Positions 1 to 64,000 of a DNA stretch of 64,000 nt are shown in pieces. A model generated the notes under the pieces. That model had not been told where the DNA came from. It searched no databases and saw nothing but the letters and a program-made list of their open reading frames with translations. The stretch is from Angustibacter luteus (GTDB lineage Bacteria; Actinomycetota; Actinomycetes; Actinomycetales; Angustibacteraceae). Positions within the stretch are counted from its first letter, which is position 1, and the number at the start of each line of letters is the position of its first letter. The DNA lies in the NCBI RefSeq assembly GCF_039541115.1, contig NZ_BAABFP010000002.1, forward strand, positions 1,185,420 through 1,249,419, read 5' to 3'. A program made the translations under genes and the position numbers.

Positions 1-1074
1 GAGCTTGTCCGCGTACTCGCGCAGCTGGGTCACCGAGGTCTGCGCGGTGACCTGCTCGCCGAGCGCCTCGGACAGCGAGCCGTACATCGTCAGCGACGTC
101 CAGTCGCCGGAGAAGTCGTACTCCGTTCCGTCGTGCAGCACCGCGGTCTGCGAGCCGTGCACCACCTCACAGGCGTTCTGCACGAGGACCTGGGTCAGGT
201 CCGCGACCGTGTTGTAGTCGCCGTACGCCTCGTAGAACTCGAGCATCGCGAACTCGGGGCTGTGCGTGGAGTCGGCGCCCTCGTTGCGGAAGTTCCGGTT
301 GATCTCGAAGACCTTCTCGAGCCCGCCGACGGCAGCGCGCTTGAGGAAGAGCTCGGGTGCGATCCGCAGGAAGAGCTCCATGTCGTACGCGTTCATGTGG
401 GTGCTGAACGGGCGCGCCGCGGCACCGCCGTGCTGGGTCTGCAGCATCGGGGTCTCGACCTCGATGAAGCCCCGGGCGTGGAACGTGTCGCGCAGCGACC
501 GAACGACGGCAGCGCGGTTGCGCACCATCTCGCGGGCCGCCGGGCGGACGATGAGGTCCGCGTAGCGCTGCCGGACCCGCACCTCCTCGTTCAGCTCGGC
601 GCCCTCGTGCAGGTTCGGCAACGGCCGCAACGCCTTCGCGGCCAGCTGCCAGGCGTCGGCCATGATGCTGAGCTCGCCGCGCCGGCTCGAGATGACCTTG
701 CCGTGCACGAACACGTGGTCGCCCAGGTCGACGTCCGACTTCCACTCCGCCAGACGCTCCTCGCCGACCTCCGCGAGGCTGAGCATCGCCTGGAGCCGCG
801 TGCCGTCACCCTCCTGCAGGGTCGCGAAGCAGAGCTTGCCGGTGTTGCGCACGAAGACCACCCGGCCGGTGACGCCTACGACGTCATCCGTCTCGGCGCC
901 GGGCTCCAGGTCGGGGTGCGCCGCGCGGACCTCGGCGAGCGTGTGCGTGCGCGGCACGCCGACGGGGTAGGGCTCGACCCCGGACGCCAGCAGCCGCTCA
1001 CGCTTGGCCCGCCGCACCTGCATCTGCTCGGGGACGTCGTCGGCTGGCGCGGGCGGCGGGGGCTGGTCGTTCAC
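1..1074 (-). CDS. lysS: Lysyl-tRNA synthetase, class II (3' part missing at window edge)
   Basis: Charges tRNA-Lys with lysine in the cytoplasm. The visible 358 codons are the N-terminal two thirds: an OB-fold anticodon-binding domain (about residues 50-150, with [12 protein letters not shown]), then class II motif 1 ([20 protein letters not shown], about 190-210) and motif 2 ([14 protein letters not shown], about 265). Motif 3 lies beyond the window. I chose the GTG at 1074 because GGTAGGG sits 8 bases upstream; a second GTG at 1080 lacks that spacing. It is the last gene of a minus-strand set behind nadC, with a 111-bp gap holding a long palindrome. The short N-terminus argues for the plain LysS form and against the LysX fusion. 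Confidence 0.95.
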
Positions 1075-1112
1075 GTCCACAACCCTACCGACCCGCCGCC
1101 ACCGCGTTCCCA

Positions 1113-1171
1113 CACCATTCGCGCTTCACGGGGCTATGGGGGCCCGAAAAGCACCTCAAGCGCGAATGGTG
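1113..1171. repeat. Long intergenic inverted repeat (copy A of a two-copy family)
   Basis: Perfect 14-bp arms, CACCATTCGCGCTT at 1113-1126 and its reverse complement at 1158-1171, enclose a 31-nt spacer. It lies between nadC and lysS. The same arm sequence occurs in an inverted repeat at 47170-47230. As RNA it could act as a terminator for nadC, but there is no U-run, and the second copy sits between divergent genes. Confidence 0.8.
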
Positions 1172-1185
1172 CGTGGTGGGTCGGG

Positions 1186-2082
1186 TCAGGTCAGGTCGAG
1201 CGCGAGGTCGAGGATCGGGCTGGAGTGGGTGAGCCCACCGACGGACAGGTAGTCGACACCGGTCTCCCCGTAGTCACGGGCGTGCTCCAGCGTCAGCCCG
1301 CCGGTCCCCTCGATCTCGACCCGGTCCGGCGTCGCCGCCCGCACCGCCGCCACGGTCTCGGCGAGCAACGGCACGGACATGTTGTCGCACAACAGGAACC
1401 GCGCCCCGGCAGCGATCGCCTCGAGCGCCTCGTCCAGGGTGGTGACCTCGACCTGCACCTCGACGTCCGGGTAGCGCGCCCGCACCGCCTCGTACGCCGC
1501 GCGCACCGAACCGGCCGCGAGCTTGTGGTTGTCCTTGACCATCGCGACGTCGTACAGGCCCATCCGCTTGTTCGTCCCGCCACCGCAGCGCACCGCGTAC
1601 TTCTCGAGGGCGCGCAGCCCCGGTGTGGTCTTGCGGGTGTCCAGCACGGTGGCGCCGGTGCCCGCCAGCTCGTCGGCCCAGAGCCGGGTGTGCGTCGCCA
1701 CGCCGGACATGCGGCACACCAGGTTCAGCGCCGTCCGCTCCCCGACCAGCAGCACCTGGGTGGCGCCGCTGACCTCGACCAGCACGTCCCCGCGCCGCAC
1801 CCGGTCGCCGTCCGCCGCCCGCACCACGACGTGAGCCGCCGCCACACCGAGCCGCGCGGCGACGTCGTCCCAGACCAGGCCGAACAGCGCCAGCCCGGCC
1901 ACCACCCCATCGGCCCGGGCGACGACGTGGGCCGTCGACTGCTGGCTGAGGGCGATAGTGGCGGACGACGTCACGTCCACCCCGTCGGGCCCGCCGAGGT
2001 CCTCGTCCAGAGCGCGCCGGACGACGTCCCGCACCGCCGCCGGGTCCAACCCGGTCGCCTGCAACGTGTCGTCCCCTCTCAT
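1186..2082 (-). CDS. nadC: Nicotinate-nucleotide pyrophosphorylase (quinolinate phosphoribosyltransferase)
   Basis: Converts quinolinate and PRPP to nicotinate mononucleotide, CO2 and pyrophosphate in de novo NAD synthesis. 298 aa is the normal family length. The N-terminal open-face sandwich domain (about 1-115) is followed by the alpha/beta barrel with the diagnostic DTRKTTPGLR, the RCGGGTNKRMGLYD stretch, KDNH, and the C-terminal EGTGGLTLEHARDYGETGVD phosphate-binding part. It overlaps nadB by 4 bp, so the two are probably co-translated. No nadA is visible in this window, so quinolinate synthase must be encoded elsewhere. Confidence 0.97.
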   Translation of the reverse strand: MRGDDTLQATGLDPAAVRDVVRRALDEDLGGPDGVDVTSSATIALSQQSTAHVVARADGVVAGLALFGLVWDDVAARLGVAAAHVVVRAADGDRVRRGDVLVEVSGATQVLLVGERTALNLVCRMSGVATHTRLWADELAGTGATVLDTRKTTPGLRALEKYAVRCGGGTNKRMGLYDVAMVKDNHKLAAGSVRAAYEAVRARYPDVEVQVEVTTLDEALEAIAAGARFLLCDNMSVPLLAETVAAVRAATPDRVEIEGTGGLTLEHARDYGETGVDYLSVGGLTHSSPILDLALDLT

Positions 2083-3752
2083 GAGCCCACTCCCTGCGTC
2101 TCGGCGACTGCCTCGTACTCGGTCTGCAGGGCGCCGTCCTCGTCCAGCCGCGCAGTGAGGTGACCGCGCCAGGCCGGGTCGCGCTCGGGGAAGTCCGACC
2201 GCAGGTGCCCCCCGCGGGTCTCCGTGCGCAGCGACGCCAGTTCGGTGAGCAGCGAGCCCACCTGGTGCAGGTTGGTGCTCTCCCAGGCCGGCGCGGTGGG
2301 CTCGGACGTCGCCTCACCGGCCAGCGCGGCGAGCTCGGACGCGGTGCGCCGCAACGACTCCGCGCTGCGCAGCGCGCCGGCCCCGGACGTCATCGCCTGC
2401 TGGACGTCGACCCGCCGGGCCGCGTCGAGCAGCGTCCGCGGGGTGTCGACCTCGACCGGGTCGACCGGCGCCAGGTCGCCGTCGGCGAGCCGGTCGGTCA
2501 GGTCGTCGGCGATGCGGTGCGCGAAGACCAGCCCCTCCAGCAGGGAGTTCGAAGCCAGCCGGTTGGCGCCGTGCACCCCGGAGCAGGCCACCTCGCCGCA
2601 GGCGTACAGGCCCTCCAGGCTCGAACGGCCGCGCAGGTCCGTGGCCACCCCACCGCTGGCGTAGTGCTGCGCAGGCGCGACGGGTAGCAGGTCGGTCGCG
2701 GGATCGAACCCGAGCGAGCGGCAGCGCTCGACGATCGACGGGAAGCGGTGCTCCAGGAAGTCCGCGCCGAGGTGCCGGGCGTCCAGGTAGACGTGCTGGG
2801 TGCCGTCGGCGCGCATCCGCTCCACGATGGCCCGGGACACCACGTCGCGCGGCGCCAGGTCGGCGAGCTCGTGCACATCGGTCATGAACCGGCGCCCGGC
2901 GCTGTCGACCAGGAACGCGCCCTCGCCCCGCACGGCCTCGCTGATCAGCGGCTGCTGGCCGATCGCTCCTGGCCCCAGCCACAGCACGGTCGGGTGGAAC
3001 TGGACGAACTCCAGGTCGCGCACCTGCGCGCCGGAGCGCAGCGCCGCCGCGACCCCGTCACCGGTCGCCACGGACGGGTTGGTCGTCGAGGAGTACACCT
3101 GCCCCAGACCGCCGGTGGCCAGGACGACGGCCCGCGCGGTGGCCGCGCCGACGCCGTCCCGCTGGCCCTCGCCGAGCACGTGCAGGGTGACCCCGCAGAC
3201 CCGACCGGTGGCCGACTGCAGCAGGTCCACGACCATGGCGTGCTCCACGACCTCGATGCCCGGGTCGTGCCGCACCGCGTCGAGCGCGGCGATCAGCGCA
3301 CGGCTGATCTCCTTGCCGGTGGCGTCGCCGCCGGCGTGCGCGATCCGGTCCCGGTGGTGGCCGCCCTCACGGGTCAGCGCGATCTCGCCGTCCGGCGTCC
3401 GGTCGAACTCCGCGCCCAGGGCCACGAGCTCACGCACCCGGGCGGGCCCCTCGGTGACCAGCGCCGTGACCGCAGCCACGTCGCACACCCCGGCCCCGGC
3501 CACCAAGGTGTCCTCCAGGTGCTCGGCGGGTGAGTCGGCCGGGTCCAGCGCGGCCGCGATGCCACCTTGCGCCCACCGGGTCGAGCCCTCGTCCAGCACC
3601 GTCTTGGTGACCAGCAGCACGCGCTCCACGCGCTGCCGCAGCCGCAGCGCGCAGGTGAGGCCGGCGATGCCCGAGCCGACCACGACCACGTCGGCGTGCG
3701 TCGTCCAGCCGGGTGGCGGCGCGACCAGGCGCCGGGCCAGGGTCAGGGTCAT
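2079..3752 (-). CDS. nadB: L-aspartate oxidase
   Basis: FAD enzyme oxidising L-aspartate to iminoaspartate, the first step of de novo NAD synthesis. 557 aa. The FAD-binding Rossmann motif [11 protein letters not shown] is near residue 28. It is followed by the succinate-dehydrogenase/fumarate-reductase-type stretch [12 protein letters not shown], the active-site region [20 protein letters not shown] and the late FAD contact [16 protein letters not shown]. The C-terminal helical domain is complete. It overlaps panC by 4 bp upstream and nadC by 4 bp downstream, inside one minus-strand operon that joins NAD and pantothenate biosynthesis. Confidence 0.97.
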
Positions 3753-4672
3753 GCGTCGCCCGTCGCAGGCTCGTCGGCGGGCACGAGACCGTTGCCGGAG
3801 AACGACTCCAGCGGTCCGCCGCCCGGCCCCAACCGCACCGGTAGGTTGTCGATGAGCCGGGTCGTGCCGACCCGCGCGGCGACCGCGAGCAGTGCCTCAC
3901 CGCGGTACCACTCCGGGACGTCGAGCAGGTTCTCCGGGTGGACCAGCACCAGGTAGTCGACCAGGGCCAGCGGCTCGGCCACCAGCTCGGTGCGGGCGGC
4001 CCGGCGTACCGCGCTGGGACCCTCGGCCGCGATCGCCGCCCCCGCCCGCAGCGCGCGGGACAGCGCCAGCGCCACCTCGCGGTCGCTGTCCGTCAGGTAG
4101 ATGTTGCGGCTGCTCATGGCCAGGTCGTCGGGCTCGCGCACGGTCGGCACCGCGACCACCTCGACCGGGAAGTCGAGGTCCCGCACCATGCGCCGGATCA
4201 GCAGCAGCTGCTGGGCGTCCTTCTGCCCGTAGTAGGCGAGGTCAGGGCGGATCAGGTGCAGCAGCTTGCCGACGACGGTGAGCACCCCGTCGAAGTGACC
4301 CGCCCGGGCCTGGCCCTCGAGCACGTCGCCCAACGGACCGGCGCTGACCCGGACGCCGGGGTCGCCGTCCGGGTAGACGACGTCCGGGGTGGGCATGAAG
4401 ACCAGGTCGACCCCCTCGCGGGCGCAGATCTCCAGGTCGCTGTCCACGGTGCGCGGGTAGCGGGACAGGTCCTCGCGCGGCCCGAACTGCAACGGGTTCA
4501 GGAAGATCGTCACGACGACGTGCCGGGCCCGCCGGCGGGCCTCGCGGATGAGGGCAGCGTGCCCCTCGTGCAGCGCGCCCATCGTCATCACGACGGCCAC
4601 CTCGCCGTCGTCGAGGGCGGCGCGCGCCGGGCCGAGCCCGGCGCGGGTGTGCACGACGGCGGGCTGGTTCAC
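3749..4672 (-). CDS. panC: Pantothenate synthetase (pantoate--beta-alanine ligase)
   Basis: Joins pantoate and beta-alanine with ATP, via a pantoyl-adenylate, to make pantothenate for coenzyme A. 307 aa. Family motifs seen: TMGALHEGH (HIGH-type nucleotide motif), [33 protein letters not shown] and the KMSKS-like MSSRN. It overlaps the DUF2520 gene and nadB by 4 bp each. In related actinomycetes panD often follows panC; here nadB follows directly, so panD is elsewhere or absent. Confidence 0.97.
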
Positions 4673-5592
4673 GAGGTCTCCTTCGGGCTGGCCAGGACGT
4701 CGAGCAGGTTGGCGGCGGCGACGGCACCGAGCCGGTCGTCCGCCAGGGCGCGCACGGCGGTCGCGCGGGCCATGGCGACGTAGCTGGCGAGCACGTCGGG
4801 GGTCTCGGTGGCCAGCTCGGCCAGGTGCGCCGCGACGGTGCCGGCGTCACCGCGCGAGACGGGGCCGGTGACGGCGGCGTCGCCGGAGCGCAGCGCGCCG
4901 TCCAGGGCGGCCGACAGGAGCGGGGCGAGCACGCGGTCCGGCGCCTCGATCCCGGTGTGCCGCAACACCTGCAGGGCCTGCGCCACCAGCGTGACCAGGT
5001 GGTTCGACCCGTGTGCGAGCGCCGCGTGGTAGCGGGCCCGGTCGGCCTCGGCGACCCAGACCGGCTCGGCGCCCATCTCGACGACGAGGGCCTCGGCCAT
5101 CGGGCGGACCGGGTCGGCGGCGGTCACCCCGAAGCAGCAGCCGCTCAGCCGCTCCAGGTCGATCGCGGTGCCGGTGAACGTCATCGCCGGGTGCAGGGCC
5201 AGCGGGATCGCGTGCTGCTCGGCGGCCGGGTCGAGGACCGCGACCCCGTACCGGCCGCTGGTGTGCACCACGATCTGACCCGCCGGCCAGGCACCCGTGT
5301 CGGCCAGACCGCGCACCAGGGCGGGGAGCTCGTCGTCCGGGACGGTCAGCAGCACCAGGTCGGCGGCGCGGACGACGTCGGGGACCTGGCGCAGCGGCAC
5401 GCCGGGCAGCAGGGCGGCGGCCCGCTCGGTCGAGGCGCGGCTGACCGCGCTGGCCGCGACCACCCGGTGCCCGGCGCGGGCCAGGGCGGCGCCCAGCACC
5501 GCGCCGACGCGCCCGGCACCGACCACGCCGACGTCCAGCCGGGCGGGTCGTTGACCTGCCGGCCGCGCGGCGTCGCCGTCGAGCCCGTTCAC
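4669..5592 (-). CDS. Rossmann-like / DUF2520 dehydrogenase-type protein, possible ketopantoate reductase
   Basis: 307 aa, first gene of the panC-nadB-nadC-lysS operon. The N-terminal NAD(P)-binding fold is clear ([20 protein letters not shown] at about residue 21). A C-terminal helical domain has the features of DUF2520, including [11 protein letters not shown] and [17 protein letters not shown]. The overall layout resembles 6-phosphogluconate-dehydrogenase-like reductases. Its partner gene panC and the 4-bp overlap suggest a role in pantoate supply. As I recall, a DUF2520 protein of Francisella (PanG) is a ketopantoate reductase, which fits. Function here is inference; the fold is well supported. 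Confidence 0.85.
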
Positions 5593-5656
5593 AGGCAGGA
5601 ACGCTAGCGCGCGACGTTCGACGGACTCGCGGCGCCGTGCTCGCTAGGCTCGCGCC

Positions 5657-6379
5657 ATGGGACGCCACGAGCGGTTGGTCGACCTCGCGGACGTCGACTC
5701 GGACGGGCTCGTGGTCGCCGACCTCGGCTGCGGCACGGGCCGCACGGTGCGGCGGCTGCTGGCCGGGGAGCACGTGCCGGCCACCGTGCACGCGGTGGAC
5801 CAGGCGGTCGACCTGGACGACGACCTGCTGGCCGACCCGCGGGTCGTGTCGCGCGTCGCCGACCTCGACGAGCCGCTGCCGTTCGCGGACGCCGCGGTGG
5901 ACCGGATCGTGTCGATGAACGTGGCCGAGAGCCTGGCCGATCCGGCGCAGTTCCTGCGCGAGTGCGCCCGGGTGCTGCGACCGGGCGGCCTCGCCGTGAT
6001 CGGGCACACCGACTTCGACACCGCGCTGTTCACCAGCGACGACGACGCGCTCACCCGCCTGCTGGTGGACCGCTTCGTGGCTGTCGTCCCGGACTGGCAG
6101 GTGCGCGCCGACGGCTTCATGGGCCGCAAGCTCCTCTGGCTCGCCACCGACTCGCCGTTCGAGCTGCTGGGTGTGCACTCCTGGGCGGACGCGCACCGCC
6201 GCTTCGACGAGGGCTCGCTGGCCTGGAAGATCGCGATGGGGATGGTGGCGGCGGCGGCCGACGACCCAGACCTGTCGGGGCGCGCCGCGGCGTGGATCGG
6301 GTCCGTGCGGCGGCTGGCCGACGAGGGCCGGTTCCTGTTCGCCGTCACGGACGTCGTCGTCGTCCTGCGTCGACCGTGA
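5657..6379 (+). CDS. Class I SAM-dependent methyltransferase
   Basis: 240 aa. The SAM-binding motif I is VVADLGCGTGRTV near residue 25, with VHAVDQAV as the acidic motif II, and VLRPGGLAVIGHTDF as the motif III/post strand. This is the Methyltransf_11 type, and the substrate cannot be told. The gene starts 64 bp from the divergent DUF2520 gene and ends in a GTGA overlap with the MidA-type methyltransferase, so three plus-strand genes are coupled. The C-terminal half (from about residue 130) is unassigned. Confidence 0.85.
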   Translation: MGRHERLVDLADVDSDGLVVADLGCGTGRTVRRLLAGEHVPATVHAVDQAVDLDDDLLADPRVVSRVADLDEPLPFADAAVDRIVSMNVAESLADPAQFLRECARVLRPGGLAVIGHTDFDTALFTSDDDALTRLLVDRFVAVVPDWQVRADGFMGRKLLWLATDSPFELLGVHSWADAHRRFDEGSLAWKIAMGMVAAAADDPDLSGRAAAWIGSVRRLADEGRFLFAVTDVVVVLRRP

Positions 6380-7380
6380 TCACGTTCGAGACCGCGTGGC
6401 AGCAGGCGCTCTACGGCCCTGCCGGGTTCTACCGGCGCGCCGAACCGGCCGAGCACTTCCGGACGTCGGTCGGCGCGGGGCGGTTGCTGGCATCGGCGGT
6501 GGCGCGACTGGCCGAGGGCGCTGGCCTGCACCGGGTCGTGGACGTCGGTAGCGGGCGCGGGGCACTGCTGGCCGACCTGCACGCGCTGGCGCCCGGGCTC
6601 GACCTGGTCGGGGTGGACGTCGTCCCGCGCCCGGCCGCGCTGCCGGACCGCATCGAGTGGGTGCAGTCCCCCGGCGGCGCGGCGCTGCCCGCCGGGCTGC
6701 CGCTCGACGGCGCCCTGGTGCTCGCGCACGAGTGGCTGGACGACGTCCCGTGCCCGGTCGTCGAGCGCGACGAGGACGGGCGGTGGCGGACGGTCCTGGT
6801 CGAGCCCGGGAGCTGGTCGCGCACCCTCGGCGCCGCACCCTCGCCGGCCGAGCTGGAGTGGCTGCACCGCTGGTGGCCGGTGCCACCGGGTGGCGGCGAA
6901 CCGGGCGAGCGCGCGGAGGTGGGTCTGGCGCGCGACCGGGCCTGGGCCGAGCTGGTGCGGGCCGCGCCCGCCAGCCTGCTCGTCGCCGTCGACTACACGC
7001 ACCACCGGACCGACCGCCCACCCGGCGGCTCCCTGATCGGCTACCGCGACGGCGCGGCCTGCCCGCCCGTGCCGGACGGGGCCTGCGACGTCACCGCGCA
7101 CGTCGCGCTGGACGCTGTCGCGGCCGCCGGGACCGCCGCTGGCGCCGCCCGCACCGTGCTCGTCGACCAGCGCACCACGCTGCGCGCCCTGGGGATCGAC
7201 GGTCGACTGCCCGACCACGCCCTGGCCGGCACCGATGCCCTCGGGTACCTCGAGGGCGTCACCCGCGCCAGCCAGGCCGCGGAGCTGCTCGACCCGGCCG
7301 GGCTCGGCGGCTTCGGCTGGCTGCTGCAGACGACGCCGGGTGGACAGGCCGACGCCCTGTTGGACATGGTGGGTGGGTGA
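6376..7380 (+). CDS. MidA/NDUFAF7-family SAM-dependent methyltransferase
   Basis: 334 aa, starting at the GTG that overlaps the previous stop by 4 bp. The MidA/DUF185 family features are all present: the N-terminal GPAGFYRR..AEHFRTSVGAG segment, motif I VVDVGSGRGALLADL, HEWLDDVPCPVVE, DYTHHRTDRPPGGSLIGYRDG and DVTAHVALDAVA. The mitochondrial relative NDUFAF7 methylates an arginine of the complex I subunit NDUFS2 (NuoD). A NuoD paralogue that keeps the matching arginine lies about 4 kb downstream on the same strand. The target here is inference; the family call is firm. Confidence 0.88.
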   Translation: MITFETAWQQALYGPAGFYRRAEPAEHFRTSVGAGRLLASAVARLAEGAGLHRVVDVGSGRGALLADLHALAPGLDLVGVDVVPRPAALPDRIEWVQSPGGAALPAGLPLDGALVLAHEWLDDVPCPVVERDEDGRWRTVLVEPGSWSRTLGAAPSPAELEWLHRWWPVPPGGGEPGERAEVGLARDRAWAELVRAAPASLLVAVDYTHHRTDRPPGGSLIGYRDGAACPPVPDGACDVTAHVALDAVAAAGTAAGAARTVLVDQRTTLRALGIDGRLPDHALAGTDALGYLEGVTRASQAAELLDPAGLGGFGWLLQTTPGGQADALLDMVGG

Positions 7381-7955
7381 TCGACGAGGAACCGACCGGA
7401 CGACGCCCGGCGCCGACCCTGCTCGCGCTGCTGGTGGCGGCGCCGATGGCCGCCTCGCTGACCGGGTGCTCGGCGGACGGGCAGGGCGCCGCCTCGCCGA
7501 CCGTCACCGTGACCACGACGAGCACGCCGAGCGGCACGTCCTCGGCCAGCCCCACCGCGACGTCCGACGTCAAGGGACGCACGTTCGACATCGGCACCGT
7601 CACGGCCGTCACGACGATCGGCTCCGTGAAGGTCATCGAGCTCGACCGCTGGACGCTGGACGGCACCAGTGATTCGACGCTCGCCAAGCAGGGCGTGAAG
7701 ATCGCACCGCACAAGGGGTCGCGGTACACCAACCAGAACACGGCCAAGACCTACACGGCACCCGTCGCGCCCGGGGCGCGGATCGTGGTGAACGCGTGCG
7801 TGGTGGACGGGTCGGGCGACCTCGGCCTGACGTCCCAGCCGCTCAGCGCCAGCGCCTGGCTGGCGAAGCCGGACACCTCAGCCGTCCTGCTGGTCCACTA
7901 CGACAGCACGGGCGCGATCACCCGGATGGACACCGACCCGCGCTGCCCCGGCTGA
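7377..7955 (+). CDS. Predicted lipoprotein, unknown function
   Basis: 192 aa from the GTG that overlaps the upstream stop by 4 bp. It has a short charged N-terminus, a hydrophobic stretch (TLLALLVAAPMAASLTGC) ending in an LTGC lipobox, then a Ser/Thr-rich spacer of about 30 residues typical of cell-surface lipoproteins, and a small soluble domain. The domain is rich in beta-prone residues and is not recognised. The signal peptide begins unusually late (about residue 13). The gene is the last of three coupled plus-strand genes and ends inside a bidirectional terminator-like palindrome. Confidence 0.75.
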   Translation: MIDEEPTGRRPAPTLLALLVAAPMAASLTGCSADGQGAASPTVTVTTTSTPSGTSSASPTATSDVKGRTFDIGTVTAVTTIGSVKVIELDRWTLDGTSDSTLAKQGVKIAPHKGSRYTNQNTAKTYTAPVAPGARIVVNACVVDGSGDLGLTSQPLSASAWLAKPDTSAVLLVHYDSTGAITRMDTDPRCPG

Positions 7956-7983
7956 CCCGCCGGTCAGTCGCCGGGTCAGCCGG
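7948..7983. terminator. Bidirectional terminator-like hairpin between convergent genes
   Basis: Perfect 12-bp arms (CCGGCTGACCCG at 7948-7959, reverse complement at 7972-7983) with a 12-nt loop. The palindrome contains the stop codons of both the plus-strand lipoprotein gene and the minus-strand P450 gene, so both transcripts end within it. Confidence 0.7.
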
Positions 7984-9211
7984 CGAGCCGGACGTGCTCG
8001 TAGCCGCGCAGGACGAAGGTCGGACGCCGGACCGGCTCCCCGACCGCGTGCAGCGCGGGGAAGCGGCGCAGCAGCGCCGGGAGCGACGCCTGCAGCTCGA
8101 CCCGGGCCAGCGGCGCGCCGAGGCAGAAGTGGATGCCGGCACCGAAGGCCAGGTGCGGGTTCGGGGACCGGTCGGCGACGAACCGGTCCGGCTCCTCGAA
8201 CACCTCGGGGTCGCGGTTCGCCGCGCCCAGCAGGGCCGCAACCTTCGCACCCGCGGCGATTCGCAGCGGGGAGCCGCCCGGGCCCAGCGGCAGGTCGACG
8301 TCCTGCGTCGCGGTGCGCTCGAACAGGTGCAGCGGGGAGTCGTGCCGGAGCATCTCCTCCACTGCCAGGGCGACCAGGGCGTCATCGGAGACGTTGCGGC
8401 GCACCAGGTCCAGCTGGTCCGGCGCTTCGAGCAGGGACACGATCCCGTTGCCGAAACCGTTGACGCTCGCCTCGTGGCCGGCGTTCAGCAGCAGGACGAC
8501 GGTCGCCACGAGCTCGTGGTCGTCCAGCCGGTCCCCACCGTCCCGTGCCTGCACGAGGTGGGTCACCAGGTCGTCCGTGGGGTGCGCGCGCCGGGCGGCC
8601 GCCAGCTCCCCGACGTAGTCGGCAAACTCGGCGCTGGCCGTCCGGGCCTGCTGCTCCTGCTCGGCCGTGCGGTCCACCTCGTACATCTTCACGATGGCCT
8701 GCGACCAGGGCCGCAGCAGGTGCTGGTCCGCGGCGGGCCAGCCGAGCAGCTCGGCGATCACCAGCACCGGCAGGGGCTCGGCGTAGTCGGCGAGCACGTC
8801 GAACGACCCGCCTGCGGACTGCGTCTGCTCGCACTCGTCGAGCAGGCCCTCGGCGAGCTCGAGCACCCGCGGCCGCAGCCGCTCCACGTGCCCACGCCCG
8901 AACGCGCCGGCGACCAGCCGGCGCAGCCGCGTGTGCTTGGGCGGTTCGCTGTCCAGGATCGAGTCCGCGTGCAGCCAGTTGAACGTCGCCCAGTCACCCT
9001 CGGGCGCGCGCGGACGGAAGATCCGGCCCAGCCGGCGGTCGCGCAGCACCACGTCGCAGGCCCGGTGCGAGGTGGCCACCGCGACGCCGAGCGGCTCGTG
9101 CCAGGCCAGCGGCGCCTGCTCCCGAGCGCGGGCGAAGCCGGGGTAGGGGTCGCGGACGAAGTTGGGGTCGGAGAGGTCGAAGGACCTGTCCAGCAACGGG
9201 ATCCGGCTCAC
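7976..9211 (-). CDS. Cytochrome P450
   Basis: 411-aa soluble bacterial P450 (CYP107-like length), a haem monooxygenase whose substrate is unknown. Seen: the haem-ligand loop [17 protein letters not shown] near the C-terminus, the ExxR helix ([15 protein letters not shown]) and the I-helix [14 protein letters not shown]. In the I helix the usual acid-threonine pair (E-T) reads E-A-S, so the proton-relay Thr is replaced by Ala with Ser next to it. The GTG start at 9211 overlaps the stop of the PH-domain gene by 4 bp. No ferredoxin or reductase gene is adjacent. Confidence 0.93.
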
Positions 9212-10632
9212 GGGGCCTCCATCCAGCGACCCTGGTCGCCGTCCCCCGCGGCGGCCCGCGCGAGCCGCGCCCGGGCCGCCTGGGCGACCAGCAGGTCCGC
9301 GGCGTCCTGGGACTCGAGGTGGGCGACCGCGGGGTGCACCGGCCCGCTCGTCGAGTGCATGTGGAACGAGGCGACCCCGAGCCGGCGCTGCAGGGGTCCC
9401 TGGCTCACGCCGAGGCTCTGCGTGCGGGCGTGCGGGACGACGTCCAGCTCGCGGTGCCAGCGGCCACGGCGCAGCAGCACGACGTCGTCGAGCACGTTGA
9501 CCCCGTGCCGCCGCCAGCTCACCGGGTCCAGCCAGCGAGCCGCGCGTGGTGCGACGACGAAACCGGCCTCGGTCGTCGTCCCGGTCAGGCCCGCCGAGAG
9601 CGCCTGCGGCGTCGGGCCGTCCTCGTCGTGCGGGTCCAGCGCCGGCACGGCCAGCCGCAGCACCAGGAGCGCCTCGGCGCGCGAACCGACGACCAGCAGC
9701 ACGTTCTCCTGCTCGGCGGAGTCGTGCCCGGAGTCGCCGTACCCGGCAACGTTCACCGTGAGGCTCCACCAGTCCAGGCGCCGCCACAGCAAGGGCTGGC
9801 GCATCTGGATCGCCTGCACCCGACCCGGCGGAACCGTCTGGGCGCGGGTGGTGAGCAGCCCGTGGTGCAGCCGGATCCCGTCGGGCGACGTCGCGACCCG
9901 GAACCCGAACGTGGAGCTGAACCGGGTCCACTGCGCGCCGACCAGACCGATGAACGCGGACGCGATGATCGCGAGCACGCTGATCCGTCCGGTGACCGCC
10001 ACGAGGACGGCGCCGGCCAGGATCGCGATGACCAGGAAGCCGGTCGAGTAGGTCAGCGCCAGCGAGGCGATCACCCGGCCGACCGGCACGGCGATGAGCT
10101 CGTGCTCCGGCGCGACCGGCGCGACCTCGCCCTCGTACCGGACGCCTGCCGCGCGGGCGAGCAGCACGTTGCGCAGCTCCTCGGCATCGGACTCGCGCAG
10201 CAGGGTCAGCACGATCGCCGAGTCCTTGCCGCCGGCCACCTCGAGCCGCAGCTCGGCCAGCCCGAGGAACCGCCCGAGCAGCGGCCGGACCACGTCGACC
10301 GCCTGCAGGCGGTCCAGCCGGGCGTGCCGTTGCTGGCGGAACAGCACGCCGTAGTGCAGCCGCAGGGTGTCCTCGTCGACCTGGTAGGCCGCCCGCCGCC
10401 ACGCGACGAAGCCGTAGAGGGCCGCGACGAGGGCGATGACCACCAAGCCACCCAGGGTGACCAACGCCTCCTGCCGCGACGGCAGGTTCCCGGAGAACAG
10501 CACCTCGCCGCGTTGCTGGGCGACCAGGGCGAGGACGACGGCGACGACCTTCCAGCCGCGCGCCAACGGAGTCAGCGGGTGCAGCCGCCGCCACCCGTCG
10601 TCCGGGTCGAGGGGACTGCGCGGATCGCTCAC
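9208..10632 (-). CDS. Membrane protein with bacterial PH (bPH_2 / YdbT-type) domains
   Basis: 474 aa from the GTG at 10632, which overlaps the upstream stop by 4 bp. Two hydrophobic pairs (about residues 25-75 and 185-240) alternate with bPH_2-type domains containing the signature [20 protein letters not shown] and later [21 protein letters not shown] third PH-like repeat ([20 protein letters not shown]) is at the C-terminus. This matches the YdbT family, which usually pairs with a short YdbS partner, as it does here. The molecular role is not established; Bacillus YdbST has been linked to antimicrobial resistance. Confidence 0.85.
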
Positions 10633-11141
10633 AAGCCGGCCAGCCGGGCCTCGCCGCGGCTGGCGAGGCGGTCGCGCAGCCGCGCCGCCTCGTCCGGCAC
10701 CAACCCGTCGATGTGCGCGTCCGTTCCCGGTGAGGCGGTGTGCAGCTGGACGGCGGAGTAGCCCAGCAGGCGCGCGAGCGGGCCGGCCTGGACGTCCACG
10801 AACTGCATGCGCCCGTAGGGGACGACGACGATGCTGCGGAACATCACGCCCCGCCGGACCAGCAGGTCGTCCTCGCGCTCGGCGTAGCCGGTGGCCCGGA
10901 CCTGGCGCCCGAACAGCCAGGACGACCAGCCGAGGGCGACGACCGGCAGGAGGAGCAGCGCGTACACCCAGGCCGTGCTGGTCAGGACCGCGACCAGCGC
11001 GACCACGATCGCGACCACGAGGCAGCAGGCGGCCGCGATCAGCCGCCGTCCGGTGGCGAGGCGGTCCGAGACCGGTCGCCATTCCACGTCGTCCGGGGTG
11101 AAGGGCTCGTCATGCAGGGGCACCTCGTCATGCTGGCACAC
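10629..11141 (-). CDS. Small membrane protein with one bacterial PH domain (YdbS-type)
   Basis: 170 aa. Two membrane segments (about 33-52 and 57-76) are followed by one bPH_2 domain ([20 protein letters not shown], then [20 protein letters not shown]). It is the partner of the longer PH protein, overlapping it by 4 bp, and first gene of a PH-PH-P450 operon. The start is uncertain: the ATG at 11141 is listed, but a GTG seven codons in (about 11120) is equally possible and would leave more room for a promoter towards the divergent nuoD-like gene 33 bp away. Confidence 0.82.
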
Positions 11142-11173
11142 TGCGCGCCACCCGGAGTGGCAGACTCGGTCCC

Positions 11174-12355
11174 GTGACGACGCCGACCACCGCGCAGCCG
11201 GGGCGCGAGCTGACCGTCGGGGTGGGCGCGGGCGGGCTCGCCACCGCGGACATGGTGCTCAACATCGGCCCGCAGCACCCGGCGACGCACGGCGTGCTGC
11301 GGCTGCGGCTGGTCGTGGACGGCGAGCGGATCGTCTCGGCCGACCCGGTCGTCGGCTACATGCACCGCGGCGCCGAGAAGCTCTTCGAGGTGCGCGACTA
11401 CCGGCAGATCGTCGTCCTGGCGAACCGGCACGACTGGCTGTCCGCCTTCTCCAACGAGCTGGGCGTCGTCCTGGGCGTCGAGAAGATGCTCGGCATGGAG
11501 GTGCCCGAACGGGCGGTCTGGGCCCGCACCTTGCTCGCCGAGCTGAACCGGGTGCTCAACCACCTGATGTTCCTCGGCGCCTACCCGCTCGAGCTCGGCG
11601 CGATCACCCCGATCTTCTACGCGTTCCGCGAGCGCGAGGAGCTGCAGGCGGTGATGGAGGAGATCAGCGGCGGCCGGATGCACTACATGTTCAACCGGGT
11701 CGGCGGGCTGAAGGAGGACCTGCCGGCCGGCTGGCTGACTCGGGTGCTGGCGTCGGTCGCCGCGGTGCGCCGGCGGATGCCGGACCTCGAGGGGATGATC
11801 GTCGGCAACGAGATCCTGCGCGCCCGCACGGTGGGGGTGGGCGTGCTGCAGCACGAGGTGGCGGCGTCGTACGGGGTGAGCGGTCCGATCGCGCGGGCCG
11901 GCGGGCTCGACCTGGACCTGCGGCGCGACGAGCCCTACCTGGCGTACGGGGAGCTGTTCGGGCCGGGTGGGCCGGGTCGGGTGGTGACCCGGACGGCCGG
12001 TGACGCGCTGGCCCGGCTGGAGTGCCTGCTGGAGCAGGTGCACGTGTCGCTCGACCTGGTCGTGGCGTGCGTCGAGCGGTTGCGCTCGCTGCCGGCCGGT
12101 CCGGTGAACCAGCGGCTGCCCAAGGTGCTGCGGGTCCCCGAGGGACACGCCTACACCTGGACCGAGAACCCCCTGGGGCTGAACGGCTACTACCTGGTCT
12201 CGCGCGGCGACAAGGTGCCGTACCGGCTCAAGCTGCGCTCGGCGTCGTTCGGCAACGTGCAGGTGCTCTCGCGGCTGCTGCCCGGGTGCCTGATCTCCGA
12301 CATGGTCGCCGTCCTGGGCTCGATGTTCTTCGTCGTCGGCGACGTCGACAAGTAG
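11174..12355 (+). CDS. Orphan NuoD-like (complex I 49-kDa subunit) paralogue
   Basis: 393 aa, collinear with NuoD/Nqo4 from the N-terminal GPQHPATHG (residues 32-40) to the C-terminal [19 protein letters not shown]. No other nuo gene lies in the window. Compared with Thermus Nqo4 from memory, the quinone-contacting His38 is kept (His39 here), but Tyr87 is replaced by Trp88 (NRHDWLSAF where canonical proteins read MDYL). Arg65 in GYMHRGAEK matches the NDUFS2 arginine that NDUFAF7 methylates. It may serve a specialised complex I form, or be a divergent subunit with a new role. It is transcribed alone and ends at a stem-loop. Confidence 0.88.
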
Positions 12356-12369
12356 CCCCGACCCCACGC

Positions 12370-12439
12370 TTCCGCCACTCAGGCCGGTTTCCGCCACTCA
12401 GGCCGGTCTCGGGCATGCGAAAGCGGCTTGAGCGGCGGA
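12370..12439. repeat. Tandem 19-bp duplication plus inverted partner, terminator-like
   Basis: The 19-bp unit TTCCGCCACTCAGGCCGGT occurs twice without gap (12370-12388 and 12389-12407). An imperfect reverse complement (CGGCTTGAGCGGCGGA, 12424-12439) follows, so either unit can form the stem. It lies between the convergent nuoD-like gene and the minus-strand unknown gene, so a terminator is the simplest reading; the duplicated left arm is unusual. Confidence 0.65.
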
Positions 12440-12456
12440 GGTGGGACTGGGGTGGG

Positions 12457-12930
12457 TCAGGCGGTGTGGCGGCCGTGGTACTCGTGAACCCCAGCACCCT
12501 CAGCGGCGGCGAGGTCGACCACGGCGGCCTGCTCGCGCTCGGCGTCCTCACCGGCGAACACCGCGTCGTGGATCTCCTCCACGGCCATCGGGAAGAGCTT
12601 GACCACCGGGTGCGGCATGGTGTCGACGAGCGGGTCCGGGCTGGACGCGACCTGGACGACGGCGAGCCGGGCCCCCTGCACCACCATCGGTGCCGCTGGC
12701 AGCTGGCGGGCGCTCACGAGAGCATCCGGAGCGGCCTCCGCGACGAGGACGCGACTGCTCTCGTCCGCCTCGACGGTCCCGACGGCCGGCAGCACGGGAG
12801 CGGACACCGACTCCTGGACGCCGAGGGCAACGTCGGCGAGACGGTGCCGACCGGCGTAGCCACGCCCGACGGCGCTGGACAGCACGGCGACGACGAGCCG
12901 CCAACGCAGGCCACGCCTGCCACGATGCAT
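12457..12930 (-). CDS. Unknown small protein with an N-terminal hydrophobic segment
   Basis: 157 aa from ATG 12930 (an in-frame GTG at 12939 is an alternative). Codon third positions are almost all G or C, as in the neighbouring genes, which supports a real gene. A basic start (MHRGRRGLRWR) precedes a short hydrophobic stretch (LVVAVLSSAVG), suggesting a weak signal or anchor. The rest is Ala/Val/Glu-rich with no motif I recognise. No clear Shine-Dalgarno is seen. It is divergent from the DUF1684 gene and convergent with the nuoD-like gene. Confidence 0.55.
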   Translation of the reverse strand: MHRGRRGLRWRLVVAVLSSAVGRGYAGRHRLADVALGVQESVSAPVLPAVGTVEADESSRVLVAEAAPDALVSARQLPAAPMVVQGARLAVVQVASSPDPLVDTMPHPVVKLFPMAVEEIHDAVFAGEDAEREQAAVVDLAAAEGAGVHEYHGRHTA

Positions 12931-13066
12931 ACCGGTCACGGGCCGATGGTAGGCCGTCACAGGAGTCACACGCGTCACTCTGGTCGGCGTGTCGCGCACG
13001 ATCACTCGGCTGGGCCCCACCGCCACCCGGGAGGTCACGCTGAGTCGTCCGTGCGATCCTGCCGAG

Positions 13067-13723
13067 GTGACCTCTACCGAGCTGAGCACGGCCGCGGACG
13101 TCGTCGACTGGCGCCGCCGGGTGCACGCGCTCTACCGCGCCGTCCGAGAGACCGCCGAACCGCGCCAGGCGCACGAGGCGTGGCGGCGAGGGCGCGACCA
13201 GCTGCTGGCCAGCCACCCGGCGTCCCCGCTGCTCGGTGAGCACCGGGCCGGCTTCAGCGGCCTCGCGGTGGCCGAGTACGACGAGCGCTACCGCTTCGAG
13301 GTCGCCGTGACCGAGCCGGACCCCAGCCTGCCGTCCGCCTTCAAGGCCAGCACGGCCACGGACGGCGACGTGCCGTTCGCGCGGCTCGGCACCGTCGTCC
13401 TGCCCGCCCCGGAGGGCGAGGTGCGCCTCGACGTCTGGCGCCTGGCCAGCTACGGCGGGGGGATCTTCCTGCCGGTCAAGGATGCCGCCCCGGACAGCTA
13501 CGGCGGCGGGCGCTACGTGCTCGACACCATCAAGGGCTCAGACCTGGGCACGACCCGCGCGGACGACGGCACCGTCACCCTCGTGGTGGACCTGAACTTC
13601 GCGTACAACCCGTCGTGCGCCTACGACCCGGAGTGGGCCTGCCCGCTGCCCCAGCAAGGCAACCGGACCGCGGTGCCGCTCCCGGTCGGGGAGCAGCACC
13701 GCGGTGCGTGGGTGGACTACTGA
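13067..13723 (+). CDS. DUF1684 family protein
   Basis: 218 aa from the GTG at 13067; the longer upstream frame overlaps the divergent gene's promoter and is less likely. DUF1684 signatures are clear: FARLGTVVLPAPEGEVRLDV, YGGGRYVLDTIKGSD and the C-terminal LNFAYNPSCAYDPEWACPLP followed by NRTAVPLPVGE. The family is common in actinomycetes and halophiles and its function is unknown. The conserved Cys-x5-Trp-x-Cys cluster may be structural or metal-binding. It ends 19 bp from the convergent betaine-type binding protein gene. Confidence 0.88.
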   Translation: MTSTELSTAADVVDWRRRVHALYRAVRETAEPRQAHEAWRRGRDQLLASHPASPLLGEHRAGFSGLAVAEYDERYRFEVAVTEPDPSLPSAFKASTATDGDVPFARLGTVVLPAPEGEVRLDVWRLASYGGGIFLPVKDAAPDSYGGGRYVLDTIKGSDLGTTRADDGTVTLVVDLNFAYNPSCAYDPEWACPLPQQGNRTAVPLPVGEQHRGAWVDY

Positions 13724-13742
13724 GCGGTGAGTGGCTCAGCGG

Positions 13743-14741
13743 TCAGCCAGCGGCCAGCGAGCCGTCGGAGCTGAACACCAGGCCGATGGCGATGGCACCG
13801 GACTTCAGCGCGCTCTTGGTGAGCGGGCCGCCGGCATCCAGCGCCTTGAAGCTGCCGAACTGCAGGCCGTAGGTCTTCTCGAGACCGGGCTGGCAGAACG
13901 GGCGCTGCGGGCACTCCGGCGGGCCGCCGAGCACGAGGGCGCCGCACTTGGACCCGAGGTCGGACAGCGTCTTGACGCCGTTCTTGTCGGCGAAGGCCTT
14001 CGTGACGGCGAACGCGTTCTGGTCGGCCGCCTCGGCGGGCTTGCCGAACACCAGTCCGGACTTCAGGCCCAGCGCAGCCAGCGCCTTCACGGTGGCGTCG
14101 AGGTCGCTCGAGGCCTTGGCCTCGGCGTTCGCGCCGTTCTCCTTCTTGTTCAGGAACTCGGTGAGCGTGCCCACGTACTCCGGGACGACCGTCAGGTTCC
14201 CCTTCTGCAGCTCGGGCAGGTACACCTCGCGGTTGCCCACGGTGCGCACGGTCGCCTCGAAGCCGGCCGCGTTCAGCGCGGACGCGTAGAGGTTGGCCAC
14301 GATCTGGTTCTCGCTGAAGTTCGCCGCGCCGACGGTGACCTTGCCGCTGCCGCCGGACGACGGGGTCAGCAGGCCCTTGCTGTTCGCGTACTCCTTGGCC
14401 ACCGACGCCGGCGACTTGCGGTCGACGTCAGCCTGCTTGTTGAGCCCCACCAGGTCGTCCGTGGTCAGGACGGCCGACACCTTGTCGAGCGCCGCGACCA
14501 GGGCCGGCGAGCCCTTGTCGCCGTTCACCGCCGGGATGAGGTTGTCGACCGTCTGCAGCTTCTTGTCGTCGTCCAGGACCACGAGGTCCGTTCCGGCGAC
14601 GGCCGCGCAAGCCTGCTTGGCGCCACCGCTGGCGCTGCCGGACGGCGCCGCCTCGGTGCCTGAGGAGCCGGCGTCGCCACAGCCGGACAAGGCGATGGTC
14701 GCGGCGAGGATCACGCCGCTGATGAGAATGGGCCTGCGCAT
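13743..14741 (-). CDS. Choline/glycine-betaine-type ABC binding lipoprotein, circularly permuted
   Basis: 332 aa. It has a lipoprotein signal (ATIALSGC, Cys21), a Ser/Gly linker, then two blocks of the OpuAC/ProX fold in swapped order. Residues 50-125 (TDLVVLDDDKKLQTVDNLIP ... PASVAKEYANSKGLL) correspond to the usual C-terminal end of the fold. Residues 134-332 (VTVGAANFSENQIVANLY ... IGLVFSSDGSLAAG) correspond to its usual N-terminal and middle parts. A Gly/Ser linker (TPSSGGSGK) joins the old ends. Four Cys (45, 266, 277, 283) may form disulfides. It sits with two permeases on the same strand, so compatible-solute or choline uptake is likely; the ligand is unproven. Confidence 0.9.
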   Translation of the reverse strand: MRRPILISGVILAATIALSGCGDAGSSGTEAAPSGSASGGAKQACAAVAGTDLVVLDDDKKLQTVDNLIPAVNGDKGSPALVAALDKVSAVLTTDDLVGLNKQADVDRKSPASVAKEYANSKGLLTPSSGGSGKVTVGAANFSENQIVANLYASALNAAGFEATVRTVGNREVYLPELQKGNLTVVPEYVGTLTEFLNKKENGANAEAKASSDLDATVKALAALGLKSGLVFGKPAEAADQNAFAVTKAFADKNGVKTLSDLGSKCGALVLGGPPECPQRPFCQPGLEKTYGLQFGSFKALDAGGPLTKSALKSGAIAIGLVFSSDGSLAAG

Positions 14742-14869
14742 GGGTTACTCCGCCTTCTGTGTCCCGTGCCCACGGCGGGCACGCGTGTCCGGGGGGCCAG
14801 GACCGGCCCACGGGGGTGAGTCAAGCCTCCCCCACCGACAGCCGGGGCGCGAGCGCAGGAACATCACGT

Positions 14870-15559
14870 TCAGGATGCGGACGAACGGCGGAAGGCCTCC
14901 GGGGTCACGGCCCGCTGGAGCAGGGCCAGCAACCCTTCCAGAACGAGACAAAGCAGGGCGATGAGGAGCCCGCCGGCCAGCACCTGCTCGAACCGGCGTT
15001 GGCTGAAGCCCAGGTTGATCAGCACGCCCAGACCGCCGCCGGCGACCAGCGCCGCCAGGGAGGCCGTCGCGCACACCTGCACGACCGCCGTCCGCAGCCC
15101 GGCCGCGATCAGCGGGACGGCCAGCGGCAGCTCGACCACCCGCAGCACCTGCATCCCGCTCATGCCCATCCCGCGCGCGGCGTCCTTGGCGTCCCGGTCC
15201 ACCTCGGCGACCCCGATGTAGGCGTTCGCGAGCAGCGGGGGCACGGCGAAGACCGCGAGCGCCAGGATTGTCGGCCGGTTCCCGAAGCCGAGGTTCGCGA
15301 CCGCGAACAGGGTCAGCAGGGCCAGGGTGGGCACGGCCCGGGAGAGGTTCGCGATCACCACGACGATGCCGCCACCGCGGGACCGGTGCCCCATCCAGAC
15401 GCCGAGCGGCAGGGACACGACCGCCGCGAGCAGCACCGCGGCGAAGGTGATCCACAGGTGCACGGCGGTCAGGTGCCACACGCCGTCCGGGCCCTGCCAG
15501 TTCAGCGGGTCGTTGAACCAGCGGACCGTGTCCGTGACCACCCCGCCGTCGGCGTTCAC
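14870..15559 (-). CDS. Betaine/choline-type ABC transporter permease (OpuBD-like)
   Basis: 229 aa from the GTG at 15559, which overlaps the upstream permease stop by 4 bp. About five to six membrane segments are present. The EAA-type cytoplasmic loop DAKDAARGMGMSGMQVLRVVELPLAVPLIAAG contacts the ATPase. It is the second of two homologous inner-membrane subunits. The 128 bp between its stop and the binding-protein start hold no other gene and may contain the promoter for the binding protein. Confidence 0.93.
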   Translation of the reverse strand: MNADGGVVTDTVRWFNDPLNWQGPDGVWHLTAVHLWITFAAVLLAAVVSLPLGVWMGHRSRGGGIVVVIANLSRAVPTLALLTLFAVANLGFGNRPTILALAVFAVPPLLANAYIGVAEVDRDAKDAARGMGMSGMQVLRVVELPLAVPLIAAGLRTAVVQVCATASLAALVAGGGLGVLINLGFSQRRFEQVLAGGLLIALLCLVLEGLLALLQRAVTPEAFRRSSAS

Positions 15560-16278
15560 GACGCGCTCCGACGGGTCCAGGGGGTGAGCCAGCGGGTGAT
15601 GAGCAGGAGCAGCAGGTCCAGGAACAGCGCGAGCGCCACGGTGAGCACGGTCGCCGTCATGATCTCGGCCCGGTAGAAGTTGTTCTGGAAGCCGGCGAGC
15701 AGGAGCTGGCCGAGGCCGCCGTACCCGACGATCACCCCGACCGTGACCAGCGCGACGGTCGACACGGTCGCCACCCGCACGCCGACCATGATCGTCGGCA
15801 GCGCGACGGGGACCTCGACCCGCCAGAGCATCTGCCGCGGTCCGTACCCCATGCCGCGGGCGGCGTCCCGGACCTCGTCGGGCACCGCGCGCAGCCCGAC
15901 CAGCGTGTTGCGGACGAGCACGAGCAGCGCGTACAGCACCAGCCCGATCAGCACGGTCGTCTTGGAGGCGCCGGTGAACGGCGCGAGGATCGCGAACAGA
16001 GCCAGGGAGGGGATGGTGTAGATGACGCCGCTGATGCCCAGCACCGGTCCGGCCAGCCTCGGACGGCGGGCGGCGAGCACGGCGAGCGGGAACGCGACCA
16101 GGCAGGCGAGCAGCACGGCGACGACCGTCAGCAGGACGTGCTCTTGCAGAGCGGTCATGATGGCGGAAGTGTTCTCCCGAGCGAACTGCAGGGAGAACCA
16201 CGGATTGGGCGGCTCGTCGGCCGCCGCGAGCGCGTGCACGACAGGGTGCGCGCCTGGCGAGGAGCCGAAGGAGAGCAC
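15556..16278 (-). CDS. Betaine/choline-type ABC transporter permease (OpuBB-like)
   Basis: 240 aa. Hydrophobic helices plus the EAA loop DEVRDAARGMGYGPRQMLWRVEVPVALPTIMVG. The start is uncertain. The GTG at 16278 lies only 2 bp from the divergent ATPase start and has no clear ribosome site; GTG at about 16236 or ATG at about 16158 are alternatives. An N-terminal extension before the first helix is usual in this family, which favours an early start. It overlaps the second permease by 4 bp. Confidence 0.9.
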   Translation of the reverse strand: MLSFGSSPGAHPVVHALAAADEPPNPWFSLQFARENTSAIMTALQEHVLLTVVAVLLACLVAFPLAVLAARRPRLAGPVLGISGVIYTIPSLALFAILAPFTGASKTTVLIGLVLYALLVLVRNTLVGLRAVPDEVRDAARGMGYGPRQMLWRVEVPVALPTIMVGVRVATVSTVALVTVGVIVGYGGLGQLLLAGFQNNFYRAEIMTATVLTVALALFLDLLLLLITRWLTPWTRRSAS

Positions 16279-16280
16279 GC

Positions 16281-17471
16281 GTGGACGGTACCCGAGGTGT
16301 GGCCATCCGGCTCGAGGGCGTGAGCAAGACGTACGCCGACGGGACCCAGGCCGTGCAGGAGCTGGACCTGGCCGTCGAGCCGGGTGAGCTGGTCGCGCTG
16401 GTCGGTCCGAGCGGCTGCGGCAAGTCGACGACGCTGCGCATGGTGAACCGGTTGATCGAGCCGACGGCGGGCCGGATCGTGGTGGGCGACACCGACGTGA
16501 CCCGCACCGACCCGGTCGTCGCCCGGCGGGACATGGGGTACGTGATCCAGCAGGTCGGCCTGTTCCCGCACCAGACGGTGCGGGACAACATCGCGACCGT
16601 GCCGCGGCTGGTGGGCTGGAACAAGGCGCGGACCGCCGACCGGGTGACGGAGATGCTGGAGCTCGTCGGGCTCGACCCGGACACCTACGCCGGGCGGTAC
16701 CCGCACGAGCTGTCGGGCGGCCAGCGCCAGCGCGTCGGCGTCGCTCGCGCGCTGGCCGCGGACCCGCCGGTGCTGCTGATGGACGAGCCGTTCGGCGCCG
16801 TCGACCCGATCGCCCGCGACCGGCTCCAGGCGCAGTTCCGGTCCATCCAGGCCCAGCTCGGCAAGACGGTGCTGTTCGTGACGCACGACATCGACGAGGC
16901 GGTGCGGCTGGCCGATCGGATCGCGGTGTTCAGCGTGGGCGGCCGGCTCGAGCAGTTCGCCGACCCGGCCACTGTGCTGGGGGCGCCGGCGACCGCGTTC
17001 GTCGCCGACTTCGTGGGCTCGGACCGCGGGCTGCGCCGCCTGGCGGTGACCCCCATCGAGCCGGACGACCTGGAGCACCCGCCCACCGTGAGCCCGCAGC
17101 AGCCGCTCGCGCAGGCGCGCGCCGTCATCGACCGGGCACCCGAGCCGTACGCCGTGGTCGTGGACGACGAGGGCCGGCTGCGCGGCTGGGTGGGCGTGCG
17201 CGAGTGCGTCGGCGACGGCACCGTGGCCGACCGGATGCGCCGGTTCGACGAGACGGTGGAGGTCGGCGACACGTTGCGCCGGGCGCTGGCCGAGATCGTC
17301 CAGCACGACGCCGGCTGGCTGCCGGTGCTGGACGGCGACGAGCGCTACCAGGGCGTGCTCACCCCGACGTCCGTCTACACCGCGTTGCGCCGGCACCTGC
17401 CGGAGGGCGCTGCCACCCCGGAGGCCACCCCGGAGGCCACCCAGGAAACCGCCGAGGACGTCACCGCCTAG
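16281..17471 (+). CDS. Betaine/choline-type ABC transporter ATP-binding protein with CBS domains
   Basis: 396 aa. Walker A VGPSGCGKSTTL (about residue 42), Q-loop QQVGLFPHQT, signature [15 protein letters not shown], Walker B VLLMDEPFGAVDP and the switch His in FVTHDIDEAV are all intact. Residues from about 255 form a tandem CBS region, as in OpuAA/OpuCA, which senses ionic strength or nucleotides. The C-terminus carries a 12-bp tandem repeat (ATPE units, 17412-17447). AGGAG seven bases upstream supports the GTG start. It is divergent from its permeases and overlaps the convergent UbiA gene by 4 bp. Confidence 0.95.
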   Translation: MDGTRGVAIRLEGVSKTYADGTQAVQELDLAVEPGELVALVGPSGCGKSTTLRMVNRLIEPTAGRIVVGDTDVTRTDPVVARRDMGYVIQQVGLFPHQTVRDNIATVPRLVGWNKARTADRVTEMLELVGLDPDTYAGRYPHELSGGQRQRVGVARALAADPPVLLMDEPFGAVDPIARDRLQAQFRSIQAQLGKTVLFVTHDIDEAVRLADRIAVFSVGGRLEQFADPATVLGAPATAFVADFVGSDRGLRRLAVTPIEPDDLEHPPTVSPQQPLAQARAVIDRAPEPYAVVVDDEGRLRGWVGVRECVGDGTVADRMRRFDETVEVGDTLRRALAEIVQHDAGWLPVLDGDERYQGVLTPTSVYTALRRHLPEGAATPEATPEATQETAEDVTA

Positions 17472-18520
17472 CGAGTGGTGCGGCGGGCGGCCTCGTCGGA
17501 CTCGTCAGCCTCGTCGGCCTCGGCGGGGGCAGCGGGGGCGGTGCCGCGCACCTGCGGGCCGTGCCGCAGCAGGTCGCTGGCCAAGCCGGCGGTGAGCACG
17601 CCCAAGGCGAGCAGGGTCAGCGCCTGCTGCCACGCCGTCCAGCCGAGCGGCCGCATGGCCAGGTGCGCCAGCAGGCCGGCGACCAGGCCCCGGCCGACCA
17701 CCGCGATGGCTCCGACGAGCACCGTGTCGTCGCGCGGGCTCGTCGTCCGGGACAGCCGCCGCAGCAGCGCCACGACGGCCGCCAACCCGACGACGTACAG
17801 GCCGACCAGGGCCGGCGTGCGGTCCGGCACCGCGGCCATCAGCAGCCCGCCGCCGAGGACGCTGAGCGCCGCGCTCACCCGGCAGGTGACGACGCGGCCG
17901 TGCCGGACCAGGAACGTCCGCTTGCCGAGCAGCGCGTCGCCGCGAACGTCCCGGAAGTCCTTCAGGAGCAGCCGGCCGATCACCGCTGCGTAGAGGCCGC
18001 CGAGCAGCACCAGGTCGGTGCGCCGGACGTCCCCGCCGCCCGCGAGCAGCCCCACCAGGTACGGGACGCCGACCACGTTCAGCGGCAGCAACAACGACGC
18101 GACGGCGCCCCGCTTCGACAGCCGCAGCGGCGGCAGCGAGTACGCGGCGCCCACCAGCAGCCCGACCAGCAGCACCGCGAGCACCCGCCAGCCCAGCGCG
18201 GCGGCAGCACCCAGCGCCAGGACGCCGCCCACGACGGCGACGACCACGAGGTCGGCCGGCGCGGAGCCGGAGGCGAGCGGACGGCGGCGGTCACCGGGCA
18301 GGTTGATCCGGTCGACCTCGGCGTCGGCCAGGTCGTTGAGCACCACGGAGACGAGGAGGTAGCCGACGACGACCACGAGCGCACCGGCCACCAGCCAGAG
18401 TCGCTGCGCGTTGCCGTGCTGGGCCAGGCCGATGCAGGCGTAGCTGCCCAGCAGCAGGACCAGCGCGGGCCGGGCCATGAGGACGACGAGCCGCACCCGA
18501 GCGGCCACCCAGCCGCTCAC
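17468..18520 (-). CDS. UbiA-family prenyltransferase
   Basis: 350 aa, nine or so membrane helices. The first aspartate motif is NDLADAEVD (with R-rich GDRRRPLASG after it) and the second is KDFRDVRGD; these bind Mg2+ and the polyprenyl diphosphate. The acceptor is not clear: menaquinone, haem or a small aromatic are all possible. The SCO3242-type actinomycete subfamily is a likely home. The C-terminal tail is acidic (EADEADESDEA) and disordered. The GTG start at 18520 overlaps the stop of the tiny upstream membrane gene by 4 bp, so the two are coupled. Confidence 0.88.
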   Translation of the reverse strand: MSGWVAARVRLVVLMARPALVLLLGSYACIGLAQHGNAQRLWLVAGALVVVVGYLLVSVVLNDLADAEVDRINLPGDRRRPLASGSAPADLVVVAVVGGVLALGAAAALGWRVLAVLLVGLLVGAAYSLPPLRLSKRGAVASLLLPLNVVGVPYLVGLLAGGGDVRRTDLVLLGGLYAAVIGRLLLKDFRDVRGDALLGKRTFLVRHGRVVTCRVSAALSVLGGGLLMAAVPDRTPALVGLYVVGLAAVVALLRRLSRTTSPRDDTVLVGAIAVVGRGLVAGLLAHLAMRPLGWTAWQQALTLLALGVLTAGLASDLLRHGPQVRGTAPAAPAEADEADESDEAARRTTR

Positions 18521-18684
18521 TTGTTGTCCGCCCAGCTGTTGATCGCGACCATGAACAGCACGGCGCCGGCGACCACGACCAGTCCGGTCACGCCCAGCAC
18601 CACGGCCAGCACGAGGCCGGCGATCTGCCACCCGCTGCGTGGCCGACGACCCTGCGGCGGATCCGGCACGACGTTCTGCGACAC
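18517..18684 (-). CDS. Small single-pass membrane protein (55 aa), coupled to the UbiA gene
   Basis: An open frame shorter than usual cut-offs. GTG start at 18684 with AGAAGGG seven bases upstream, all codons high GC3, stop TGA overlapping the prenyltransferase GTG by 4 bp. The protein has a proline/arginine-rich soluble start (about 20 residues), one long hydrophobic helix (IAGLVLAVVLGVTGLVVVAG and on to about residue 47) and a short polar end (NSWADNK). It could be a small partner or chaperone of the membrane prenyltransferase; that is inference from coupling alone. Confidence 0.75.
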   Translation of the reverse strand: MSQNVVPDPPQGRRPRSGWQIAGLVLAVVLGVTGLVVVAGAVLFMVAINSWADNK

Positions 18685-18736
18685 CTCAAACCCTTCTGCT
18701 CACGATCCGCGCACCCTACCCGCGAAACCGCGCTGC

Positions 18737-19162
18737 CTAGCGATCTGCAGGTGACCCGCGCTCGTCGAGCAACCGGACCAGCCGCGGCCCGGACACCTCG
18801 CGGTAGCTCGCGTCGACCAGCTCGGCGACCTCCTGCCAGTCGACGTCGGCGGCGTCGAGGTCGAGCCCGAGCCAGCCGTACGCGCCGTAGTAGGCGGGCA
18901 GGAAGAACCGCGGATCTTGTTCCAGCGCAGGGCGTTCGGACGCCGCGACCACGAACAGCACCGCGTGCGGCAGCTGCTGCATCGGCTGGCCGGCGACGGG
19001 AGCCTTGATCATGCCCGAGTACCCCGCGAACATCACCCGGGCGCGGAACGTCGGCCGGCCGTGCGAGACCTTCTCGCTGGCCTCGGGGAACTGCAGGCAG
19101 AGCTCGCGCAGCCGGGCCAGCTGCGGGTCGCGCGCGTCGTAGCGGAGCGGATGGGCCACCAC
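18737..19162 (-). CDS. MmcQ/YjbR family protein
   Basis: 141 aa from GTG 19162 (an adjacent GTG at 19159 is equally possible). The YjbR/CyaY-like fold is recognised from LCLQFPEASEKVSHGRPTFR at the N-terminus, the central FVVAASERPALEQDPRFFLP and the C-terminal WQEVAELVDASYREVSGPRL. The family is DNA-binding-like and of unknown role. It stands alone, divergent from an anchored protein gene 97 bp away, and 52 bp upstream of the small membrane gene on the same strand. Confidence 0.88.
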   Translation of the reverse strand: MVAHPLRYDARDPQLARLRELCLQFPEASEKVSHGRPTFRARVMFAGYSGMIKAPVAGQPMQQLPHAVLFVVAASERPALEQDPRFFLPAYYGAYGWLGLDLDAADVDWQEVAELVDASYREVSGPRLVRLLDERGSPADR

Positions 19163-19258
19163 CCGACCGTAGCGAGTCGACGCATTGCCGCCGCGGTCAC
19201 CGACGCGCATGCTGGGGCGGTGGCACCCGGACCGCGCAGAACGAGACCGTGACCGCCC

Positions 19259-20317
19259 ATGGGCTACGAGGTCCTGGACGTCGGTGGCGGACGTGAGCCC
19301 GACCGCGGCCCGCCCGGCGCTGGGCCCGGTGGAGCGCCCGCGGGCGAGCCCGACGTCCTCGACCTGACCAGCCCGCCCGAGCGGCCCGAGCCGGGAGCAC
19401 CGACGACGAGTCGGCTGCGGCAACCGCGCCGGACCGCGCTGCTGGCGGCCGTCGCCGTGTCCGTCGGCGCCGCCGGCGCGGCCTACTGGTCCGCGCACCG
19501 CCCCGACGACTCGCAGACCGCGGCGACGGGCGGCACCCGCGTCCTCGCCGTGGCGCAGCCCGCCGAGCTGGCGATGGTCGGGCCGACGATGGCGGCCAGC
19601 CTGCGGATCAGCGTGGTCAACACCGGCCAGGTGCCCGTGGACGTCGTGGTCTCGCCCGCGCAGATCCGGCCGGTGCAGGGCGCGACGCTGATCGGGCTGG
19701 CCAATGGCGGGTCACCACGGATCGCGCCGGGCGAGGCGCGCCAGGTCGTCGCCCTGGTGGGGATCTCCTGCGTGCGCTCGACGGCCGTGACACCGCGGCT
19801 GTCCATCAAGGGCCCGGACGGCCGGACGCAGCCCGTGACGGTGCGCGACATCAACCTGGACACCTACCGGGTCAACGCTCGCGCCGTCTGCGGCAACCCC
19901 GACGAGGCGGACCTCACCGCGAGGGTTGCCGGCACGGTCCGCACGCCGATGCTAGTGGTGCGCAACGGGTCCCACCACGACGTCGCCATCACGGTGTCCA
20001 CCGACTCCCCCGTCCAGCCCGCACTCGACGTCCGCGGGAAGGTGCAGCAGTCCACCCGGGTCGGCGCGGTGGGGCCGCCGGTCACCCTGACCACCGTGCC
20101 GGGACTACCGGTCGTGCTGCCAGCGCAGACGGACATCACGCTGGTGGTGCAGCTGCGGCTGCGCGGCTGCCAGCCGCTGGCCACCCTGCAGCACCAGGGG
20201 TACCTGCTGCTGCTGGGCGTGCCCATTGCCGTCCAGCACACCGTGCCGGAGACGTCGTCCGCCGCGGTCGACCTGACCGCGCTGCTGGGCTCCGAGCAGG
20301 CTCGCGCCTGCGGCTGA
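19259..20317 (+). CDS. Unknown single-pass membrane-anchored protein
   Basis: 352 aa. A Pro/Gly/Glu-rich cytoplasmic head of about 57 residues is followed by one membrane helix (TALLAAVAVSVGAAGAAYW, about 59-78). A large outside part follows that is rich in beta-strand-like Val/Thr segments, with a pattern of two or three immunoglobulin-like repeats (LRISVVNTGQVPVDVVVSPA; MLVVRNGSHHDVAITVSTDS; ITLVVQLRLRGCQPLATLQH) and paired cysteines. I do not recognise a family. It is transcribed alone and ends at a strong hairpin. Confidence 0.8.
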   Translation: MGYEVLDVGGGREPDRGPPGAGPGGAPAGEPDVLDLTSPPERPEPGAPTTSRLRQPRRTALLAAVAVSVGAAGAAYWSAHRPDDSQTAATGGTRVLAVAQPAELAMVGPTMAASLRISVVNTGQVPVDVVVSPAQIRPVQGATLIGLANGGSPRIAPGEARQVVALVGISCVRSTAVTPRLSIKGPDGRTQPVTVRDINLDTYRVNARAVCGNPDEADLTARVAGTVRTPMLVVRNGSHHDVAITVSTDSPVQPALDVRGKVQQSTRVGAVGPPVTLTTVPGLPVVLPAQTDITLVVQLRLRGCQPLATLQHQGYLLLLGVPIAVQHTVPETSSAAVDLTALLGSEQARACG

Positions 20318-20341
20318 GCACCCGCCTCGGTGAGATGACGG

Positions 20342-20377
20342 AGATGGGGCACTCCGGCGAACAGGAGTGCCCCATCT
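20342..20377. terminator. Strong bidirectional terminator hairpin
   Basis: Perfect 14-bp stem: AGATGGGGCACTCC at 20342-20355 pairs with 20364-20377 around an 8-nt loop. It lies between convergent stops at 20317 (plus) and 20409 (minus). Short U- and A-rich flanks are modest, as is usual in GC-rich actinomycetes. Confidence 0.85.
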
Positions 20378-20408
20378 GTGACGTCTTAGCGCTGGATGCG
20401 CGCGGCGA

Positions 20409-22646
20409 TCAGTGCTGCTGCGCGGGCAACCGCCGCTCGAGCGCCGCGGGCATCCACCAGTTGCGCCGTCCGAGCAGCGTCATCGCCGAGGGCAGCAGCA
20501 CGGCCCGCACGACGGTCGCGTCGATCAGCACCGCCACCGCCAGGCCGACGCCGAGCTGCTTGAACTCCAGCAGCGACAGCGTCCCGAAGATGCTGAACAC
20601 CCCGACCATGACGGCCGCCGCACTGGTCACGACCCCGGCGGACGACGTCACCCCGCGGGCCACCGCCACCTTGGTCGGCAGGCCGGAGTCGTGCGCCTCG
20701 CGGATCCGGCTGACGACGAACACGTGGTAGTCCATGGACAGGCCGAACAGCACCACGAACAGGAACAGCGGCAACCAGTCGATCACCACGCCACCGGACT
20801 GGAAGCCCAGCAGCTGGTGGCCGAGCCCGTGCTGGAAGACCAGCACCAGGACCCCGTAGGCCGCACCGACGGACAGCAGGTTCAGCACCACCGCGGTGGC
20901 CGCCACGACGACCGAGCGGAACGCGAACACCAGCACCACGAAGGTCAGGCCGAGGACGAACGCCATGACCCACGGCAGGTGAGCGCGCATCGACGAGGCG
21001 AAGTCCGCCGAGCCCGCGGTCGGACCGGTCACCAGGACCTGCGTGCCCGGGACCGACACGGCCGCCGCGAACGGCGGAACCAGCGTGTCCCGCAACGTGG
21101 TGAGGGACGCCTGCGCCGGCTTCCCGCTGAAGTCCCCGGTCATCGGGACGTCGATCGTCGCCGTCCGGCCGTCCGGTGCCAGCACGGGGTGGACGTCGTC
21201 CAGCCCGGTGAACTGCCCGGTGGCCCGGGCGTCGGCGACCAGGCCGGCCACCCCGGCGTCCAGCGCCTTGGCGTCCAGCGGCTGGTCGGAGTGCACGACC
21301 ACGGTGTGCGCGAAGCCGGTCTGCGGGAAGGCCGCCGTCATCGCGTCGTACGTCTTCATGATCGGGATGGAGCGGGGCAGCGAGTCCGCGCCGGCCTCGC
21401 CGGTGCGCATGCCCAGCGCGGGCAGGGCGAGCGCCACCATGGCCGCGCCGGCCAGCACCAGCGAGATGGCCGGGCGGTGCAGCACGACCCGCATCACGGC
21501 GGGCCAGAAGCGGCCCTCGCCGTCGGGGCGGCGCAGCCGGTGCACGAGCGGGATCCGCGGCCGGTCGACCTTGTCGCCGAACGCGGCGAGCATGGCCGGC
21601 AACGCGGTCAGCGAGCCGAGCACGGCCACCGCGACGACCAGCATCGTGCCGACGGCCATCGAGACGAACGTGGCGTCGCCGGACAGCAGCAGCCCCGACA
21701 TCGCGATGAACACGGCCAGCCCGGAGACCACGACGGCGCGGCCGCTGGTCTGCGCGGCGATCTCGATGGCGTCCCGACGACCGGCACCCTTCGCGCGCTC
21801 CTCACGAGCTCGGCGCACGTAGAACAGCGAGTAGTCGACCCCCACGGCCATGCCGATCAGCAGGATCACGCTGTTCAGCGAGTCCATCACCGGCACCACG
21901 TGCGAGACCAGGGCGCTCAGGCCGATCCCCGCCATCACGGCCGACAGCGCCAGGATCACCGGCACCCCTGCGGCGATGAGGGCGCCGAAGGTCAGGATGA
22001 GGATGCCCAGGGTGATCGGCAGGCTGAGCTTCTCGGCGCGCGAGAAGTCCTTGGACACCTGGCCGCCGATCGCCTTGTCGAGCGAGGCGTCACCGACCTG
22101 GTCGACGCGCAGGTCCGGGTGCGCCCCGGCCACGCCGGCGGTCACCGCCTGCACCGCGGGCACCTGGTCGGCGGCGACGTCGTACGCCGCGTTGCCGGTC
22201 TTGCCGTTCACGTTCAGCACCACCGGCAGCAGCGCGGAACGGCCGTCCGCCGAGCGCACCAGGTCGCCGACCTGGGACACCTGCGGCATCCCGGTGAGCT
22301 TGCTGCGCAGCTCGGTGCCGACCGCGGTCGCGGTCGCGGCGTCCAGGCTCCCACTGCGCGCCTGGACGAGGATCCGCTCGGTCGGGGTGGCCGGGTAGCC
22401 GGCCTGCTCGACGATCTTGTCGGCCTTGCCGGACTCCCCCGTGCCGGTCTCGGCGCCTTCCAGCAGGCGGGTGCCGGCCAGCTGGCCGCCGACGAACACG
22501 ACGGCGACGAACAGGAACCAGCCGATCAGGGCCTTGGCCTTGTGCCGGGTGCTCCACCGAGCGAGGGTCAGGACCACGCCGGCGGACGCCGGTCGCGGGG
22601 TGGGGTCGGACGGTTGGGTCTCTGCGGGTGCTGCGGTGAGCGTCAT
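20409..22646 (-). CDS. MMPL family (RND-like) membrane transporter
   Basis: 745 aa. Topology is typical of MMPL: one helix near residue 35, a large periplasmic-like loop, six helices (about 190-370), a second loop, and five or six helices to the end. Motifs include GMAVGVDYSLFYVRRAREE and FGLSMDYHVFVVSRIREAH, in which the buried Asp-Tyr pairs carry protons. Members export lipids, siderophores or drugs; the substrate here is unknown. It is divergent from a two-component system, a common arrangement for regulated MMPL exporters. Confidence 0.93.
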   Translation of the reverse strand: MTLTAAPAETQPSDPTPRPASAGVVLTLARWSTRHKAKALIGWFLFVAVVFVGGQLAGTRLLEGAETGTGESGKADKIVEQAGYPATPTERILVQARSGSLDAATATAVGTELRSKLTGMPQVSQVGDLVRSADGRSALLPVVLNVNGKTGNAAYDVAADQVPAVQAVTAGVAGAHPDLRVDQVGDASLDKAIGGQVSKDFSRAEKLSLPITLGILILTFGALIAAGVPVILALSAVMAGIGLSALVSHVVPVMDSLNSVILLIGMAVGVDYSLFYVRRAREERAKGAGRRDAIEIAAQTSGRAVVVSGLAVFIAMSGLLLSGDATFVSMAVGTMLVVAVAVLGSLTALPAMLAAFGDKVDRPRIPLVHRLRRPDGEGRFWPAVMRVVLHRPAISLVLAGAAMVALALPALGMRTGEAGADSLPRSIPIMKTYDAMTAAFPQTGFAHTVVVHSDQPLDAKALDAGVAGLVADARATGQFTGLDDVHPVLAPDGRTATIDVPMTGDFSGKPAQASLTTLRDTLVPPFAAAVSVPGTQVLVTGPTAGSADFASSMRAHLPWVMAFVLGLTFVVLVFAFRSVVVAATAVVLNLLSVGAAYGVLVLVFQHGLGHQLLGFQSGGVVIDWLPLFLFVVLFGLSMDYHVFVVSRIREAHDSGLPTKVAVARGVTSSAGVVTSAAAVMVGVFSIFGTLSLLEFKQLGVGLAVAVLIDATVVRAVLLPSAMTLLGRRNWWMPAALERRLPAQQH

Positions 22647-22755
22647 CGTGGTTCCCCTAGCTCGCGCCTCGATTGCTCAGCGGCGCAGTCGTTTTCGGAC
22701 ACCACCACCGTGGCCGCCGCGACCCCTGCGCGTCTGTCCGGGAAGCGCCCCAATG

Positions 22756-22773
22756 GGGGTAGGGGTAACCCCC
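22756..22773. promoter_or_regulatory. Direct and inverted G/C-run motif in the divergent MMPL / histidine kinase region
   Basis: Within the 187-bp divergent intergenic region, GGGGTA occurs twice in tandem (22756-22767) and is followed by ACCCCC (22768-22773), which pairs with GGGGGT at 22755-22760. It lies about 60 bp before the kinase start. A binding site for the LuxR-type regulator encoded just downstream is plausible. Confidence 0.45.
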
Positions 22774-22833
22774 GGTTCGATGTGGCGGCCAGCGTCATGG
22801 CGGCTCAGGGTCGCGGCTCCCTACGGTGGGTCC

Positions 22834-24090
22834 ATGCGCAATTCCTGGGGGTCGAGGACGTGGCTGGCACTGGCCTACGTCACGCTCGGCCTGCCCGTCG
22901 GCATCGTGACCTTCACGGTCGTGCTGGTCGGCCTCGCGCTCGGCATCGGCCTGCTGCCGCTCTTCGGCACCGGGGTGGTCGTGCTGGTCGCGACCGTCTA
23001 CACGGCGCGCGGGATGGCGGCCTTCGAGCGTGGCCGGGCGACGATGTTCCTCGGCGTACACCTGCCCGACCGCCCGCGGCTCTCGCCGGAAGGTGCGAAC
23101 GCCGGACGCCGGGCGTGGGCGCTGATCTCCTCGCGCGCATCGTGGAAGGAGATCGCCTACTGCCTGCTGATGCTGCCGATCGGCACGGTGTTCTACAGCC
23201 TGGCCGTGTCGGTCTGGGCGATCGGGCTGGCCGGCGTCCTGCTCCCCGCCTACGGGTTCGCGCTGCCCGGGGGCGAGGTCGTGACCTGGCTGCACTGGAC
23301 GCCGTGGCTCGAGGTCCTGGCGGGCTTCGGGATCGGCCTGCTGGCGCTGCAGCTCGCGCCGCTGCTGACCGTGGCGCTGGCCGACGCGCAGCTGGCGCTG
23401 GTCCGATCGCTGCTAGCGCCCAGCGGCGCCGAGGTGCTGCAGGCGAAGGTCTCCTCGCTCACCGAGTCCCGCGCCCGGGTGGTCGATGCGGCGGACGCCG
23501 AACGCCGCCGGATCGAGCGGGACCTGCACGACGGCGCGCAGCAGCACCTGGTGTCGTTGGCGATGAACCTGGGGATGGCCAAGGAGAAGATGGACTCCGA
23601 CCCCGAGGCGGCCCGCGAGCTGGTGACCCGCGCGCACCAGGAGGCCAAGGACTCGATCACCGAGCTGCGCAACGTGATCCGCGGTGTCTACCCGGCCGTG
23701 CTGACGGACCGCGGGCTGGACGCCGCGCTGTCCGCGCTGGCCGCGCGCTCCCCGGTCCCGGTGCGGCTCGACGTCCGCCTCTCGCGTCGCCCCGGACCGA
23801 CCGCCGAGGCCATCGCCTACTTCGTGGTCTCCGAGGCGCTCACCAACGTGGCCCGGCACTCCGGCGCCAAGCAGGCGTCGGTGCACGTCGAGCTGCGCGA
23901 GGACGCCACCGGCCGCGACCGCCTGCAGGTCGCGGTCGTGGACGATGGTCACGGCGGCGCCACGGAGGGGGCCGGCAGCGGCCTGACCGGCCTGCGGGAC
24001 CGCGTCCGCGCCGTGGACGGGACGTTCCAGCTGATCAGCCCCCAGGGCGTCGGCACGACGATTGCCGTGGAGGTGCCGTGCGAGTCGTGA
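22834..24090 (+). CDS. Sensor histidine kinase (NarL/DesK type, HisKA_3)
   Basis: 418 aa from the ATG at 22834. Two pairs of membrane helices (about 10-58 and 105-180) form a putative sensor domain, followed by the HisKA_3 phosphoacceptor (RRRIERDLHDGAQQHLVSLA, His232) and an HATPase_c domain with N-box SEALTNVARHSGAKQ and G-box GSGLTGLRDRV. It autophosphorylates and passes phosphate to the LuxR-type regulator whose gene it overlaps by 13 bp. The signal is unknown; membrane state is likely given the two short extracytoplasmic loops. Confidence 0.93.
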   Translation: MRNSWGSRTWLALAYVTLGLPVGIVTFTVVLVGLALGIGLLPLFGTGVVVLVATVYTARGMAAFERGRATMFLGVHLPDRPRLSPEGANAGRRAWALISSRASWKEIAYCLLMLPIGTVFYSLAVSVWAIGLAGVLLPAYGFALPGGEVVTWLHWTPWLEVLAGFGIGLLALQLAPLLTVALADAQLALVRSLLAPSGAEVLQAKVSSLTESRARVVDAADAERRRIERDLHDGAQQHLVSLAMNLGMAKEKMDSDPEAARELVTRAHQEAKDSITELRNVIRGVYPAVLTDRGLDAALSALAARSPVPVRLDVRLSRRPGPTAEAIAYFVVSEALTNVARHSGAKQASVHVELREDATGRDRLQVAVVDDGHGGATEGAGSGLTGLRDRVRAVDGTFQLISPQGVGTTIAVEVPCES

Positions 24091-24725
24091 TCGCCGAGGA
24101 CTCGGTGCTGCTTCGTGAAGGCATCATCCGGCTGCTGACGGACGCCGGGCTCGACGTCGTCGGCGCCGTCGACGAGCCGGAGGCGTTGCTGCGCAGCGTG
24201 GACGAGCTGCTGCCGGACATCTGCATCGTCGACATCCGGATGCCGCCGACGCACACCGACGAGGGCATCCGGGCCGCGCTGGTGATCCGCGCGCAGCACC
24301 CGGACGTCGCGGTGCTGGTGCTGAGCCAGTACGTCGAGGAGCGCTACGCCACCGACCTGATCGCCTCGGACACCCGCGGGGTCGGCTACCTGCTCAAGGA
24401 CCGGGTGGCGGACGTGCGCGAGTTCGTGGACGCCGTCCGGCGGGTCGGCGAGGGCGGCACCGCACTGGACCCCGAGGTGGTCTCCCAGCTGCTGGTCCGC
24501 AGCCGGCGCACCGACCCGCTCGGTGGGTTGACCCCGCGCGAGGGCGACGTGATCCGGCTGATGGCCGAAGGCCGCTCCAACCAAGGGATCGCGGCGGAGC
24601 TGGTGGTCAGCGAGGGAGCCGTCGAGAAGCACGTCAGCTCGATCTTCCTGAAGCTCGCGCTGCCGCCGGCCGACCAGGACCACCGCCGCGTGCTGGCGGT
24701 CCTGCGCTACCTGGAAGGTTCGTGA
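24078..24725 (+). CDS. LuxR-family response regulator
   Basis: 215 aa from GTG 24078, inside the end of the kinase gene. The receiver domain has acidic residues at EDS, the phosphoacceptor Asp52 (ICIVDIRMPP), and Lys in GYLLKDRV. The C-terminal LuxR/GerE helix-turn-helix (LTPREGDVIRLMAEGRSNQG ... AVEKHVSSIFLKL, about 150-205) is complete. The likely targets are the divergent MMPL gene and its own operon. Confidence 0.95.
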   Translation: MRVVIAEDSVLLREGIIRLLTDAGLDVVGAVDEPEALLRSVDELLPDICIVDIRMPPTHTDEGIRAALVIRAQHPDVAVLVLSQYVEERYATDLIASDTRGVGYLLKDRVADVREFVDAVRRVGEGGTALDPEVVSQLLVRSRRTDPLGGLTPREGDVIRLMAEGRSNQGIAAELVVSEGAVEKHVSSIFLKLALPPADQDHRRVLAVLRYLEGS

Positions 24726-25489
24726 TGACGGTCCACGACGCCCCGCAGCTGACCCAACCCGCCGACCCGCCACCGGCCGGCGGCAGCGCCCGACCGCTGC
24801 TGATCGGTCTGGGCATCGCGTTCGCGGTGCTCTCGATCGTCGCGGGCACGCTGAACGTGATCGGCTCCATCGGGCGGGACTCGGTGCAGCGCCAGGCCAG
24901 CTACCAGGGCATCCGGGTGGTCGACGTCGACGTGTCGGCCGAGTCGGTGCAGATCGTCGCCGGCCCGGACGACGTCACCCGGCTCGACCGCACCATCGGC
25001 TGGTCCCTGCAGAAGCCGAGCTTCAGCGAGCGGCAGGAGGGTGACCGGCTGGTCATCCGCTCGAGCTGCGGGATCACGTTCGGCCGCGGCTGCTCCGGCA
25101 AGGTGCGCCTCGTCGTGCCGGCCGACGTCCAGGTGCACGCGCACAGCTCGGGTGGTTACGTCGGGGCCACCGGGCTGTCCGGCCCGCTGGACCTCTCGTC
25201 CAGCGCCGGGCACGTGGAGGGCGTCCGGCTGGCGTCCGCCACCGTCGAGGCCGACTCGTCGGCCGGGTCGGTGTCGCTGACCTTCGCGGTCGCGCCCACC
25301 GACGTGAAGGCCACGGGCAGCGCCGGCTCGGTCGAGGTGCTGCTGCCACCCGGGGACGAGGCGTACCGGGTCGACGCGGGTTCCAGCGCCGGCTCCAGCG
25401 AGGTGTCGGTGCGGACCGACCCGGACTCGTCGCGGCGGATCGTCGCCCACTCCAGCGCTGGCTCGGTCGAGGTTTCTTACTCTGAGTGA
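24722..25489 (+). CDS. DUF4097-type membrane-anchored beta-helix protein
   Basis: 255 aa; GTG 24722 overlaps the regulator stop by 4 bp, and an ATG follows at 24725. One membrane helix (about 25-50) precedes a repeated beta pattern with Ser-Ser-Ala-Gly turns (LDLSSSAGHVEGVRL, VEADSSAGSVSLTF, VDAGSSAGSSEVSV, VAHSSAGSVEVSYSE), the DUF4097 right-handed helix type. Similar proteins often accompany LuxR-type two-component systems and membrane-stress genes. Its exact role is unknown. The stop lies at the edge of an abrupt AT-richer region. Confidence 0.85.
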   Translation: MMTVHDAPQLTQPADPPPAGGSARPLLIGLGIAFAVLSIVAGTLNVIGSIGRDSVQRQASYQGIRVVDVDVSAESVQIVAGPDDVTRLDRTIGWSLQKPSFSERQEGDRLVIRSSCGITFGRGCSGKVRLVVPADVQVHAHSSGGYVGATGLSGPLDLSSSAGHVEGVRLASATVEADSSAGSVSLTFAVAPTDVKATGSAGSVEVLLPPGDEAYRVDAGSSAGSSEVSVRTDPDSSRRIVAHSSAGSVEVSYSE

Positions 25490-25625
25490 TCACTTGTGTG
25501 CATGGTGGTCGGATTTTGCATCGATTGAGCACTCTTCGTAACGAACCTTCTACTCAGAGGCGTTTTGCTGACAAGATCTCATTACCGGCTCGGGGCAATG
25601 CCCGGGCCCTTGTCATGGAGTGAAC
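25490..25625 (+). promoter_or_regulatory. AT-richer leader with nested hairpins before the SpeD-like gene
   Basis: This gene-free stretch has clearly lower GC than its surroundings. It holds the 8-bp palindrome GTGATCAC (25486-25493) and inverted arms CTCTGAGT / ACTCAGAG (25480-25487 and 25552-25559). A probable RNA structure closes it: TGACAAG (25569-25575) pairs with CTTGTCA (25609-25615), enclosing a small GGGC-AAT-GCCC hairpin (25593-25603). The outer stem ends right at the ribosome site GGAG (25617-25620), so it could control translation. No known riboswitch class was matched by eye. Confidence 0.5.
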
Positions 25626-25967
25626 GTGCGCGACCTCGCCCCTGAGATCTGTCGGCAACGCCTCGTCGTCGAGGGGTTGTGCCATGCCCCCATCGACGCG
25701 CCGGAGATCCGCAAGTACCTCTCTGAGCTCTCGTCGGCGATCGACATGGTCTCGCTGATGGAGCCGGTGACCCACCAGTCCCCGCTCTACGGCTGGGCCG
25801 GCTGGATCCACTGGGAGACCTCCGGCGCGCACTTCTACGCCTGGGACGTGCCGCGCCTGTTCTTCAGCGTCGACATCTACGCCTGCAAGCCCTTCTCCGC
25901 CCAGACCGTGCTGGACCTGACGCAGGCCTCGTTCGACGCCTACGACCTCGTGCACAAGGAGTTCTGA
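25626..25967 (+). CDS. SpeD-like (S-adenosylmethionine decarboxylase fold) protein
   Basis: 113 aa from GTG 25626, chosen because GGAG sits 5 bases upstream; GTG 25620 is in frame but has no ribosome site. It resembles the small bacterial SpeD: RQRLVVEGLCHAP at the first strand, YGWAGWIHWETSGAHFYAW in the processing/active-site region and FFSVDIYACK at the end of the core. In Thermotoga SpeD, Ser63, His68 and Cys83 act; here Ser66, His69 and Cys87 are candidates, but the usual Glu-Ser cleavage pair reads Glu-Thr-Ser. It may be a pyruvoyl decarboxylase on SAM or an amino acid, or a non-processed derivative. Its stop overlaps the next ATG by 1 base. Confidence 0.75.
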   Translation: MRDLAPEICRQRLVVEGLCHAPIDAPEIRKYLSELSSAIDMVSLMEPVTHQSPLYGWAGWIHWETSGAHFYAWDVPRLFFSVDIYACKPFSAQTVLDLTQASFDAYDLVHKEF

Positions 25968-26737
25968 TGGCGGCTCGGTACTGGATGCACTTCGACGCGC
26001 GGGGCGACCTGCTGGAGTCGGCGCGCCAGTGCGAGGCCGAGGTGTTCCACCGGTGGTTCGGCAACACCCGCGCCGAGCTCGACGAGGAGTACGGCAGCTA
26101 CGAGGGTGACTCGATCTTCCTCGTCCTGGCCGACGAGGCGGACGAGGTGGTGGCCGCCGTCCGCCTCATCGCCCCCGGCCCCTCCGGCTTCAAGACCCTG
26201 GACGACGTCGCCCGAGCCCCGTGGCAGGTGGACGGCGTCCGCTCGGCCGCAGCGGCGGGGCTCGACCTGTCCCGCACCTGGGAGGTCGGCACCCTCTGCG
26301 TCCGTCCCGGTGTGGCCGGCAGCAGCCGCCTCTCGCTCGCGCTGTACCACGGCCTCATGGTGGTGGCCCAGGTCAACGGCATGACCTCGTTCATCGCGGT
26401 GCTGGACGAACGGGTCCGCCGGCTCCTGGCCTCGGTCGGCATCACCACGCGAGCGCTGCCGGGGACGAGCACCGCCCCCTACCTCGGCTCGGCCCGGAGC
26501 ACGCCGGTCTACTCGCACTTCGCCGCCATGCTGGACGCCCAGCGCCGGGACCTGCCCGACGCCTACCGGCTGGTCACCCTCGGCATCGGGCTGGACGGCA
26601 TCGTCGTCCCCGACCGCGAGTCGTTCCGCCGACGCCAACCCGAGCTCGTGCTGGACCTGGCACCGCTGGAGGCCGGCGAGGCCCTGGACGCGGACCGGCT
26701 CGTCAGCGAGCAGCTACCCGATCCGCGGCGCGGGTAG
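25967..26737 (+). CDS. Autoinducer-synthase-like (LuxI/GNAT fold) acyltransferase
   Basis: 256 aa, TGATG-coupled to the SpeD-like gene. The LuxI-type order is visible: an aromatic/acidic N-terminal loop (EAEVFHRWFGNTRAELDEEY, with Phe27 and Trp30), strand SIFLVLADEADEVVAAVRLI with Arg66, then TWEVGTLCV (Glu106) where LuxI proteins read E-x-S-R-F-x-V, and the helix-turn LYHGLMVVAQVNGMTSFIAV ... RRLLASVGITTRALP. It has a longer C-terminus than LuxI (about 200 aa). LuxI joins SAM and an acyl chain to make homoserine lactones. The adjacent SpeD-like gene suggests that SAM chemistry is shared, but the product is unknown. Confidence 0.72.
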   Translation: MAARYWMHFDARGDLLESARQCEAEVFHRWFGNTRAELDEEYGSYEGDSIFLVLADEADEVVAAVRLIAPGPSGFKTLDDVARAPWQVDGVRSAAAAGLDLSRTWEVGTLCVRPGVAGSSRLSLALYHGLMVVAQVNGMTSFIAVLDERVRRLLASVGITTRALPGTSTAPYLGSARSTPVYSHFAAMLDAQRRDLPDAYRLVTLGIGLDGIVVPDRESFRRRQPELVLDLAPLEAGEALDADRLVSEQLPDPRRG

Positions 26738-29011
26738 GACCTTGCCACGGGTGGGCGGCACCTGCGTCGCCCACCGGCGCACCCAGGGATCCACGTCGCT
26801 CAGCGGCATGGGCCGAGCGACGTGGTACCCCTGCAGGACGTCGACGCCCATCTCGACGAGGGCGAGCGCCGTCGCCTCGTCCTCGACCCCCTCGGCGACC
26901 AGCCGCATCCCCATGGCGTGCGCCATGTTGGTCGTCGTCTCGACGATGAGCCGGGTCCGTTCGTCGGTCAGCAGGGTCGCGACGAACGAGCGGTCCATCT
27001 TGAGCTCCTGGACCGGCAGGTCGCGCAGGTACGCCAGCGAGGAGAACCCCGTGCCGTAGTCGTCGATGGCGACCTGGACCTGGTGCTCTCGCAGCTCGTA
27101 GAGGGCGTCCCGGGCGCGCTCGGGATCGGACAGGAACGAGTCCTCGGTCACCTCGATCAGCAGCCGGTCCCCCGGCAGCCCCGCCTCCTCTAGGGCGAGG
27201 AACAGGTGCGGCAGCAGCTGGCCACCCAGCAGCTCCACCGGCGCGCAGTTCATCGCCACCCGGAAGGTCCAGCCGCTGGCGGCGAAGGCCCGGGCGTCGC
27301 GGACGGCCTGTCGGGCGACCCACTCGGACAGCATCGGCATCAGGCCCGCGCGGCGCGCGTCCGGCAGGAACTCCATCGGCCCGAGCAGCCCCTCGCTGGG
27401 ATGCTGCCAGCGCACGAGCGCCTCCATCGCGATGAGCCGCCGCGTCAACGCGTCGACCTGCGGCTGGTACCACAGCACCAGCTGGCCCTGCGTGATCGCG
27501 GCCCGCAGCTCCTCGCTGCGCTGCAACCGCTGCCGGGTGAAGACCTCCTGGGAGGGGTCGTACAGCAACGCCCCCGCCCGGGCCTGCTTCGCCTCGTACA
27601 TCGCCACGTCCGCGCGGCGGAGCAGGTCGGTCGCGGAGCGGTCCCCGTCCCGGCGCACGGTGATGCCGATCGAGGCCCGGATGGCCAGGTCGAGGTTGTC
27701 GATGTGCACCGCCGCGAGCAGCACCTGGCGCAGCTCCTGGGCGAGCTCGAGCAGCGCGAGCTCGTCGTCCCCCTGCGCCAGCACGGCGAACTCGTCGCCG
27801 CCGAGGCGCGCGACCAGCACGTCGTGCGGCAGCGTCGACTGCATGCGGTGCGCGACGGTGCGCAGCACCGCGTCGCCGGTGCCGTGACCCAGGCTGTCGT
27901 TGATGTCCTTGAAGCCGTCCAGGTCGAGCAGCATGAAGGCCAGCGGGTCCTGGCGGGCCAGACCCTCGTCGGTCGCGGTGAGCACGGCCCGCCGGTTGGG
28001 CAGCCCGGTCAGCTCGTCGGTCATGGATAGCCGGAGCGACTCCGCTGCGCCTCGGGCCTCCTTGAGGGCGAGCGTCATGCGACCCCCGGCGCACACCAGG
28101 GTGACGATGGCCGGGACGGTGATGTACCAGCCGATCGTGCCCCCGGGGTGCAGGACGAGGGCCAGCAGCGCGACGGACGCCGCCGCGATCAGCATCCGCG
28201 AGCGCTGCAGGTCGGGCTTGGGGGCGAGCTCGGCGCGCTCGCGACGGCAGGCCGAACCGACCAGCAGCGCGAAGGCCCCGCCCCAGAGCACGTCCAGCAG
28301 CACGCTCGAGGAGTACGAGTCGGCCTTCAGGGACAGCATGAAGCTGGAGTCCGCGGCGGCGAGCGCGAGGAAGGCCACCGCCAGGCCGACCGTGCGCCGG
28401 GACCGGGTGCGGTGCCGCAGCATCATCTGCGCCAGCACGACGGTGGCCAGGACCAGGTCGATCAACGGGTACAGGATCGCCAGCAGCAGGGTGAGCCCGC
28501 CCCGGTCGAAGGTTCCGGCGAGCGGCTTGAGCACGAAGAAGCTCGCGACGCAGACCGCCGCACCGCAGACGACCGCGGCATCGAGCCCGAGTGCGAGGGC
28601 AGGAAGTCGCGGCCGCGGCACGTCCAGCAGGAGGAAGGCGGCCATCCCCAGGTAGGAGGTGAGGTAGAAGATCTCTCCCGGCGCCGGGAAGGTCACGACG
28701 GAGACGGAGACGGCCTGGCTGGCGCTCACCATGGCCGAGCCGGCAGCCCACAGCGTGACGCCGGCCACCAGCACGAGCAGGGCGGTGCGGCGGCGGGGGT
28801 CGTTCCCGGCGACGACGAGCAGCCGGGTGAGCTGCAGCAGGAAGAACACCGTCAGGGTGACCACCAGGGCCGCGCGGATCGCCGGGCCGTCGGCGGATCC
28901 GGGGAGTACCAGGGTGGATCCGGTCCCGAGCGCCGCGACCGTGAGCGCGGCGGCGCCGAGCCGCCGTTGGGTCACGTCGGCCCGGGGCGTGGTCGCGCGG
29001 CCGTCTGCCAC
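26714..29011 (-). CDS. Membrane GGDEF-EAL protein (cyclic di-GMP synthesis/breakdown)
   Basis: 765 aa. Eight to ten membrane helices fill the first 300 residues (a MASE-like sensor). A GGDEF domain follows with SMTDELTGLPNRR, DLDGFKDINDSLGHGTGD and the intact active-site loop RLGGDEFAVL. The EAL domain has MEALVRW, MNCAPVELLG, the DDYGTGFSSLAYLRDLP loop and KMDRSFV, also intact. Both activities are therefore possible. It is convergent with, and overlaps by 24 bp, the autoinducer-synthase-like gene. Confidence 0.95.
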   Translation of the reverse strand: MADGRATTPRADVTQRRLGAAALTVAALGTGSTLVLPGSADGPAIRAALVVTLTVFFLLQLTRLLVVAGNDPRRRTALLVLVAGVTLWAAGSAMVSASQAVSVSVVTFPAPGEIFYLTSYLGMAAFLLLDVPRPRLPALALGLDAAVVCGAAVCVASFFVLKPLAGTFDRGGLTLLLAILYPLIDLVLATVVLAQMMLRHRTRSRRTVGLAVAFLALAAADSSFMLSLKADSYSSSVLLDVLWGGAFALLVGSACRRERAELAPKPDLQRSRMLIAAASVALLALVLHPGGTIGWYITVPAIVTLVCAGGRMTLALKEARGAAESLRLSMTDELTGLPNRRAVLTATDEGLARQDPLAFMLLDLDGFKDINDSLGHGTGDAVLRTVAHRMQSTLPHDVLVARLGGDEFAVLAQGDDELALLELAQELRQVLLAAVHIDNLDLAIRASIGITVRRDGDRSATDLLRRADVAMYEAKQARAGALLYDPSQEVFTRQRLQRSEELRAAITQGQLVLWYQPQVDALTRRLIAMEALVRWQHPSEGLLGPMEFLPDARRAGLMPMLSEWVARQAVRDARAFAASGWTFRVAMNCAPVELLGGQLLPHLFLALEEAGLPGDRLLIEVTEDSFLSDPERARDALYELREHQVQVAIDDYGTGFSSLAYLRDLPVQELKMDRSFVATLLTDERTRLIVETTTNMAHAMGMRLVAEGVEDEATALALVEMGVDVLQGYHVARPMPLSDVDPWVRRWATQVPPTRGKVLPAPRIG

Positions 29012-29147
29012 CGCTCCTCCACGTCGCTCGATCCAGGGATGCCCGCCCTGACCTGCGGGTCAAGAGGCGCCTTCTTGATCATCGGCGGGACGACGCTCGT
29101 CTTGAGCCAATCGCCCGGATCGCGCCGCTCGGCGGGAGAGCCGGTCG

Positions 29148-29975
29148 CTAAACGGCAGTGCCGCGGCTGGCGTGGTCGTCGGCGACGTCACGGGCCGCGC
29201 CCAGCAGGTACGGCGCGGCGCGCTCAGCCGGGTCGGGCGGGTCGGGCGGGTCGGGCGGGTCGGCGCGCAGGTCGACCACCACGCAGGTGATGTTGTCCGG
29301 CGCGCCGGCGTCCAGGGCGAGGGCCACCAACCGGTCGAGGGCCGTGTCCGGGTCGCTGACGAGCAGCGCCTCACGGATGGCCGGGTCGGCGACGACGTCG
29401 GACAACCCGTCGCTGCACAGCAGGTAGCGGTCACCGGGGTGGGCGGGGCGGACCACCGACTCGACGTGCACGCCCTCGGGTTCGCCCTGCAGGGCGTTGG
29501 TGATCAGGTTGCCGCGCGGGTGCGAGACCGCCTGCTCCGGGGTGAGGATGCCACGGTCGACGAGCAGCTGGACGACCGTGTGGTCCGAGGTGACCTGGCT
29601 GAGCTCACCGTCGTGCAGGAGGTAGGCCCGCGAGTCGCCGACGTGCGCGACCGTGACCTCGTCGTCCTGCACCAGCAGCGCCGTCATGGTGGTGCCCATG
29701 CCGCGCAGTGCGGGCGTGCGCGCGATGGCCTCGCGCAGCTGCTCGTCCGCGGCGACGACGGCGGCCGACAGCGTGCGCGGTTCCTCCCCGCCAGGGTTTG
29801 GGTCGTCCAGCCCGACGACGGCTCCGGTGGCGATCGTGCTCGCCACCTCGCCGAAGTCGTGACCACCCATGCCGTCGGCGACCAGCGCGAGGCGGTGCCC
29901 GACAAAAGCGGAGTCCTCGTTGCTCGGACGTCGTAGGCCGGGGTGGGTGCGTCCCACGGCCCACATGGACGTCAC
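29148..29975 (-). CDS. PP2C-type Ser/Thr protein phosphatase
   Basis: 275 aa from GTG 29975, which has GGAAGGGG five bases upstream. PP2C metal-binding motifs are present: RRPSNEDSAFV, LVADGMGGHDFGE, VAHVGDSRAYL, CSDGLSDVV and GAPDNITCVVVD. It removes phosphates placed by Hanks-type kinases; none is encoded nearby. The C-terminal tail contains a (DPP)n run made by four 9-bp tandem repeats (29230-29265). No membrane segment is seen, so it is a cytosolic PstP relative lacking the anchor. Confidence 0.93.
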   Translation of the reverse strand: MTSMWAVGRTHPGLRRPSNEDSAFVGHRLALVADGMGGHDFGEVASTIATGAVVGLDDPNPGGEEPRTLSAAVVAADEQLREAIARTPALRGMGTTMTALLVQDDEVTVAHVGDSRAYLLHDGELSQVTSDHTVVQLLVDRGILTPEQAVSHPRGNLITNALQGEPEGVHVESVVRPAHPGDRYLLCSDGLSDVVADPAIREALLVSDPDTALDRLVALALDAGAPDNITCVVVDLRADPPDPPDPPDPAERAAPYLLGAARDVADDHASRGTAV

Positions 29976-30063
29976 AGCAACCCCTTCCGCGCACTGCTTG
30001 GCCTCGGGCGACACCCATCCTGCTACAGCGCGGGCGACGGGTGTCAACCACCATGCGCGCGGG

Positions 30064-31629
30064 CTACAGCATCTCGCGCACGGCCCGGGCCTCGACGTCC
30101 TGCATGACCTCGTCCGCCACCTCGCCACTCACCTGACCGCTGCGTCGCGCCTGCAGCACCAGATCCCGTTCGACCTCGCTCGTCCTGGCCAGCGCCAGGC
30201 GCAGCTCGGGGGCGTAGTCGCGCTCCTGCGCGCTAGCACCGAAACGGGCGTCGTGCAGGGCCTCCTGGGCGGCCAGGTACCCCTCGTACTGGAGCACCAC
30301 GGCGGTGCGGACCGGCGCGGGGACCTCGTCCGGCAGGCTCCGGGCGCTGTCGAGCGCTGCCTCGATGGCCTGACGCCGGAGCAGCACGACCTCGTGGGCG
30401 GCATCGCCCTCGCCACCGACGCCGAGCAGCTTGACCAGCGGCCCGAGCGTCAGGCCCTGCAGCACCAGCGTGACCAGCACGCAGAAGAGCCCGACGAACA
30501 CGATCTGACTGCGGTCCGGGAACGGCGAGCCGGCGTCCGTGACCATGGGCAGAGCCAGGGCCGTCGCGATGGTCACCACGCCGCGCATGCCGGCCCAGGC
30601 GACGACGACGGTCTCCCGGGTGCCGTACGAGGGCCGGATCGCGTCGGGGAGCTGCGGCAGGCGCGCGAGCGCCACCGCGGGGAACATCCAGACGATCCGG
30701 CCCACGATCAGGGCGCCCACCACGCTCACCCCCAACCACACCGTCGCGCCGTCGAAACCGTTGGACTGCAGCACGTCCGTCAGCTCGAAGCCGATCAGCA
30801 CGAAGACCAGGCTGGTGATCAGGTAGTCGGCGAAGCGCCACACCGCACGGCCGAGCAACCACCCGCCGGAGGTGATCGCGGGAGTCCCATAGCTGCGCAG
30901 GAACAGGCCGAGCGCCAGCACCGCCAGGACGCCGGACCCCCACAGCTGCTCGGCCAGCAGGTAGGCCGCGAACGGCATGGCCACGGTCACGGTCGTCTCG
31001 GCGGTGTCGTCGTGCAACGCCTTGAGCGCCAGGCGGGTCAGCCACCCCAGCGCCAGCCCGACGCCGACGCCGACGCCGACCGACAGCACGAGCCGCAGTG
31101 TGGCCTCCCCCGGACCGACCCGTCCGCTGACCACCGAGGTGACGGCGAGCCCGTAGAGCACCAGGGCGGCCGCGTCGTTGAACATCCCCTCGCCCTCGAG
31201 AACCGTCACCACCCGGTCCGGCAGCCGCAGCCGGCGGGCCACGGCGCTGGCGGCGACCGGGTCAGGCGGTGCCACCACCGCGCCGAGCACCCAGGCCGCA
31301 CCCCAGCCGAGGCCGGCCAGGTGGGCGATCCAGGCCGCCAGGGCGGCGCTGGCCAGGGTCAGCCCGACCGCGAGCAGCAGGATGGGTCGCGCGTTGTCCC
31401 GGAACTCTCGAGCCGTGGCGCGCTGCGTCGCCGCGAACAGCAACGGCGGCAGCACGATCGGCAGGATCAGGTCCGGCTCGAGCGCGACCTGCGGCACCCG
31501 CGGGACGAGGGCCACCCCGAGCCCGAAGATCGTGAGCAGCACCGGTGACGGCACCCGGAGCCGGTCGGACAGCGGGGTCAGCACCACCACGCCGGCGACC
31601 AGCACCCCCGCGACGAGCGCATCGGACAT
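30064..31629 (-). CDS. CPA1-family Na+/H+ antiporter
   Basis: 521 aa with about twelve membrane helices. Key CPA1 features: LPPLLFAATQRATAREFRDN, the ion-site APPDPVAASAV and the helix with EGEGMFNDAAALVLY, plus GMRGVVTIATALALP. The C-terminal 130 residues are a cytosolic regulatory domain. It exchanges cytosolic Na+ (or K+) for protons. It lies 19 bp downstream of the sugar-permease gene on the same strand and might be read through from it, and 88 bp upstream of the PP2C gene. Confidence 0.93.
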   Translation of the reverse strand: MSDALVAGVLVAGVVVLTPLSDRLRVPSPVLLTIFGLGVALVPRVPQVALEPDLILPIVLPPLLFAATQRATAREFRDNARPILLLAVGLTLASAALAAWIAHLAGLGWGAAWVLGAVVAPPDPVAASAVARRLRLPDRVVTVLEGEGMFNDAAALVLYGLAVTSVVSGRVGPGEATLRLVLSVGVGVGVGLALGWLTRLALKALHDDTAETTVTVAMPFAAYLLAEQLWGSGVLAVLALGLFLRSYGTPAITSGGWLLGRAVWRFADYLITSLVFVLIGFELTDVLQSNGFDGATVWLGVSVVGALIVGRIVWMFPAVALARLPQLPDAIRPSYGTRETVVVAWAGMRGVVTIATALALPMVTDAGSPFPDRSQIVFVGLFCVLVTLVLQGLTLGPLVKLLGVGGEGDAAHEVVLLRRQAIEAALDSARSLPDEVPAPVRTAVVLQYEGYLAAQEALHDARFGASAQERDYAPELRLALARTSEVERDLVLQARRSGQVSGEVADEVMQDVEARAVREML

Positions 31630-31648
31630 GGCCGCATCCTCTCGCGGA

Positions 31649-32638
31649 TCAGCCCTTGATGGCCCCGCTGAGCTCTCCGCTGCGCAGGAACAGCCGCTGG
31701 AAGACCAGGAAGATGATGATCGGCAAGGCCGTGGAGATGAGCAGCGCGGCGAGGAACACGTCGAGCTCGATGATCGGCTGCAGCGTCGGCAGCCGCACCG
31801 ACAACGGCTGCTTGGCCGGGTCGGGCAGGACCAGCAACGGCCAGATGAAGTCCTTCCAGGCCGCGAGCACCGCGAACACCGAAACCACCCCCAGCACGGG
31901 CCGTGACATCGGCAGCGTCACGGACCAGAAGAGTCGCCAGGGGCCGGCGCCGTCCACCGTCGCCGCCTCGAACACCTCGCGGGGCAGGCTGTCGAAGAAC
32001 CGCTTCATCAGGATGACGTTGAAGGCGCTGGCCCCGGCCGGCAGCACGACCCCCCACCAGCTGTTGATCAGGTTGCGGTGCACCAGCGGGACGTCCAGCA
32101 CCGTCAGGTACAACGGCACCAGCAGGACCACGGCGGGGACGAACAGCGTGACCAGGACCGCCGCGTTCAGCACCCGCGCGTACCGCGGCCGCAGCACCGA
32201 GAGCACGTAGCCACCGGTCGTGGCCACCACCATCTGGCACGCCCAGGAACCCGCGGCGATGATGATCGTGTTCAGGAAGTACCGGTCCAGCTGGACGTCG
32301 ACCCAGGCGGTCTTGAGGTTCGACCAGTCGGTTCCGTTGGGCCACAACGCCATCGGGTGCCGCAGGGTGTCCTGGGTCGGGGTGATCGCCGACTTGGCGA
32401 GCCACAGGAGCGGGCCGAGCGAGGCGAGCACGAGCCCGACCAGCAGCAGGGTGTAGACCACCCGCCGGACGGCGCGCGCGACCGGCCCGCGGGCGTCCCG
32501 GCTGGTGGTGATGCCGCGCGCGGTCGCGTCCTCGACGACCGGCGGACGACGGCGCCGGAGCCCGCGACGCACCGCGGGCTCGGCGAGGGCCCCGACGGTG
32601 GGGTCGGCGTCCCGCCGGGTGTCCAGCCCGAGCGTCAT
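31649..32638 (-). CDS. Sugar ABC transporter permease (MalG/AglG-like)
   Basis: 329 aa from ATG 32638, overlapping the MalF-like stop by 4 bp. A long disordered N-terminal part (about 65 residues, Arg-rich) precedes six helices. The EAA loop reads EVFEAATVDGAGPWRLFWSVTLPMSRPVLG and the C-terminus ends FQRLFLRSGELSGAIKG, both typical of MalG. It forms the inner-membrane channel with the MalF-like protein. No ATPase is encoded here, so a shared MsiK-type ATPase is expected. Confidence 0.93.
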   Translation of the reverse strand: MTLGLDTRRDADPTVGALAEPAVRRGLRRRRPPVVEDATARGITTSRDARGPVARAVRRVVYTLLLVGLVLASLGPLLWLAKSAITPTQDTLRHPMALWPNGTDWSNLKTAWVDVQLDRYFLNTIIIAAGSWACQMVVATTGGYVLSVLRPRYARVLNAAVLVTLFVPAVVLLVPLYLTVLDVPLVHRNLINSWWGVVLPAGASAFNVILMKRFFDSLPREVFEAATVDGAGPWRLFWSVTLPMSRPVLGVVSVFAVLAAWKDFIWPLLVLPDPAKQPLSVRLPTLQPIIELDVFLAALLISTALPIIIFLVFQRLFLRSGELSGAIKG

Positions 32639-33591
32639 GAGTCGCTCCAGGACCGGGTGAGGCGGAAGAACAGGAGGGAGAACAGCGCCAGGAACACCGC
32701 GAGCATCAGGCTCAGCGCGGCCGCGGCGCCGTAGTCGCCGCCCAGGCTGTTGCCGAACGCGTAGTCGTAGATCATCAGGAGCACCGTGGTGGTGGCGTTG
32801 TCCGGGCCACCGCGGGTGAACAGGTACGGCTCGAGGAACACCTGCGCCGTCCCGATGATCTGCAGGATCAACGTGATGAGCATGACGCCGCGCAGCTGGG
32901 GCACCGTCACGTGCCACACCTTCCGCCAGGTGCTCGCGCCGTCCACGTCCGCCGCGTCGTACAGCTCCGCGGGCACCGAGACGAGCGCCGCGAGGTAGAT
33001 GATGACCGTCGCGCCCGCCGCGGCCCAGGTGGCTTCCAGCACCAGGGACGGCATGGCGGTCGTCGGCGAGTCCAACCAGGTGAACGGCCCGAGGTGGACC
33101 CAGCCCAGGATCGTGTTGAACACCCCGTCCGGGCTGGAGTCGTAGAAGAAGCGCCACAGCAGGACGGCGACGACCGGCGGGATCACCACCGGCAGGTAGG
33201 CCAGCGCGGTGAACAGGCCACGGTGCCGGCGCAGGTCGCTCATCAGCACCGCGAGGAACAGCGGGATCGGGTAGCCGAAGACCAGCGCCAGCAGCGCGAA
33301 GTACGCGGTGTTCCTCACCGCCGTCGGCAGCAGCGGGTCGGTGAGCACCTGCCGGAAGTTGTCCAGCCCGACGAAGACCGGGTCGGTGACCAGGTTCGTC
33401 GCCTGCAGGCTCATCACGACCGCGCGCACGATCGGGAACCAGGAGAAGTAGGCGAAGACGATGATCAGCGGGGCGGCGAACGCCAGGGTGGTCAGCCCGC
33501 CGTCCTTGACCCACGTCACGGGTGTCCTGCGCCGCCGCCCGGCCGCAGGGCGGGGCGGGCGGCGGCGCAGGTGCTCAGTCGTGCTCGACAT
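32635..33591 (-). CDS. Sugar ABC transporter permease (MalF/AglF-like)
   Basis: 318 aa, six helices. The EAA loop is VPAELYDAADVDGASTWRKVWHVTVPQLRGV and the periplasmic-side NTAYFALLALVFGYPIPLF helix is typical. It starts 15 bp after the binding-protein stop and overlaps the MalG-like gene by 4 bp. Together with the binding protein it makes a carbohydrate importer of the CUT1 class, whose sugars are usually di- and oligosaccharides; the neighbouring GH13 enzyme points to alpha-glucosides. Confidence 0.94.
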   Translation of the reverse strand: MSSTTEHLRRRPPRPAAGRRRRTPVTWVKDGGLTTLAFAAPLIIVFAYFSWFPIVRAVVMSLQATNLVTDPVFVGLDNFRQVLTDPLLPTAVRNTAYFALLALVFGYPIPLFLAVLMSDLRRHRGLFTALAYLPVVIPPVVAVLLWRFFYDSSPDGVFNTILGWVHLGPFTWLDSPTTAMPSLVLEATWAAAGATVIIYLAALVSVPAELYDAADVDGASTWRKVWHVTVPQLRGVMLITLILQIIGTAQVFLEPYLFTRGGPDNATTTVLLMIYDYAFGNSLGGDYGAAAALSLMLAVFLALFSLLFFRLTRSWSDS

Positions 33592-33606
33592 CAGGTGCAG
33601 CGGTCC

Positions 33607-34986
33607 TTACTTGGAGAGCAGCGCCTGGGCCTGGGTGTTGGCCTTGTCCAGCACCTGGTCGACGTCCGCGTTCTTGTCCGTGAGCACCTTCTGCACCACG
33701 GTGTCGAGCAGGGCGTAGACCTCCTGGGTGTGCGAGACGGGCTCGGCCAGGAACTTCTGGCTGTTGATGCCGTTGGTGAAGTTCGCCATCTGGTCGATCG
33801 GGACGTTGACGTACGGCTTGATCCAGCCGTTGTAGGACGTCAGCGTCGCCGCGTCGAAGACCGGCAGCTGCGGGGTGCCGACGGGCTGCTTGCCCTCGTT
33901 GAGCGTCTTCGCGTCCGCCTCGGCGGCGCTCTGCTCGCTCAGCTTTCGCATGTAGTACCAGTCGTTCCACTTGACCGCCGCGTCCGCCTGGGCCGGGGTG
34001 GCCTTGGCGCTGACGGCGGCGATGGAGCCGCCACCGAGGACGCCGGCGTCGCCGGATCCCAGCGGCACCAGGCCCAGTCCGTACGAGTCGGCCTTGACCT
34101 TGTTCTGCTGCACCAGGGCGTTGTAGACGTCCGAGCCGCTGATGTACATGCCGGCCTTGCCCGCCGCGAACGCCTGGTTGATGCCGCCCCAGTCGAGCAG
34201 CGCACCCGACCCCACGGAGTTGTCCTCCCAGCGCATCGCCTTCAGGGTGTTGAGCACCTGCTTGGTCGCGTCGTTGTTGATCGTGGCGGTCTTGCCGTCC
34301 TCGGACTCCATCCGGCCACCCAGGGTGTAGGTGAACGTGGTGAGGTCCCAGCCGCCGGTGTTGCCCTTGCTCATCGTCACGAAGCCCGGCTGGCCGGTCT
34401 TGTCGTGGATGGCCTTGGCGTCGGCCCGCAGGTCGTCCCAGGTCGTCGGGGGCTTGTCCGGGTCCAGCCCGGCGGCCTTGAACAGGTCGCGGTTGTAGTG
34501 CAGCCCCATGCCGTAGACCCCGGTGGGCAGGCCGTAGATCTTGCCGTCCGGGCTCTGCACCGCGGCCAGCACGCTCGGGTTGAACTTGCTGGCGTACGGC
34601 AGCGCCTTGACCTGCTTGCTGACGTCGAGGATCTGGCCGCGCTCGATCAGGCCACGCCCATCGGTGAACGGCACCCGGAAGGTCGTGGGCAGCGTGCCGC
34701 CGGCGAGCTGGGCCGCGAAGGTCTCACCCTTCCACTCCCACTCCTTGGGGTCGATGGTGATGTTCGGGTTCGCCTTCGTGAACTCGGCGGCCTGGGCCTT
34801 GAAGGTGTCGATGGTCGCCTGCTCCGAACCGGGGCGCCAGCCCTCGACCGAGATGGTGACCTTGCCGTCCTTGCTGTCCTTGGCCTCGTCGTTGCCCGCT
34901 GAGCTGCCGCAGGCCGCGAGCAGGCTCACCGCGAGCACACCGGCGAGCGCGCTCGCCGAGGCTGTGGTCCGTCGTCGTGAGGACAT
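33607..34986 (-). CDS. Sugar-binding lipoprotein of a CUT1 ABC importer
   Basis: 459 aa. Signal peptide with lipobox (LAVSLLAACGSS, Cys near 26), then the extracellular-solute-binding type 1 fold: VTISVEGWRPGSEQATIDTF, KGETFAAQLAGGTLPTTFRV, YGLPTGVYGMGLHYNRDLFK and TTWDDLRADAKAI. It captures the sugar outside the cell. The 93 bp upstream, between it and the GH13 stop, contain GGTGGTGT-type short repeats and no clear operator. Confidence 0.94.
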   Translation of the reverse strand: MSSRRRTTASASALAGVLAVSLLAACGSSAGNDEAKDSKDGKVTISVEGWRPGSEQATIDTFKAQAAEFTKANPNITIDPKEWEWKGETFAAQLAGGTLPTTFRVPFTDGRGLIERGQILDVSKQVKALPYASKFNPSVLAAVQSPDGKIYGLPTGVYGMGLHYNRDLFKAAGLDPDKPPTTWDDLRADAKAIHDKTGQPGFVTMSKGNTGGWDLTTFTYTLGGRMESEDGKTATINNDATKQVLNTLKAMRWEDNSVGSGALLDWGGINQAFAAGKAGMYISGSDVYNALVQQNKVKADSYGLGLVPLGSGDAGVLGGGSIAAVSAKATPAQADAAVKWNDWYYMRKLSEQSAAEADAKTLNEGKQPVGTPQLPVFDAATLTSYNGWIKPYVNVPIDQMANFTNGINSQKFLAEPVSHTQEVYALLDTVVQKVLTDKNADVDQVLDKANTQAQALLSK

Positions 34987-35079
34987 CGTCGTCGCTCCTT
35001 GGTGATGCGGCCGGCGCTGCCGGCTCGTCGTCGAACTTCGGTGGTGTCTCTGGTGGTGTCGCTGGTGGTGCGCGGTGGC

Positions 35080-36801
35080 TCAGGGCGTGGGGACGTCGAG
35101 CCAGACGGTGGTGTCCGCCGGTAGCCGACCTCCTTCCAGGGGGGCGCTGCTGAGCAGCACGCGGTCGTGCCGTGGGAGGTCGATCGGGACGTCTCGCAGG
35201 TTCGTGACGCTGACCAGGGACGGCCCGCGGCGGAACGCGAGCACGCCCTCGAGGTCCATCTCGTCGCCGGTCAGCCAGGTCAGGCTCCCGTCACCGAGGT
35301 CGGGGTGCTCCCGGCGCAGCCGCAACGCGGTGCGGTACAGCGAGAGCATCGAACCGAGGTCGCTGGCCTGGGCCTGCACCGTCAGGCCCGCCCAGTCGGC
35401 GGGCTGGGGCAGCCAGGACGGCGCCACCGCACCGCCGTTCGGCACCGCGCTGAAGCCGTACGGCGCCTGCTGTCCGTTCCACGGCAGCGGCACCCGGCAG
35501 CCGTCGCGGCCCGGGTCGACGCCACCGGACCGCTCGTGCATGGGGTCCTCGAGGCGCTCCAGCGGGAGGTCCTCGACCTCGGGGAGTCCGAGCTCCTCAC
35601 CCTGGTACAGGTACAGGCTGCCCGGCAGCGCCATGGTCAGCAGCGCGGCGGCCCGGGCCCGGCGGCGTCCGAGCTCGAGGTCGGTGGGGGTGCCGAACCG
35701 CTTGCGCTCGAAGGCGAACGAGGTGTCGGCCCGGCCGTACCGGGTGACGGTGCGGGTCACGTCGTGGTTGGCCAGCACCCAGGTGGCCGGCGCCCCGACC
35801 GCGCGGTGCATCTCGGTCGTGGTGTCGATCGAGCGGCGCAGGTCGTCGACCTGCCACGGGCAGGCCAGGAAGTCGAAGTTGAAGGCGGTGTGCAGCACGT
35901 CCGGGCGCAGGTAGCGACCGAAGCGCTCGACGTCCGGCAGCCAGATCTCGCCGACGAGCGCGCGGCCGCCGTACTCGTCCGCGATGCGGCGCCAGGCCCG
36001 GTAGACGTCCTGCAGCTCGTCCCGGTCGACGTACGGGTGCTCACCCGGGCCGGGCTCGTCGTCCAGCTCGGGCAGGGTCGGGTCCTTGACCAGCAGGGCC
36101 GCGGAGTCGATCCGGACGCCGGCCACGCCCCGCTCGAACCAGAACCGCAGGACGTCCTCGAACTCCGCGCGCACCTCCGGGCTGTCCCAGTTGAGGTCGG
36201 GCTGGCCGGGCGCGAACAGGTGCAGGTACCAGTCGCCGGGGGTGCCGTCGGCCTCGACCAGCCGGCTCCACGCCGGTCCGCCGAAGTTGGACTGCCACCC
36301 GTTGGGCGCCAGCTCGCCGTGCTCACCGCGGCCGGGCCGGAACCAGAAGCGCGCGCGCTCGGGCGAGCCCGGCCCGGCGGCCAACGCCTCCTGGAACCAG
36401 CGGTGCTGGTCGGACACGTGGTTCGGGACGACGTCCACGATCGTGCGCAGGCCCAGCCGCGCCGCGGTGGCGATCAGCTCCTCGGCCAGCGCGAGGTCGC
36501 CGAACGCGGGGTCGATGGCCCGGTAGTCGGCGACGTCGTAGCCGCCGTCGGCCATCGGCGAGGGGTACCAGGGGGTGAACCACATGGCGTCCACCCCGAG
36601 GTCGCGCAGGTAGGGCAGTCGGTCCAGGACGCCCAGCAGGTCCCCGGTTCCGTCGCCGTCCCCGTCCGCGAAGCTGCGCGGGTAGACCTGGTAGATCGCG
36701 GCCGAGCGCCACCACTCGTCGTCGCCGGTCGTCGGCGGGTCGGTCAGCGGCGGGGCCGGCGGGGTGGCCAGCGGGCGGGGTGCGGCGTCCTGCACGGCCA
36801 C
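35080..36801 (-). CDS. GH13 alpha-glucosidase / oligo-1,6-glucosidase
   Basis: 573 aa, cytosolic (no signal peptide). GH13 regions: DAMWFTPWYPSPMADGGYDV near the start, IVDVVPNH, nucleophile Asp in GVRIDSAALL, acid/base Glu in ALVGEIWLPD and transition-state Asp in VLANHDVTRTV. All three catalytic residues are present. It hydrolyses imported alpha-glucosides; the exact linkage (1,4, 1,6 or sucrose-type) is not clear. It is the first gene of the uptake operon. GGAGGA close to the GTG start supports 36801. AglA of the Streptomyces alpha-glucoside operon is the nearest picture. Confidence 0.93.
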   Translation of the reverse strand: MAVQDAAPRPLATPPAPPLTDPPTTGDDEWWRSAAIYQVYPRSFADGDGDGTGDLLGVLDRLPYLRDLGVDAMWFTPWYPSPMADGGYDVADYRAIDPAFGDLALAEELIATAARLGLRTIVDVVPNHVSDQHRWFQEALAAGPGSPERARFWFRPGRGEHGELAPNGWQSNFGGPAWSRLVEADGTPGDWYLHLFAPGQPDLNWDSPEVRAEFEDVLRFWFERGVAGVRIDSAALLVKDPTLPELDDEPGPGEHPYVDRDELQDVYRAWRRIADEYGGRALVGEIWLPDVERFGRYLRPDVLHTAFNFDFLACPWQVDDLRRSIDTTTEMHRAVGAPATWVLANHDVTRTVTRYGRADTSFAFERKRFGTPTDLELGRRRARAAALLTMALPGSLYLYQGEELGLPEVEDLPLERLEDPMHERSGGVDPGRDGCRVPLPWNGQQAPYGFSAVPNGGAVAPSWLPQPADWAGLTVQAQASDLGSMLSLYRTALRLRREHPDLGDGSLTWLTGDEMDLEGVLAFRRGPSLVSVTNLRDVPIDLPRHDRVLLSSAPLEGGRLPADTTVWLDVPTP

Positions 36802-36878
36802 GCGTTCCTCCCAGATCCGGCGACATCGGCGGTTGGCTGATCTGAACGAGGAGGCTATTCATAGTGGACTAGATCACG

Positions 36879-36888
36879 CAAGAACTTG
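36879..36888. promoter_or_regulatory. Candidate LacI-type operator upstream of the alpha-glucoside operon
   Basis: The palindrome CAAGAACTTG lies 78 bp upstream of the GH13 start, in the only AT-rich part of the 270-bp gap (about 36840-36920). It shares the CAAG/CTTG-type half-sites with the stronger site at 38110-38123 before lacI. Its spacing fits the promoter region. Confidence 0.4.
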
Positions 36889-36947
36889 ACAGAAATACTT
36901 TTGAAACCCGACTAACTGCTCCACCCGCCGCGCCGCCGTCACCGCAC

Positions 36948-37006
36948 ATAGCGCGCTATCCGGGCCCAGAACGCCGAAATGACCCCACTAAGCGGGACAA
37001 GTGGGG
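36948..37006. repeat. Palindromes in the lacI-GH13 gap
   Basis: A perfect 12-bp palindrome ATAGCGCGCTAT (36948-36959) is followed by a 7-bp stem, CCCCACT (36983-36989) with AGTGGGG (37000-37006), around a 10-nt loop. The latter may end the lacI transcript. The GCTAT element recurs in the palindromes at 1113, 47170 and 53321. Confidence 0.45.
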
Positions 37007-37011
37007 CCAGC

Positions 37012-37064
37012 GGGGCTGGGGTGGGGTGGGGGTGGGATGGGGCGGGGGGGTGGGGTGGAGGTGG
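37012..37064 (+). other. G-run tract with quadruplex potential
   Basis: About 53 bases of plus strand are made almost only of G-runs of 3-7 separated by single T, A or C. This meets the simple four-run quadruplex rule several times over. It sits just after the lacI stop, on the strand opposite to transcription, so lacI mRNA would end in a C-rich tail. Confidence 0.6.
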
Positions 37065-37071
37065 CGCTGGG

Positions 37072-38085
37072 TCAGGCGGGGTGACGCGCCGGGCCGGTCG
37101 AACGCCGGACGACGAGCTCGGGCTCGAAGAAGAGCTCGTCGCTGGACGCGTCCTCGCCACCGATCTGGCGCATCAGCAGGTCCACGGCGGCCCGCCCCAT
37201 GGCCTCGATCGGCTGCCGGACGGTGGTCAGCGGCGGCTCGGTGCAGCTCATGAAGGCCGAGTCGTCGTAGCCGACGACGGAGATGTCCTCCGGCACCGAC
37301 AGCCGCGCTCGCCGCACGGCCCGGATCGCCCCCAGCGCCAGCGGGTCGCTCGCACAGATCACGCCCGTGACGCCGCGGTCGATGAGCTTGCTGGCCGCAG
37401 CCTGACCGGCCTGCAGCGAGTACTGGCTGCGCACGACCTGGTCGGCGCCGAGCTCGATCCCGGCCTCCCGCGCGAGCATCCGGGCAGTGCTCAGCTTGCG
37501 CTCCGAGGGCACGTGGTCCTCCGGCCCCAGCACGAGCCCGATCCTGTTGTGCCCCAAGGCGATCAGGTGCCCCATGGCCTGCTCGACGGCGCTGGCGTCG
37601 TCGCAGACGATCTGCGGCATGCCCAGGTCGTCGATCGCGGCATTGAGCAGGACGGCGGGCAGGTTGCGTTCGAGGATGCGCTCGTAGTGCTCGTGGTCGG
37701 CGTCCCGCTGGGAGTACAGGCCGCCCGCGAACACGACCCCGGCCACCCGCTGCTGCATCAGCAGGTCGACGAAGTCGGACTCCGAGACGCCGCCGGCGGT
37801 CTGGATGCACAGCACCGGGGTCAGGCCGTTCTGCGCCAGGCTCGCGCCCAGCACCTCGGCGAAGGCCGGGAAGATCGGGTTCTGCAGCTCGGGGATGACC
37901 AGCCCGACGAGCCGGGCCCGCTCCCCGCGCAGCTTCGACGGTCGCTCGTAGCCCAGCACGTCGAGCGCGGTGAGGACGCTCTCGCGGGTGGCGTCCGAGA
38001 CGCCGGGCTTGCCGTTGAGCACGCGGCTGACCGTCGCCTCACTCACTCCGACGCGGCGCGCGACCTCAGCAAGTCTCCTGGACAC
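37072..38085 (-). CDS. LacI-family transcriptional regulator of the alpha-glucoside operon
   Basis: 337 aa. The N-terminal helix-turn-helix with hinge is classic (RLAEVARRVGVSEATVSRVLNGKPGVSDATR, quoted in part). The periplasmic-binding-like effector domain runs from about residue 60 (LVGLVIPELQNPIFPAFAEV) to DISVVGYDDSAFMS and TTVRQPIEAMGRAAV. It represses the downstream sugar operon until the sugar binds. It is on the same strand as the operon, 270 bp upstream, and carries a LacI-type operator 25 bp before its own start, which suggests autoregulation. Confidence 0.94.
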   Translation of the reverse strand: MSRRLAEVARRVGVSEATVSRVLNGKPGVSDATRESVLTALDVLGYERPSKLRGERARLVGLVIPELQNPIFPAFAEVLGASLAQNGLTPVLCIQTAGGVSESDFVDLLMQQRVAGVVFAGGLYSQRDADHEHYERILERNLPAVLLNAAIDDLGMPQIVCDDASAVEQAMGHLIALGHNRIGLVLGPEDHVPSERKLSTARMLAREAGIELGADQVVRSQYSLQAGQAAASKLIDRGVTGVICASDPLALGAIRAVRRARLSVPEDISVVGYDDSAFMSCTEPPLTTVRQPIEAMGRAAVDLLMRQIGGEDASSDELFFEPELVVRRSTGPARHPA

Positions 38086-38109
38086 GGGCGCAAGTGTAGG
38101 ACCGATTCG

Positions 38110-38123
38110 TGCAAGCGGTTGCG
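38110..38123. promoter_or_regulatory. LacI-type operator upstream of the lacI gene
   Basis: TGCAAGCGGTTGCG at 38110-38123 matches the LacI-family pattern of a central CG within TTGC/GCAA half-sites. It lies 25 bp upstream of the regulator start, between it and the pirin gene stop. The obvious reading is autoregulation. Confidence 0.6.
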
Positions 38124-38134
38124 CGACCTGCGGG

Positions 38135-39118
38135 CTAGGGGTGCCGCCCGCGTGGCCGCAGCTCGGCGTTCGGCAGCGGGGGCGCGGGCAGCGGCGGCCC
38201 GTCGTAGCCCGCCACCTGCCCGAAGCGGGTCCCGCCGAGCGGTCCGGCGCCGCCGTCCAACCCGTCCATCCAGGTCTGCCTCGCCTCGACGATCTCGGCG
38301 TGCGTGCGGGCCACGAAGTTCCACCACATGACGATCGGCTCCTCGAACGGCACGCCGCCGAGCAGCAGCAGCCGGGCGCCGTCCCGGGTGGAGACCGGCA
38401 GGGACTCCCGGTCCGTCCCCAGGTACAGCAGCCGGCCGGGGGACAGCGGCTCGTCGGCCACGACGGCCGCGCCGCGCAGGGCCAGCACGCCGTACTCGTA
38501 CTGCGGGTCCAGGGGCAGCAGCCCGGACGACGTCACCTCCAGCTCCGCGCCGACGACCGGCGAGTAGACGGTGGCCGGGCTCACGACCCCGGCCAGCTCG
38601 CCCACCAGCACCGTCGCGCGCACCCCGTCCAGCTGGACCTGCGGCAGCTCGGCGACGTGCTGGAAGGACGGCTCCACACCGCGGGCGTCGTCCGGCAGCG
38701 CGATCCACAGCTGCGCCCCGTGCAGCCACGGCGGCCGGTCGACGGGTGACTCCTCCGAGTGCGAGATGCCGCGGCCGGCGGTCATCAGGTTGAGCTGGCC
38801 GGGGCGCACCAGCTGGTGCGTGCCCAGGCTGTCCCGGTGGTCGACGGCTCCGTCGACCAGCCAGGACACCGTCTGCAGTCCCACGTGCGGGTGCGGGGGC
38901 ACCCGCATGCCGGGCAGGGCGATCACCGCGTCGGGACCGAAGGTGTCCACGAAGCACCAGGCACCGATCATCCGGCGGTCCCGGTGCGGCAGCGTGCGGT
39001 TCACCAGGTTGGTCTTGCTGATCGGGACGTCGCGGCCCTCGATCAGCTCGGTGACCGGCCCGCGCGGGGCGTCCGAGACGGAGACGGTCTCCGTCGGGTG
39101 CGCCTCCCGGTTGCTCAT
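38135..39118 (-). CDS. Pirin family protein
   Basis: 327 aa. The N-terminal cupin holds the metal ligands: PPHPHVGLQTVSWLVDG, DSLGTHQLVRPGQ and GRGISHSEESP, giving the three His and one Glu of pirins. The C-terminal cupin domain has the pirin IVMWWNFVARTHAEI stretch. Pirins act as iron-binding regulators or quercetinases; the role here is not clear. It stands between bldC and lacI, with its own 139-bp upstream gap. Confidence 0.93.
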   Translation of the reverse strand: MSNREAHPTETVSVSDAPRGPVTELIEGRDVPISKTNLVNRTLPHRDRRMIGAWCFVDTFGPDAVIALPGMRVPPHPHVGLQTVSWLVDGAVDHRDSLGTHQLVRPGQLNLMTAGRGISHSEESPVDRPPWLHGAQLWIALPDDARGVEPSFQHVAELPQVQLDGVRATVLVGELAGVVSPATVYSPVVGAELEVTSSGLLPLDPQYEYGVLALRGAAVVADEPLSPGRLLYLGTDRESLPVSTRDGARLLLLGGVPFEEPIVMWWNFVARTHAEIVEARQTWMDGLDGGAGPLGGTRFGQVAGYDGPPLPAPPLPNAELRPRGRHP

Positions 39119-39203
39119 GCAATCACCCTACGACCCCCAGCCGACATTCAGGGCGCATTCAGGTCACATCACCCGCCCGTGCCGGCGGGGGACCGGAACA
39201 GCG

Positions 39204-39240
39204 CAACGGCACCGCCCCCCAGTGCGGGGCGGTGCCGTTG
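39204..39240. terminator. Terminator hairpin after bldC
   Basis: Perfect 15-bp stem, CAACGGCACCGCCCC (39204-39218) with its reverse complement (39226-39240), and a 7-nt loop. It starts 17 bp after the bldC stop, so it ends the bldC transcript and isolates pirin. Confidence 0.85.
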
Positions 39241-39257
39241 GTCGCGTGTTCGGAAGC

Positions 39258-39458
39258 TCAGCTGCGCTGCTGCGGGATGCCCGCGAGCAGCTGACGCACC
39301 TCGTCCTCGGGGTAGCGGCGGTGCCCACCCAGGGTGCGGATGGAGGTGAGCTTGCCGGCCTTGGCCCAGCGCGTGACGGTCTTCGGGTCGACGCGGAACA
39401 GGGCCGCGACCTCCGCCGGCGTCAGCAGCGACTGCGCGTCGGGGCTCTTGGTGGCCAT
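39258..39458 (-). CDS. bldC: Developmental regulator BldC (MerR-like DNA-binding protein)
   Basis: 66 aa, almost identical in its core to Streptomyces BldC: LLTPAEVAALFRVDPKTVTR, WAKAGKLTSIRTLGGHRRYP and the end LLAGIPQQRS. It is a single winged-helix MerR-type domain without effector domain. BldC binds direct repeats cooperatively and holds back entry into development in streptomycetes. AAGGAG is 6 bases before the ATG. Its neighbours (unknown gene, vdh, DUF3073, purM, purF) repeat the Streptomyces order. Confidence 0.97.
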   Translation of the reverse strand: MATKSPDAQSLLTPAEVAALFRVDPKTVTRWAKAGKLTSIRTLGGHRRYPEDEVRQLLAGIPQQRS

Positions 39459-39627
39459 GACTTACTCCTTCACATGATCCGCGTCGGACGACGCGGTTGC
39501 TTGTACAAGGATGCCCCCTATGGGTGCCGTTAGGGAACATTCAGGACGGATCATTGTGTTCCGCTCCGCTGGGACTAGTTAGGTAGCCCATCCCGTGCAC
39601 GGATGACTAGTCCGCGGATCTTCCGGC
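39459..39627 (-). promoter_or_regulatory. bldC upstream region with hairpins
   Basis: No gene is present. The future 5' leader has a stem CCGCGTC/GACGCGG (39479-39496) just before the ribosome site, and CTTGTACAAG at about 39500. Further up is a nested palindrome: outer arms GGACTAGT/ACTAGTCC (39572-39579 and 39606-39613), inner CATCC/GGATG, and the central 10-bp palindrome CCGTGCACGG (39593-39602). It may end the upstream minus-strand gene's convergent read-through or be a regulator site. Confidence 0.5.
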
Positions 39628-40464
39628 TCAGCAGGCCCTCGACAGGAGCCGCACCCGCTGCCACCGCGTAGTCCATCGGCGATACGCCGCGGCCGCCGAC
39701 GTCGCGTCCCCCTCGGCCAGCGCGGCCAGCCCGTCCGCGACGTCGGACGCCGAATCATCGCTGCTCAGGTGCGCGGCGTCCAGCAGGTGCGCGAGCCCGC
39801 CGTAGTCCAGCTCGACCAGGCTGCGCGAGTCGAACTCCTCCAGCCAGCGGGCGACCTGCTCGATCTCGTCCACCACGTCCACGTCGCCGAGCCCTTCGCG
39901 GGCGGCCCGGAGCCCTACTGCCGCACGCCTTCTGGCGGACGACATGGCCGTCCGGTAGCGCAGCGAGGGCTCCGGGTCGACGGTCAGCCTGCGCTCCTCG
40001 CCGGCGAACGGAACGAACCAGGACACCGGCACGTGCCACGCCGCGGTCCGCGAGAACAGCCGGACCTCACCACCCGCTCGGGTGAACGCCGCGAGGTCCG
40101 CGGCAGCCTGCTCGCGCAGCGCGACGGGCACCGCGGCCTCGCCGGGGAGCAGGTCACCGTCCTCGTCGGGACCGCCCAGCCGCTGCCAGACCTGCAGGCG
40201 TGGCTGCATCGGGCAGACGTACAGCTCGCCGTCCTGCTCGATCACCAGGCCGTGCCGGCTCTCGGCCGCCGGGACCGGCGCCGGCGGGCGTCCGGCGAGC
40301 CGCCGCACGGACTCGGCGTACAGCTCCGCCTCCACCTCCGTCGCCGACGGCGCGTCCACCGCGTACTGGGTCCAGCGCCGGCGCTGCTCCGGGGCCAGGT
40401 GGGCCACCGGCTCGTACACGCGCAGCTGCGCCTGGTACGGCGGGCGGCGGGTGACGGTGGGCAC
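39628..40464 (-). CDS. Unknown actinomycete protein between bldC and vdh
   Basis: 278 aa from GTG 40464; a longer version from 40509 is possible but would run into the vdh promoter. It is soluble with no signal or membrane segment. The N-terminal third is basic/aromatic (TRRPPYQAQLRVYEPVAHLA), the middle has a beta-rich block (WHVPVSWFVPFAGEERRLTV), and the C-terminal third is helical and acidic (VVDEIEQVARWLEEFDSRSL). I do not recognise a domain. Streptomyces genomes carry a gene of unknown function in the same position. Confidence 0.8.
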   Translation of the reverse strand: MPTVTRRPPYQAQLRVYEPVAHLAPEQRRRWTQYAVDAPSATEVEAELYAESVRRLAGRPPAPVPAAESRHGLVIEQDGELYVCPMQPRLQVWQRLGGPDEDGDLLPGEAAVPVALREQAAADLAAFTRAGGEVRLFSRTAAWHVPVSWFVPFAGEERRLTVDPEPSLRYRTAMSSARRRAAVGLRAAREGLGDVDVVDEIEQVARWLEEFDSRSLVELDYGGLAHLLDAAHLSSDDSASDVADGLAALAEGDATSAAAAYRRWTTRWQRVRLLSRAC

Positions 40465-40586
40465 GCCCCCCAGGGTGTCACCTCTGGAGCGTTCTACGCT
40501 GGGGACCACGGGGTCGACGACGCCCCCGGACGGCGGGTGGTGGCCTCACGAGGGCCCCGCCCCGGCACCCCTGAGGAGTCACCACC

Positions 40587-41708
40587 GTGACCAGCACCGC
40601 GACTGGCCTGACCACCCACCCGCCGAGCGAGGACGGCAGCGACGTCTTCGCCGGCGACCACGAGCAGGTGGTCTTCTGCCACGACGTCGAGTCCGGGCTG
40701 CGCGCGATCATCGCGCTGCACAGCACCGCGCTCGGCCCCGGTCTCGGCGGCACCCGCTTCTACCCGTACGCCAGCACCCGTGAGGCGCTCGCCGACGTCC
40801 TGCACCTATCCCGCGGCATGACCTACAAGAACGCCGTCGCCGGGCTGGACCACGGCGGCGGCAAGGCCGTGATCATCGGCGACCCGGCCCGGGACAAGAC
40901 CCCCGAGCTGCTGCGCGCCTACGGCCGGTTCGTGCAGAGCCTCGGCGGTCGGTACGTCACGGCGTGCGACGTCGGCACGTACGTCGCCGACATGGACGTC
41001 GTCGCGCAGACCTGCGACTTCGTCACCGGGCGCAGCGAGGCGGACGGCGGGGCGGGCGACTCCTCCGTGCTGACCGCGCTGGGCGTCTTCCAGGGCATGC
41101 GGGCCGCGGCCGCGCACCGCTGGGGCGAGCCCACGCTGGCCGGCCGCCGGGTCGGGGTCGCCGGGGTCGGCAAGGTCGGTCACCTGCTGGCCGGGCTGCT
41201 GCTCCAGGACGGCGCGGACGTCGTCGTGACCGACGTGTCGGAGGCGGCGCTCGCGCGGGTGCGCGCCGAGCACCCGGAGGTCACGACCGTCGGCTCGACG
41301 GCGGAGCTGGTGGTCGCCGACCTGGACGTGTACGCCCCGTGCGCCCTGGGCGACGCCCTCACCCCGGAGGTCGTCGACGGCCTGCGGGCGAGCATCGTGT
41401 GCGGCGCCGCGAACAACCAGCTCGCCGAACCGGCGGTGGCCGACCAGCTGATGGCCCGCGCGATCACCTACACGCCCGACTACCTGGTCAACTCCGGCGG
41501 GGTGATCCAGGTCGCCGACGAGCTGCACGGCTTCTCGTTCGAGCGGGCGCGTGAGCGCACCCTGAAGATCTTCGACGCCACGGCTGCCGTGCTCGCGGAG
41601 GCGGACGCCGAGCACGTGGCCCCATCGGTCGCGGCCGACCGGCTGGCCGAGCGACGGATCGCCGGCGTTGCGCCGAACGAGCGGCTCTTCCTGCCTGGGC
41701 GCCGATGA
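40587..41708 (+). CDS. vdh: Valine (leucine/phenylalanine-type) dehydrogenase
   Basis: 373 aa. Oxidatively deaminates valine and other branched-chain amino acids with NAD+. Dimerisation/catalytic domain: [30 protein letters not shown] (catalytic Lys in GGGK) and [13 protein letters not shown] (catalytic Asp). NAD domain: [18 protein letters not shown], with [10 protein letters not shown]. In streptomycetes Vdh feeds acyl-CoA precursors to polyketides. It is divergent from the unknown gene, with a 122-bp gap. Confidence 0.94.
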
Positions 41709-41828
41709 GGGCACCGGCCCCGCTAGGTGGAACCCGCCGGGACAATGTACCGTTGGGCCTACGACGAGATCACTTGATTCCGGGGCCGCTTCTCGCCGCC
41801 CCGGTCGACGCATGAGGGGGTCGACGCT

Positions 41829-42026
41829 ATGGGTCGCGGCCGCGCCAAGGCCAAGCAGACCAAGGTCGCCCGGGAGCTGAAGTACTACAGCCCCGACACG
41901 GACCTGACTGCCCTCCAGCGTGAGCTCCACGCTGACACGCCGTTGTACTCGAAGCCGGAGCGCCTCGCGCCCTCCGACGACGAGGACGAGGGCGACTACC
42001 AGCAGTGGGCGTCCGGCGAGCGCTGA
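41829..42026 (+). CDS. DUF3073 small protein
   Basis: 65 aa. The DUF3073 signature covers the protein: basic MGRGRAKAKQTKVARELKYY at the start, SPDTDLTALQREL, and a very acidic Asp/Glu tail. It is probably an RNA- or nucleoid-associated small protein, but nothing is proven. GAGGGGG lies 8 bases before the ATG. The gap of 120 bp to vdh has its own promoter-like AT patch (GACAATGTACC at about 41740). A hairpin follows the stop. Confidence 0.93.
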   Translation: MGRGRAKAKQTKVARELKYYSPDTDLTALQRELHADTPLYSKPERLAPSDDEDEGDYQQWASGER

Positions 42027-42055
42027 CGCGCTCGTCCTGCCACACCGTCTCGTGC

Positions 42056-42089
42056 ACACGGGGTTCTGGCCCGTCCAGAACCCCGTGTT
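42056..42089. terminator. Bidirectional terminator hairpin between DUF3073 and purM
   Basis: GGGGTTCTGG (42061-42070) pairs with CCAGAACCCC (42076-42085) around a 5-nt loop; the stem extends by ACAC/GTGT with one bulged G. It lies between the convergent stops of the DUF3073 gene and purM. Confidence 0.85.
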
Positions 42090-42123
42090 CGCGTGATCGA
42101 GCCCGCCGTCGGAGCCGGCTCGC

Positions 42124-43266
42124 TCAGAGCGGCTGGCTGCCGACCATCCGGACGGCGCCGCCGTCCACGCCCTTGGCCCCCTGGGTCACGTCGCCGTCCG
42201 AGCGGGCCCCCGGGGCACCGACCGTGCCGAGCACCCAGGCGGGCAACCCGCGGGCCTGCAGCCGGGCCAGTGCGGCGTCCACGCTCTGCGGCGCCACCAC
42301 GGCGACCATGCCGACCCCGAGGTTGAGCGTGCGCTCGAGGTCGTCCACCGGCACCTGACCGAGCCGGCGGACCAGCCCGAACACCGGGGCCGGCGTCCAG
42401 CTGGCGCGGTCGACGACCGCCTCCAGCCCGCGCGGCAGCACCCGGGCCAGGTTCGCGGCCAGTCCGCCGCCCGTCACGTGGCTCACGGCGTGCACGTCGA
42501 CGCCGTCGTCCCGACCGCCGGCCCGGCCACCGCGCACCAGGTCGAGCACGTCCTGGGCGTAGACCCGGGTCGGCTCGAGCAGCTCCTCGCCGACGGTCCG
42601 CCCGAGCTCGTCGACGTGCCGCTCCAGGCCCCAGCCGGACACCTCGAGCACCCGGCGCACCAGCGAGTAGCCGTTGGAGTGCAGCCCGGACGACGCCATC
42701 GCGACCAGCACGTCACCGTCGCGCACCCGCTCGGGGCCGAGGACGTCGTCCGCCTCGACCACGCCGGTGACCGCACCGGCCACGTCGTACTCGTCCGGGT
42801 CCAGCAGGCCCGGGTGCTCGGCCGTCTCGCCGCCGGCGAGCGCGCAGCCGGCGACCACGCACGCCTCGGCGATCCCGCGCACCACGGCCGCGATCCGCTC
42901 CGGGACGACGGACCCGCAGGCGATGTAGTCGGTCATGAACAGCGGCTCGGCGCCGGCCACCACGATGTCGTCGACGACCATGCCGACCAGGTCGAAGCCG
43001 ATCGTGTCGTGGATGTCGAGGCGCTGGGCGATCTGCACCTTCGTGCCCACCCCGTCCGTGCTGGTGGCCAGCAGGGGTCGCTTGTAGGTCTTCAGGGCGC
43101 TCACGTCGAACAGCCCGGCGAAGCCGCCGATGCCGCCGACCACCTCGGGGCGCCGGGTCTTGGCGACCCACGCCTTCATCAGCTCGACGGCGCGGTCGCC
43201 GGCCTCGGTGTCGACGCCGGCACCGGCGTAGGTGACCGGCTCCGGGTCGTTCGGCCGGGTGGTCAC
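42124..43266 (-). CDS. purM: Phosphoribosylformylglycinamidine cyclo-ligase (AIR synthetase)
   Basis: 380 aa from GTG 43266, which overlaps the purF stop by 4 bp. Closes the imidazole ring of AIR with ATP (purine step 5). Motifs: GGFAGLFDVSALKTYKRPLL, STDGVGTKVQIAQ, VDDIVVAGAEPLFMTDYIA, CALAGGETAEHPG and SHVTGGGLAANLARVLP. The C-terminal tail beyond about residue 350 (APGARSDGDVTQGAKGVDGG) is longer than usual and looks disordered. Confidence 0.97.
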   Translation of the reverse strand: MTTRPNDPEPVTYAGAGVDTEAGDRAVELMKAWVAKTRRPEVVGGIGGFAGLFDVSALKTYKRPLLATSTDGVGTKVQIAQRLDIHDTIGFDLVGMVVDDIVVAGAEPLFMTDYIACGSVVPERIAAVVRGIAEACVVAGCALAGGETAEHPGLLDPDEYDVAGAVTGVVEADDVLGPERVRDGDVLVAMASSGLHSNGYSLVRRVLEVSGWGLERHVDELGRTVGEELLEPTRVYAQDVLDLVRGGRAGGRDDGVDVHAVSHVTGGGLAANLARVLPRGLEAVVDRASWTPAPVFGLVRRLGQVPVDDLERTLNLGVGMVAVVAPQSVDAALARLQARGLPAWVLGTVGAPGARSDGDVTQGAKGVDGGAVRMVGSQPL

Positions 43267-44822
43267 GGGCGGGCCAGGGCGTCGGTCGCCCCGCCGGACA
43301 GGCCGGTCGGGACGCCGTCCGCGTCCCGCCGAGGTCGAGCGGCGTCCACCTCGAGGCCGGGCAGGGTCTCGAGCACGTTCTTGCCGAGCTGGTCGGCGTG
43401 CGGCAGCTCGATCGGGTACTGACCGGTGAAGCAGGCCCGGCAGAGCCGGTCCTTCGGCTGGTTCGTCGCGGCGATCATGCCGTCCTCGCTGATGTAGCCG
43501 AGGCTGTCGGCGCCGATGCTGGCGCGCACCTCCTCGACCCCCAGGCCGGTCGCGATGAGCTCGGCCCGGGTCGCGAAGTCGATGCCGTAGAAGCACGGCC
43601 AGCTGATTGGCGGCGAGGAGATCCGCACGTGCACCTCGGCGGCACCGGCCTCACGCAGCATCCGGACCTGGGCCCGCTGGGTGTTGCCGCGCACGATCGA
43701 GTCGTCGACGACGACCAGCCGCTTGCCGCGGATGACGTCGGTCAGCGGGTTCAGCTTGAGCCGGATGCCGAGCTGGCGGATCGTCTGGCTGGGCTGGATG
43801 AACGTGCGGCCCACGTACGAGTTCTTCACGAAGCCCTGGCCGAACGGGATGCCGCTGGCCTCCGCGTAGCCGATCGCCGCCGGGGTGCCCGACTCCGGGA
43901 CGCCGATCACCAGGTCGGCCACCGCGGGGTGCTCGACGGCCAGGCGGCGGCCCATCTCGACCCGCGCCTCGTGCACCACCCGGCCGCTGATCGTGGTGTC
44001 CGGGCGGGCCAGGTACACGAACTCGAAGACGCAGCCCTTGGGGTCCGGCTCGGCGAAGTGGCTGGAGCGCAGGCCGTCCGCGTCGATCACCACCAGCTCA
44101 CCGGGCTCGATCTCACGGATGTAGCTGGCGCCGATCGTGGCCAGCGCCGGGGTCTCGCTGGCGACGACCCAGCCGCGCTCGAGGCGGCCGAGCACCAGGG
44201 GGCGGACGCCGTTGCGGTCCCGAGCGGCGTACAGCGTGTGCTCGTCCATGAACACGAGGGAGAACGCGCCGCGCAGCTCGGGCAGGATCTCGAGGGCGGT
44301 GGACTCCAGGCTGTGGTCCGGGTCGCCGGCCAGCAGCGCGGTGATCAGCGCGGTGTCCGTCGTGTTCCCGCGGGACAGCTCGCCCGCCGCCTGCGCCCCG
44401 TACCGCTGCTGGACGACGTCCCGCAGCTCGGCGGAGTTCGTCAGGTTTCCGTTGTGCGCGAGCGCCACCGTGCCACCGGCGGTGTTGCCCAGGGTCGGCT
44501 GGGCGTTCTCCCACACGCTCCCGCCGGTCGTGGAGTACCGCGTGTGGCCGATCGCGAGGTGGCCGGCGAGCGAGTTCAGCGCCGTCTCGTCGAAGACCTG
44601 CGAGACCAGGCCCATGTCCTTGTAGACCAGCAGGCGGTGGCCGTCGCTGGTCGCGATGCCGGCCGACTCCTGACCTCGGTGCTGCAGCGCGTACAGCCCG
44701 TAGAAGGTGAGCTTGGCGACCTCCTCGCCGGGGGCCCAGATCCCCAGGACGCCACAGGCGTCCTGCGGGGACTTCTCACCGGGGAGCAGGTCATGGGACA
44801 ACAGCCCGTCGCCTCGTGCCAC
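43263..44822 (-). CDS. purF: Amidophosphoribosyltransferase
   Basis: 519 aa. First committed step of purine synthesis: PRPP plus glutamine to phosphoribosylamine. A 22-residue propeptide precedes the catalytic Cys23 (DACGVLGIW). The glutaminase domain has LQHRGQESAGI and HNGNLTN. The PRPP loop is VVVDDSIVRGNT. The cysteines of the Bacillus-type 4Fe-4S class are seen (GCVFEF, WPCFYG, CRACFTG). First gene of purF-purM. Confidence 0.97.
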   Translation of the reverse strand: MARGDGLLSHDLLPGEKSPQDACGVLGIWAPGEEVAKLTFYGLYALQHRGQESAGIATSDGHRLLVYKDMGLVSQVFDETALNSLAGHLAIGHTRYSTTGGSVWENAQPTLGNTAGGTVALAHNGNLTNSAELRDVVQQRYGAQAAGELSRGNTTDTALITALLAGDPDHSLESTALEILPELRGAFSLVFMDEHTLYAARDRNGVRPLVLGRLERGWVVASETPALATIGASYIREIEPGELVVIDADGLRSSHFAEPDPKGCVFEFVYLARPDTTISGRVVHEARVEMGRRLAVEHPAVADLVIGVPESGTPAAIGYAEASGIPFGQGFVKNSYVGRTFIQPSQTIRQLGIRLKLNPLTDVIRGKRLVVVDDSIVRGNTQRAQVRMLREAGAAEVHVRISSPPISWPCFYGIDFATRAELIATGLGVEEVRASIGADSLGYISEDGMIAATNQPKDRLCRACFTGQYPIELPHADQLGKNVLETLPGLEVDAARPRRDADGVPTGLSGGATDALARP

Positions 44823-44917
44823 TGGTCGAGTGTCGCACAGCCCGGCGCGCTCATGAACCCGGCGGGCCGGCCGATGGGCTGACCGGGACGAACAGCGCGC
44901 GACGACGGGGGACCGGC

Positions 44918-46840
44918 ATGCACCGACGAGGTCGGCTCACGACGACTGTGGGCCTCGTCGTCGTCCTCGGTGCCGTGGCGGTGGCCTCGACGGCGACCGC
45001 CGGCGATGCGGGGGCGGCGACCCCCGTCCCCAGCGTCGCGGGCTCGGCCGCGATCGCCAACGTGGCCCGGGCGCAGGCGCAGTGCGACCTGGGGGTCACG
45101 GCGGCCCGGCCGGACGACGCCGCCCGGGCGGGGCAGATCATGGCCGGTCGGGTACCGATCGAGAAGTACGGCACGGTACTGATCCCGCGGAACCCGACGT
45201 GGCGTCCGCAGGCCGGCCTGGACAGCTCCGGCGACGGCCACATGAACTCGCTGCACTACCTCGTCCCGCTGCTGCGTGAAGGGGTGCGGACCGGGAACCG
45301 CGCCATGGTCGACCGGTTCTACGGACTGCTGCGGGACTGGGGGACGGACAACCGGCTCACCCTGAAGAAGCGCCCGAACGGCTACGGCTGGCAGCCCATC
45401 TACACCGGCTACAGGATGCAGGTGATCGGCTGCGCGCTGGCCGGACCGCGCGGCCGCGAGCCCTGGCTGCGAAGGCTGGCCGCCGTGCACGCGAACTACG
45501 TGACGACCTACACGTCCACGCTGGCCTCCAACAACACCGGCATCCAGCTGGCCATGGGGCAGTACGTGCTCGGCTGCTCGATGGGGCACGCGAGCTGGCG
45601 CAACGCCGCCCGGGGCCGGCTGAGTCGCCTGGTGACCCACCTGGTGTACGCCGACGGGTCCACCCGGGAGGGCGCGGTCTCGTACGCGACGTCGGACTAC
45701 GCCTGGTTCCGGCTCGCGGGCCAGCGGCTGCGCCGGTGCGGCACGAGCGTGCCGAGCGGGTGGTCCCGGGTGGACGCCATCGCGCGGTTCGTCGGCAACG
45801 CGATCCGGCCCGACGGCAGCTACGAGGCGCTCGGTGACACCAGCCCGCAGCGCCCCAGCGTGTCCACGTACACCGGGACGGCGGCGGAGTGGTCCGCCCG
45901 GCTCGGCGCCGGCGGCACGCGACCCGTGTCTCCGTTCGCGATCTTCCGCAGCGGTGGCTACGCGTTCGGCCGCTCGGGCTGGGGCACGGCGACCCGCCCC
46001 TTCACCCAGCAGAGCTTCTACTCCCTGCGCTTCGGGGCCGGGCCGGGGGCCGGGATCTTCCACGCGCACGCGGACGCCGGCGCCCTGACCTTCTACGCGA
46101 ACGGCAGCGAGCTGCTGCACGACACCGGGCAGTGGCGGTACCAGTACGGCGCGACGCGCACCTTCGTCACGGGACGCGACGCGCACAACGTGGTCTCGGC
46201 GTCCGGCGGGGGCTACAGCACGACCCGGGCGGCCGCCGTCACGGCCGTGCTCAGCGACGCCCACCGCGACCTCGTCACGATCGTCGACACCGGGTACCGC
46301 AAGAACAAGATCACCCTCACCCGCACCGTGCTCTACTCCCGGAGCGGGGAGTACCTGGTCGTGTGGGACCGCGCGGTCAGCGCCCTGAAGGACGCCAAGG
46401 GCCACGTCGTGCCGCGGCAGTTCGCGCAGCACTGGCAGCTTGGTCCCGGGCAGTCCACCCTCACGTCGGCCGGCCAGGTCAGCACCAGCGGACCCGGCGC
46501 CAACACCACGCTGGTCTGGCTCGGCACGCGCCCGCGGGTGACGGTGAGCACGGGGTCGACCAGCCCCCGCCGCGGCTGGGTCTCCCCCAGCTACGGGAAG
46601 CTGACGCCGGCGCCCGCGGTGCGCGCGAGCCTCGGCCCGGCCACCGTCGCGGGCTGGGTCACGGTGGTGCTGCCGCGCCCCGCCGGCACCGCGCCGTCCG
46701 CGGTCGCGGCGAGCGCGCAGTCGCTGACGAGCTCACGGTTGGAGGTCACGGTCCGGACGGCGAGCGGGCGCTCCGAGCGCGTCGTGCTGACCCGCTCCGC
46801 CGCCAGCGTGAGCGAGGTCAGCGGCGCAGTCGCTCGATGA
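44918..46840 (+). CDS. Secreted heparinase II/III-like polysaccharide lyase
   Basis: 640 aa from ATG 44918. A Sec signal peptide (to about residue 37, ending AGDAGAATP) is followed by an alpha/alpha-toroid domain (about 60-330; GYGWQPIYTGYRMQVIGCAL, MGQYVLGCSMGH) and a C-terminal beta-sheet heparinase_II_III domain with FRSGGYAFGRSGW, IFHAHADAGALTFYANGSEL and GRDAHNVVSASGG, which carry the usual His/Asn residues. It would cleave uronic-acid polysaccharides outside the cell; the substrate is unknown. It overlaps a convergent small membrane gene by 23 bp. Confidence 0.85.
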   Translation: MHRRGRLTTTVGLVVVLGAVAVASTATAGDAGAATPVPSVAGSAAIANVARAQAQCDLGVTAARPDDAARAGQIMAGRVPIEKYGTVLIPRNPTWRPQAGLDSSGDGHMNSLHYLVPLLREGVRTGNRAMVDRFYGLLRDWGTDNRLTLKKRPNGYGWQPIYTGYRMQVIGCALAGPRGREPWLRRLAAVHANYVTTYTSTLASNNTGIQLAMGQYVLGCSMGHASWRNAARGRLSRLVTHLVYADGSTREGAVSYATSDYAWFRLAGQRLRRCGTSVPSGWSRVDAIARFVGNAIRPDGSYEALGDTSPQRPSVSTYTGTAAEWSARLGAGGTRPVSPFAIFRSGGYAFGRSGWGTATRPFTQQSFYSLRFGAGPGAGIFHAHADAGALTFYANGSELLHDTGQWRYQYGATRTFVTGRDAHNVVSASGGGYSTTRAAAVTAVLSDAHRDLVTIVDTGYRKNKITLTRTVLYSRSGEYLVVWDRAVSALKDAKGHVVPRQFAQHWQLGPGQSTLTSAGQVSTSGPGANTTLVWLGTRPRVTVSTGSTSPRRGWVSPSYGKLTPAPAVRASLGPATVAGWVTVVLPRPAGTAPSAVAASAQSLTSSRLEVTVRTASGRSERVVLTRSAASVSEVSGAVAR

Positions 46841-47150
46841 GCACGGCGAACGCGCCACCCAGCACGCCACCGAGCAGGCCGAGCAGCAGGGCCAGGTAGC
46901 CCAGGAGCTGTCCGCGGCCGGTGTCGGCGTCGGCCGAGCCGCTGAGGGCGAGCACGACGGCGAGCAGGACGCCGATCGCCGCGCCGGTGAGCAGGAACGC
47001 GCCGTACCGCGGGGCTCGGCGCACCGGCAGGCGGCGCGGCCCGCTCTCCGGGGGCTGCGCGCTCTCCGGGGGCTGCGCGCTCTCCGGGGACGGCGCGCTC
47101 TCCGGGGACGGCGCGCTCTCGGCGGGCTGGTCGACGTGGGGCTCGCTCAC
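46818..47150 (-). CDS. Small two-helix membrane protein with a repeated Pro/Glu head
   Basis: 110 aa. The head has four to five SPES/QPPES units produced by an 18-bp tandem repeat (47043-47114). Two membrane helices (about 48-70 and 82-104) follow, with a basic end (IERLRR). Function unknown. The start codon lies 20 bp from the long palindrome at 47170. Its stop lies within the end of the lyase gene on the other strand. Confidence 0.7.
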   Translation of the reverse strand: MSEPHVDQPAESAPSPESAPSPESAQPPESAQPPESGPRRLPVRRAPRYGAFLLTGAAIGVLLAVVLALSGSADADTGRGQLLGYLALLLGLLGGVLGGAFAVLIERLRR

Positions 47151-47169
47151 GCCCCGACGGTAACCCAGC

Positions 47170-47230
47170 GCACCATTCGCGCTTGACGTGGCTATCCGCC
47201 CCTCACCACCACGTCTAGCGCGAAGGGTGC
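47170..47230. repeat. Long intergenic inverted repeat (copy B)
   Basis: GCACCATTCGCGCT (47170-47183) pairs with 47217-47230 with a single mismatch, and the stem continues with GACGTGG (47185-47191) and CCACGTC (47209-47215), about 21 pairs in all, with a 17-nt loop. The outer arm is the same as copy A at 1113. It lies between divergent genes, so it is not a simple terminator. Confidence 0.85.
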
Positions 47231-47283
47231 GGGGTGGGCGGCGTCACGTTCAGCCGGGTGCCGACGGTGCCGATGCACAGACC

Positions 47284-47565
47284 ATGCGCTCACTTCGCCC
47301 CGCCGCCGCCACCCTCGCCACCGTCGGCCTGCTCGTGGCCGGCACGGCCCTGCCGGCGCAGGCCGCCGTCCCGGCGAAGTGGAAGAACTGCACGGCCGTG
47401 AACAAGACGTACAAGCACGGCGTCGGCAAGGTGAAGGCGAAGGACAAGACGTCCGGCAAGCCGGTCACCACGTTCAAGCGCAGCGACAGCCTCTACCAGG
47501 CAGCCATCAAGGCGAACAAGGGCCTGGACCGCGACAAGGACGGCATCGCCTGCGAGAAGCGCTGA
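47284..47565 (+). CDS. Secreted Excalibur calcium-binding domain protein
   Basis: 93 aa from ATG 47284. A signal peptide (to about residue 28, LPAQAA) is followed by a small domain ending DRDKDGIACEKR, the Excalibur D-x-D-x-D-G-x-x-C-E motif that binds Ca2+. A second Cys in WKNCTAVNK is the usual disulfide partner. Such proteins are cell-surface and of unclear function. Confidence 0.9.
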   Translation: MRSLRPAAATLATVGLLVAGTALPAQAAVPAKWKNCTAVNKTYKHGVGKVKAKDKTSGKPVTTFKRSDSLYQAAIKANKGLDRDKDGIACEKR

Positions 47566-47586
47566 CCCGGCTCCCGACGCGCGGCG

Positions 47587-48393
47587 CTAGATGCGACCGC
47601 CCGCAGTGGACTCGCCGGACAGTCGCTGGCTGATGTAGATCGGCACGATCGACAGGATCACCAGCGCCGCGGCGACGACGTTGACCACGGGCGCCTGGTT
47701 CGGCCGGGACAGGTTCTGGAAGATCCAGATCGGCAGGGTCGTCACGCCGGGCGGCGCGGTGAACAGGGTCACCACGATCTCGTCGAAGCTGAGGCCGAAG
47801 GCGAGCAGCCCGCCGGCGAAGAACGCCCCACGCAGGTTCGGGAAGGTGATCCGGGCGAACGTCGTGAAGGTGTCCGCGCCGAGATCCATCGAGGCTTCCT
47901 CCAGTGAGGTGCCGAGGCGCCGCAACCGGGCGATGACGTTGTTGTAGATCACCACGATGCAGAACGTCGCGTGCGCGACCACGACCGACCAGATGGACAG
48001 CTCGACCTGCAGGATGGTGCGGAACGCCGTCCGCAGGGCCAGCGCCGTCACGATGCCGGGCAGCGCGATCGGCAGGATCACCAGCAGCGACAGGGTCTGC
48101 CGGCCGAAGAACGAGTAGCGGCTCAGCGCGAACGCCATCATCGCGCCGAGCACCATCGCGATGCCGGTCGCGATCAGGCCGATGCGGACCGACGTCCAGA
48201 TGGCGTCCCGGACCCCGGGATTGCCCCACACGCTCGTCCACCAGTGCGTCGTGTAGCTCCTGGGCGGCCAGGCGAAGACGGTGCTGGCGTTGAACGAGTT
48301 GATGACCACCACGGCCAGCGGCACGTAGATGAAGGCCAGCCCGAGGGCCATGGCCAGCCGCAGCGCCCAGCGTCCCCGTCCCGAGAAGCTCAC
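47587..48393 (-). CDS. potC: Polyamine-type ABC transporter permease (PotC-like)
   Basis: 268 aa with six helices. PotC features: YVPLAVVVINSFNAS near the start, and the EAA-type loop SLEEASMDLGADTFTTFARITFPNLRGAF. It is the last gene of the potADBC-order operon, 10 bp after potB. The substrate may be spermidine, putrescine or another amine or amino acid; sequence alone cannot decide. Confidence 0.9.
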   Translation of the reverse strand: MSFSGRGRWALRLAMALGLAFIYVPLAVVVINSFNASTVFAWPPRSYTTHWWTSVWGNPGVRDAIWTSVRIGLIATGIAMVLGAMMAFALSRYSFFGRQTLSLLVILPIALPGIVTALALRTAFRTILQVELSIWSVVVAHATFCIVVIYNNVIARLRRLGTSLEEASMDLGADTFTTFARITFPNLRGAFFAGGLLAFGLSFDEIVVTLFTAPPGVTTLPIWIFQNLSRPNQAPVVNVVAAALVILSIVPIYISQRLSGESTAGGRI

Positions 48394-48403
48394 GACCGCC
48401 CCC

Positions 48404-49312
48404 TCACAGGTTGTCCAGCGCGCCGGAACGACGGATCACGGCCAGGTAGACCAGCATGATCGCGATCGGGATGAGCGCGATGGTCGCCGCGAACGGCAGG
48501 TTGGCCGCGTAGTTCTGGTAGACGATGTTGCCGAGCATCTGGACCTTGCCGCCGACGATCTGCGCCGTGATGTAGTCGCCCAGGCTCAGCGAGAACGTGA
48601 AGATGGTGCCCGCGATGATCGACGGGTAGACCAACGGCAGGACGACGCTGCGGAACGTCCGCCACGGACGGGCGCCCAGGTCGCCGGACGCGTCCAGCAA
48701 CGAGTCCGGCAGCCGCTCGAGGCCGGCGAACACGGGCAGGATCATGTACGGCAGCCACAGGTAGGTCAGCGTCAGCACGATGGCGACCCGGCCGAAGCCG
48801 GGGCCGTCCAGCCCGAACGGCTGCAGCATCCACGCGATGACCCCCCGCCCGGGTTGCACCATCGCCTGCCAGGCGTAGACCTTGACCAGGTACGACGCCC
48901 ACAGCGGCGTGATGACCAGGGCGAGCAGCAGGCCGCGGGAACGCCGCCGGGCGACCTTGGCCATGAAGAACGCCATCGGCAACCCGATCACGATGCACAG
49001 CACCGTGACCGACGCGGCGATCCCCACCGTCAGCAGCGTGGCGCGCAGGTAGGCGGGTTCGGTGAAGACGTCGACCAGGTTGGCCGTGGTGAACGTGCGG
49101 ACGACGGCGTTGGTGAACTCGTCGACGCTGAAGAACGCGGTGGACAGCAGCGAGAACACGGCGGCGAAGTAGATGACCGCCATCCACGCCACGGGCGGCC
49201 CGACCAGACCGGCGAGCCGGGTGCGGTCGCTGCGGAACAGGTGCGCGGACAGCCGCCGCCGCACCGACCGGTGGGCCCGGTCGGTGCGGTCGACGTCGGT
49301 GATGCTGGCCAC
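48404..49312 (-). CDS. potB: Polyamine-type ABC transporter permease (PotB-like)
   Basis: 302 aa, GTG start with AGGAAG just upstream. Six helices; the EAA-type loop is LPDSLLDASGDLGARPWRTFRSVVLPLVYPSI. Pairs with PotC in the inner membrane. 47 bp downstream of the binding-protein stop. Confidence 0.9.
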   Translation of the reverse strand: MASITDVDRTDRAHRSVRRRLSAHLFRSDRTRLAGLVGPPVAWMAVIYFAAVFSLLSTAFFSVDEFTNAVVRTFTTANLVDVFTEPAYLRATLLTVGIAASVTVLCIVIGLPMAFFMAKVARRRSRGLLLALVITPLWASYLVKVYAWQAMVQPGRGVIAWMLQPFGLDGPGFGRVAIVLTLTYLWLPYMILPVFAGLERLPDSLLDASGDLGARPWRTFRSVVLPLVYPSIIAGTIFTFSLSLGDYITAQIVGGKVQMLGNIVYQNYAANLPFAATIALIPIAIMLVYLAVIRRSGALDNL

Positions 49313-49359
49313 GCTTCCTCACTTCGTGCGGGTGGTTCGGTGGTGACGCCGGCGAGCCG

Positions 49360-50562
49360 TCAGCTGCGCAGGGTGCTCCAGGCCTTCGTCCACTCCGAGT
49401 AGGGGATGCACTTGGTGTCGGACCGCCCGTCCAGGCAGTCGGACTGCGGCGTCGCCCAGAACCAGATCTTCTTGAAGTACGGCTCGTCGTCCGCGTGGAA
49501 CACCTTGCAGTGCCCGGCGTCCGCGGTCTCGGTGCACGCCTTCAGGTTGGCCGGCGCCTCACCGAACCACTCGGCCACCTGGGCCTGCACCGACGGGGTG
49601 GTGATGTGGTTCATCCACAGGTACGAGCAGTTCGGGTGCGGGGACTTGGCGTCGACCATCCAGGTGTCGGCCCAGCCCGTCGAGCCCTCCTTGGGCAGCG
49701 TCGCGTCGACCTTGGCCTTGTCGGCCTGGGCGAGGTTGACGATGATCTGCCACGAGGTGCCCAGCACGTACGTCCCGTTGGTGAACGCCTTCTGCGCATC
49801 GGTGTACGACGCCCAGTAGCCGGCCAGGATCGACTTCTGCTGGGTGGCCAGCTCGACGGCCGCGTCGAACTGCTTCTTGTCCAGCGCGTACGGGTTCTTG
49901 ATGCCCAGCTCGGGCTTGGTGGCCATCAGGTACAGCGCCGCGTCCGCCAGGTAGGTCGGCGAGTCGTAGGCGCCGATCTTGCCCTTGTACGGCGAGTTCT
50001 GGTCCCAGACGACGCTCCACGAGTCGGGCGCCGGGGTCACCTTGTCGGTCCGCCAGGACAGCAGGTTGGCGCCCCAGCCGTGCGGGATGCCGTAGTCGAC
50101 GCCGTCCACCGAGTTCCACTGCTGGCCCTTCTGGAACGGCGCGATGTCGGCCCAGTTGGTGAGCAGGGAGGTGTTGACCGGCGCGACCTTGCCCGCGTAG
50201 ATCATCCGCAGCGAGGAGTCGCCCGAGGCCGAGACGACGTCGAAGTCGCCGGTGCCCATCTTCTCGAACATCTCGTCCGAGGTGTTGGCGACCTGCACGT
50301 TGGCCTTGCAGCCCGTCGCCTTCTCGAACGGCGTCACCCAGTCGACGCTCGGGTCGGTCGTGCCGTTCTCCGCGTACCCGGCCCAGGCCAGGATGTTGAT
50401 CGCACCCTCACCGGCGCCCAGGGTCTGCAGGGCCTTCAGGCTCGGCGGCTTCGCCCGCGTCCCGCCGCTGCTGCTGCTGTCGCTGTCGCTGCCGCACCCG
50501 GCCACCGCGAGAGCGAGGACTGCCGCCACCGCCACGCCGGCCGTGAGTCGCTTCGTCGCCAT
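49360..50562 (-). CDS. potD: Polyamine-type ABC substrate-binding lipoprotein (PotD-like)
   Basis: 400 aa. The start at ATG 50562 is preferred over 50592 because AAGGAG is 7 bases upstream. Lipobox ALAVAGCGSD. The fold is the PotD/PotF group: INILAWAGYAENGTTDPSVD, SGDSSLRMIYAGKVAPVNTS, YGIPHGWGANLLSWRTDKV and SWSVVWDQNSPYKGKIGAYD. Conserved Trp/Tyr and acidic residues would clamp a cationic ligand. Its gene lies between potA and potB. Confidence 0.9.
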   Translation of the reverse strand: MATKRLTAGVAVAAVLALAVAGCGSDSDSSSSGGTRAKPPSLKALQTLGAGEGAINILAWAGYAENGTTDPSVDWVTPFEKATGCKANVQVANTSDEMFEKMGTGDFDVVSASGDSSLRMIYAGKVAPVNTSLLTNWADIAPFQKGQQWNSVDGVDYGIPHGWGANLLSWRTDKVTPAPDSWSVVWDQNSPYKGKIGAYDSPTYLADAALYLMATKPELGIKNPYALDKKQFDAAVELATQQKSILAGYWASYTDAQKAFTNGTYVLGTSWQIIVNLAQADKAKVDATLPKEGSTGWADTWMVDAKSPHPNCSYLWMNHITTPSVQAQVAEWFGEAPANLKACTETADAGHCKVFHADDEPYFKKIWFWATPQSDCLDGRSDTKCIPYSEWTKAWSTLRS

Positions 50563-50598
50563 CTGCTTGCTCCTTCTCAGTTCGTGCATCACGTGCGA

Positions 50599-51657
<1,059 letters not shown>

Positions 51658-51665
51658 GGGCGAGA

Positions 51666-51683
51666 ACCTATGACTTCATAGGT
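51666..51683. promoter_or_regulatory. Perfect palindrome, probable GntR operator
   Basis: ACCTATGA-CT-TCATAGGT (51666-51683) has 8-bp arms with 2-bp spacer in the 99-bp divergent potA/gntR gap. It lies just before the potA start, where a bound repressor would block initiation. Confidence 0.7.
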
Positions 51684-51756
51684 CAACGCGCAAGGGGTCC
51701 CGGGAACTCGACTCCGACCGGGACCGTTTCGTGACCGAACCCAGGCAGGAGGCGAC

Positions 51757-52530
51757 GTGACCGCGACCGGCAGCACGCCGTCCACTTCCTCACGCATGTC
51801 CCCCCGCGCCCTGGCCGGCGTCTTCTCCCCGCTCGAGCCGAGCGGACGCGCCGAGGCGGTCACCCGGCGCCTGTCCGATGCCATCGCGCTCGGCCTGTTG
51901 CCCGACACCCAGCAGCTGCCCAGTGAGACCGACCTCGCCGACCGGCTCGGCGTCTCCACCGTCACCGTTCGCGAGGCGCTCACCGCGCTGCGCGAGCAGG
52001 GGCTGGTGCGCACCCGGCGCGGGCGGGGCGGAGGCTCCTTCGTCTGCGCCCCGGACGACGCCGCCACCTCCGTACTGCGGGCCCGGCTGCGCGGCTTTGG
52101 GCTGGGCGAGCTGCGCGACCTCGCCGACCACTACGCCGCGATCAGCGGGGCGTGCGCCAGGCTCGCCGCGGACCGCGCGGACGAGCAGGACCTGGCCCGG
52201 CTCGAGGCGGCCACCGAGCGACTGGCCGGCGCGGCGGACGCCGGGGCGCGGCGACGGGCCGAGGGCCAGTACCACCTCGAGCTCGCGGCCGGCGCGCAGT
52301 CCCCGCGACTGACCCGCGAGGAGATCGCCCTGCAGAGCGCGGTGGGTCCGGTGCTCTGGCTGCCCTACTCGCAGGACGCGACGATGCATGCCGCCTGCGA
52401 GGTGCACCGGCGCCTGCACCAGGCCGTCGCGGCGGGCGACGGGGCCGCAGCAAGGGCCGCCGCCGAGGACCACGTCGCACAGATGTTCACCGCGGTTCGC
52501 GATCTTCACCGCGAGGTCAGCCGCGGGTGA
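51757..52530 (+). CDS. GntR-family regulator (FadR/FCD subgroup)
   Basis: 257 aa. N-terminal winged helix (LPSETDLADRLGVSTVTVRE ALTALREQGLV, residues about 50-85) and a C-terminal helical FCD domain. The FCD metal ligands look reduced: GQYHLEL and EVHRRLHQAV supply His. It is divergent from the pot operon and upstream of the Cache gene on the same strand, so it probably represses both. Confidence 0.92.
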   Translation: MTATGSTPSTSSRMSPRALAGVFSPLEPSGRAEAVTRRLSDAIALGLLPDTQQLPSETDLADRLGVSTVTVREALTALREQGLVRTRRGRGGGSFVCAPDDAATSVLRARLRGFGLGELRDLADHYAAISGACARLAADRADEQDLARLEAATERLAGAADAGARRRAEGQYHLELAAGAQSPRLTREEIALQSAVGPVLWLPYSQDATMHAACEVHRRLHQAVAAGDGAAARAAAEDHVAQMFTAVRDLHREVSRG

Positions 52531-52544
52531 CGCATCATGGACTC

Positions 52545-53360
52545 ATGACCGGACCCTCCCGCGTCGCGACGCCGCTGGTCGCCGTGGACGTCGTCGCCGC
52601 GGTCGACACGGTCGGCGGGCAGGTGCACGGGCTGCTCGACGGGCTGCGCAGCCAGGTGGCCTCGCGGTTCGACGGCCGCCGACGTCCGACGCAGTCCGAG
52701 CTGGGCATCGACGACCTCGCCGCGGCCATGCTGCGGCTGCCCGACCTGCCGCTGGCCGGCGCGGGCTTCGTCGCCGCGCAGGACGCGCTGGCCGACGTCC
52801 CGTACTGGTTGCAGTGGTGGACGACCGACCCGGACGCCGCGCAGCCCGTCGTCCAGCGGCTCCAGGTGCAGACCGACCCGGCCGCCGAGGACTTCCGCGA
52901 CTACACCGGCCTCGCCTGGTTCACCGGACCGCGGGACACCGGCGAGCCGTGCCTGACCGGCCCGTACGTGGACTACCTGTGCACCGACGAGTACACGCTG
53001 ACGTTCACCCAGCCCGTCGAGACCGCGGTAGGACTGGTCGGCGTCGTCGGCGCCGACCTGTACGTGCGCGCGCTCGAGGCGCGGGTGCTGCCCGCGCTGG
53101 CCCGGCTCGACAGCCCGGCGGCCCTGGTGAACGCCACCGGGCGGGTCGTCACCGCGTCCGGCACCGGCTGGGTCACCGGCGACCTGGTCCGCGACGTGCC
53201 CGTCAGCCGCTGGATGCGCGAGGGCACGGACGGCGACGACGCGTGGGAGCTGCACCGCTGCACCACCGTGCCGCTCGCCGTCCTGCAGGCCACCCCCCCC
53301 CTGACCTGCGACCCTGACCCCGCAGATGTTCCGCTATCCGGGGCCATCCGCGGGCCATAA
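52545..53360 (+). CDS. Stand-alone Cache-type ligand-binding protein
   Basis: 271 aa, no signal peptide and no membrane helix seen. The Cache/PDC pattern is clear: GAGFVAAQDALADVPYWLQWW, YTGLAWFTGPRDTGEPCLTG and VDYLCTDEYTLTFTQPVE, then a strand with GVVGADLYVRALEARVLPAL. Such domains sense amines, amino acids or organic acids. It starts 14 bp after the GntR stop, so a role in sensing the pot substrate in the cytosol is likely. The last 20 or so residues (from TPPLTC) come from a C9 run and a palindrome, so the true end may differ. Confidence 0.75.
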   Translation: MTGPSRVATPLVAVDVVAAVDTVGGQVHGLLDGLRSQVASRFDGRRRPTQSELGIDDLAAAMLRLPDLPLAGAGFVAAQDALADVPYWLQWWTTDPDAAQPVVQRLQVQTDPAAEDFRDYTGLAWFTGPRDTGEPCLTGPYVDYLCTDEYTLTFTQPVETAVGLVGVVGADLYVRALEARVLPALARLDSPAALVNATGRVVTASGTGWVTGDLVRDVPVSRWMREGTDGDDAWELHRCTTVPLAVLQATPPLTCDPDPADVPLSGAIRGP

Positions 53361-53383
53361 CCCCCGATAGCGGGACATCTGCG
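53321..53383. terminator. Long bidirectional terminator-like palindrome
   Basis: CGCAGATGTTCCGCTATC (53321-53338) pairs with 53366-53383 over 18 positions with one G-T, extended by GGGG/CCCC inside. It overlaps the last codons of the Cache gene and lies before the convergent SCP-like gene stop. Confidence 0.8.
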
Positions 53384-53408
53384 GGAGCGGCGCGGTGAAG
53401 GTTGTGGG

Positions 53409-53780
53409 TCAGGTGAGGGGGAGGACGTCGGCCAGGTCGGCGCGATCGCCGCTGGCCAGGACGCGGGCGGTGGCCCGCGCGTCCGCCCAGGACAGCCTGC
53501 CGGTGGCCAGCGCGAGCCAGGTCTCGGCGTCCGTCTCGACGACGTTCGGCGGGGTGCCGCGAGTGTGCCGCGGACCGGCCAGGCACTGGGTGACCCCGAA
53601 CGGCGGGACGCGGACCTCGACGGTGTGCCCGGGCGCCCGGGCGGCCAGCTCCTCGAGCGTGTACCGGACGGCGGTCGCCACCGTCGGGCGGTCGACGTCA
53701 CCGCCGTCGATGGCGCCGTCGAGCCACCGCCGGACGGCGGCCGCGCCGTCGAGCGGGTCGATGCGTCGTCGGGTGGCCAT
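53409..53780 (-). CDS. Sterol-carrier-family (SCP-like) small protein
   Basis: 123 aa, soluble. The pattern RRRIDPLDGAAAVRRWLDGA at the start, then HTVEVRVPPFGVTQCLAGPR and TDAETWLALATGRLSWADAR, fits the actinomycete sterol-carrier family often found next to purine genes. It probably binds a hydrophobic ligand. Divergent from the thioesterase gene, 57 bp apart. Confidence 0.8.
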   Translation of the reverse strand: MATRRRIDPLDGAAAVRRWLDGAIDGGDVDRPTVATAVRYTLEELAARAPGHTVEVRVPPFGVTQCLAGPRHTRGTPPNVVETDAETWLALATGRLSWADARATARVLASGDRADLADVLPLT

Positions 53781-53837
53781 CCCCCGATGCTCGCACCCGC
53801 CGCCGACGACCGGAACGGTCCCGGCAGGATGGGGCCC

Positions 53838-54704
53838 ATGACGGCGCGCTTCGACGAGGTCACCGCGGTGACCCGCACCTCCCGCGAGCCCGACGGCGAG
53901 CCTGACGGGGAGCCCGGTCGGCTGGAGGCGACGATCGACCCGCAGTGGTCCATCGCCGGCCGGACGAACGGCGGGTACGTGCTGGCACTGATGGGACGGG
54001 CGGCGGTGCTCGGGGTGGCCGCCGAGCGCGAGGCCGCCGGGCGGCCGCCGCTACCGCATCCGATCGCCGCGAGCGCGACGTACCTGTCCCCCGTCCCGGT
54101 CGGCCGCGTGCTGCTGGACGTCACGGTGCTCCGGGCCGGCCGCACGCAGTCGGCGACCCGGGTCACGCTGCGGACGCCGGACGGCGAGCTGCGGGCCGAG
54201 GCGCTGGTGACCTGCGCCGAGCTGGCCACCGACTCCGAGCCGGTGCACGACGGCGTGCTGCCCGCCACCTTGCCGCCCATCGAGGGGTGCTTCCGGCTGC
54301 CCGTCGAGGGCCCGGGCTTCCAGGTGCCGATCATGGAGGTGCTGGACGAACGGCTGGACCCGGCCTGCCTGGGATGGGCGCAGGGCAAGCCGTCCGGGGT
54401 GGGCGAGCTGCGCGGCTACCTCAGCTTCGCGGACGGTCGCGCGATGGACCCGCTCGGCCTGCTGCTGGCGGTCGACTCGCTGCCGCCCGCCACGTTCGAC
54501 GTCGGCCTGACCGGCTGGGTGCCGACGATGCAGCTGTCTGCCTGGGTGCGCGCCGTGCCCGCGCCCGGGCCGGTCGTCGTCCGCCAGCACGCCCGGTTGA
54601 TCGAGGGGTCGCTGTTCGACGAGACCTGCGACATCTGGGACTCGCGCGGCCGGCTGGTCGCCACCGGGCACCAGCTGGCCGGGATCCGGGTGCCGCGGGC
54701 CTGA
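53838..54704 (+). CDS. Acyl-CoA thioesterase (double hotdog)
   Basis: 288 aa from ATG 53838. Two hotdog halves, as in TesB-type thioesterases: WSIAGRTNGGYVLALMGRAA and HPIAASATYLSPVPVGRVLL in the first, FDVGLTGWVPTMQLSAWVRA with the end LVATGHQLAGIRVPRA in the second. Asp and Gln/Thr residues of the second half could be catalytic. It has a short repeated PDGEPDGEP loop. Substrate unknown. Confidence 0.85.
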   Translation: MTARFDEVTAVTRTSREPDGEPDGEPGRLEATIDPQWSIAGRTNGGYVLALMGRAAVLGVAAEREAAGRPPLPHPIAASATYLSPVPVGRVLLDVTVLRAGRTQSATRVTLRTPDGELRAEALVTCAELATDSEPVHDGVLPATLPPIEGCFRLPVEGPGFQVPIMEVLDERLDPACLGWAQGKPSGVGELRGYLSFADGRAMDPLGLLLAVDSLPPATFDVGLTGWVPTMQLSAWVRAVPAPGPVVVRQHARLIEGSLFDETCDIWDSRGRLVATGHQLAGIRVPRA

Positions 54705-54836
54705 GCGTCCGCCCAGCGAAACGGTTGGCGCGGGCGGGAACACCTGCGAGAGCCTGGATCTTGCACCTGGTGGACGACGTCGTCCGACCGCTTGGAAACC
54801 CCTGCCCGTCCCCGCCCCGTTGAGGGCCGCCCCGCC

Positions 54837-54866
54837 ATGTCCTTGTTCGAGGAGCTCTCGCCGTGA
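54837..54866 (+). other. Possible 9-codon leader ORF before the MFS gene
   Basis: ATG 54837 opens a 9-codon frame (MSLFEELSP) whose TGA overlaps the GTG start of the transporter gene (54863). Such overlaps can couple or attenuate expression of resistance genes. No strong ribosome site is seen before it, so it may be chance. Confidence 0.35.
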
Positions 54867-56119
54867 CGACCGCCTGCCCACCCGACACCACGACCGCACC
54901 CGCGGTCGCCGCGCCGACCTCCCGCGTCGGCCGGCTCGGGGTGCCGATCGGGCTCGTCGTGGTGCTCGGCGCCCTGCAGGGCATCGGCCCGCTCTCGCTG
55001 GACACCTACCTCCCCGCGCTGCCCGACATCGCGCACGACCTGTCCGCCTCGACGTCGGCGACGCAGCTCACGCTGACCGCGACGCTGGCCGGGCTGGCCG
55101 TGGGACAGCTGTTCTTCGGGCCGATGAGCGACCGGCTCGGACGTCGTCGTCCGCTCATCGTGGGTCTCGCGGTCTACGTGGTGGCGTCGCTGCTGTGCGC
55201 GGTCGCGCCGAACATCGGCCTGCTGATCGCCGGCCGCACGCTGCAGGGCTTCACGGCCGCGGCCGGGATGGTCAGCGCGATGGCGATCGCCCGGGACGTC
55301 TCGAACGGCGCCGCGATGGCCCGACTGTTCGCGGCGCTGATGCTGGTGACCGGGGCGGCGCCGGTCATCGCTCCCGTGCTCGGTGGCCAGCTGCTGCTGG
55401 TCACGTCCTGGCGCGGCATCTTCGGGCTGCTGGCCGTGGCGGGCGTGCTGCTGCTGCTCACCGCGACGTTCCGGGTGCCTGAGACGCTGCCGGTCGAGCG
55501 GCGCCGGGTGGGCGGCTTCGGCGAGACCGTGTCCACGTTCCGCCGGTTGGTGCGCGACCCGGGGTTCCGGACCCCGCTGCTGGCGATGGTGCTGTCCTGC
55601 GCGGGTCTGTTCGGTTACCTGGCCGGCTCGCCGTTCCTGCTGCAGGACGTGCACGGGCTCTCGGCGCAGGCCTACAGCGCGCTGTTCGCGGTCAACACCA
55701 TCGGCCTGACCGGGCTCAGCCAGCTCAGCGGACGGATCGTGCACCGCACGGGTCCGCGGGTGCTGCTGCTGGCCGGGACGTCGATCTGTGCCGTCGGCGG
55801 CCTGGGGCTGCTGGCCGCCACCCTGGCCGGTGCCGGGCTGCTGGCCATCGTGCCCGCGCTCTTCCTCGTGGTCTCGGGGATGGGCTTCGTCTTCCCCAAC
55901 GCCACCGCGCTCGCCCTCGCCGACCACGGCGACACGGCGGGTTCGGCGTCCGCGCTGCTCGGGACCGGTCAGTTCCTGGCCGGCGCGGTGGCCGCGCCGC
56001 TGGTCGGGCTCGGCCCGGACGCCTCGCTCACGATGGCCGTGGTGATCGCCGTCGTGACCGTGGCTTCCGTCGGCGCCGCGCTGTCCGGCAGCCGGCGCCG
56101 CGAGCTCGCGCTGGCCTGA
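54863..56119 (+). CDS. MFS drug efflux transporter (Bcr/CflA type)
   Basis: 418 aa, twelve helices. Bcr/CflA motifs: LSLDTYLPALPDIAHDL in the first helix, the MFS motif GPMSDRLGRRRPLIVG between helices 2 and 3, GRTLQGFTAAAGMVSAMAIA and APVLGGQLLLVTSWRGIF. It pumps drugs or small metabolites out using protons. GAGGAG is eight bases upstream of the GTG. Confidence 0.93.
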   Translation: MTTACPPDTTTAPAVAAPTSRVGRLGVPIGLVVVLGALQGIGPLSLDTYLPALPDIAHDLSASTSATQLTLTATLAGLAVGQLFFGPMSDRLGRRRPLIVGLAVYVVASLLCAVAPNIGLLIAGRTLQGFTAAAGMVSAMAIARDVSNGAAMARLFAALMLVTGAAPVIAPVLGGQLLLVTSWRGIFGLLAVAGVLLLLTATFRVPETLPVERRRVGGFGETVSTFRRLVRDPGFRTPLLAMVLSCAGLFGYLAGSPFLLQDVHGLSAQAYSALFAVNTIGLTGLSQLSGRIVHRTGPRVLLLAGTSICAVGGLGLLAATLAGAGLLAIVPALFLVVSGMGFVFPNATALALADHGDTAGSASALLGTGQFLAGAVAAPLVGLGPDASLTMAVVIAVVTVASVGAALSGSRRRELALA

Positions 56120-56148
56120 AGGGCTGGCACGGGTTCTCGTCGCGGGTT

Positions 56149-56733
56149 CTAGTCGCGGGTCCAGCCGGGCCCGGTGGGGACGGGCGAGCCCACCTTGGTC
56201 GCCTCGGCGGCGCCGCGGGCCGCGGTGTCGGCACCCTCGTTCAGGACGTGGCCGACGTGCGCCTTGGTCCAGACCAGCTCGGTGGCGCTGCGGGTGGCCA
56301 GCAGCTCGACGACCGGCTTGATCAGGTCGACGTTCTTCACGTCCTGGCGGTCCTTGGTCTTCCAGCCGTTGCGCGCCCAGCCGCGGCACCAGGTGGTCGT
56401 GCACTGCAGCGCGTACTGGCTGTCCAGGAAGATCGTGACCCGGTCGTCCGGCCGGTGCGCGGTGGCCCGCAAGAACCGCAGCAGGGCCATCAGCTCCATC
56501 CGGTTGTTCGTGTCCACCCCGCCCTCGGGTGACCCGGCCGCCCAGCAGTCCGGCCCCAGGTACCAGCCCCAGCCGGCGAACCCGGGGTTCGACCCGACGG
56601 CCGAGCCGTCCACCGCGACCTCGTACTGCTGGACGTCGGTGGCGGGCTCGCGCTGCTGGATCGGCTGGGGGGCAGGCTCGAGAGGGGCCTCGACGGTTGG
56701 CTCGAGGTCGAACAGCGAGAACTGCTCGGGCAT
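56149..56733 (-). CDS. rnhA: Ribonuclease HI
   Basis: 194 aa from ATG 56733. Degrades RNA in RNA-DNA hybrids. Active-site residues Asp42 (VAVDGSAVG), Glu80 (NNRMELMALL), Asp104 (FLDSQYAL) and Asp169 (NEGADTAARG) are all present, with KAHVGH near 157. A 35-residue Pro/Gln-rich N-terminal extension precedes the domain and begins QFSLFDL, a short peptide resembling the clamp-binding QxxLxxF pattern. It starts 5 bp after the purL stop. Confidence 0.94.
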   Translation of the reverse strand: MPEQFSLFDLEPTVEAPLEPAPQPIQQREPATDVQQYEVAVDGSAVGSNPGFAGWGWYLGPDCWAAGSPEGGVDTNNRMELMALLRFLRATAHRPDDRVTIFLDSQYALQCTTTWCRGWARNGWKTKDRQDVKNVDLIKPVVELLATRSATELVWTKAHVGHVLNEGADTAARGAAEATKVGSPVPTGPGWTRD

Positions 56734-56738
56734 CCGGG

Positions 56739-59024
56739 TCAGTTCTCGAAGACGGCGGGCAGGGTGGCCTCGTGCGCGGTCTGCAGCTCGTCCAGCGGCA
56801 GCACGAACTGACCCTGGACGTCGAGGGCCTGGCTCTCGTCGTCCACCACCCCGATACGCAGGTGCGCGACGCCGCGGGCGGTGCACATGTCGGTGAACCG
56901 CACCTCCTCCGAACGCGGCACGGACACGATCACCCGCGCCGTGGACTCGCTGAACAGCGCCACGAACGGGTCGATGCCGTCGCGCTCGCACAGCTCGTCC
57001 AGCCAGACCCGGGCACCGACGCCGTACCGCAGGCAGCCCTCGGCCAGCGCGATCGCCAGGCCGCCGTCGGACAGGTCGTGCGCGGCGTCCACCATGCCGT
57101 CCCGCGAGGCGGCGACCAGGATCTCGCCGAGCACCTGCTCGGCGGCCAGGTCGACGGTCGGCGGCAGCCCACCGAGGTGGCCGTGCACGACGTCCGCCCA
57201 GGACGACCCCCCGAACTCGTCGCGGGTGGACCCGACCAGGTAGATGACCTGGCCCGGCTCGCGCCAGCCGGACGGCGTCCGCCGCGCGACGTCGTCCAGC
57301 ACCCCGAGGACGCCCACGACCGGGGTCGGGTGGATCGCGACGTCCCCGGTCTGGTTGTAGAGGCTGACGTTGCCGCCGGTGACCGGGACGCCGAGCTCCT
57401 GGCAGCCGTCGGCCAGGCCGGTGACGGCCTGGGCGAACTGCCACATCACGCCCGGGTCCTCTGGTGAGCCGAAGTTCAGGCAGTCGGTGACGGCCAGCGG
57501 GACGGCGCCAGAGGTCGCCACGTTGCGGTAGGCCTCGGCCAGCGCCAGCTGGGCCCCCGAGTACGGGTCGAGCGCGGCGAAGCGGGCGTTGCAGTCGGTC
57601 GAGATCGCGACGCCGAGACCGGACTCCTCGTCCACCCGGACCACGCCCGCGTCGTCCGGCATCGCCAGGGCGGTGTTGCCCATGACGTACCGGTCGTACT
57701 GGTCGGTGACCCAGGCGCGGCTGCTGAGGTTCGGTGAGGACGCCAGCTGCAGCAGGGTCGCGCGCAGCTCGTCCCCGGACGCCGGGCGGGCCAGCCGCTC
57801 GGGGGTCGGGACGTCGGCCTGCAGGGCGTCCAGGGTCGCCGGCCGCGCGTACGGGCGCTCGTAGACCGGTCCGTCGTGCGCCACCGTGCGCGGCGGCACG
57901 TCGACGACGGTCTCCCCGTGCCAGTCGATGACCAGCCGGCCCGTCGTGGTCACCTCGCCGACCACGGTGGCCTCGACGTCCCAGCGGTTCGTGATGGCCA
58001 TGAACTCGTCCAGGTGGGCGGGCGTGACGACCGCCATCATCCGCTCCTGCGACTCGCTCATCAGGATCTCTTCGGGCGCCAACGTGTTGTCCCGCAACGG
58101 GACCCGGTCCAGCCAGACCTGCATGCCGCCGTCACCGTTGCTGGCCAGCTCGCTGGTCGCGCAGGACAGCCCGGCACCGCCGAGGTCCTGGATGCCCTCG
58201 ACCACGCGGGCCGCGAACAGGTCCAGGCAGCACTCGATGAGCACCTTCTCGGCGAACGGGTCGCCGACCTGCACAGCCGGGCGCTTGCTGGGCCCGGTGG
58301 AGTCGAACGTCTCGGAGGCCAGCACCGAGACCCCGCCGATGCCGTCGCCGCCGGTCTTGGCGCCGAACAGGATGACCAGGTTGCCCGCGCCGGAGGCGTT
58401 CGCGAGGTGGATGTCCTCGTGCCGCATCGACCCGACGCACAGGGCGTTGACCAGCGGGTTGCCCTGGTAGCAGGGGTCGAAGACGACCTCGCCGCCGATG
58501 TTCGGCAGCCCCAGGCAGTTGCCGTAACCCCCCACTCCCGCAACGATTCCGGGGACGACGCGGTGGGTGTCCGGGTGGTCGATCGCGCCGAACCGCAACG
58601 GGTCCATCACCGCGATCGGGCGCGCGCCCATGCTCATGATGTCGCGCACGATGCCGCCGACCCCGGTCGCCGCGCCCTGGTACGGCTCGACGTACGAGGG
58701 GTGGTTGTGGCTCTCCACCTTGAACGTGACGGCCCAGCCGTCGCCGATGTCGACGACGCCGGCGTTCTCGCCGATGCCGACCATCAGCTTCTCGCGCATG
58801 GCATCCGTGGTCTTGTCGCCGAACTGGCGCAGGTGCACCTTGCTCGACTTGTAGGAGCAGTGCTCGCTCCACATGACGCTGTACATCGCCAGCTCGGACG
58901 ACGTCGGACGGCGGTCCAGGATCTCCCGGATCCGCTGGTACTCATCGGGTTTGAGACCGAGCTCGGCCCAGGGCTGCTCGACGTCCGGGCTGGTCAGCGC
59001 CGCCGTCACCGTGTCGACGCTCAC
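56739..59024 (-). CDS. purL: Phosphoribosylformylglycinamidine synthase subunit PurL
   Basis: 761 aa, the small-PurL form that needs PurS and PurQ. Converts FGAR with glutamine-derived ammonia and ATP to FGAM. Motifs: [55 protein letters not shown], and in the second half NPGSPED-type substitution [12 protein letters not shown] and [16 protein letters not shown]. It overlaps purQ by 4 bp. Confidence 0.97.
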
Positions 59025-59722
59025 GCGCGCACCAGCCCCTCCAACGTCGCCACGGCAGAGGTGAAGAAGCCCAGACCGTCCAGCCCGGCGGTGCCGCTGC
59101 GCGGGTCGGGGCCGTAGCCGGGCTCCGTCGCGTGCTCGGGGTGCGGCATCAGGCCGACGACGTTGCCGGCGGCGTTGGAGATGCCCGCGATCGCCCGGTA
59201 GGAGCCGTTCGGGTTGTCGCCCAGGTAGCGGGCGACCACGCGGCCCTCCCCCTCGAGCTCGTCGAGGGTGCGGTCGTCGGCGACGAACCCCCCCTCACCG
59301 TTCTTCAGCGGGACGACGATCTGCTGGCCGCGCTGGTAGGCGCTCGTCCAGGCCGTGTCGACCCGCTCGATGGCCAGCGCCTGGTCGCGGCACACGAACT
59401 TGCGGTGGTCGTTGCGGACCAGCGCGCCGGGCAGCAGGTGCGCCTCGCAGAGCACCTGGAAGCCGTTGCAGATGCCGAGCACGGGCAGCCCGCCGCGGGC
59501 GGCGTCCACCAGGGGCTCCATCACCGGGGCGAACCGGGCGATCGCGCCGCAGCGCAGGTAGTCGCCGTAGCTGAAGCCACCCGGGATGACGATCGCGTCG
59601 ACACCGTGCAGGTCCGCGTCGCCGTGCCACAGCGAGACCGATTCGGCGCCGGCCAGCCGGGCCGCCCGGGCGGCGTCCTTGTCGTCGAGGGAGCCAGGGA
59701 AGGTGACGACCCCGATCCGCAT
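59021..59722 (-). CDS. purQ: Phosphoribosylformylglycinamidine synthase subunit PurQ (glutaminase)
   Basis: 233 aa from ATG 59722. Class I glutamine amidotransferase: nucleophile Cys in [11 protein letters not shown], the catalytic His in [10 protein letters not shown]. Passes ammonia to PurL. Its ATG shares one base with the purS stop. Confidence 0.97.
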
Positions 59723-60027
59723 CAGGCCACCGCGCCCGAGGCGTCCGGGTCGTCGTCGTGGTGGTCGGCCGAGTGGTGCTCGTCGGCGGCCGCCACCCGG
59801 ACGACGTCCTCGATCACCGGGTTCGACAGCAGCGTGGCGGCGGCCTCGCGGGCGGCGGCGAGCACCTCGGGGGTGACCTCGCCGTCCACCTCGAGCTCGA
59901 ACCGCTTGCCCTGGCGGACGGATGTGAACCCCGTGAAGCCCAGCCGCGGCAGGGCGCCGGCGACGGCCTGGCCCTGCGGGTCGAGGATCTCGGGCTTGAG
60001 CATGACGTCGACGACGACGCGTCCCAT
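59722..60027 (-). CDS. purS: Phosphoribosylformylglycinamidine synthase subunit PurS
   Basis: 101 aa. The core ([20 protein letters not shown] ... [15 protein letters not shown] ... [12 protein letters not shown]) is complete in about 80 residues, followed by a His/Asp-rich tail ([15 protein letters not shown]) not usual in PurS. Couples PurQ and PurL. First gene of purS-purQ-purL. Confidence 0.96.
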
Positions 60028-60128
60028 GCAGGCGCTCCAGATGACGGCGGCCTTGCGGCCGGGCGAGCAGCGGTCCGCTCAGCGTACCGACCGCCGGGCC
60101 CTCCCCCCGCCACCGGGCCTCCGAGTGG

Positions 60129-60207
60129 CGCGGGGGCACCCAGCAACGAACCTCTTGGAGCAGGGGCACCCAGTGACGTGCCGCGAATGGAGCAGGGTGC
60201 CCCCGCG
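60129..60207. repeat. Inverted repeat with internal direct repeat
   Basis: CGCGGGGGCACCC (60129-60141) pairs exactly with 60195-60207. The 53-nt spacer holds another copy of GGGGCACCCAG (about 60163). It occupies most of the 200-bp gap between the sigma-factor stop and the purS start; a transcription stop for the sigma gene is the simplest role. I see no gene in this gap. Confidence 0.65.
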
Positions 60208-60227
60208 GCGAAGGCGGGCGGGCCGGG

Positions 60228-61460
60228 TCAGCGGAGGCGATCGGTGAGCAGGGCCTGCTCGGCGACGTTGCCGGTCGCGGCGAGCGCCAGCCGGTCGGCG
60301 GCCCGCGCCTCGTCGAGCCGGCCGAGGTCGCGCAGCAGCTGGGCGCGGGTGGCGTGCAGCAGGTGGAACCGGCGCAGCGGGCGGGCCAGTGCGTCCACCT
60401 CGGCGAGCGCCACGTCCGGCCCCTCGACCCTCGCCGTCGCGACCGCCCGGTTGAGCCGCACCACGGGGGACGGGTCGTGCCGCAGCAGCAGGTCGTACAG
60501 GGTGAGGATCTGCAACCAGTCGGTCTCGTCCCAGGTCTTGGCCTCGCAGTGGCAGGCGGCGATCGCCGCCTGCAGCTGGTAGCGCCCCGGACGACGCATC
60601 GCCGCCGCCCGCTCCAGCAGCTCGATCGCCGCGGCCACCTCGCCGTGGCGCCACAGCGACCGGTCCTGGTCGGCCAGCAGCACCAGGCGACCACCGTCGA
60701 ACCGGGCGGCAGCCCGCGCCTGGTGCAGCCGGAGCAGCACGAGCAGGCCCAGGGCCTCGGGCTCGTCGGGCAGCGCGGTGGCGATCACGCCGGCGAGCCA
60801 GGTCGCGTCCTCGGCCAGGTCGCGGCGGGTCGGGTCGGGGCCGCCGGTGGCCAGGTACGCCTCGTTGTAGGCGGTGGCGACGACGGTGAGCACCACGTCC
60901 AGGCGCTCGGGCAGCTCACCGACCGAGGGCACCCGCAGCGGGATCGCCGCCGCACCGATCTTGCGCTTGGCCCGGCTGATCCGCTGCGCGACGGTGGCCT
61001 CGGGTTCGAAGGTGGCCCGGGCGATCTCAGCGGTCGTCAGGCCCAGGACGGCGCGCAGGGTCAGCACGAGGCGGGACGCCGGAGCCAGCGCCGGGTGGCA
61101 GCAGCCGAAGAGCAGTGCCAGCCGCTCGTCGTCCCCGGGCACGACCCCGTCCACCGGCTCCGCCTGCACCGCGCGCGACCCGGCCGCCCACTCCCCCAGG
61201 GACGGCAGCCGGGCCCGCAGCCGGGCGTCGCGGCGGAGCCGGTCCAGCGCGTTGCGACGGGCCGCGGTGTGCAGCCAGGCCGCCGGACGGTCCGGGATCC
61301 CGTCCCGCCGCCACGCGGTCAGCGCCTCCGCGACGGCGTCGGCCACCGCCTCCTCGGCGACGTCCAGGTCACCGAGGCTGCGGTGCAGCAGGCCGACCAG
61401 GCGCCCGGACTCGGCCCGGACGACGGTCTCCAGCGCCAGGTCGGCGCCGACGTCCGCCAT
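60228..61460 (-). CDS. ECF42-type RNA polymerase sigma factor with C-terminal TPR-like domain
   Basis: 410 aa. Sigma region 2 ([30 protein letters not shown]) and region 4 ([30 protein letters not shown]) are in the first 175 residues, and a helical DUF6596-like domain fills the rest ([40 protein letters not shown]). This is the ECF42 layout, which has no anti-sigma factor and pairs with a YCII/DGPF protein, as here, 3 bp upstream. Confidence 0.93.
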
Positions 61461-61463
61461 GAC

Positions 61464-61832
61464 CTACATGTCGCCCGAGTGGTCGACGATCGGCCGGACC
61501 TCCACGCTGATCCCGGGCAGCACCAGGTACGGCCAGGTCCGGGCGATGGCGATCGCGGCGTCCAGGTCCTCGACGTCCAGGATGGAGAACCCGCCGACGA
61601 CCTCCTTGGCCTCGGAGAACGGTCCGTCCACGACGACCGGCTCCCCGCCGTCCCGGCCGGCCTTGACGGTGGTGGCGGTGGTGACGGGCTGGAGCTCGGC
61701 GCCGCCGTCCGCGAAGGACGGACCGTACTTGTCGAACCAGGTGTAGACCTCGCCGTAGATCGCCTCGAGGCGCTCGGCGGGGACGTCGGCGAGCTGGGCC
61801 GGCTCTGACGTGAACATGATGACGTACTTCAT
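61464..61832 (-). CDS. YCII/DGPF-domain protein
   Basis: 122 aa from ATG 61832 with GAGGAGG close upstream. YCII fold: MKYVIMFTSEPAQLADVPAE at the start, and the DGPF motif VVDGPFSEAKEVVGGFSILD. DGPF genes are the usual companions of ECF42 sigma genes and often their targets. Divergent from the HerA-like gene. Confidence 0.94.
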   Translation of the reverse strand: MKYVIMFTSEPAQLADVPAERLEAIYGEVYTWFDKYGPSFADGGAELQPVTTATTVKAGRDGGEPVVVDGPFSEAKEVVGGFSILDVEDLDAAIAIARTWPYLVLPGISVEVRPIVDHSGDM

Positions 61833-61973
61833 GGTTTCCTCCTCGGTCGAAGACTGACACCCCCATGACGAACAGGACCAGCCCTTCTCGACACCCGTCG
61901 CCAAGAACATCGCCCGCACGGCAGACTCGGCGGGGGCCCGACCCACCTGGCCCGTCCGGACAACGGAGGCGAC

Positions 61974-63377
61974 ATGACGTCCACGACCAGCTGGACCACC
62001 CCGGGGACCGCGCAGGCGGCGTCGCTCGACGGTCGGTCGTTCACCTTCTCGATGCCCTCGGACGCGGAGCTGATCAGCGGCGACCTCGTCGTGCTGGCCA
62101 CCGTGGACGAGCGCCGACTGTGCGGTCAGCTGCACGACAAGCGGCTGGGCGCCCCGGGCGAGGCCGTCGGCACGGGTGCCGTGCTGGGCACGATCGAGGA
62201 CGACGTCCTGCGGGGCGGGGTGATCGAGCCGTTCGCGAGCGCGACCATCTCCGGAGCGCCGGCCCCCCTGTGGGAAGCGGTGCAGCGCGGGGCGGGGGCG
62301 ACCATGCCCGTCGGGTCGGCGCGGGCGGGCCACGCGTACCTGCGCCCGGCCGGCGTCAACCGGCACACGTTCCTCTGCGGCCAGAGCGGCTCGGGCAAGT
62401 CCTACGCGCTCGGCGTGCTGCTCGAGCAGATCATCCTGGACACCGAGCTGCCGCTGGTGATCCTCGATCCCAACGCGGACTTCGTCCGGCTCGGCGAGCC
62501 CACGGAGCAGGCCCCGCCGGAGGTGGTCGACCGGTTGGCCGACACCCGGTTCGACGTGCTCACGGCCCGCACCGATGCCGCCGCCACCGACCGCCTGTGC
62601 ATCCGGTTCGACGAGCTCAGCACCCAGGCGAAGGCGGCCGTGCTGCGGCTGGACCCGCTGGCCGACCGGGAGGAGTACAACGCGCTGCTCGATGCGGCCG
62701 AGCAGCTGCACACCCGGCGCGGCACGGACGTCGTCGCGGACCTCCTGGCCTCCGCCGAGCCCGGCGCGATCCTGCTGGCCGAGCGGATGAAGAACCTCGG
62801 CGTGCTGACCTGGGAGGTCTGGGCCTTCGAGGGCACCACGCTGACCGACCGGCTGGCCGACCAGGCCCGGGTGACCGTCCTCGACCTCGGCGGCTTCGAG
62901 CTCGCCGAGGAGCGGCTGGTGGTCGCCCTGGAGCTGCTGGACAACCTGTGGGAGAACCGGTCCAGCCGCCAGCCGACGCTCATCGTGATCGACGAGGCGC
63001 ACAACGTGTGCCCCGCCGAGCCGGTCACCCAGCTGGAGCGGGCGACGTCCGAGCGACTCGTGCAGATCGCCAACGAGGGCCGCAAGTACGGGCTGTGGCT
63101 GCTGCTGTGCACGCAGCGGCCGTCCAGGATCAACCCGGCGGTGCTGTCCCAGTGCGACAACCTGGCGCTGATGCGGATGAACTCGCGGGCCGACCTCGCC
63201 CAGCTGCAGGAGACGTTCGGCTTCGTGCCGGCCGAGATGCTCGCGGCGGCGCCGTTCTTCCGGCAGGGCGAGTGCCTGATGGCCGGCGGGTTCACGCCGG
63301 TGCCCACGTTCGTCCAGATCGGCGGGCGTCGCACGCACCAGGGCGGCTCCGACGTCCCGGTGCCGTTGCGCGGCTGA
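61974..63377 (+). CDS. HerA-like ATPase
   Basis: 467 aa. An N-terminal HAS-barrel-like domain (to about residue 110) precedes the FtsK/HerA ATPase core: Walker A FLCGQSGSGKSYALGVLLEQ, VILDPNADFVRL, Walker B LIVIDEAHNVCP and the sensor/Arg-finger part LLCTQRPSRINPAVLSQCDN. HerA rings translocate on DNA in repair with NurA; no nurA-like gene is seen here. GGAGG with a 4-base spacer supports the ATG at 61974. An MBL hydrolase gene follows by 19 bp. Confidence 0.85.
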   Translation: MTSTTSWTTPGTAQAASLDGRSFTFSMPSDAELISGDLVVLATVDERRLCGQLHDKRLGAPGEAVGTGAVLGTIEDDVLRGGVIEPFASATISGAPAPLWEAVQRGAGATMPVGSARAGHAYLRPAGVNRHTFLCGQSGSGKSYALGVLLEQIILDTELPLVILDPNADFVRLGEPTEQAPPEVVDRLADTRFDVLTARTDAAATDRLCIRFDELSTQAKAAVLRLDPLADREEYNALLDAAEQLHTRRGTDVVADLLASAEPGAILLAERMKNLGVLTWEVWAFEGTTLTDRLADQARVTVLDLGGFELAEERLVVALELLDNLWENRSSRQPTLIVIDEAHNVCPAEPVTQLERATSERLVQIANEGRKYGLWLLLCTQRPSRINPAVLSQCDNLALMRMNSRADLAQLQETFGFVPAEMLAAAPFFRQGECLMAGGFTPVPTFVQIGGRRTHQGGSDVPVPLRG

Positions 63378-63396
63378 CCGTGCCAGGCTGGGACCC

Positions 63397-64000
63397 ATGC
63401 GACTGACCCATCTCGGACACTCCTGCCTGCTCGTCGAGGTCGACGGCGCCCGCCTGCTGGTCGACCCCGGCGCCTTCAGCCAGGGCTTCGAGGAGCTCGG
63501 CGGCCTCGACGCGGTCCTGATCACCCACCAGCACGCCGACCACGTGGACGTCGAGCGGCTGCCCGCGCTGCTCGAGGCCAACGACGGCGCGCTGCTGGTC
63601 GCCGAGCCGGAGACGGCGGCCGAGCTGCGCCAGGCCGGGATCGAGGCGCAGCCGCTGCACGCCGGGGACGAGCTCGAGATCGCCGGCGTGCCGGTGCGCG
63701 GGGCCGGTGGGCGGCACGCGGTGATCCACCCGGACGTGCCGCGGGTCGGCAACGTCGGGCTGCTCATCGGCACCTCGCGGGCGGACGGTGGGCAGGGCCT
63801 GCTCCTGCACCCCGGCGACGCGTACGACGTCGTGCCAGCGGACGTCGACGTGCTCGCGCTGCCGCTGAATGCGCCCTGGGCGAAGGTGTCCGAGACGATC
63901 GACTACCTGCGCGCCGTCGCGCCGGCTGTCGCTGTGCCGATCCACGACGCGCTGGTCCAGCCGATGGCCCGCGCCATGTACCTGGGGCACTGCACCCGGC
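63397..64000 (+). CDS. MBL-fold metal-dependent hydrolase (UlaG-like; cut by window end)
   Basis: At least 201 aa. It starts MRLTHLGHSCLLVEVDGARL with the metal motif THQHADHVDVERL near residue 50, then GGRHAVIHPDVPRVGNVGLL, LLHPGDAYDVVP and AVPIHDALVQP, the usual ligands of the UlaG-like group. The 3' end is missing. It is 19 bp from the HerA-like gene and probably in one operon. Confidence 0.9.
   Translation, partial: MRLTHLGHSCLLVEVDGARLLVDPGAFSQGFEELGGLDAVLITHQHADHVDVERLPALLEANDGALLVAEPETAAELRQAGIEAQPLHAGDELEIAGVPVRGAGGRHAVIHPDVPRVGNVGLLIGTSRADGGQGLLLHPGDAYDVVPADVDVLALPLNAPWAKVSETIDYLRAVAPAVAVPIHDALVQPMARAMYLGHCTR

Follow-up and report, generated by a model that had tools for sequence, protein, structure and literature searches.

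The DNA analyzed here is a 64,000-nucleotide stretch of Angustibacter luteus contig NZ_BAABFP010000002.1 (hereafter, the window). It carries a SpeD-like gene and a LuxI-like gene in tandem and, converging on them, a gene specifying a membrane protein with GGDEF and EAL domains (Table 1). The initial annotation held that the first two genes share a single base, and they do: the TGA of the SpeD-like gene occupies 25965-25967 and the ATG of the LuxI-like gene 25967-25969. This arrangement suggests that the two genes are translationally coupled. The SpeD-like reading frame extends back to GTG 25620. Translation more likely begins at GTG 25626, because a GGAG lies 5 bases before it (25617-25620, located by eye), and a relative, at locus L009, has the same start residue. 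Residue numbers of the SpeD-like protein count from GTG 25620. The adjacent GGDEF-EAL protein was not mentioned in the initial annotation.

Table 1. Features of the locus, in window positions
Feature	Positions	Strand	Remarks
SpeD-like (AdoMetDC-fold) protein, 113 aa	25626..25967	+	start GTG 25626
Ser68 codon, equivalent of pyruvoyl-forming Ser63 (T. maritima AdoMetDC)	25821..25823	+	51/51 aligned sequences
Tyr73 codon, at position of AdoMetDC catalytic His68	25836..25838	+	51/51 aligned sequences
Cys89 codon, equivalent of Cys83	25884..25886	+	51/51 aligned sequences
AAGGAG, Shine-Dalgarno-like site in SpeD-like 3' end	25956..25961	+	5 bases ahead of LuxI-like ATG; by eye
TGATG, SpeD-like stop and LuxI-like start sharing one base	25965..25969	+	sequence read
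LuxI/FeeM-like acyltransferase, 256 aa	25967..26737	+	ATG 25967-25969
GGDEF-EAL protein, N-terminal multi-TM region; candidate receptor/effector	26714..29011	-	convergent, 24-base tail overlap with LuxI-like gene

The first protein is predicted to have the AdoMetDC (SpeD) fold, in agreement with the small SAM-decarboxylase fold originally assigned to it. Specifically, the window protein scores 28.5 bits against Pfam AdoMet_dc (PF02675; cut-off 25). Its AF2 model, made from an alignment of 51 family members, has a mean pLDDT of 96.3 and finds T. maritima AdoMetDC as best PDB match (1vr7; Z 14.4, rmsd 2.4 over 106 residues). All 51 aligned sequences, which comprise the window and 50 of the 80 loci described below, match PF02675 at E ≤ 0.01. 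AdoMetDC entries appear at E 0.21-0.66 in one PDB profile search with the family and are absent from another, and phmmer of the SpeD-like and LuxI-like proteins against the PDB gave no useful match. RNA-binding proteins top the PDB profile matches; we take these as chance because AlphaFold and the fold search give AdoMetDC.

Ser68, Gly69, His71, Tyr73, and Cys89 are invariant in the family alignment (51/51). Ordinary SpeD carries the motif SHxxxHxW, whereas the SpeD-like family carries SGxxxYxW. The register is set by comparing ESHxSxHTWPE (or near), the sequence of ordinary actinobacterial SpeD, with ESGAFVYTWD of the intermediate relative L169: Ser68 corresponds to Ser63, Tyr73 to His68, and Cys89 to Cys83. 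Thus, the class 1b AdoMetDC residues Ser63 and Cys83 are kept and His68 is replaced by Tyr73; a Gly also stands in place of His64. The pyruvoyl Ser and the Cys are likewise kept in the distant relatives L042 and L169 and in three plasmid copies. According to the main text of PMC10407285, His68 of AdoMetDC is required for both processing and catalysis. Given a Tyr at this position in all 51 sequences, self-processing of the SpeD-like protein is no more than putative; the Tyr might take over the role of the His.

Precedent exists for SpeD homologs that change substrate. Li et al. (2023, PMC10407285) describe SpeDA and SpeDC, which use arginine or ornithine and, in the account given in the main text, conserve all of Ser63, His68, and Cys83. 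The SpeD-like family departs from that set at His68. For SpeDC, the paper also gives a diagnostic set of Gln, Thr, Phe, and Tyr (its Fig. 8). The main text of the same paper contains no mention of an acyltransferase, homoserine lactone, or operon. In a SpeD tree, the 51 SpeD-like sequences form one clade (98/92), and a very long branch separates this clade, together with L169 and L042, from ten ordinary actinobacterial SpeD sequences; the tree was built from few columns, drew a program warning of long branches meeting, and includes only SpeD sequences other than characterized SpeDA or SpeDC. A canonical role in spermidine synthesis is not favored: His68 is lost, and the own genome (G000) shows one marginal Spermine_synth match, on another contig (23.4 bits, cut-off 22.9). 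A six-frame PF02675 search of that genome gave no match at E ≤ 0.001, the SpeD-like gene itself included.

The Tyr in 51 of 51 sequences also invites the idea, raised at the outset as a non-catalytic partner, that the SpeD-like protein is a dead regulatory or structural subunit and that the LuxI-like synthase alone makes an acyl-homoserine lactone or an N-acyl amino acid. An overlap of the genes suggests fixed stoichiometry, and LuxI-like genes occur without a SpeD-like gene, both of which fit this idea. Against it stand the invariance of the pyruvoyl Ser and the catalytic Cys, in the 51 sequences and in the distant relatives and plasmid copies alike, and the substitution of a pyridoxal-type (PLP) decarboxylase for the SpeD-like protein in two genera (see below). 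We consider a dead subunit unlikely, the exchange of His68 for Tyr being what keeps it in contention. In our preferred reading, the SpeD-like protein works as a pyruvoyl-dependent decarboxylase whose substrate has changed, most likely to an amino acid in free form and away from SAM.

The second protein is predicted to possess the LuxI/FeeM fold, that is, the GNAT fold of AHL synthases, in keeping with the autoinducer-synthase-type fold first proposed for it. The AF2 model, from an alignment of 45 family members (the window plus 44 of the 72 paired loci described below), has a mean pLDDT of 92.6. FeeM heads its list of PDB matches (2g0b; Z 17.2, rank 1, rmsd 2.6 over 178 residues), followed by LasI (1ro5; Z 16.3, 181 residues) and BjaI (5w8a; Z 15.7, 196 residues). 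FeeM and LasI are tied, since we treat fold-search Z values within 1 as equal, and generic GNATs come close behind, from Z 15.4 down, in the range 12-15. A family missing from the VIA-align lists is not thereby excluded. Foldseek ranks BjaI first, and the best PDB sequence for the family profile is LasI (E 0.025). With FeeM, LasI, and BjaI at the top of the fold list, identity as an ordinary GNAT is not favored.

Sequence models place the window protein near several acyltransferase families. It is drawn to FeeM (Pfam, 16.9 bits, cut-off 27), the PEP-CTERM/exosortase acyltransferase model TIGR03694 (29.4 bits, NCBIfam cut-off 111.95), and TraI, and reaches no curated cut-off. The Pfam search of the window protein lists no Autoind_synth match at E ≤ 1; in the family, 6 of 45 members match Autoind_synth at E ≤ 0.01, the best at 3.9e-05. 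A search of plasmids found no relative of the LuxI-like protein.

The residues conserved in the LuxI-like family are partly those of AHL synthases. Invariant in 45 of 45 members are Glu23, Phe27, Tyr42, Arg66, Lys76, Asp147, and Tyr172-Leu173. Phe27 and Arg66 had been named in the initial annotation as autoinducer-synthase residues, along with Glu106, which is Asp in 40 members and Glu in 5, and Trp30, which is present in only 7 of 45. In LasI, the SAM pocket comprises Arg23, Phe27, and Trp33, together with a Ser103-Arg104 beta-bulge that marks SAM binding, as set out in PMC1282579. Of these, only Phe27 is kept. Specifically, LasI Arg23 aligns with Glu23 in all 45 proteins (by ungapped extension of the alignment), Trp33 aligns with Asn33 in 44 of 45, and the bulge corresponds to Ala or Gly at position 108 (44/45) followed by Thr or Ser at 109 (44/45). 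By charge alone, the invariant Glu23 would suggest a pocket that suits a cationic amine over a carboxylate.

Linkage of the two genes extends far beyond A. luteus. When 84,980 species, each represented by one genome, were scanned for the SpeD-like protein, 129 relatives were confirmed; these were found by two peptide patterns, so that divergent members are missed. Among the best 80 of the 129 loci, 72 have a LuxI-like gene directly downstream on the same strand, and we therefore reject the notion of chance neighbors. The conservation of the pair in other genomes is thereby confirmed. A stricter expectation, that the two genes are always together, is not: 8 of these best 80 SpeD-like loci lack a LuxI-like gene, and some LuxI-like genes lack a SpeD-like one. 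Measured from the SpeD stop to the nearest start codon, the gap is -11 to +16 nt in 65 of the 72 pairs (drawn from the best 80 of 129), with a -1 nt overlap in 21 and +1 nt in 23; wider gaps occur in five pairs at 169-172 nt and in one each at 49 and 91 nt. Genes of these loci were called by a home-made script that used codon scores or the longest ORF, rather than by a standard gene finder.

Named sources of the pair include Actinotalea, Blastococcus, Modestobacter, Geodermatophilus, Micromonosporaceae, and Mycolicibacterium sphagni, and further Acidimicrobiia, one Acidobacteria MAG, and Saccharibacteria MAGs. Its distribution is patchy. In independent whole-genome searches, each with the own genome included, the LuxI-like gene is present in 7 of 99 relatives, in 8 of the order's 396 genomes, and in 10 of 394 genomes of the class. 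The SpeD-like gene is present in 8 of the 394 genomes of the class, 7 of which also carry the LuxI-like gene.

The strongest hint to what the SpeD-like protein does comes from loci that lack it. Genomes G049 and G092, of one genus, and G621, of another family, carry a LuxI-like gene and show no SpeD-like match. A PLP group II decarboxylase gene lies upstream of LuxI at loci L014 and L015, and at L138 an apparent operon runs PLP decarboxylase, GGDEF-EAL, LuxI-like, in that order. The three enzymes score 183 (L014), 189 (L015), and 168 (L138) bits with PF00282, for which the cut-off is 27. The L014 enzyme, the one that was searched, has as its solved relatives aromatic, DOPA, tryptophan, and desferrioxamine-pathway decarboxylases. 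Between the L138 enzyme and those of L014 and L015, identity reaches just 31-32%, which suggests separate acquisitions. In a quick LuxI tree made with no bootstrap, the LuxI-like proteins of all three loci nest among SpeD-linked ones, and one or two events are allowed. Four other SpeD-less loci (L010, L012, and L013, of G051 and G036; and L137, of G414) hold neither decarboxylase in the fetched stretch, and one more (L139, G551) lies at a contig end. Each of the eight SpeD-less loci examined has a GGDEF-EAL gene next to the LuxI-like one. Since a PLP amino-acid decarboxylase stands in place of the SpeD-like gene in two genera (three genomes in all), the common job of the partner is probably decarboxylation of an amino acid.

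The same exchange bears on whether SAM is the substrate after all. The initial annotation offered two acceptors for the acyl chain, a SAM-derived amine and a decarboxylated amino acid. In the first case, the SpeD-like protein would still decarboxylate SAM, and the LuxI-like enzyme would acylate the decarboxylated SAM. The AdoMetDC fold (Z 14.4) is what this predicts, and AHL synthases, which with FeeM are the nearest folds of the LuxI-like protein, use SAM. The proposal fits poorly with the LuxI-like family, in which Arg23, Trp33, and Ser103-Arg104 of LasI are not kept, and with the SpeD-like family, in which His68 is lost; PLP amino-acid decarboxylases stand in for SpeD, and we know of no such enzyme that acts on SAM. 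We regard acylation of decarboxylated SAM as distinctly unlikely. The suggestion that the two proteins are enzymes of one pathway is supported, with a decarboxylated amino acid the better of the two acceptors.

The third member of the locus is a membrane protein. Using a family HMM, we located a GGDEF-EAL gene no more than 800 bp away in 53 of the best 80 of the 129 SpeD-like loci, and all 53 are paired loci; the fetched DNA of the same 80 loci holds only 3 other GGDEF-EAL matches above 200 bits. Among the 53 (from the best 80 of 129), the gene is convergent downstream in 26, on the same strand upstream in 23, on the same strand downstream in 2, and divergent upstream in 2. Thus, gene order has changed while linkage to the pair has held. 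Both the GGDEF and the EAL motif are present in 50 of the 53 neighbors, and of the three others, two are truncated where the contig stops. By a simple scan, 6-10 hydrophobic segments precede the GGDEF domain in 49 of those 50, and 3 do so in one. The N-termini of the Actinotalea-type, Geodermatophilaceae, and Acidimicrobiia groups are related (hhalign probability 79-96%), and the Actinotalea-type N-termini are related to those of the L106/L110 group (99.9%); between the L106/L110 group and the Geodermatophilaceae and Acidimicrobiia groups, the probability is only 1-9%. In 149 genomes of the order, the sensor region matches 9 places above 100 bits, 8 of which adjoin a LuxI-like gene, with a query that was built from LuxI-linked proteins and so favors such places; the ninth (G017) is solo. 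Weaker relatives are common, with a match at E ≤ 0.001 in 31 of the 149 genomes.

A second type of membrane protein takes this position elsewhere. Specifically, a multi-TM histidine kinase gene follows LuxI in 7 loci (from the best 80 of 129), six from Saccharibacteria/Patescibacteria MAGs (L076, L080, L092, L103, L112, L119) and one from M. sphagni (L101). An HMM built from four kinase N-termini and run against all ORFs of those 80 loci finds these seven and one further gene, in L103. Four of the seven kinases were examined with Pfam: HisKA and HATPase exceed the cut-off in all four, and HisKA_7TM does so in two (L101, L119). All six Saccharibacteria/Patescibacteria loci also have, upstream and in divergent orientation, a response-regulator-like gene, Pfam-confirmed in L103. 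A sensor fold common to the two types of partner was considered and rejected, as hhalign detects no homology between kinase and GGDEF-EAL N-termini. The type of membrane sensor is, therefore, exchangeable between GGDEF-EAL protein and histidine kinase.

Other paired loci show further variation. In seven Micromonosporaceae pairs, neither a GGDEF-EAL protein nor a membrane histidine kinase was recognized alongside; a Ser/Thr-kinase-like gene follows in six of the seven, one of them Pfam-confirmed. Five pairs (L064, L067, L095, L115, L122) end at or soon after LuxI, so that the sensor is not judgeable there; at L095, just the end of a GGDEF-EAL gene is present. Linkage of synthase and sensor genes, one mark of a quorum-sensing system, is found in most pairs: with GGDEF-EAL in 53 of 72 and with a kinase in 7 more (best 80 of 129). 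The cassette of decarboxylase, LuxI-like enzyme, and sensor is real and conserved, and it is probably an uncharacterized signaling cassette.

Could the product instead be structural? The pair might make an aminolipid, ornithine-lipid-like or otherwise part of the envelope, with the c-di-GMP link serving envelope or exopolysaccharide control. Indeed, of the 45 LuxI-like family members, 31 fit the PEP-CTERM/exosortase acyltransferase model (E ≤ 0.01), although the window protein is far below the cut-off, and 5 match Acetyltransf_5, which we take to be the domain of OlsB-type enzymes. The repeated linkage to two unrelated types of membrane sensor speaks against such a lipid. The top folds, moreover, are those of signal and N-acyl amino acid synthases, and inspection by eye of the locus gene lists revealed no second lipid acyltransferase. 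A structural aminolipid seems to us very improbable.

We favor, at a probability of roughly 0.6, a small-molecule signaling module in which amino-acid decarboxylation and LuxI-like N-acylation are followed by sensing of the product at the membrane. The notion is that the SpeD-like protein, or a PLP enzyme in its place, decarboxylates an amino acid, and that the LuxI/FeeM-like enzyme then transfers an acyl chain from acyl-ACP or acyl-CoA to the resulting amine. The N-acyl amine so formed, a fatty amide that is presumably diffusible, would be detected by the neighboring GGDEF-EAL protein through its membrane region, leading to a change in c-di-GMP. In Saccharibacteria and M. sphagni, the multi-TM histidine kinase would be the detector, and the output a change in phosphorylation state or a phosphorelay. 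Candidate amino acids are the basic ones (arginine, ornithine, lysine) and the aromatic ones, given the SpeDA/SpeDC precedent and the relatives of the PLP decarboxylase. Several observations count against the module: the Tyr at His68, the four LuxI-like loci with neither decarboxylase, the 8 SpeD-like loci that lack LuxI, the seven Micromonosporaceae pairs with no recognized membrane sensor, the small number of genomes behind the PLP exchange (one or two events), the absence of detectable homology between the two sensor regions, and the frequency of weaker sensor-region relatives (31 of 149 genomes, compared with LuxI-like genes in 7 of 99 relatives).

This module resembles known systems in part. 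Like the LuxI-type AHL synthases LasI and BjaI, the LuxI-like protein has a GNAT fold, Phe27, Arg66, and a W-D/E motif in beta4, and its gene, like theirs, lies beside a sensor gene. In contrast to LasI and BjaI, it lacks Arg23, Trp33, and Ser103-Arg104, it has a decarboxylase for a partner, and a search of the own genome found no LuxR-type Autoind_bind domain. With the N-acyl amino acid synthase FeeM it shares the solved fold of highest Z (17.2, tied with LasI); unlike FeeM, the window protein falls under the Pfam cut-off and is accompanied by a decarboxylase and a sensor. The SpeD-like protein, for its part, shares the AdoMetDC fold, Ser63, and Cys83 with SpeD, SpeDA, and SpeDC, and differs from them in its Tyr and Gly at His68 and His64 and in its long branch from ordinary SpeD.

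Earlier reports touch on parts of the cassette. Bernard et al. (2020, PMC7567580) describe 18 cases in CPR genomes of LuxI homologs adjoining sensory kinases, which they read as AHL synthases. The Saccharibacteria loci found here share that arrangement and may or may not hold the same genes. Thus, adjacency of LuxI-like and kinase genes in CPR genomes is, on that account, already known and is not new; the word decarboxylase is absent from the main text of that paper. The initial view that homoserine-lactone signaling is not established in actinomycetes is partly outdated, as Handel et al. (PMC13136126) reported in 2026 an actinomycete luxI homolog that is needed for AHL production, at a locus whose described neighbors are not those seen here. 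In their main text, solo luxI genes of Actinomycetota lie beside iscS, mnmA, and etf genes or in secondary-metabolism regions, and those of Salinispora near sasA, tcrX, and drrA. Those genes, like the present ones, are of the LuxI family and lack a LuxR partner; their neighbors, as described, differ from ours. The main text of PMC13136126 gives no match for decarboxylase, SpeD, GGDEF, or diguanylate, and in the open-licence PMC literature that we searched, neither a decarboxylase (SpeD-like or PLP) nor a GGDEF-EAL protein was found described as partner of LuxI-like genes.

If the proposed module is correct, a two-enzyme cassette would build a class of N-acyl-amine signals, and actinomycetes and Patescibacteria would gain a LuxI-fold signaling route that dispenses with LuxR. 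Moreover, a natural source of ligand would be named for a family of membrane GGDEF-EAL proteins, and a clade of pyruvoyl decarboxylases would be recognized in which a catalytic residue has changed from His to Tyr. A bolder version, which we advance tentatively and judge to have slightly less than an even chance, is that this signal class is new and widespread: a decarboxylase supplies the amine, a LuxI fold that has dispensed with the LasI SAM pocket acylates it, and a GGDEF-EAL protein or kinase receives it. At least one member of the Saccharibacteria lives on an actinobacterial host, as noted in PMC7567580. Because Actinomycetota and Saccharibacteria share the cassette, the signal might serve for communication between lineages of epibionts and of hosts.

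Finally, SpeD-like genes also occur outside the pair. The viral contigs and phages searched contain no SpeD-like relative, and the plasmids searched contain the 3 distant relatives mentioned above, around which the fetched 16 kb gave no LuxI-like, GGDEF-EAL, or PLP-decarboxylase HMM match. Two of the 8 unpaired loci (L081, L089) belong to genomes that hold the pair elsewhere (L068, L056). Two others, from Bdellovibrionota, have an aminotransferase in the neighborhood instead of a LuxI-like gene.

In two loci from one genus (L011 and L013), a pirin-like gene precedes the LuxI-like gene. A SpeD-like gene lies between the two in L011 and is absent from L013. This difference looks like loss in place. 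The GGDEF-EAL protein of L187 resembles a receptor solo: among the genes called near it, there is no LuxI-like gene, SpeD-like gene, or gene for the PLP decarboxylase that stands in for SpeD in two genera. Upstream of the window pair, the sensor kinase carries Sensor, HisKA_3, and HATPase domains, and the DUF4097-like protein scores just under its cut-off.

Features discussed, with coordinates within each locus or the window
Feature	Position
Pirin-like/LuxI-like loci, both from one genus	L011:2710-5140; L013:8231-10222
GGDEF-EAL protein, sensor region same as in LuxI-linked proteins	L187:6239-8581
Sensor kinase, response-regulator-like gene, and DUF4097-like protein, upstream of pair	window 22417-25489
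SpeD-like loci, Bdellovibrionota MAG contigs	L113:9965-12626; L060:9795-12357
Saccharibacteria locus, SpeD-like gene present, LuxI absent	L116:3662-7560
Divergent SpeD-like genes	L172:8004-8360; L173:8001-8357; L174:8001-8363; L042:948-1316

SpeD homologues of one actinobacterial family (L158, L162-L168) share the motif DESHVS(I/V)HTYADDGK. They apparently lack the Pro that Li et al. 2023 (PMC10407285) give as the mark of true AdoMetDC, and are possible arginine decarboxylases.

In both Bdellovibrionota loci, two other genes take the place of LuxI after the SpeD-like gene. One encodes a protein that matches no Pfam family and, on visual inspection, looks Rossmann/nicotianamine-synthase-like; the other is aminotransferase-like, and Pfam assigns the L113 copy to class I/II. 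The Saccharibacteria locus has a convergent gene with weak, below-cut-off likeness to LPG_synthase_C and, by eye, a multi-TM protein and a histidine kinase downstream.

The divergent SpeD-like genes encode motifs such as DSGISLYVW and ESGIALYTW. Plasmids of Acaryochloris, Halioglobus, and Nostoc carry members of this group. A GGDEF-EAL gene adjoins the member in L042, and on the Acaryochloris plasmid, a GNAT gene lies immediately upstream.
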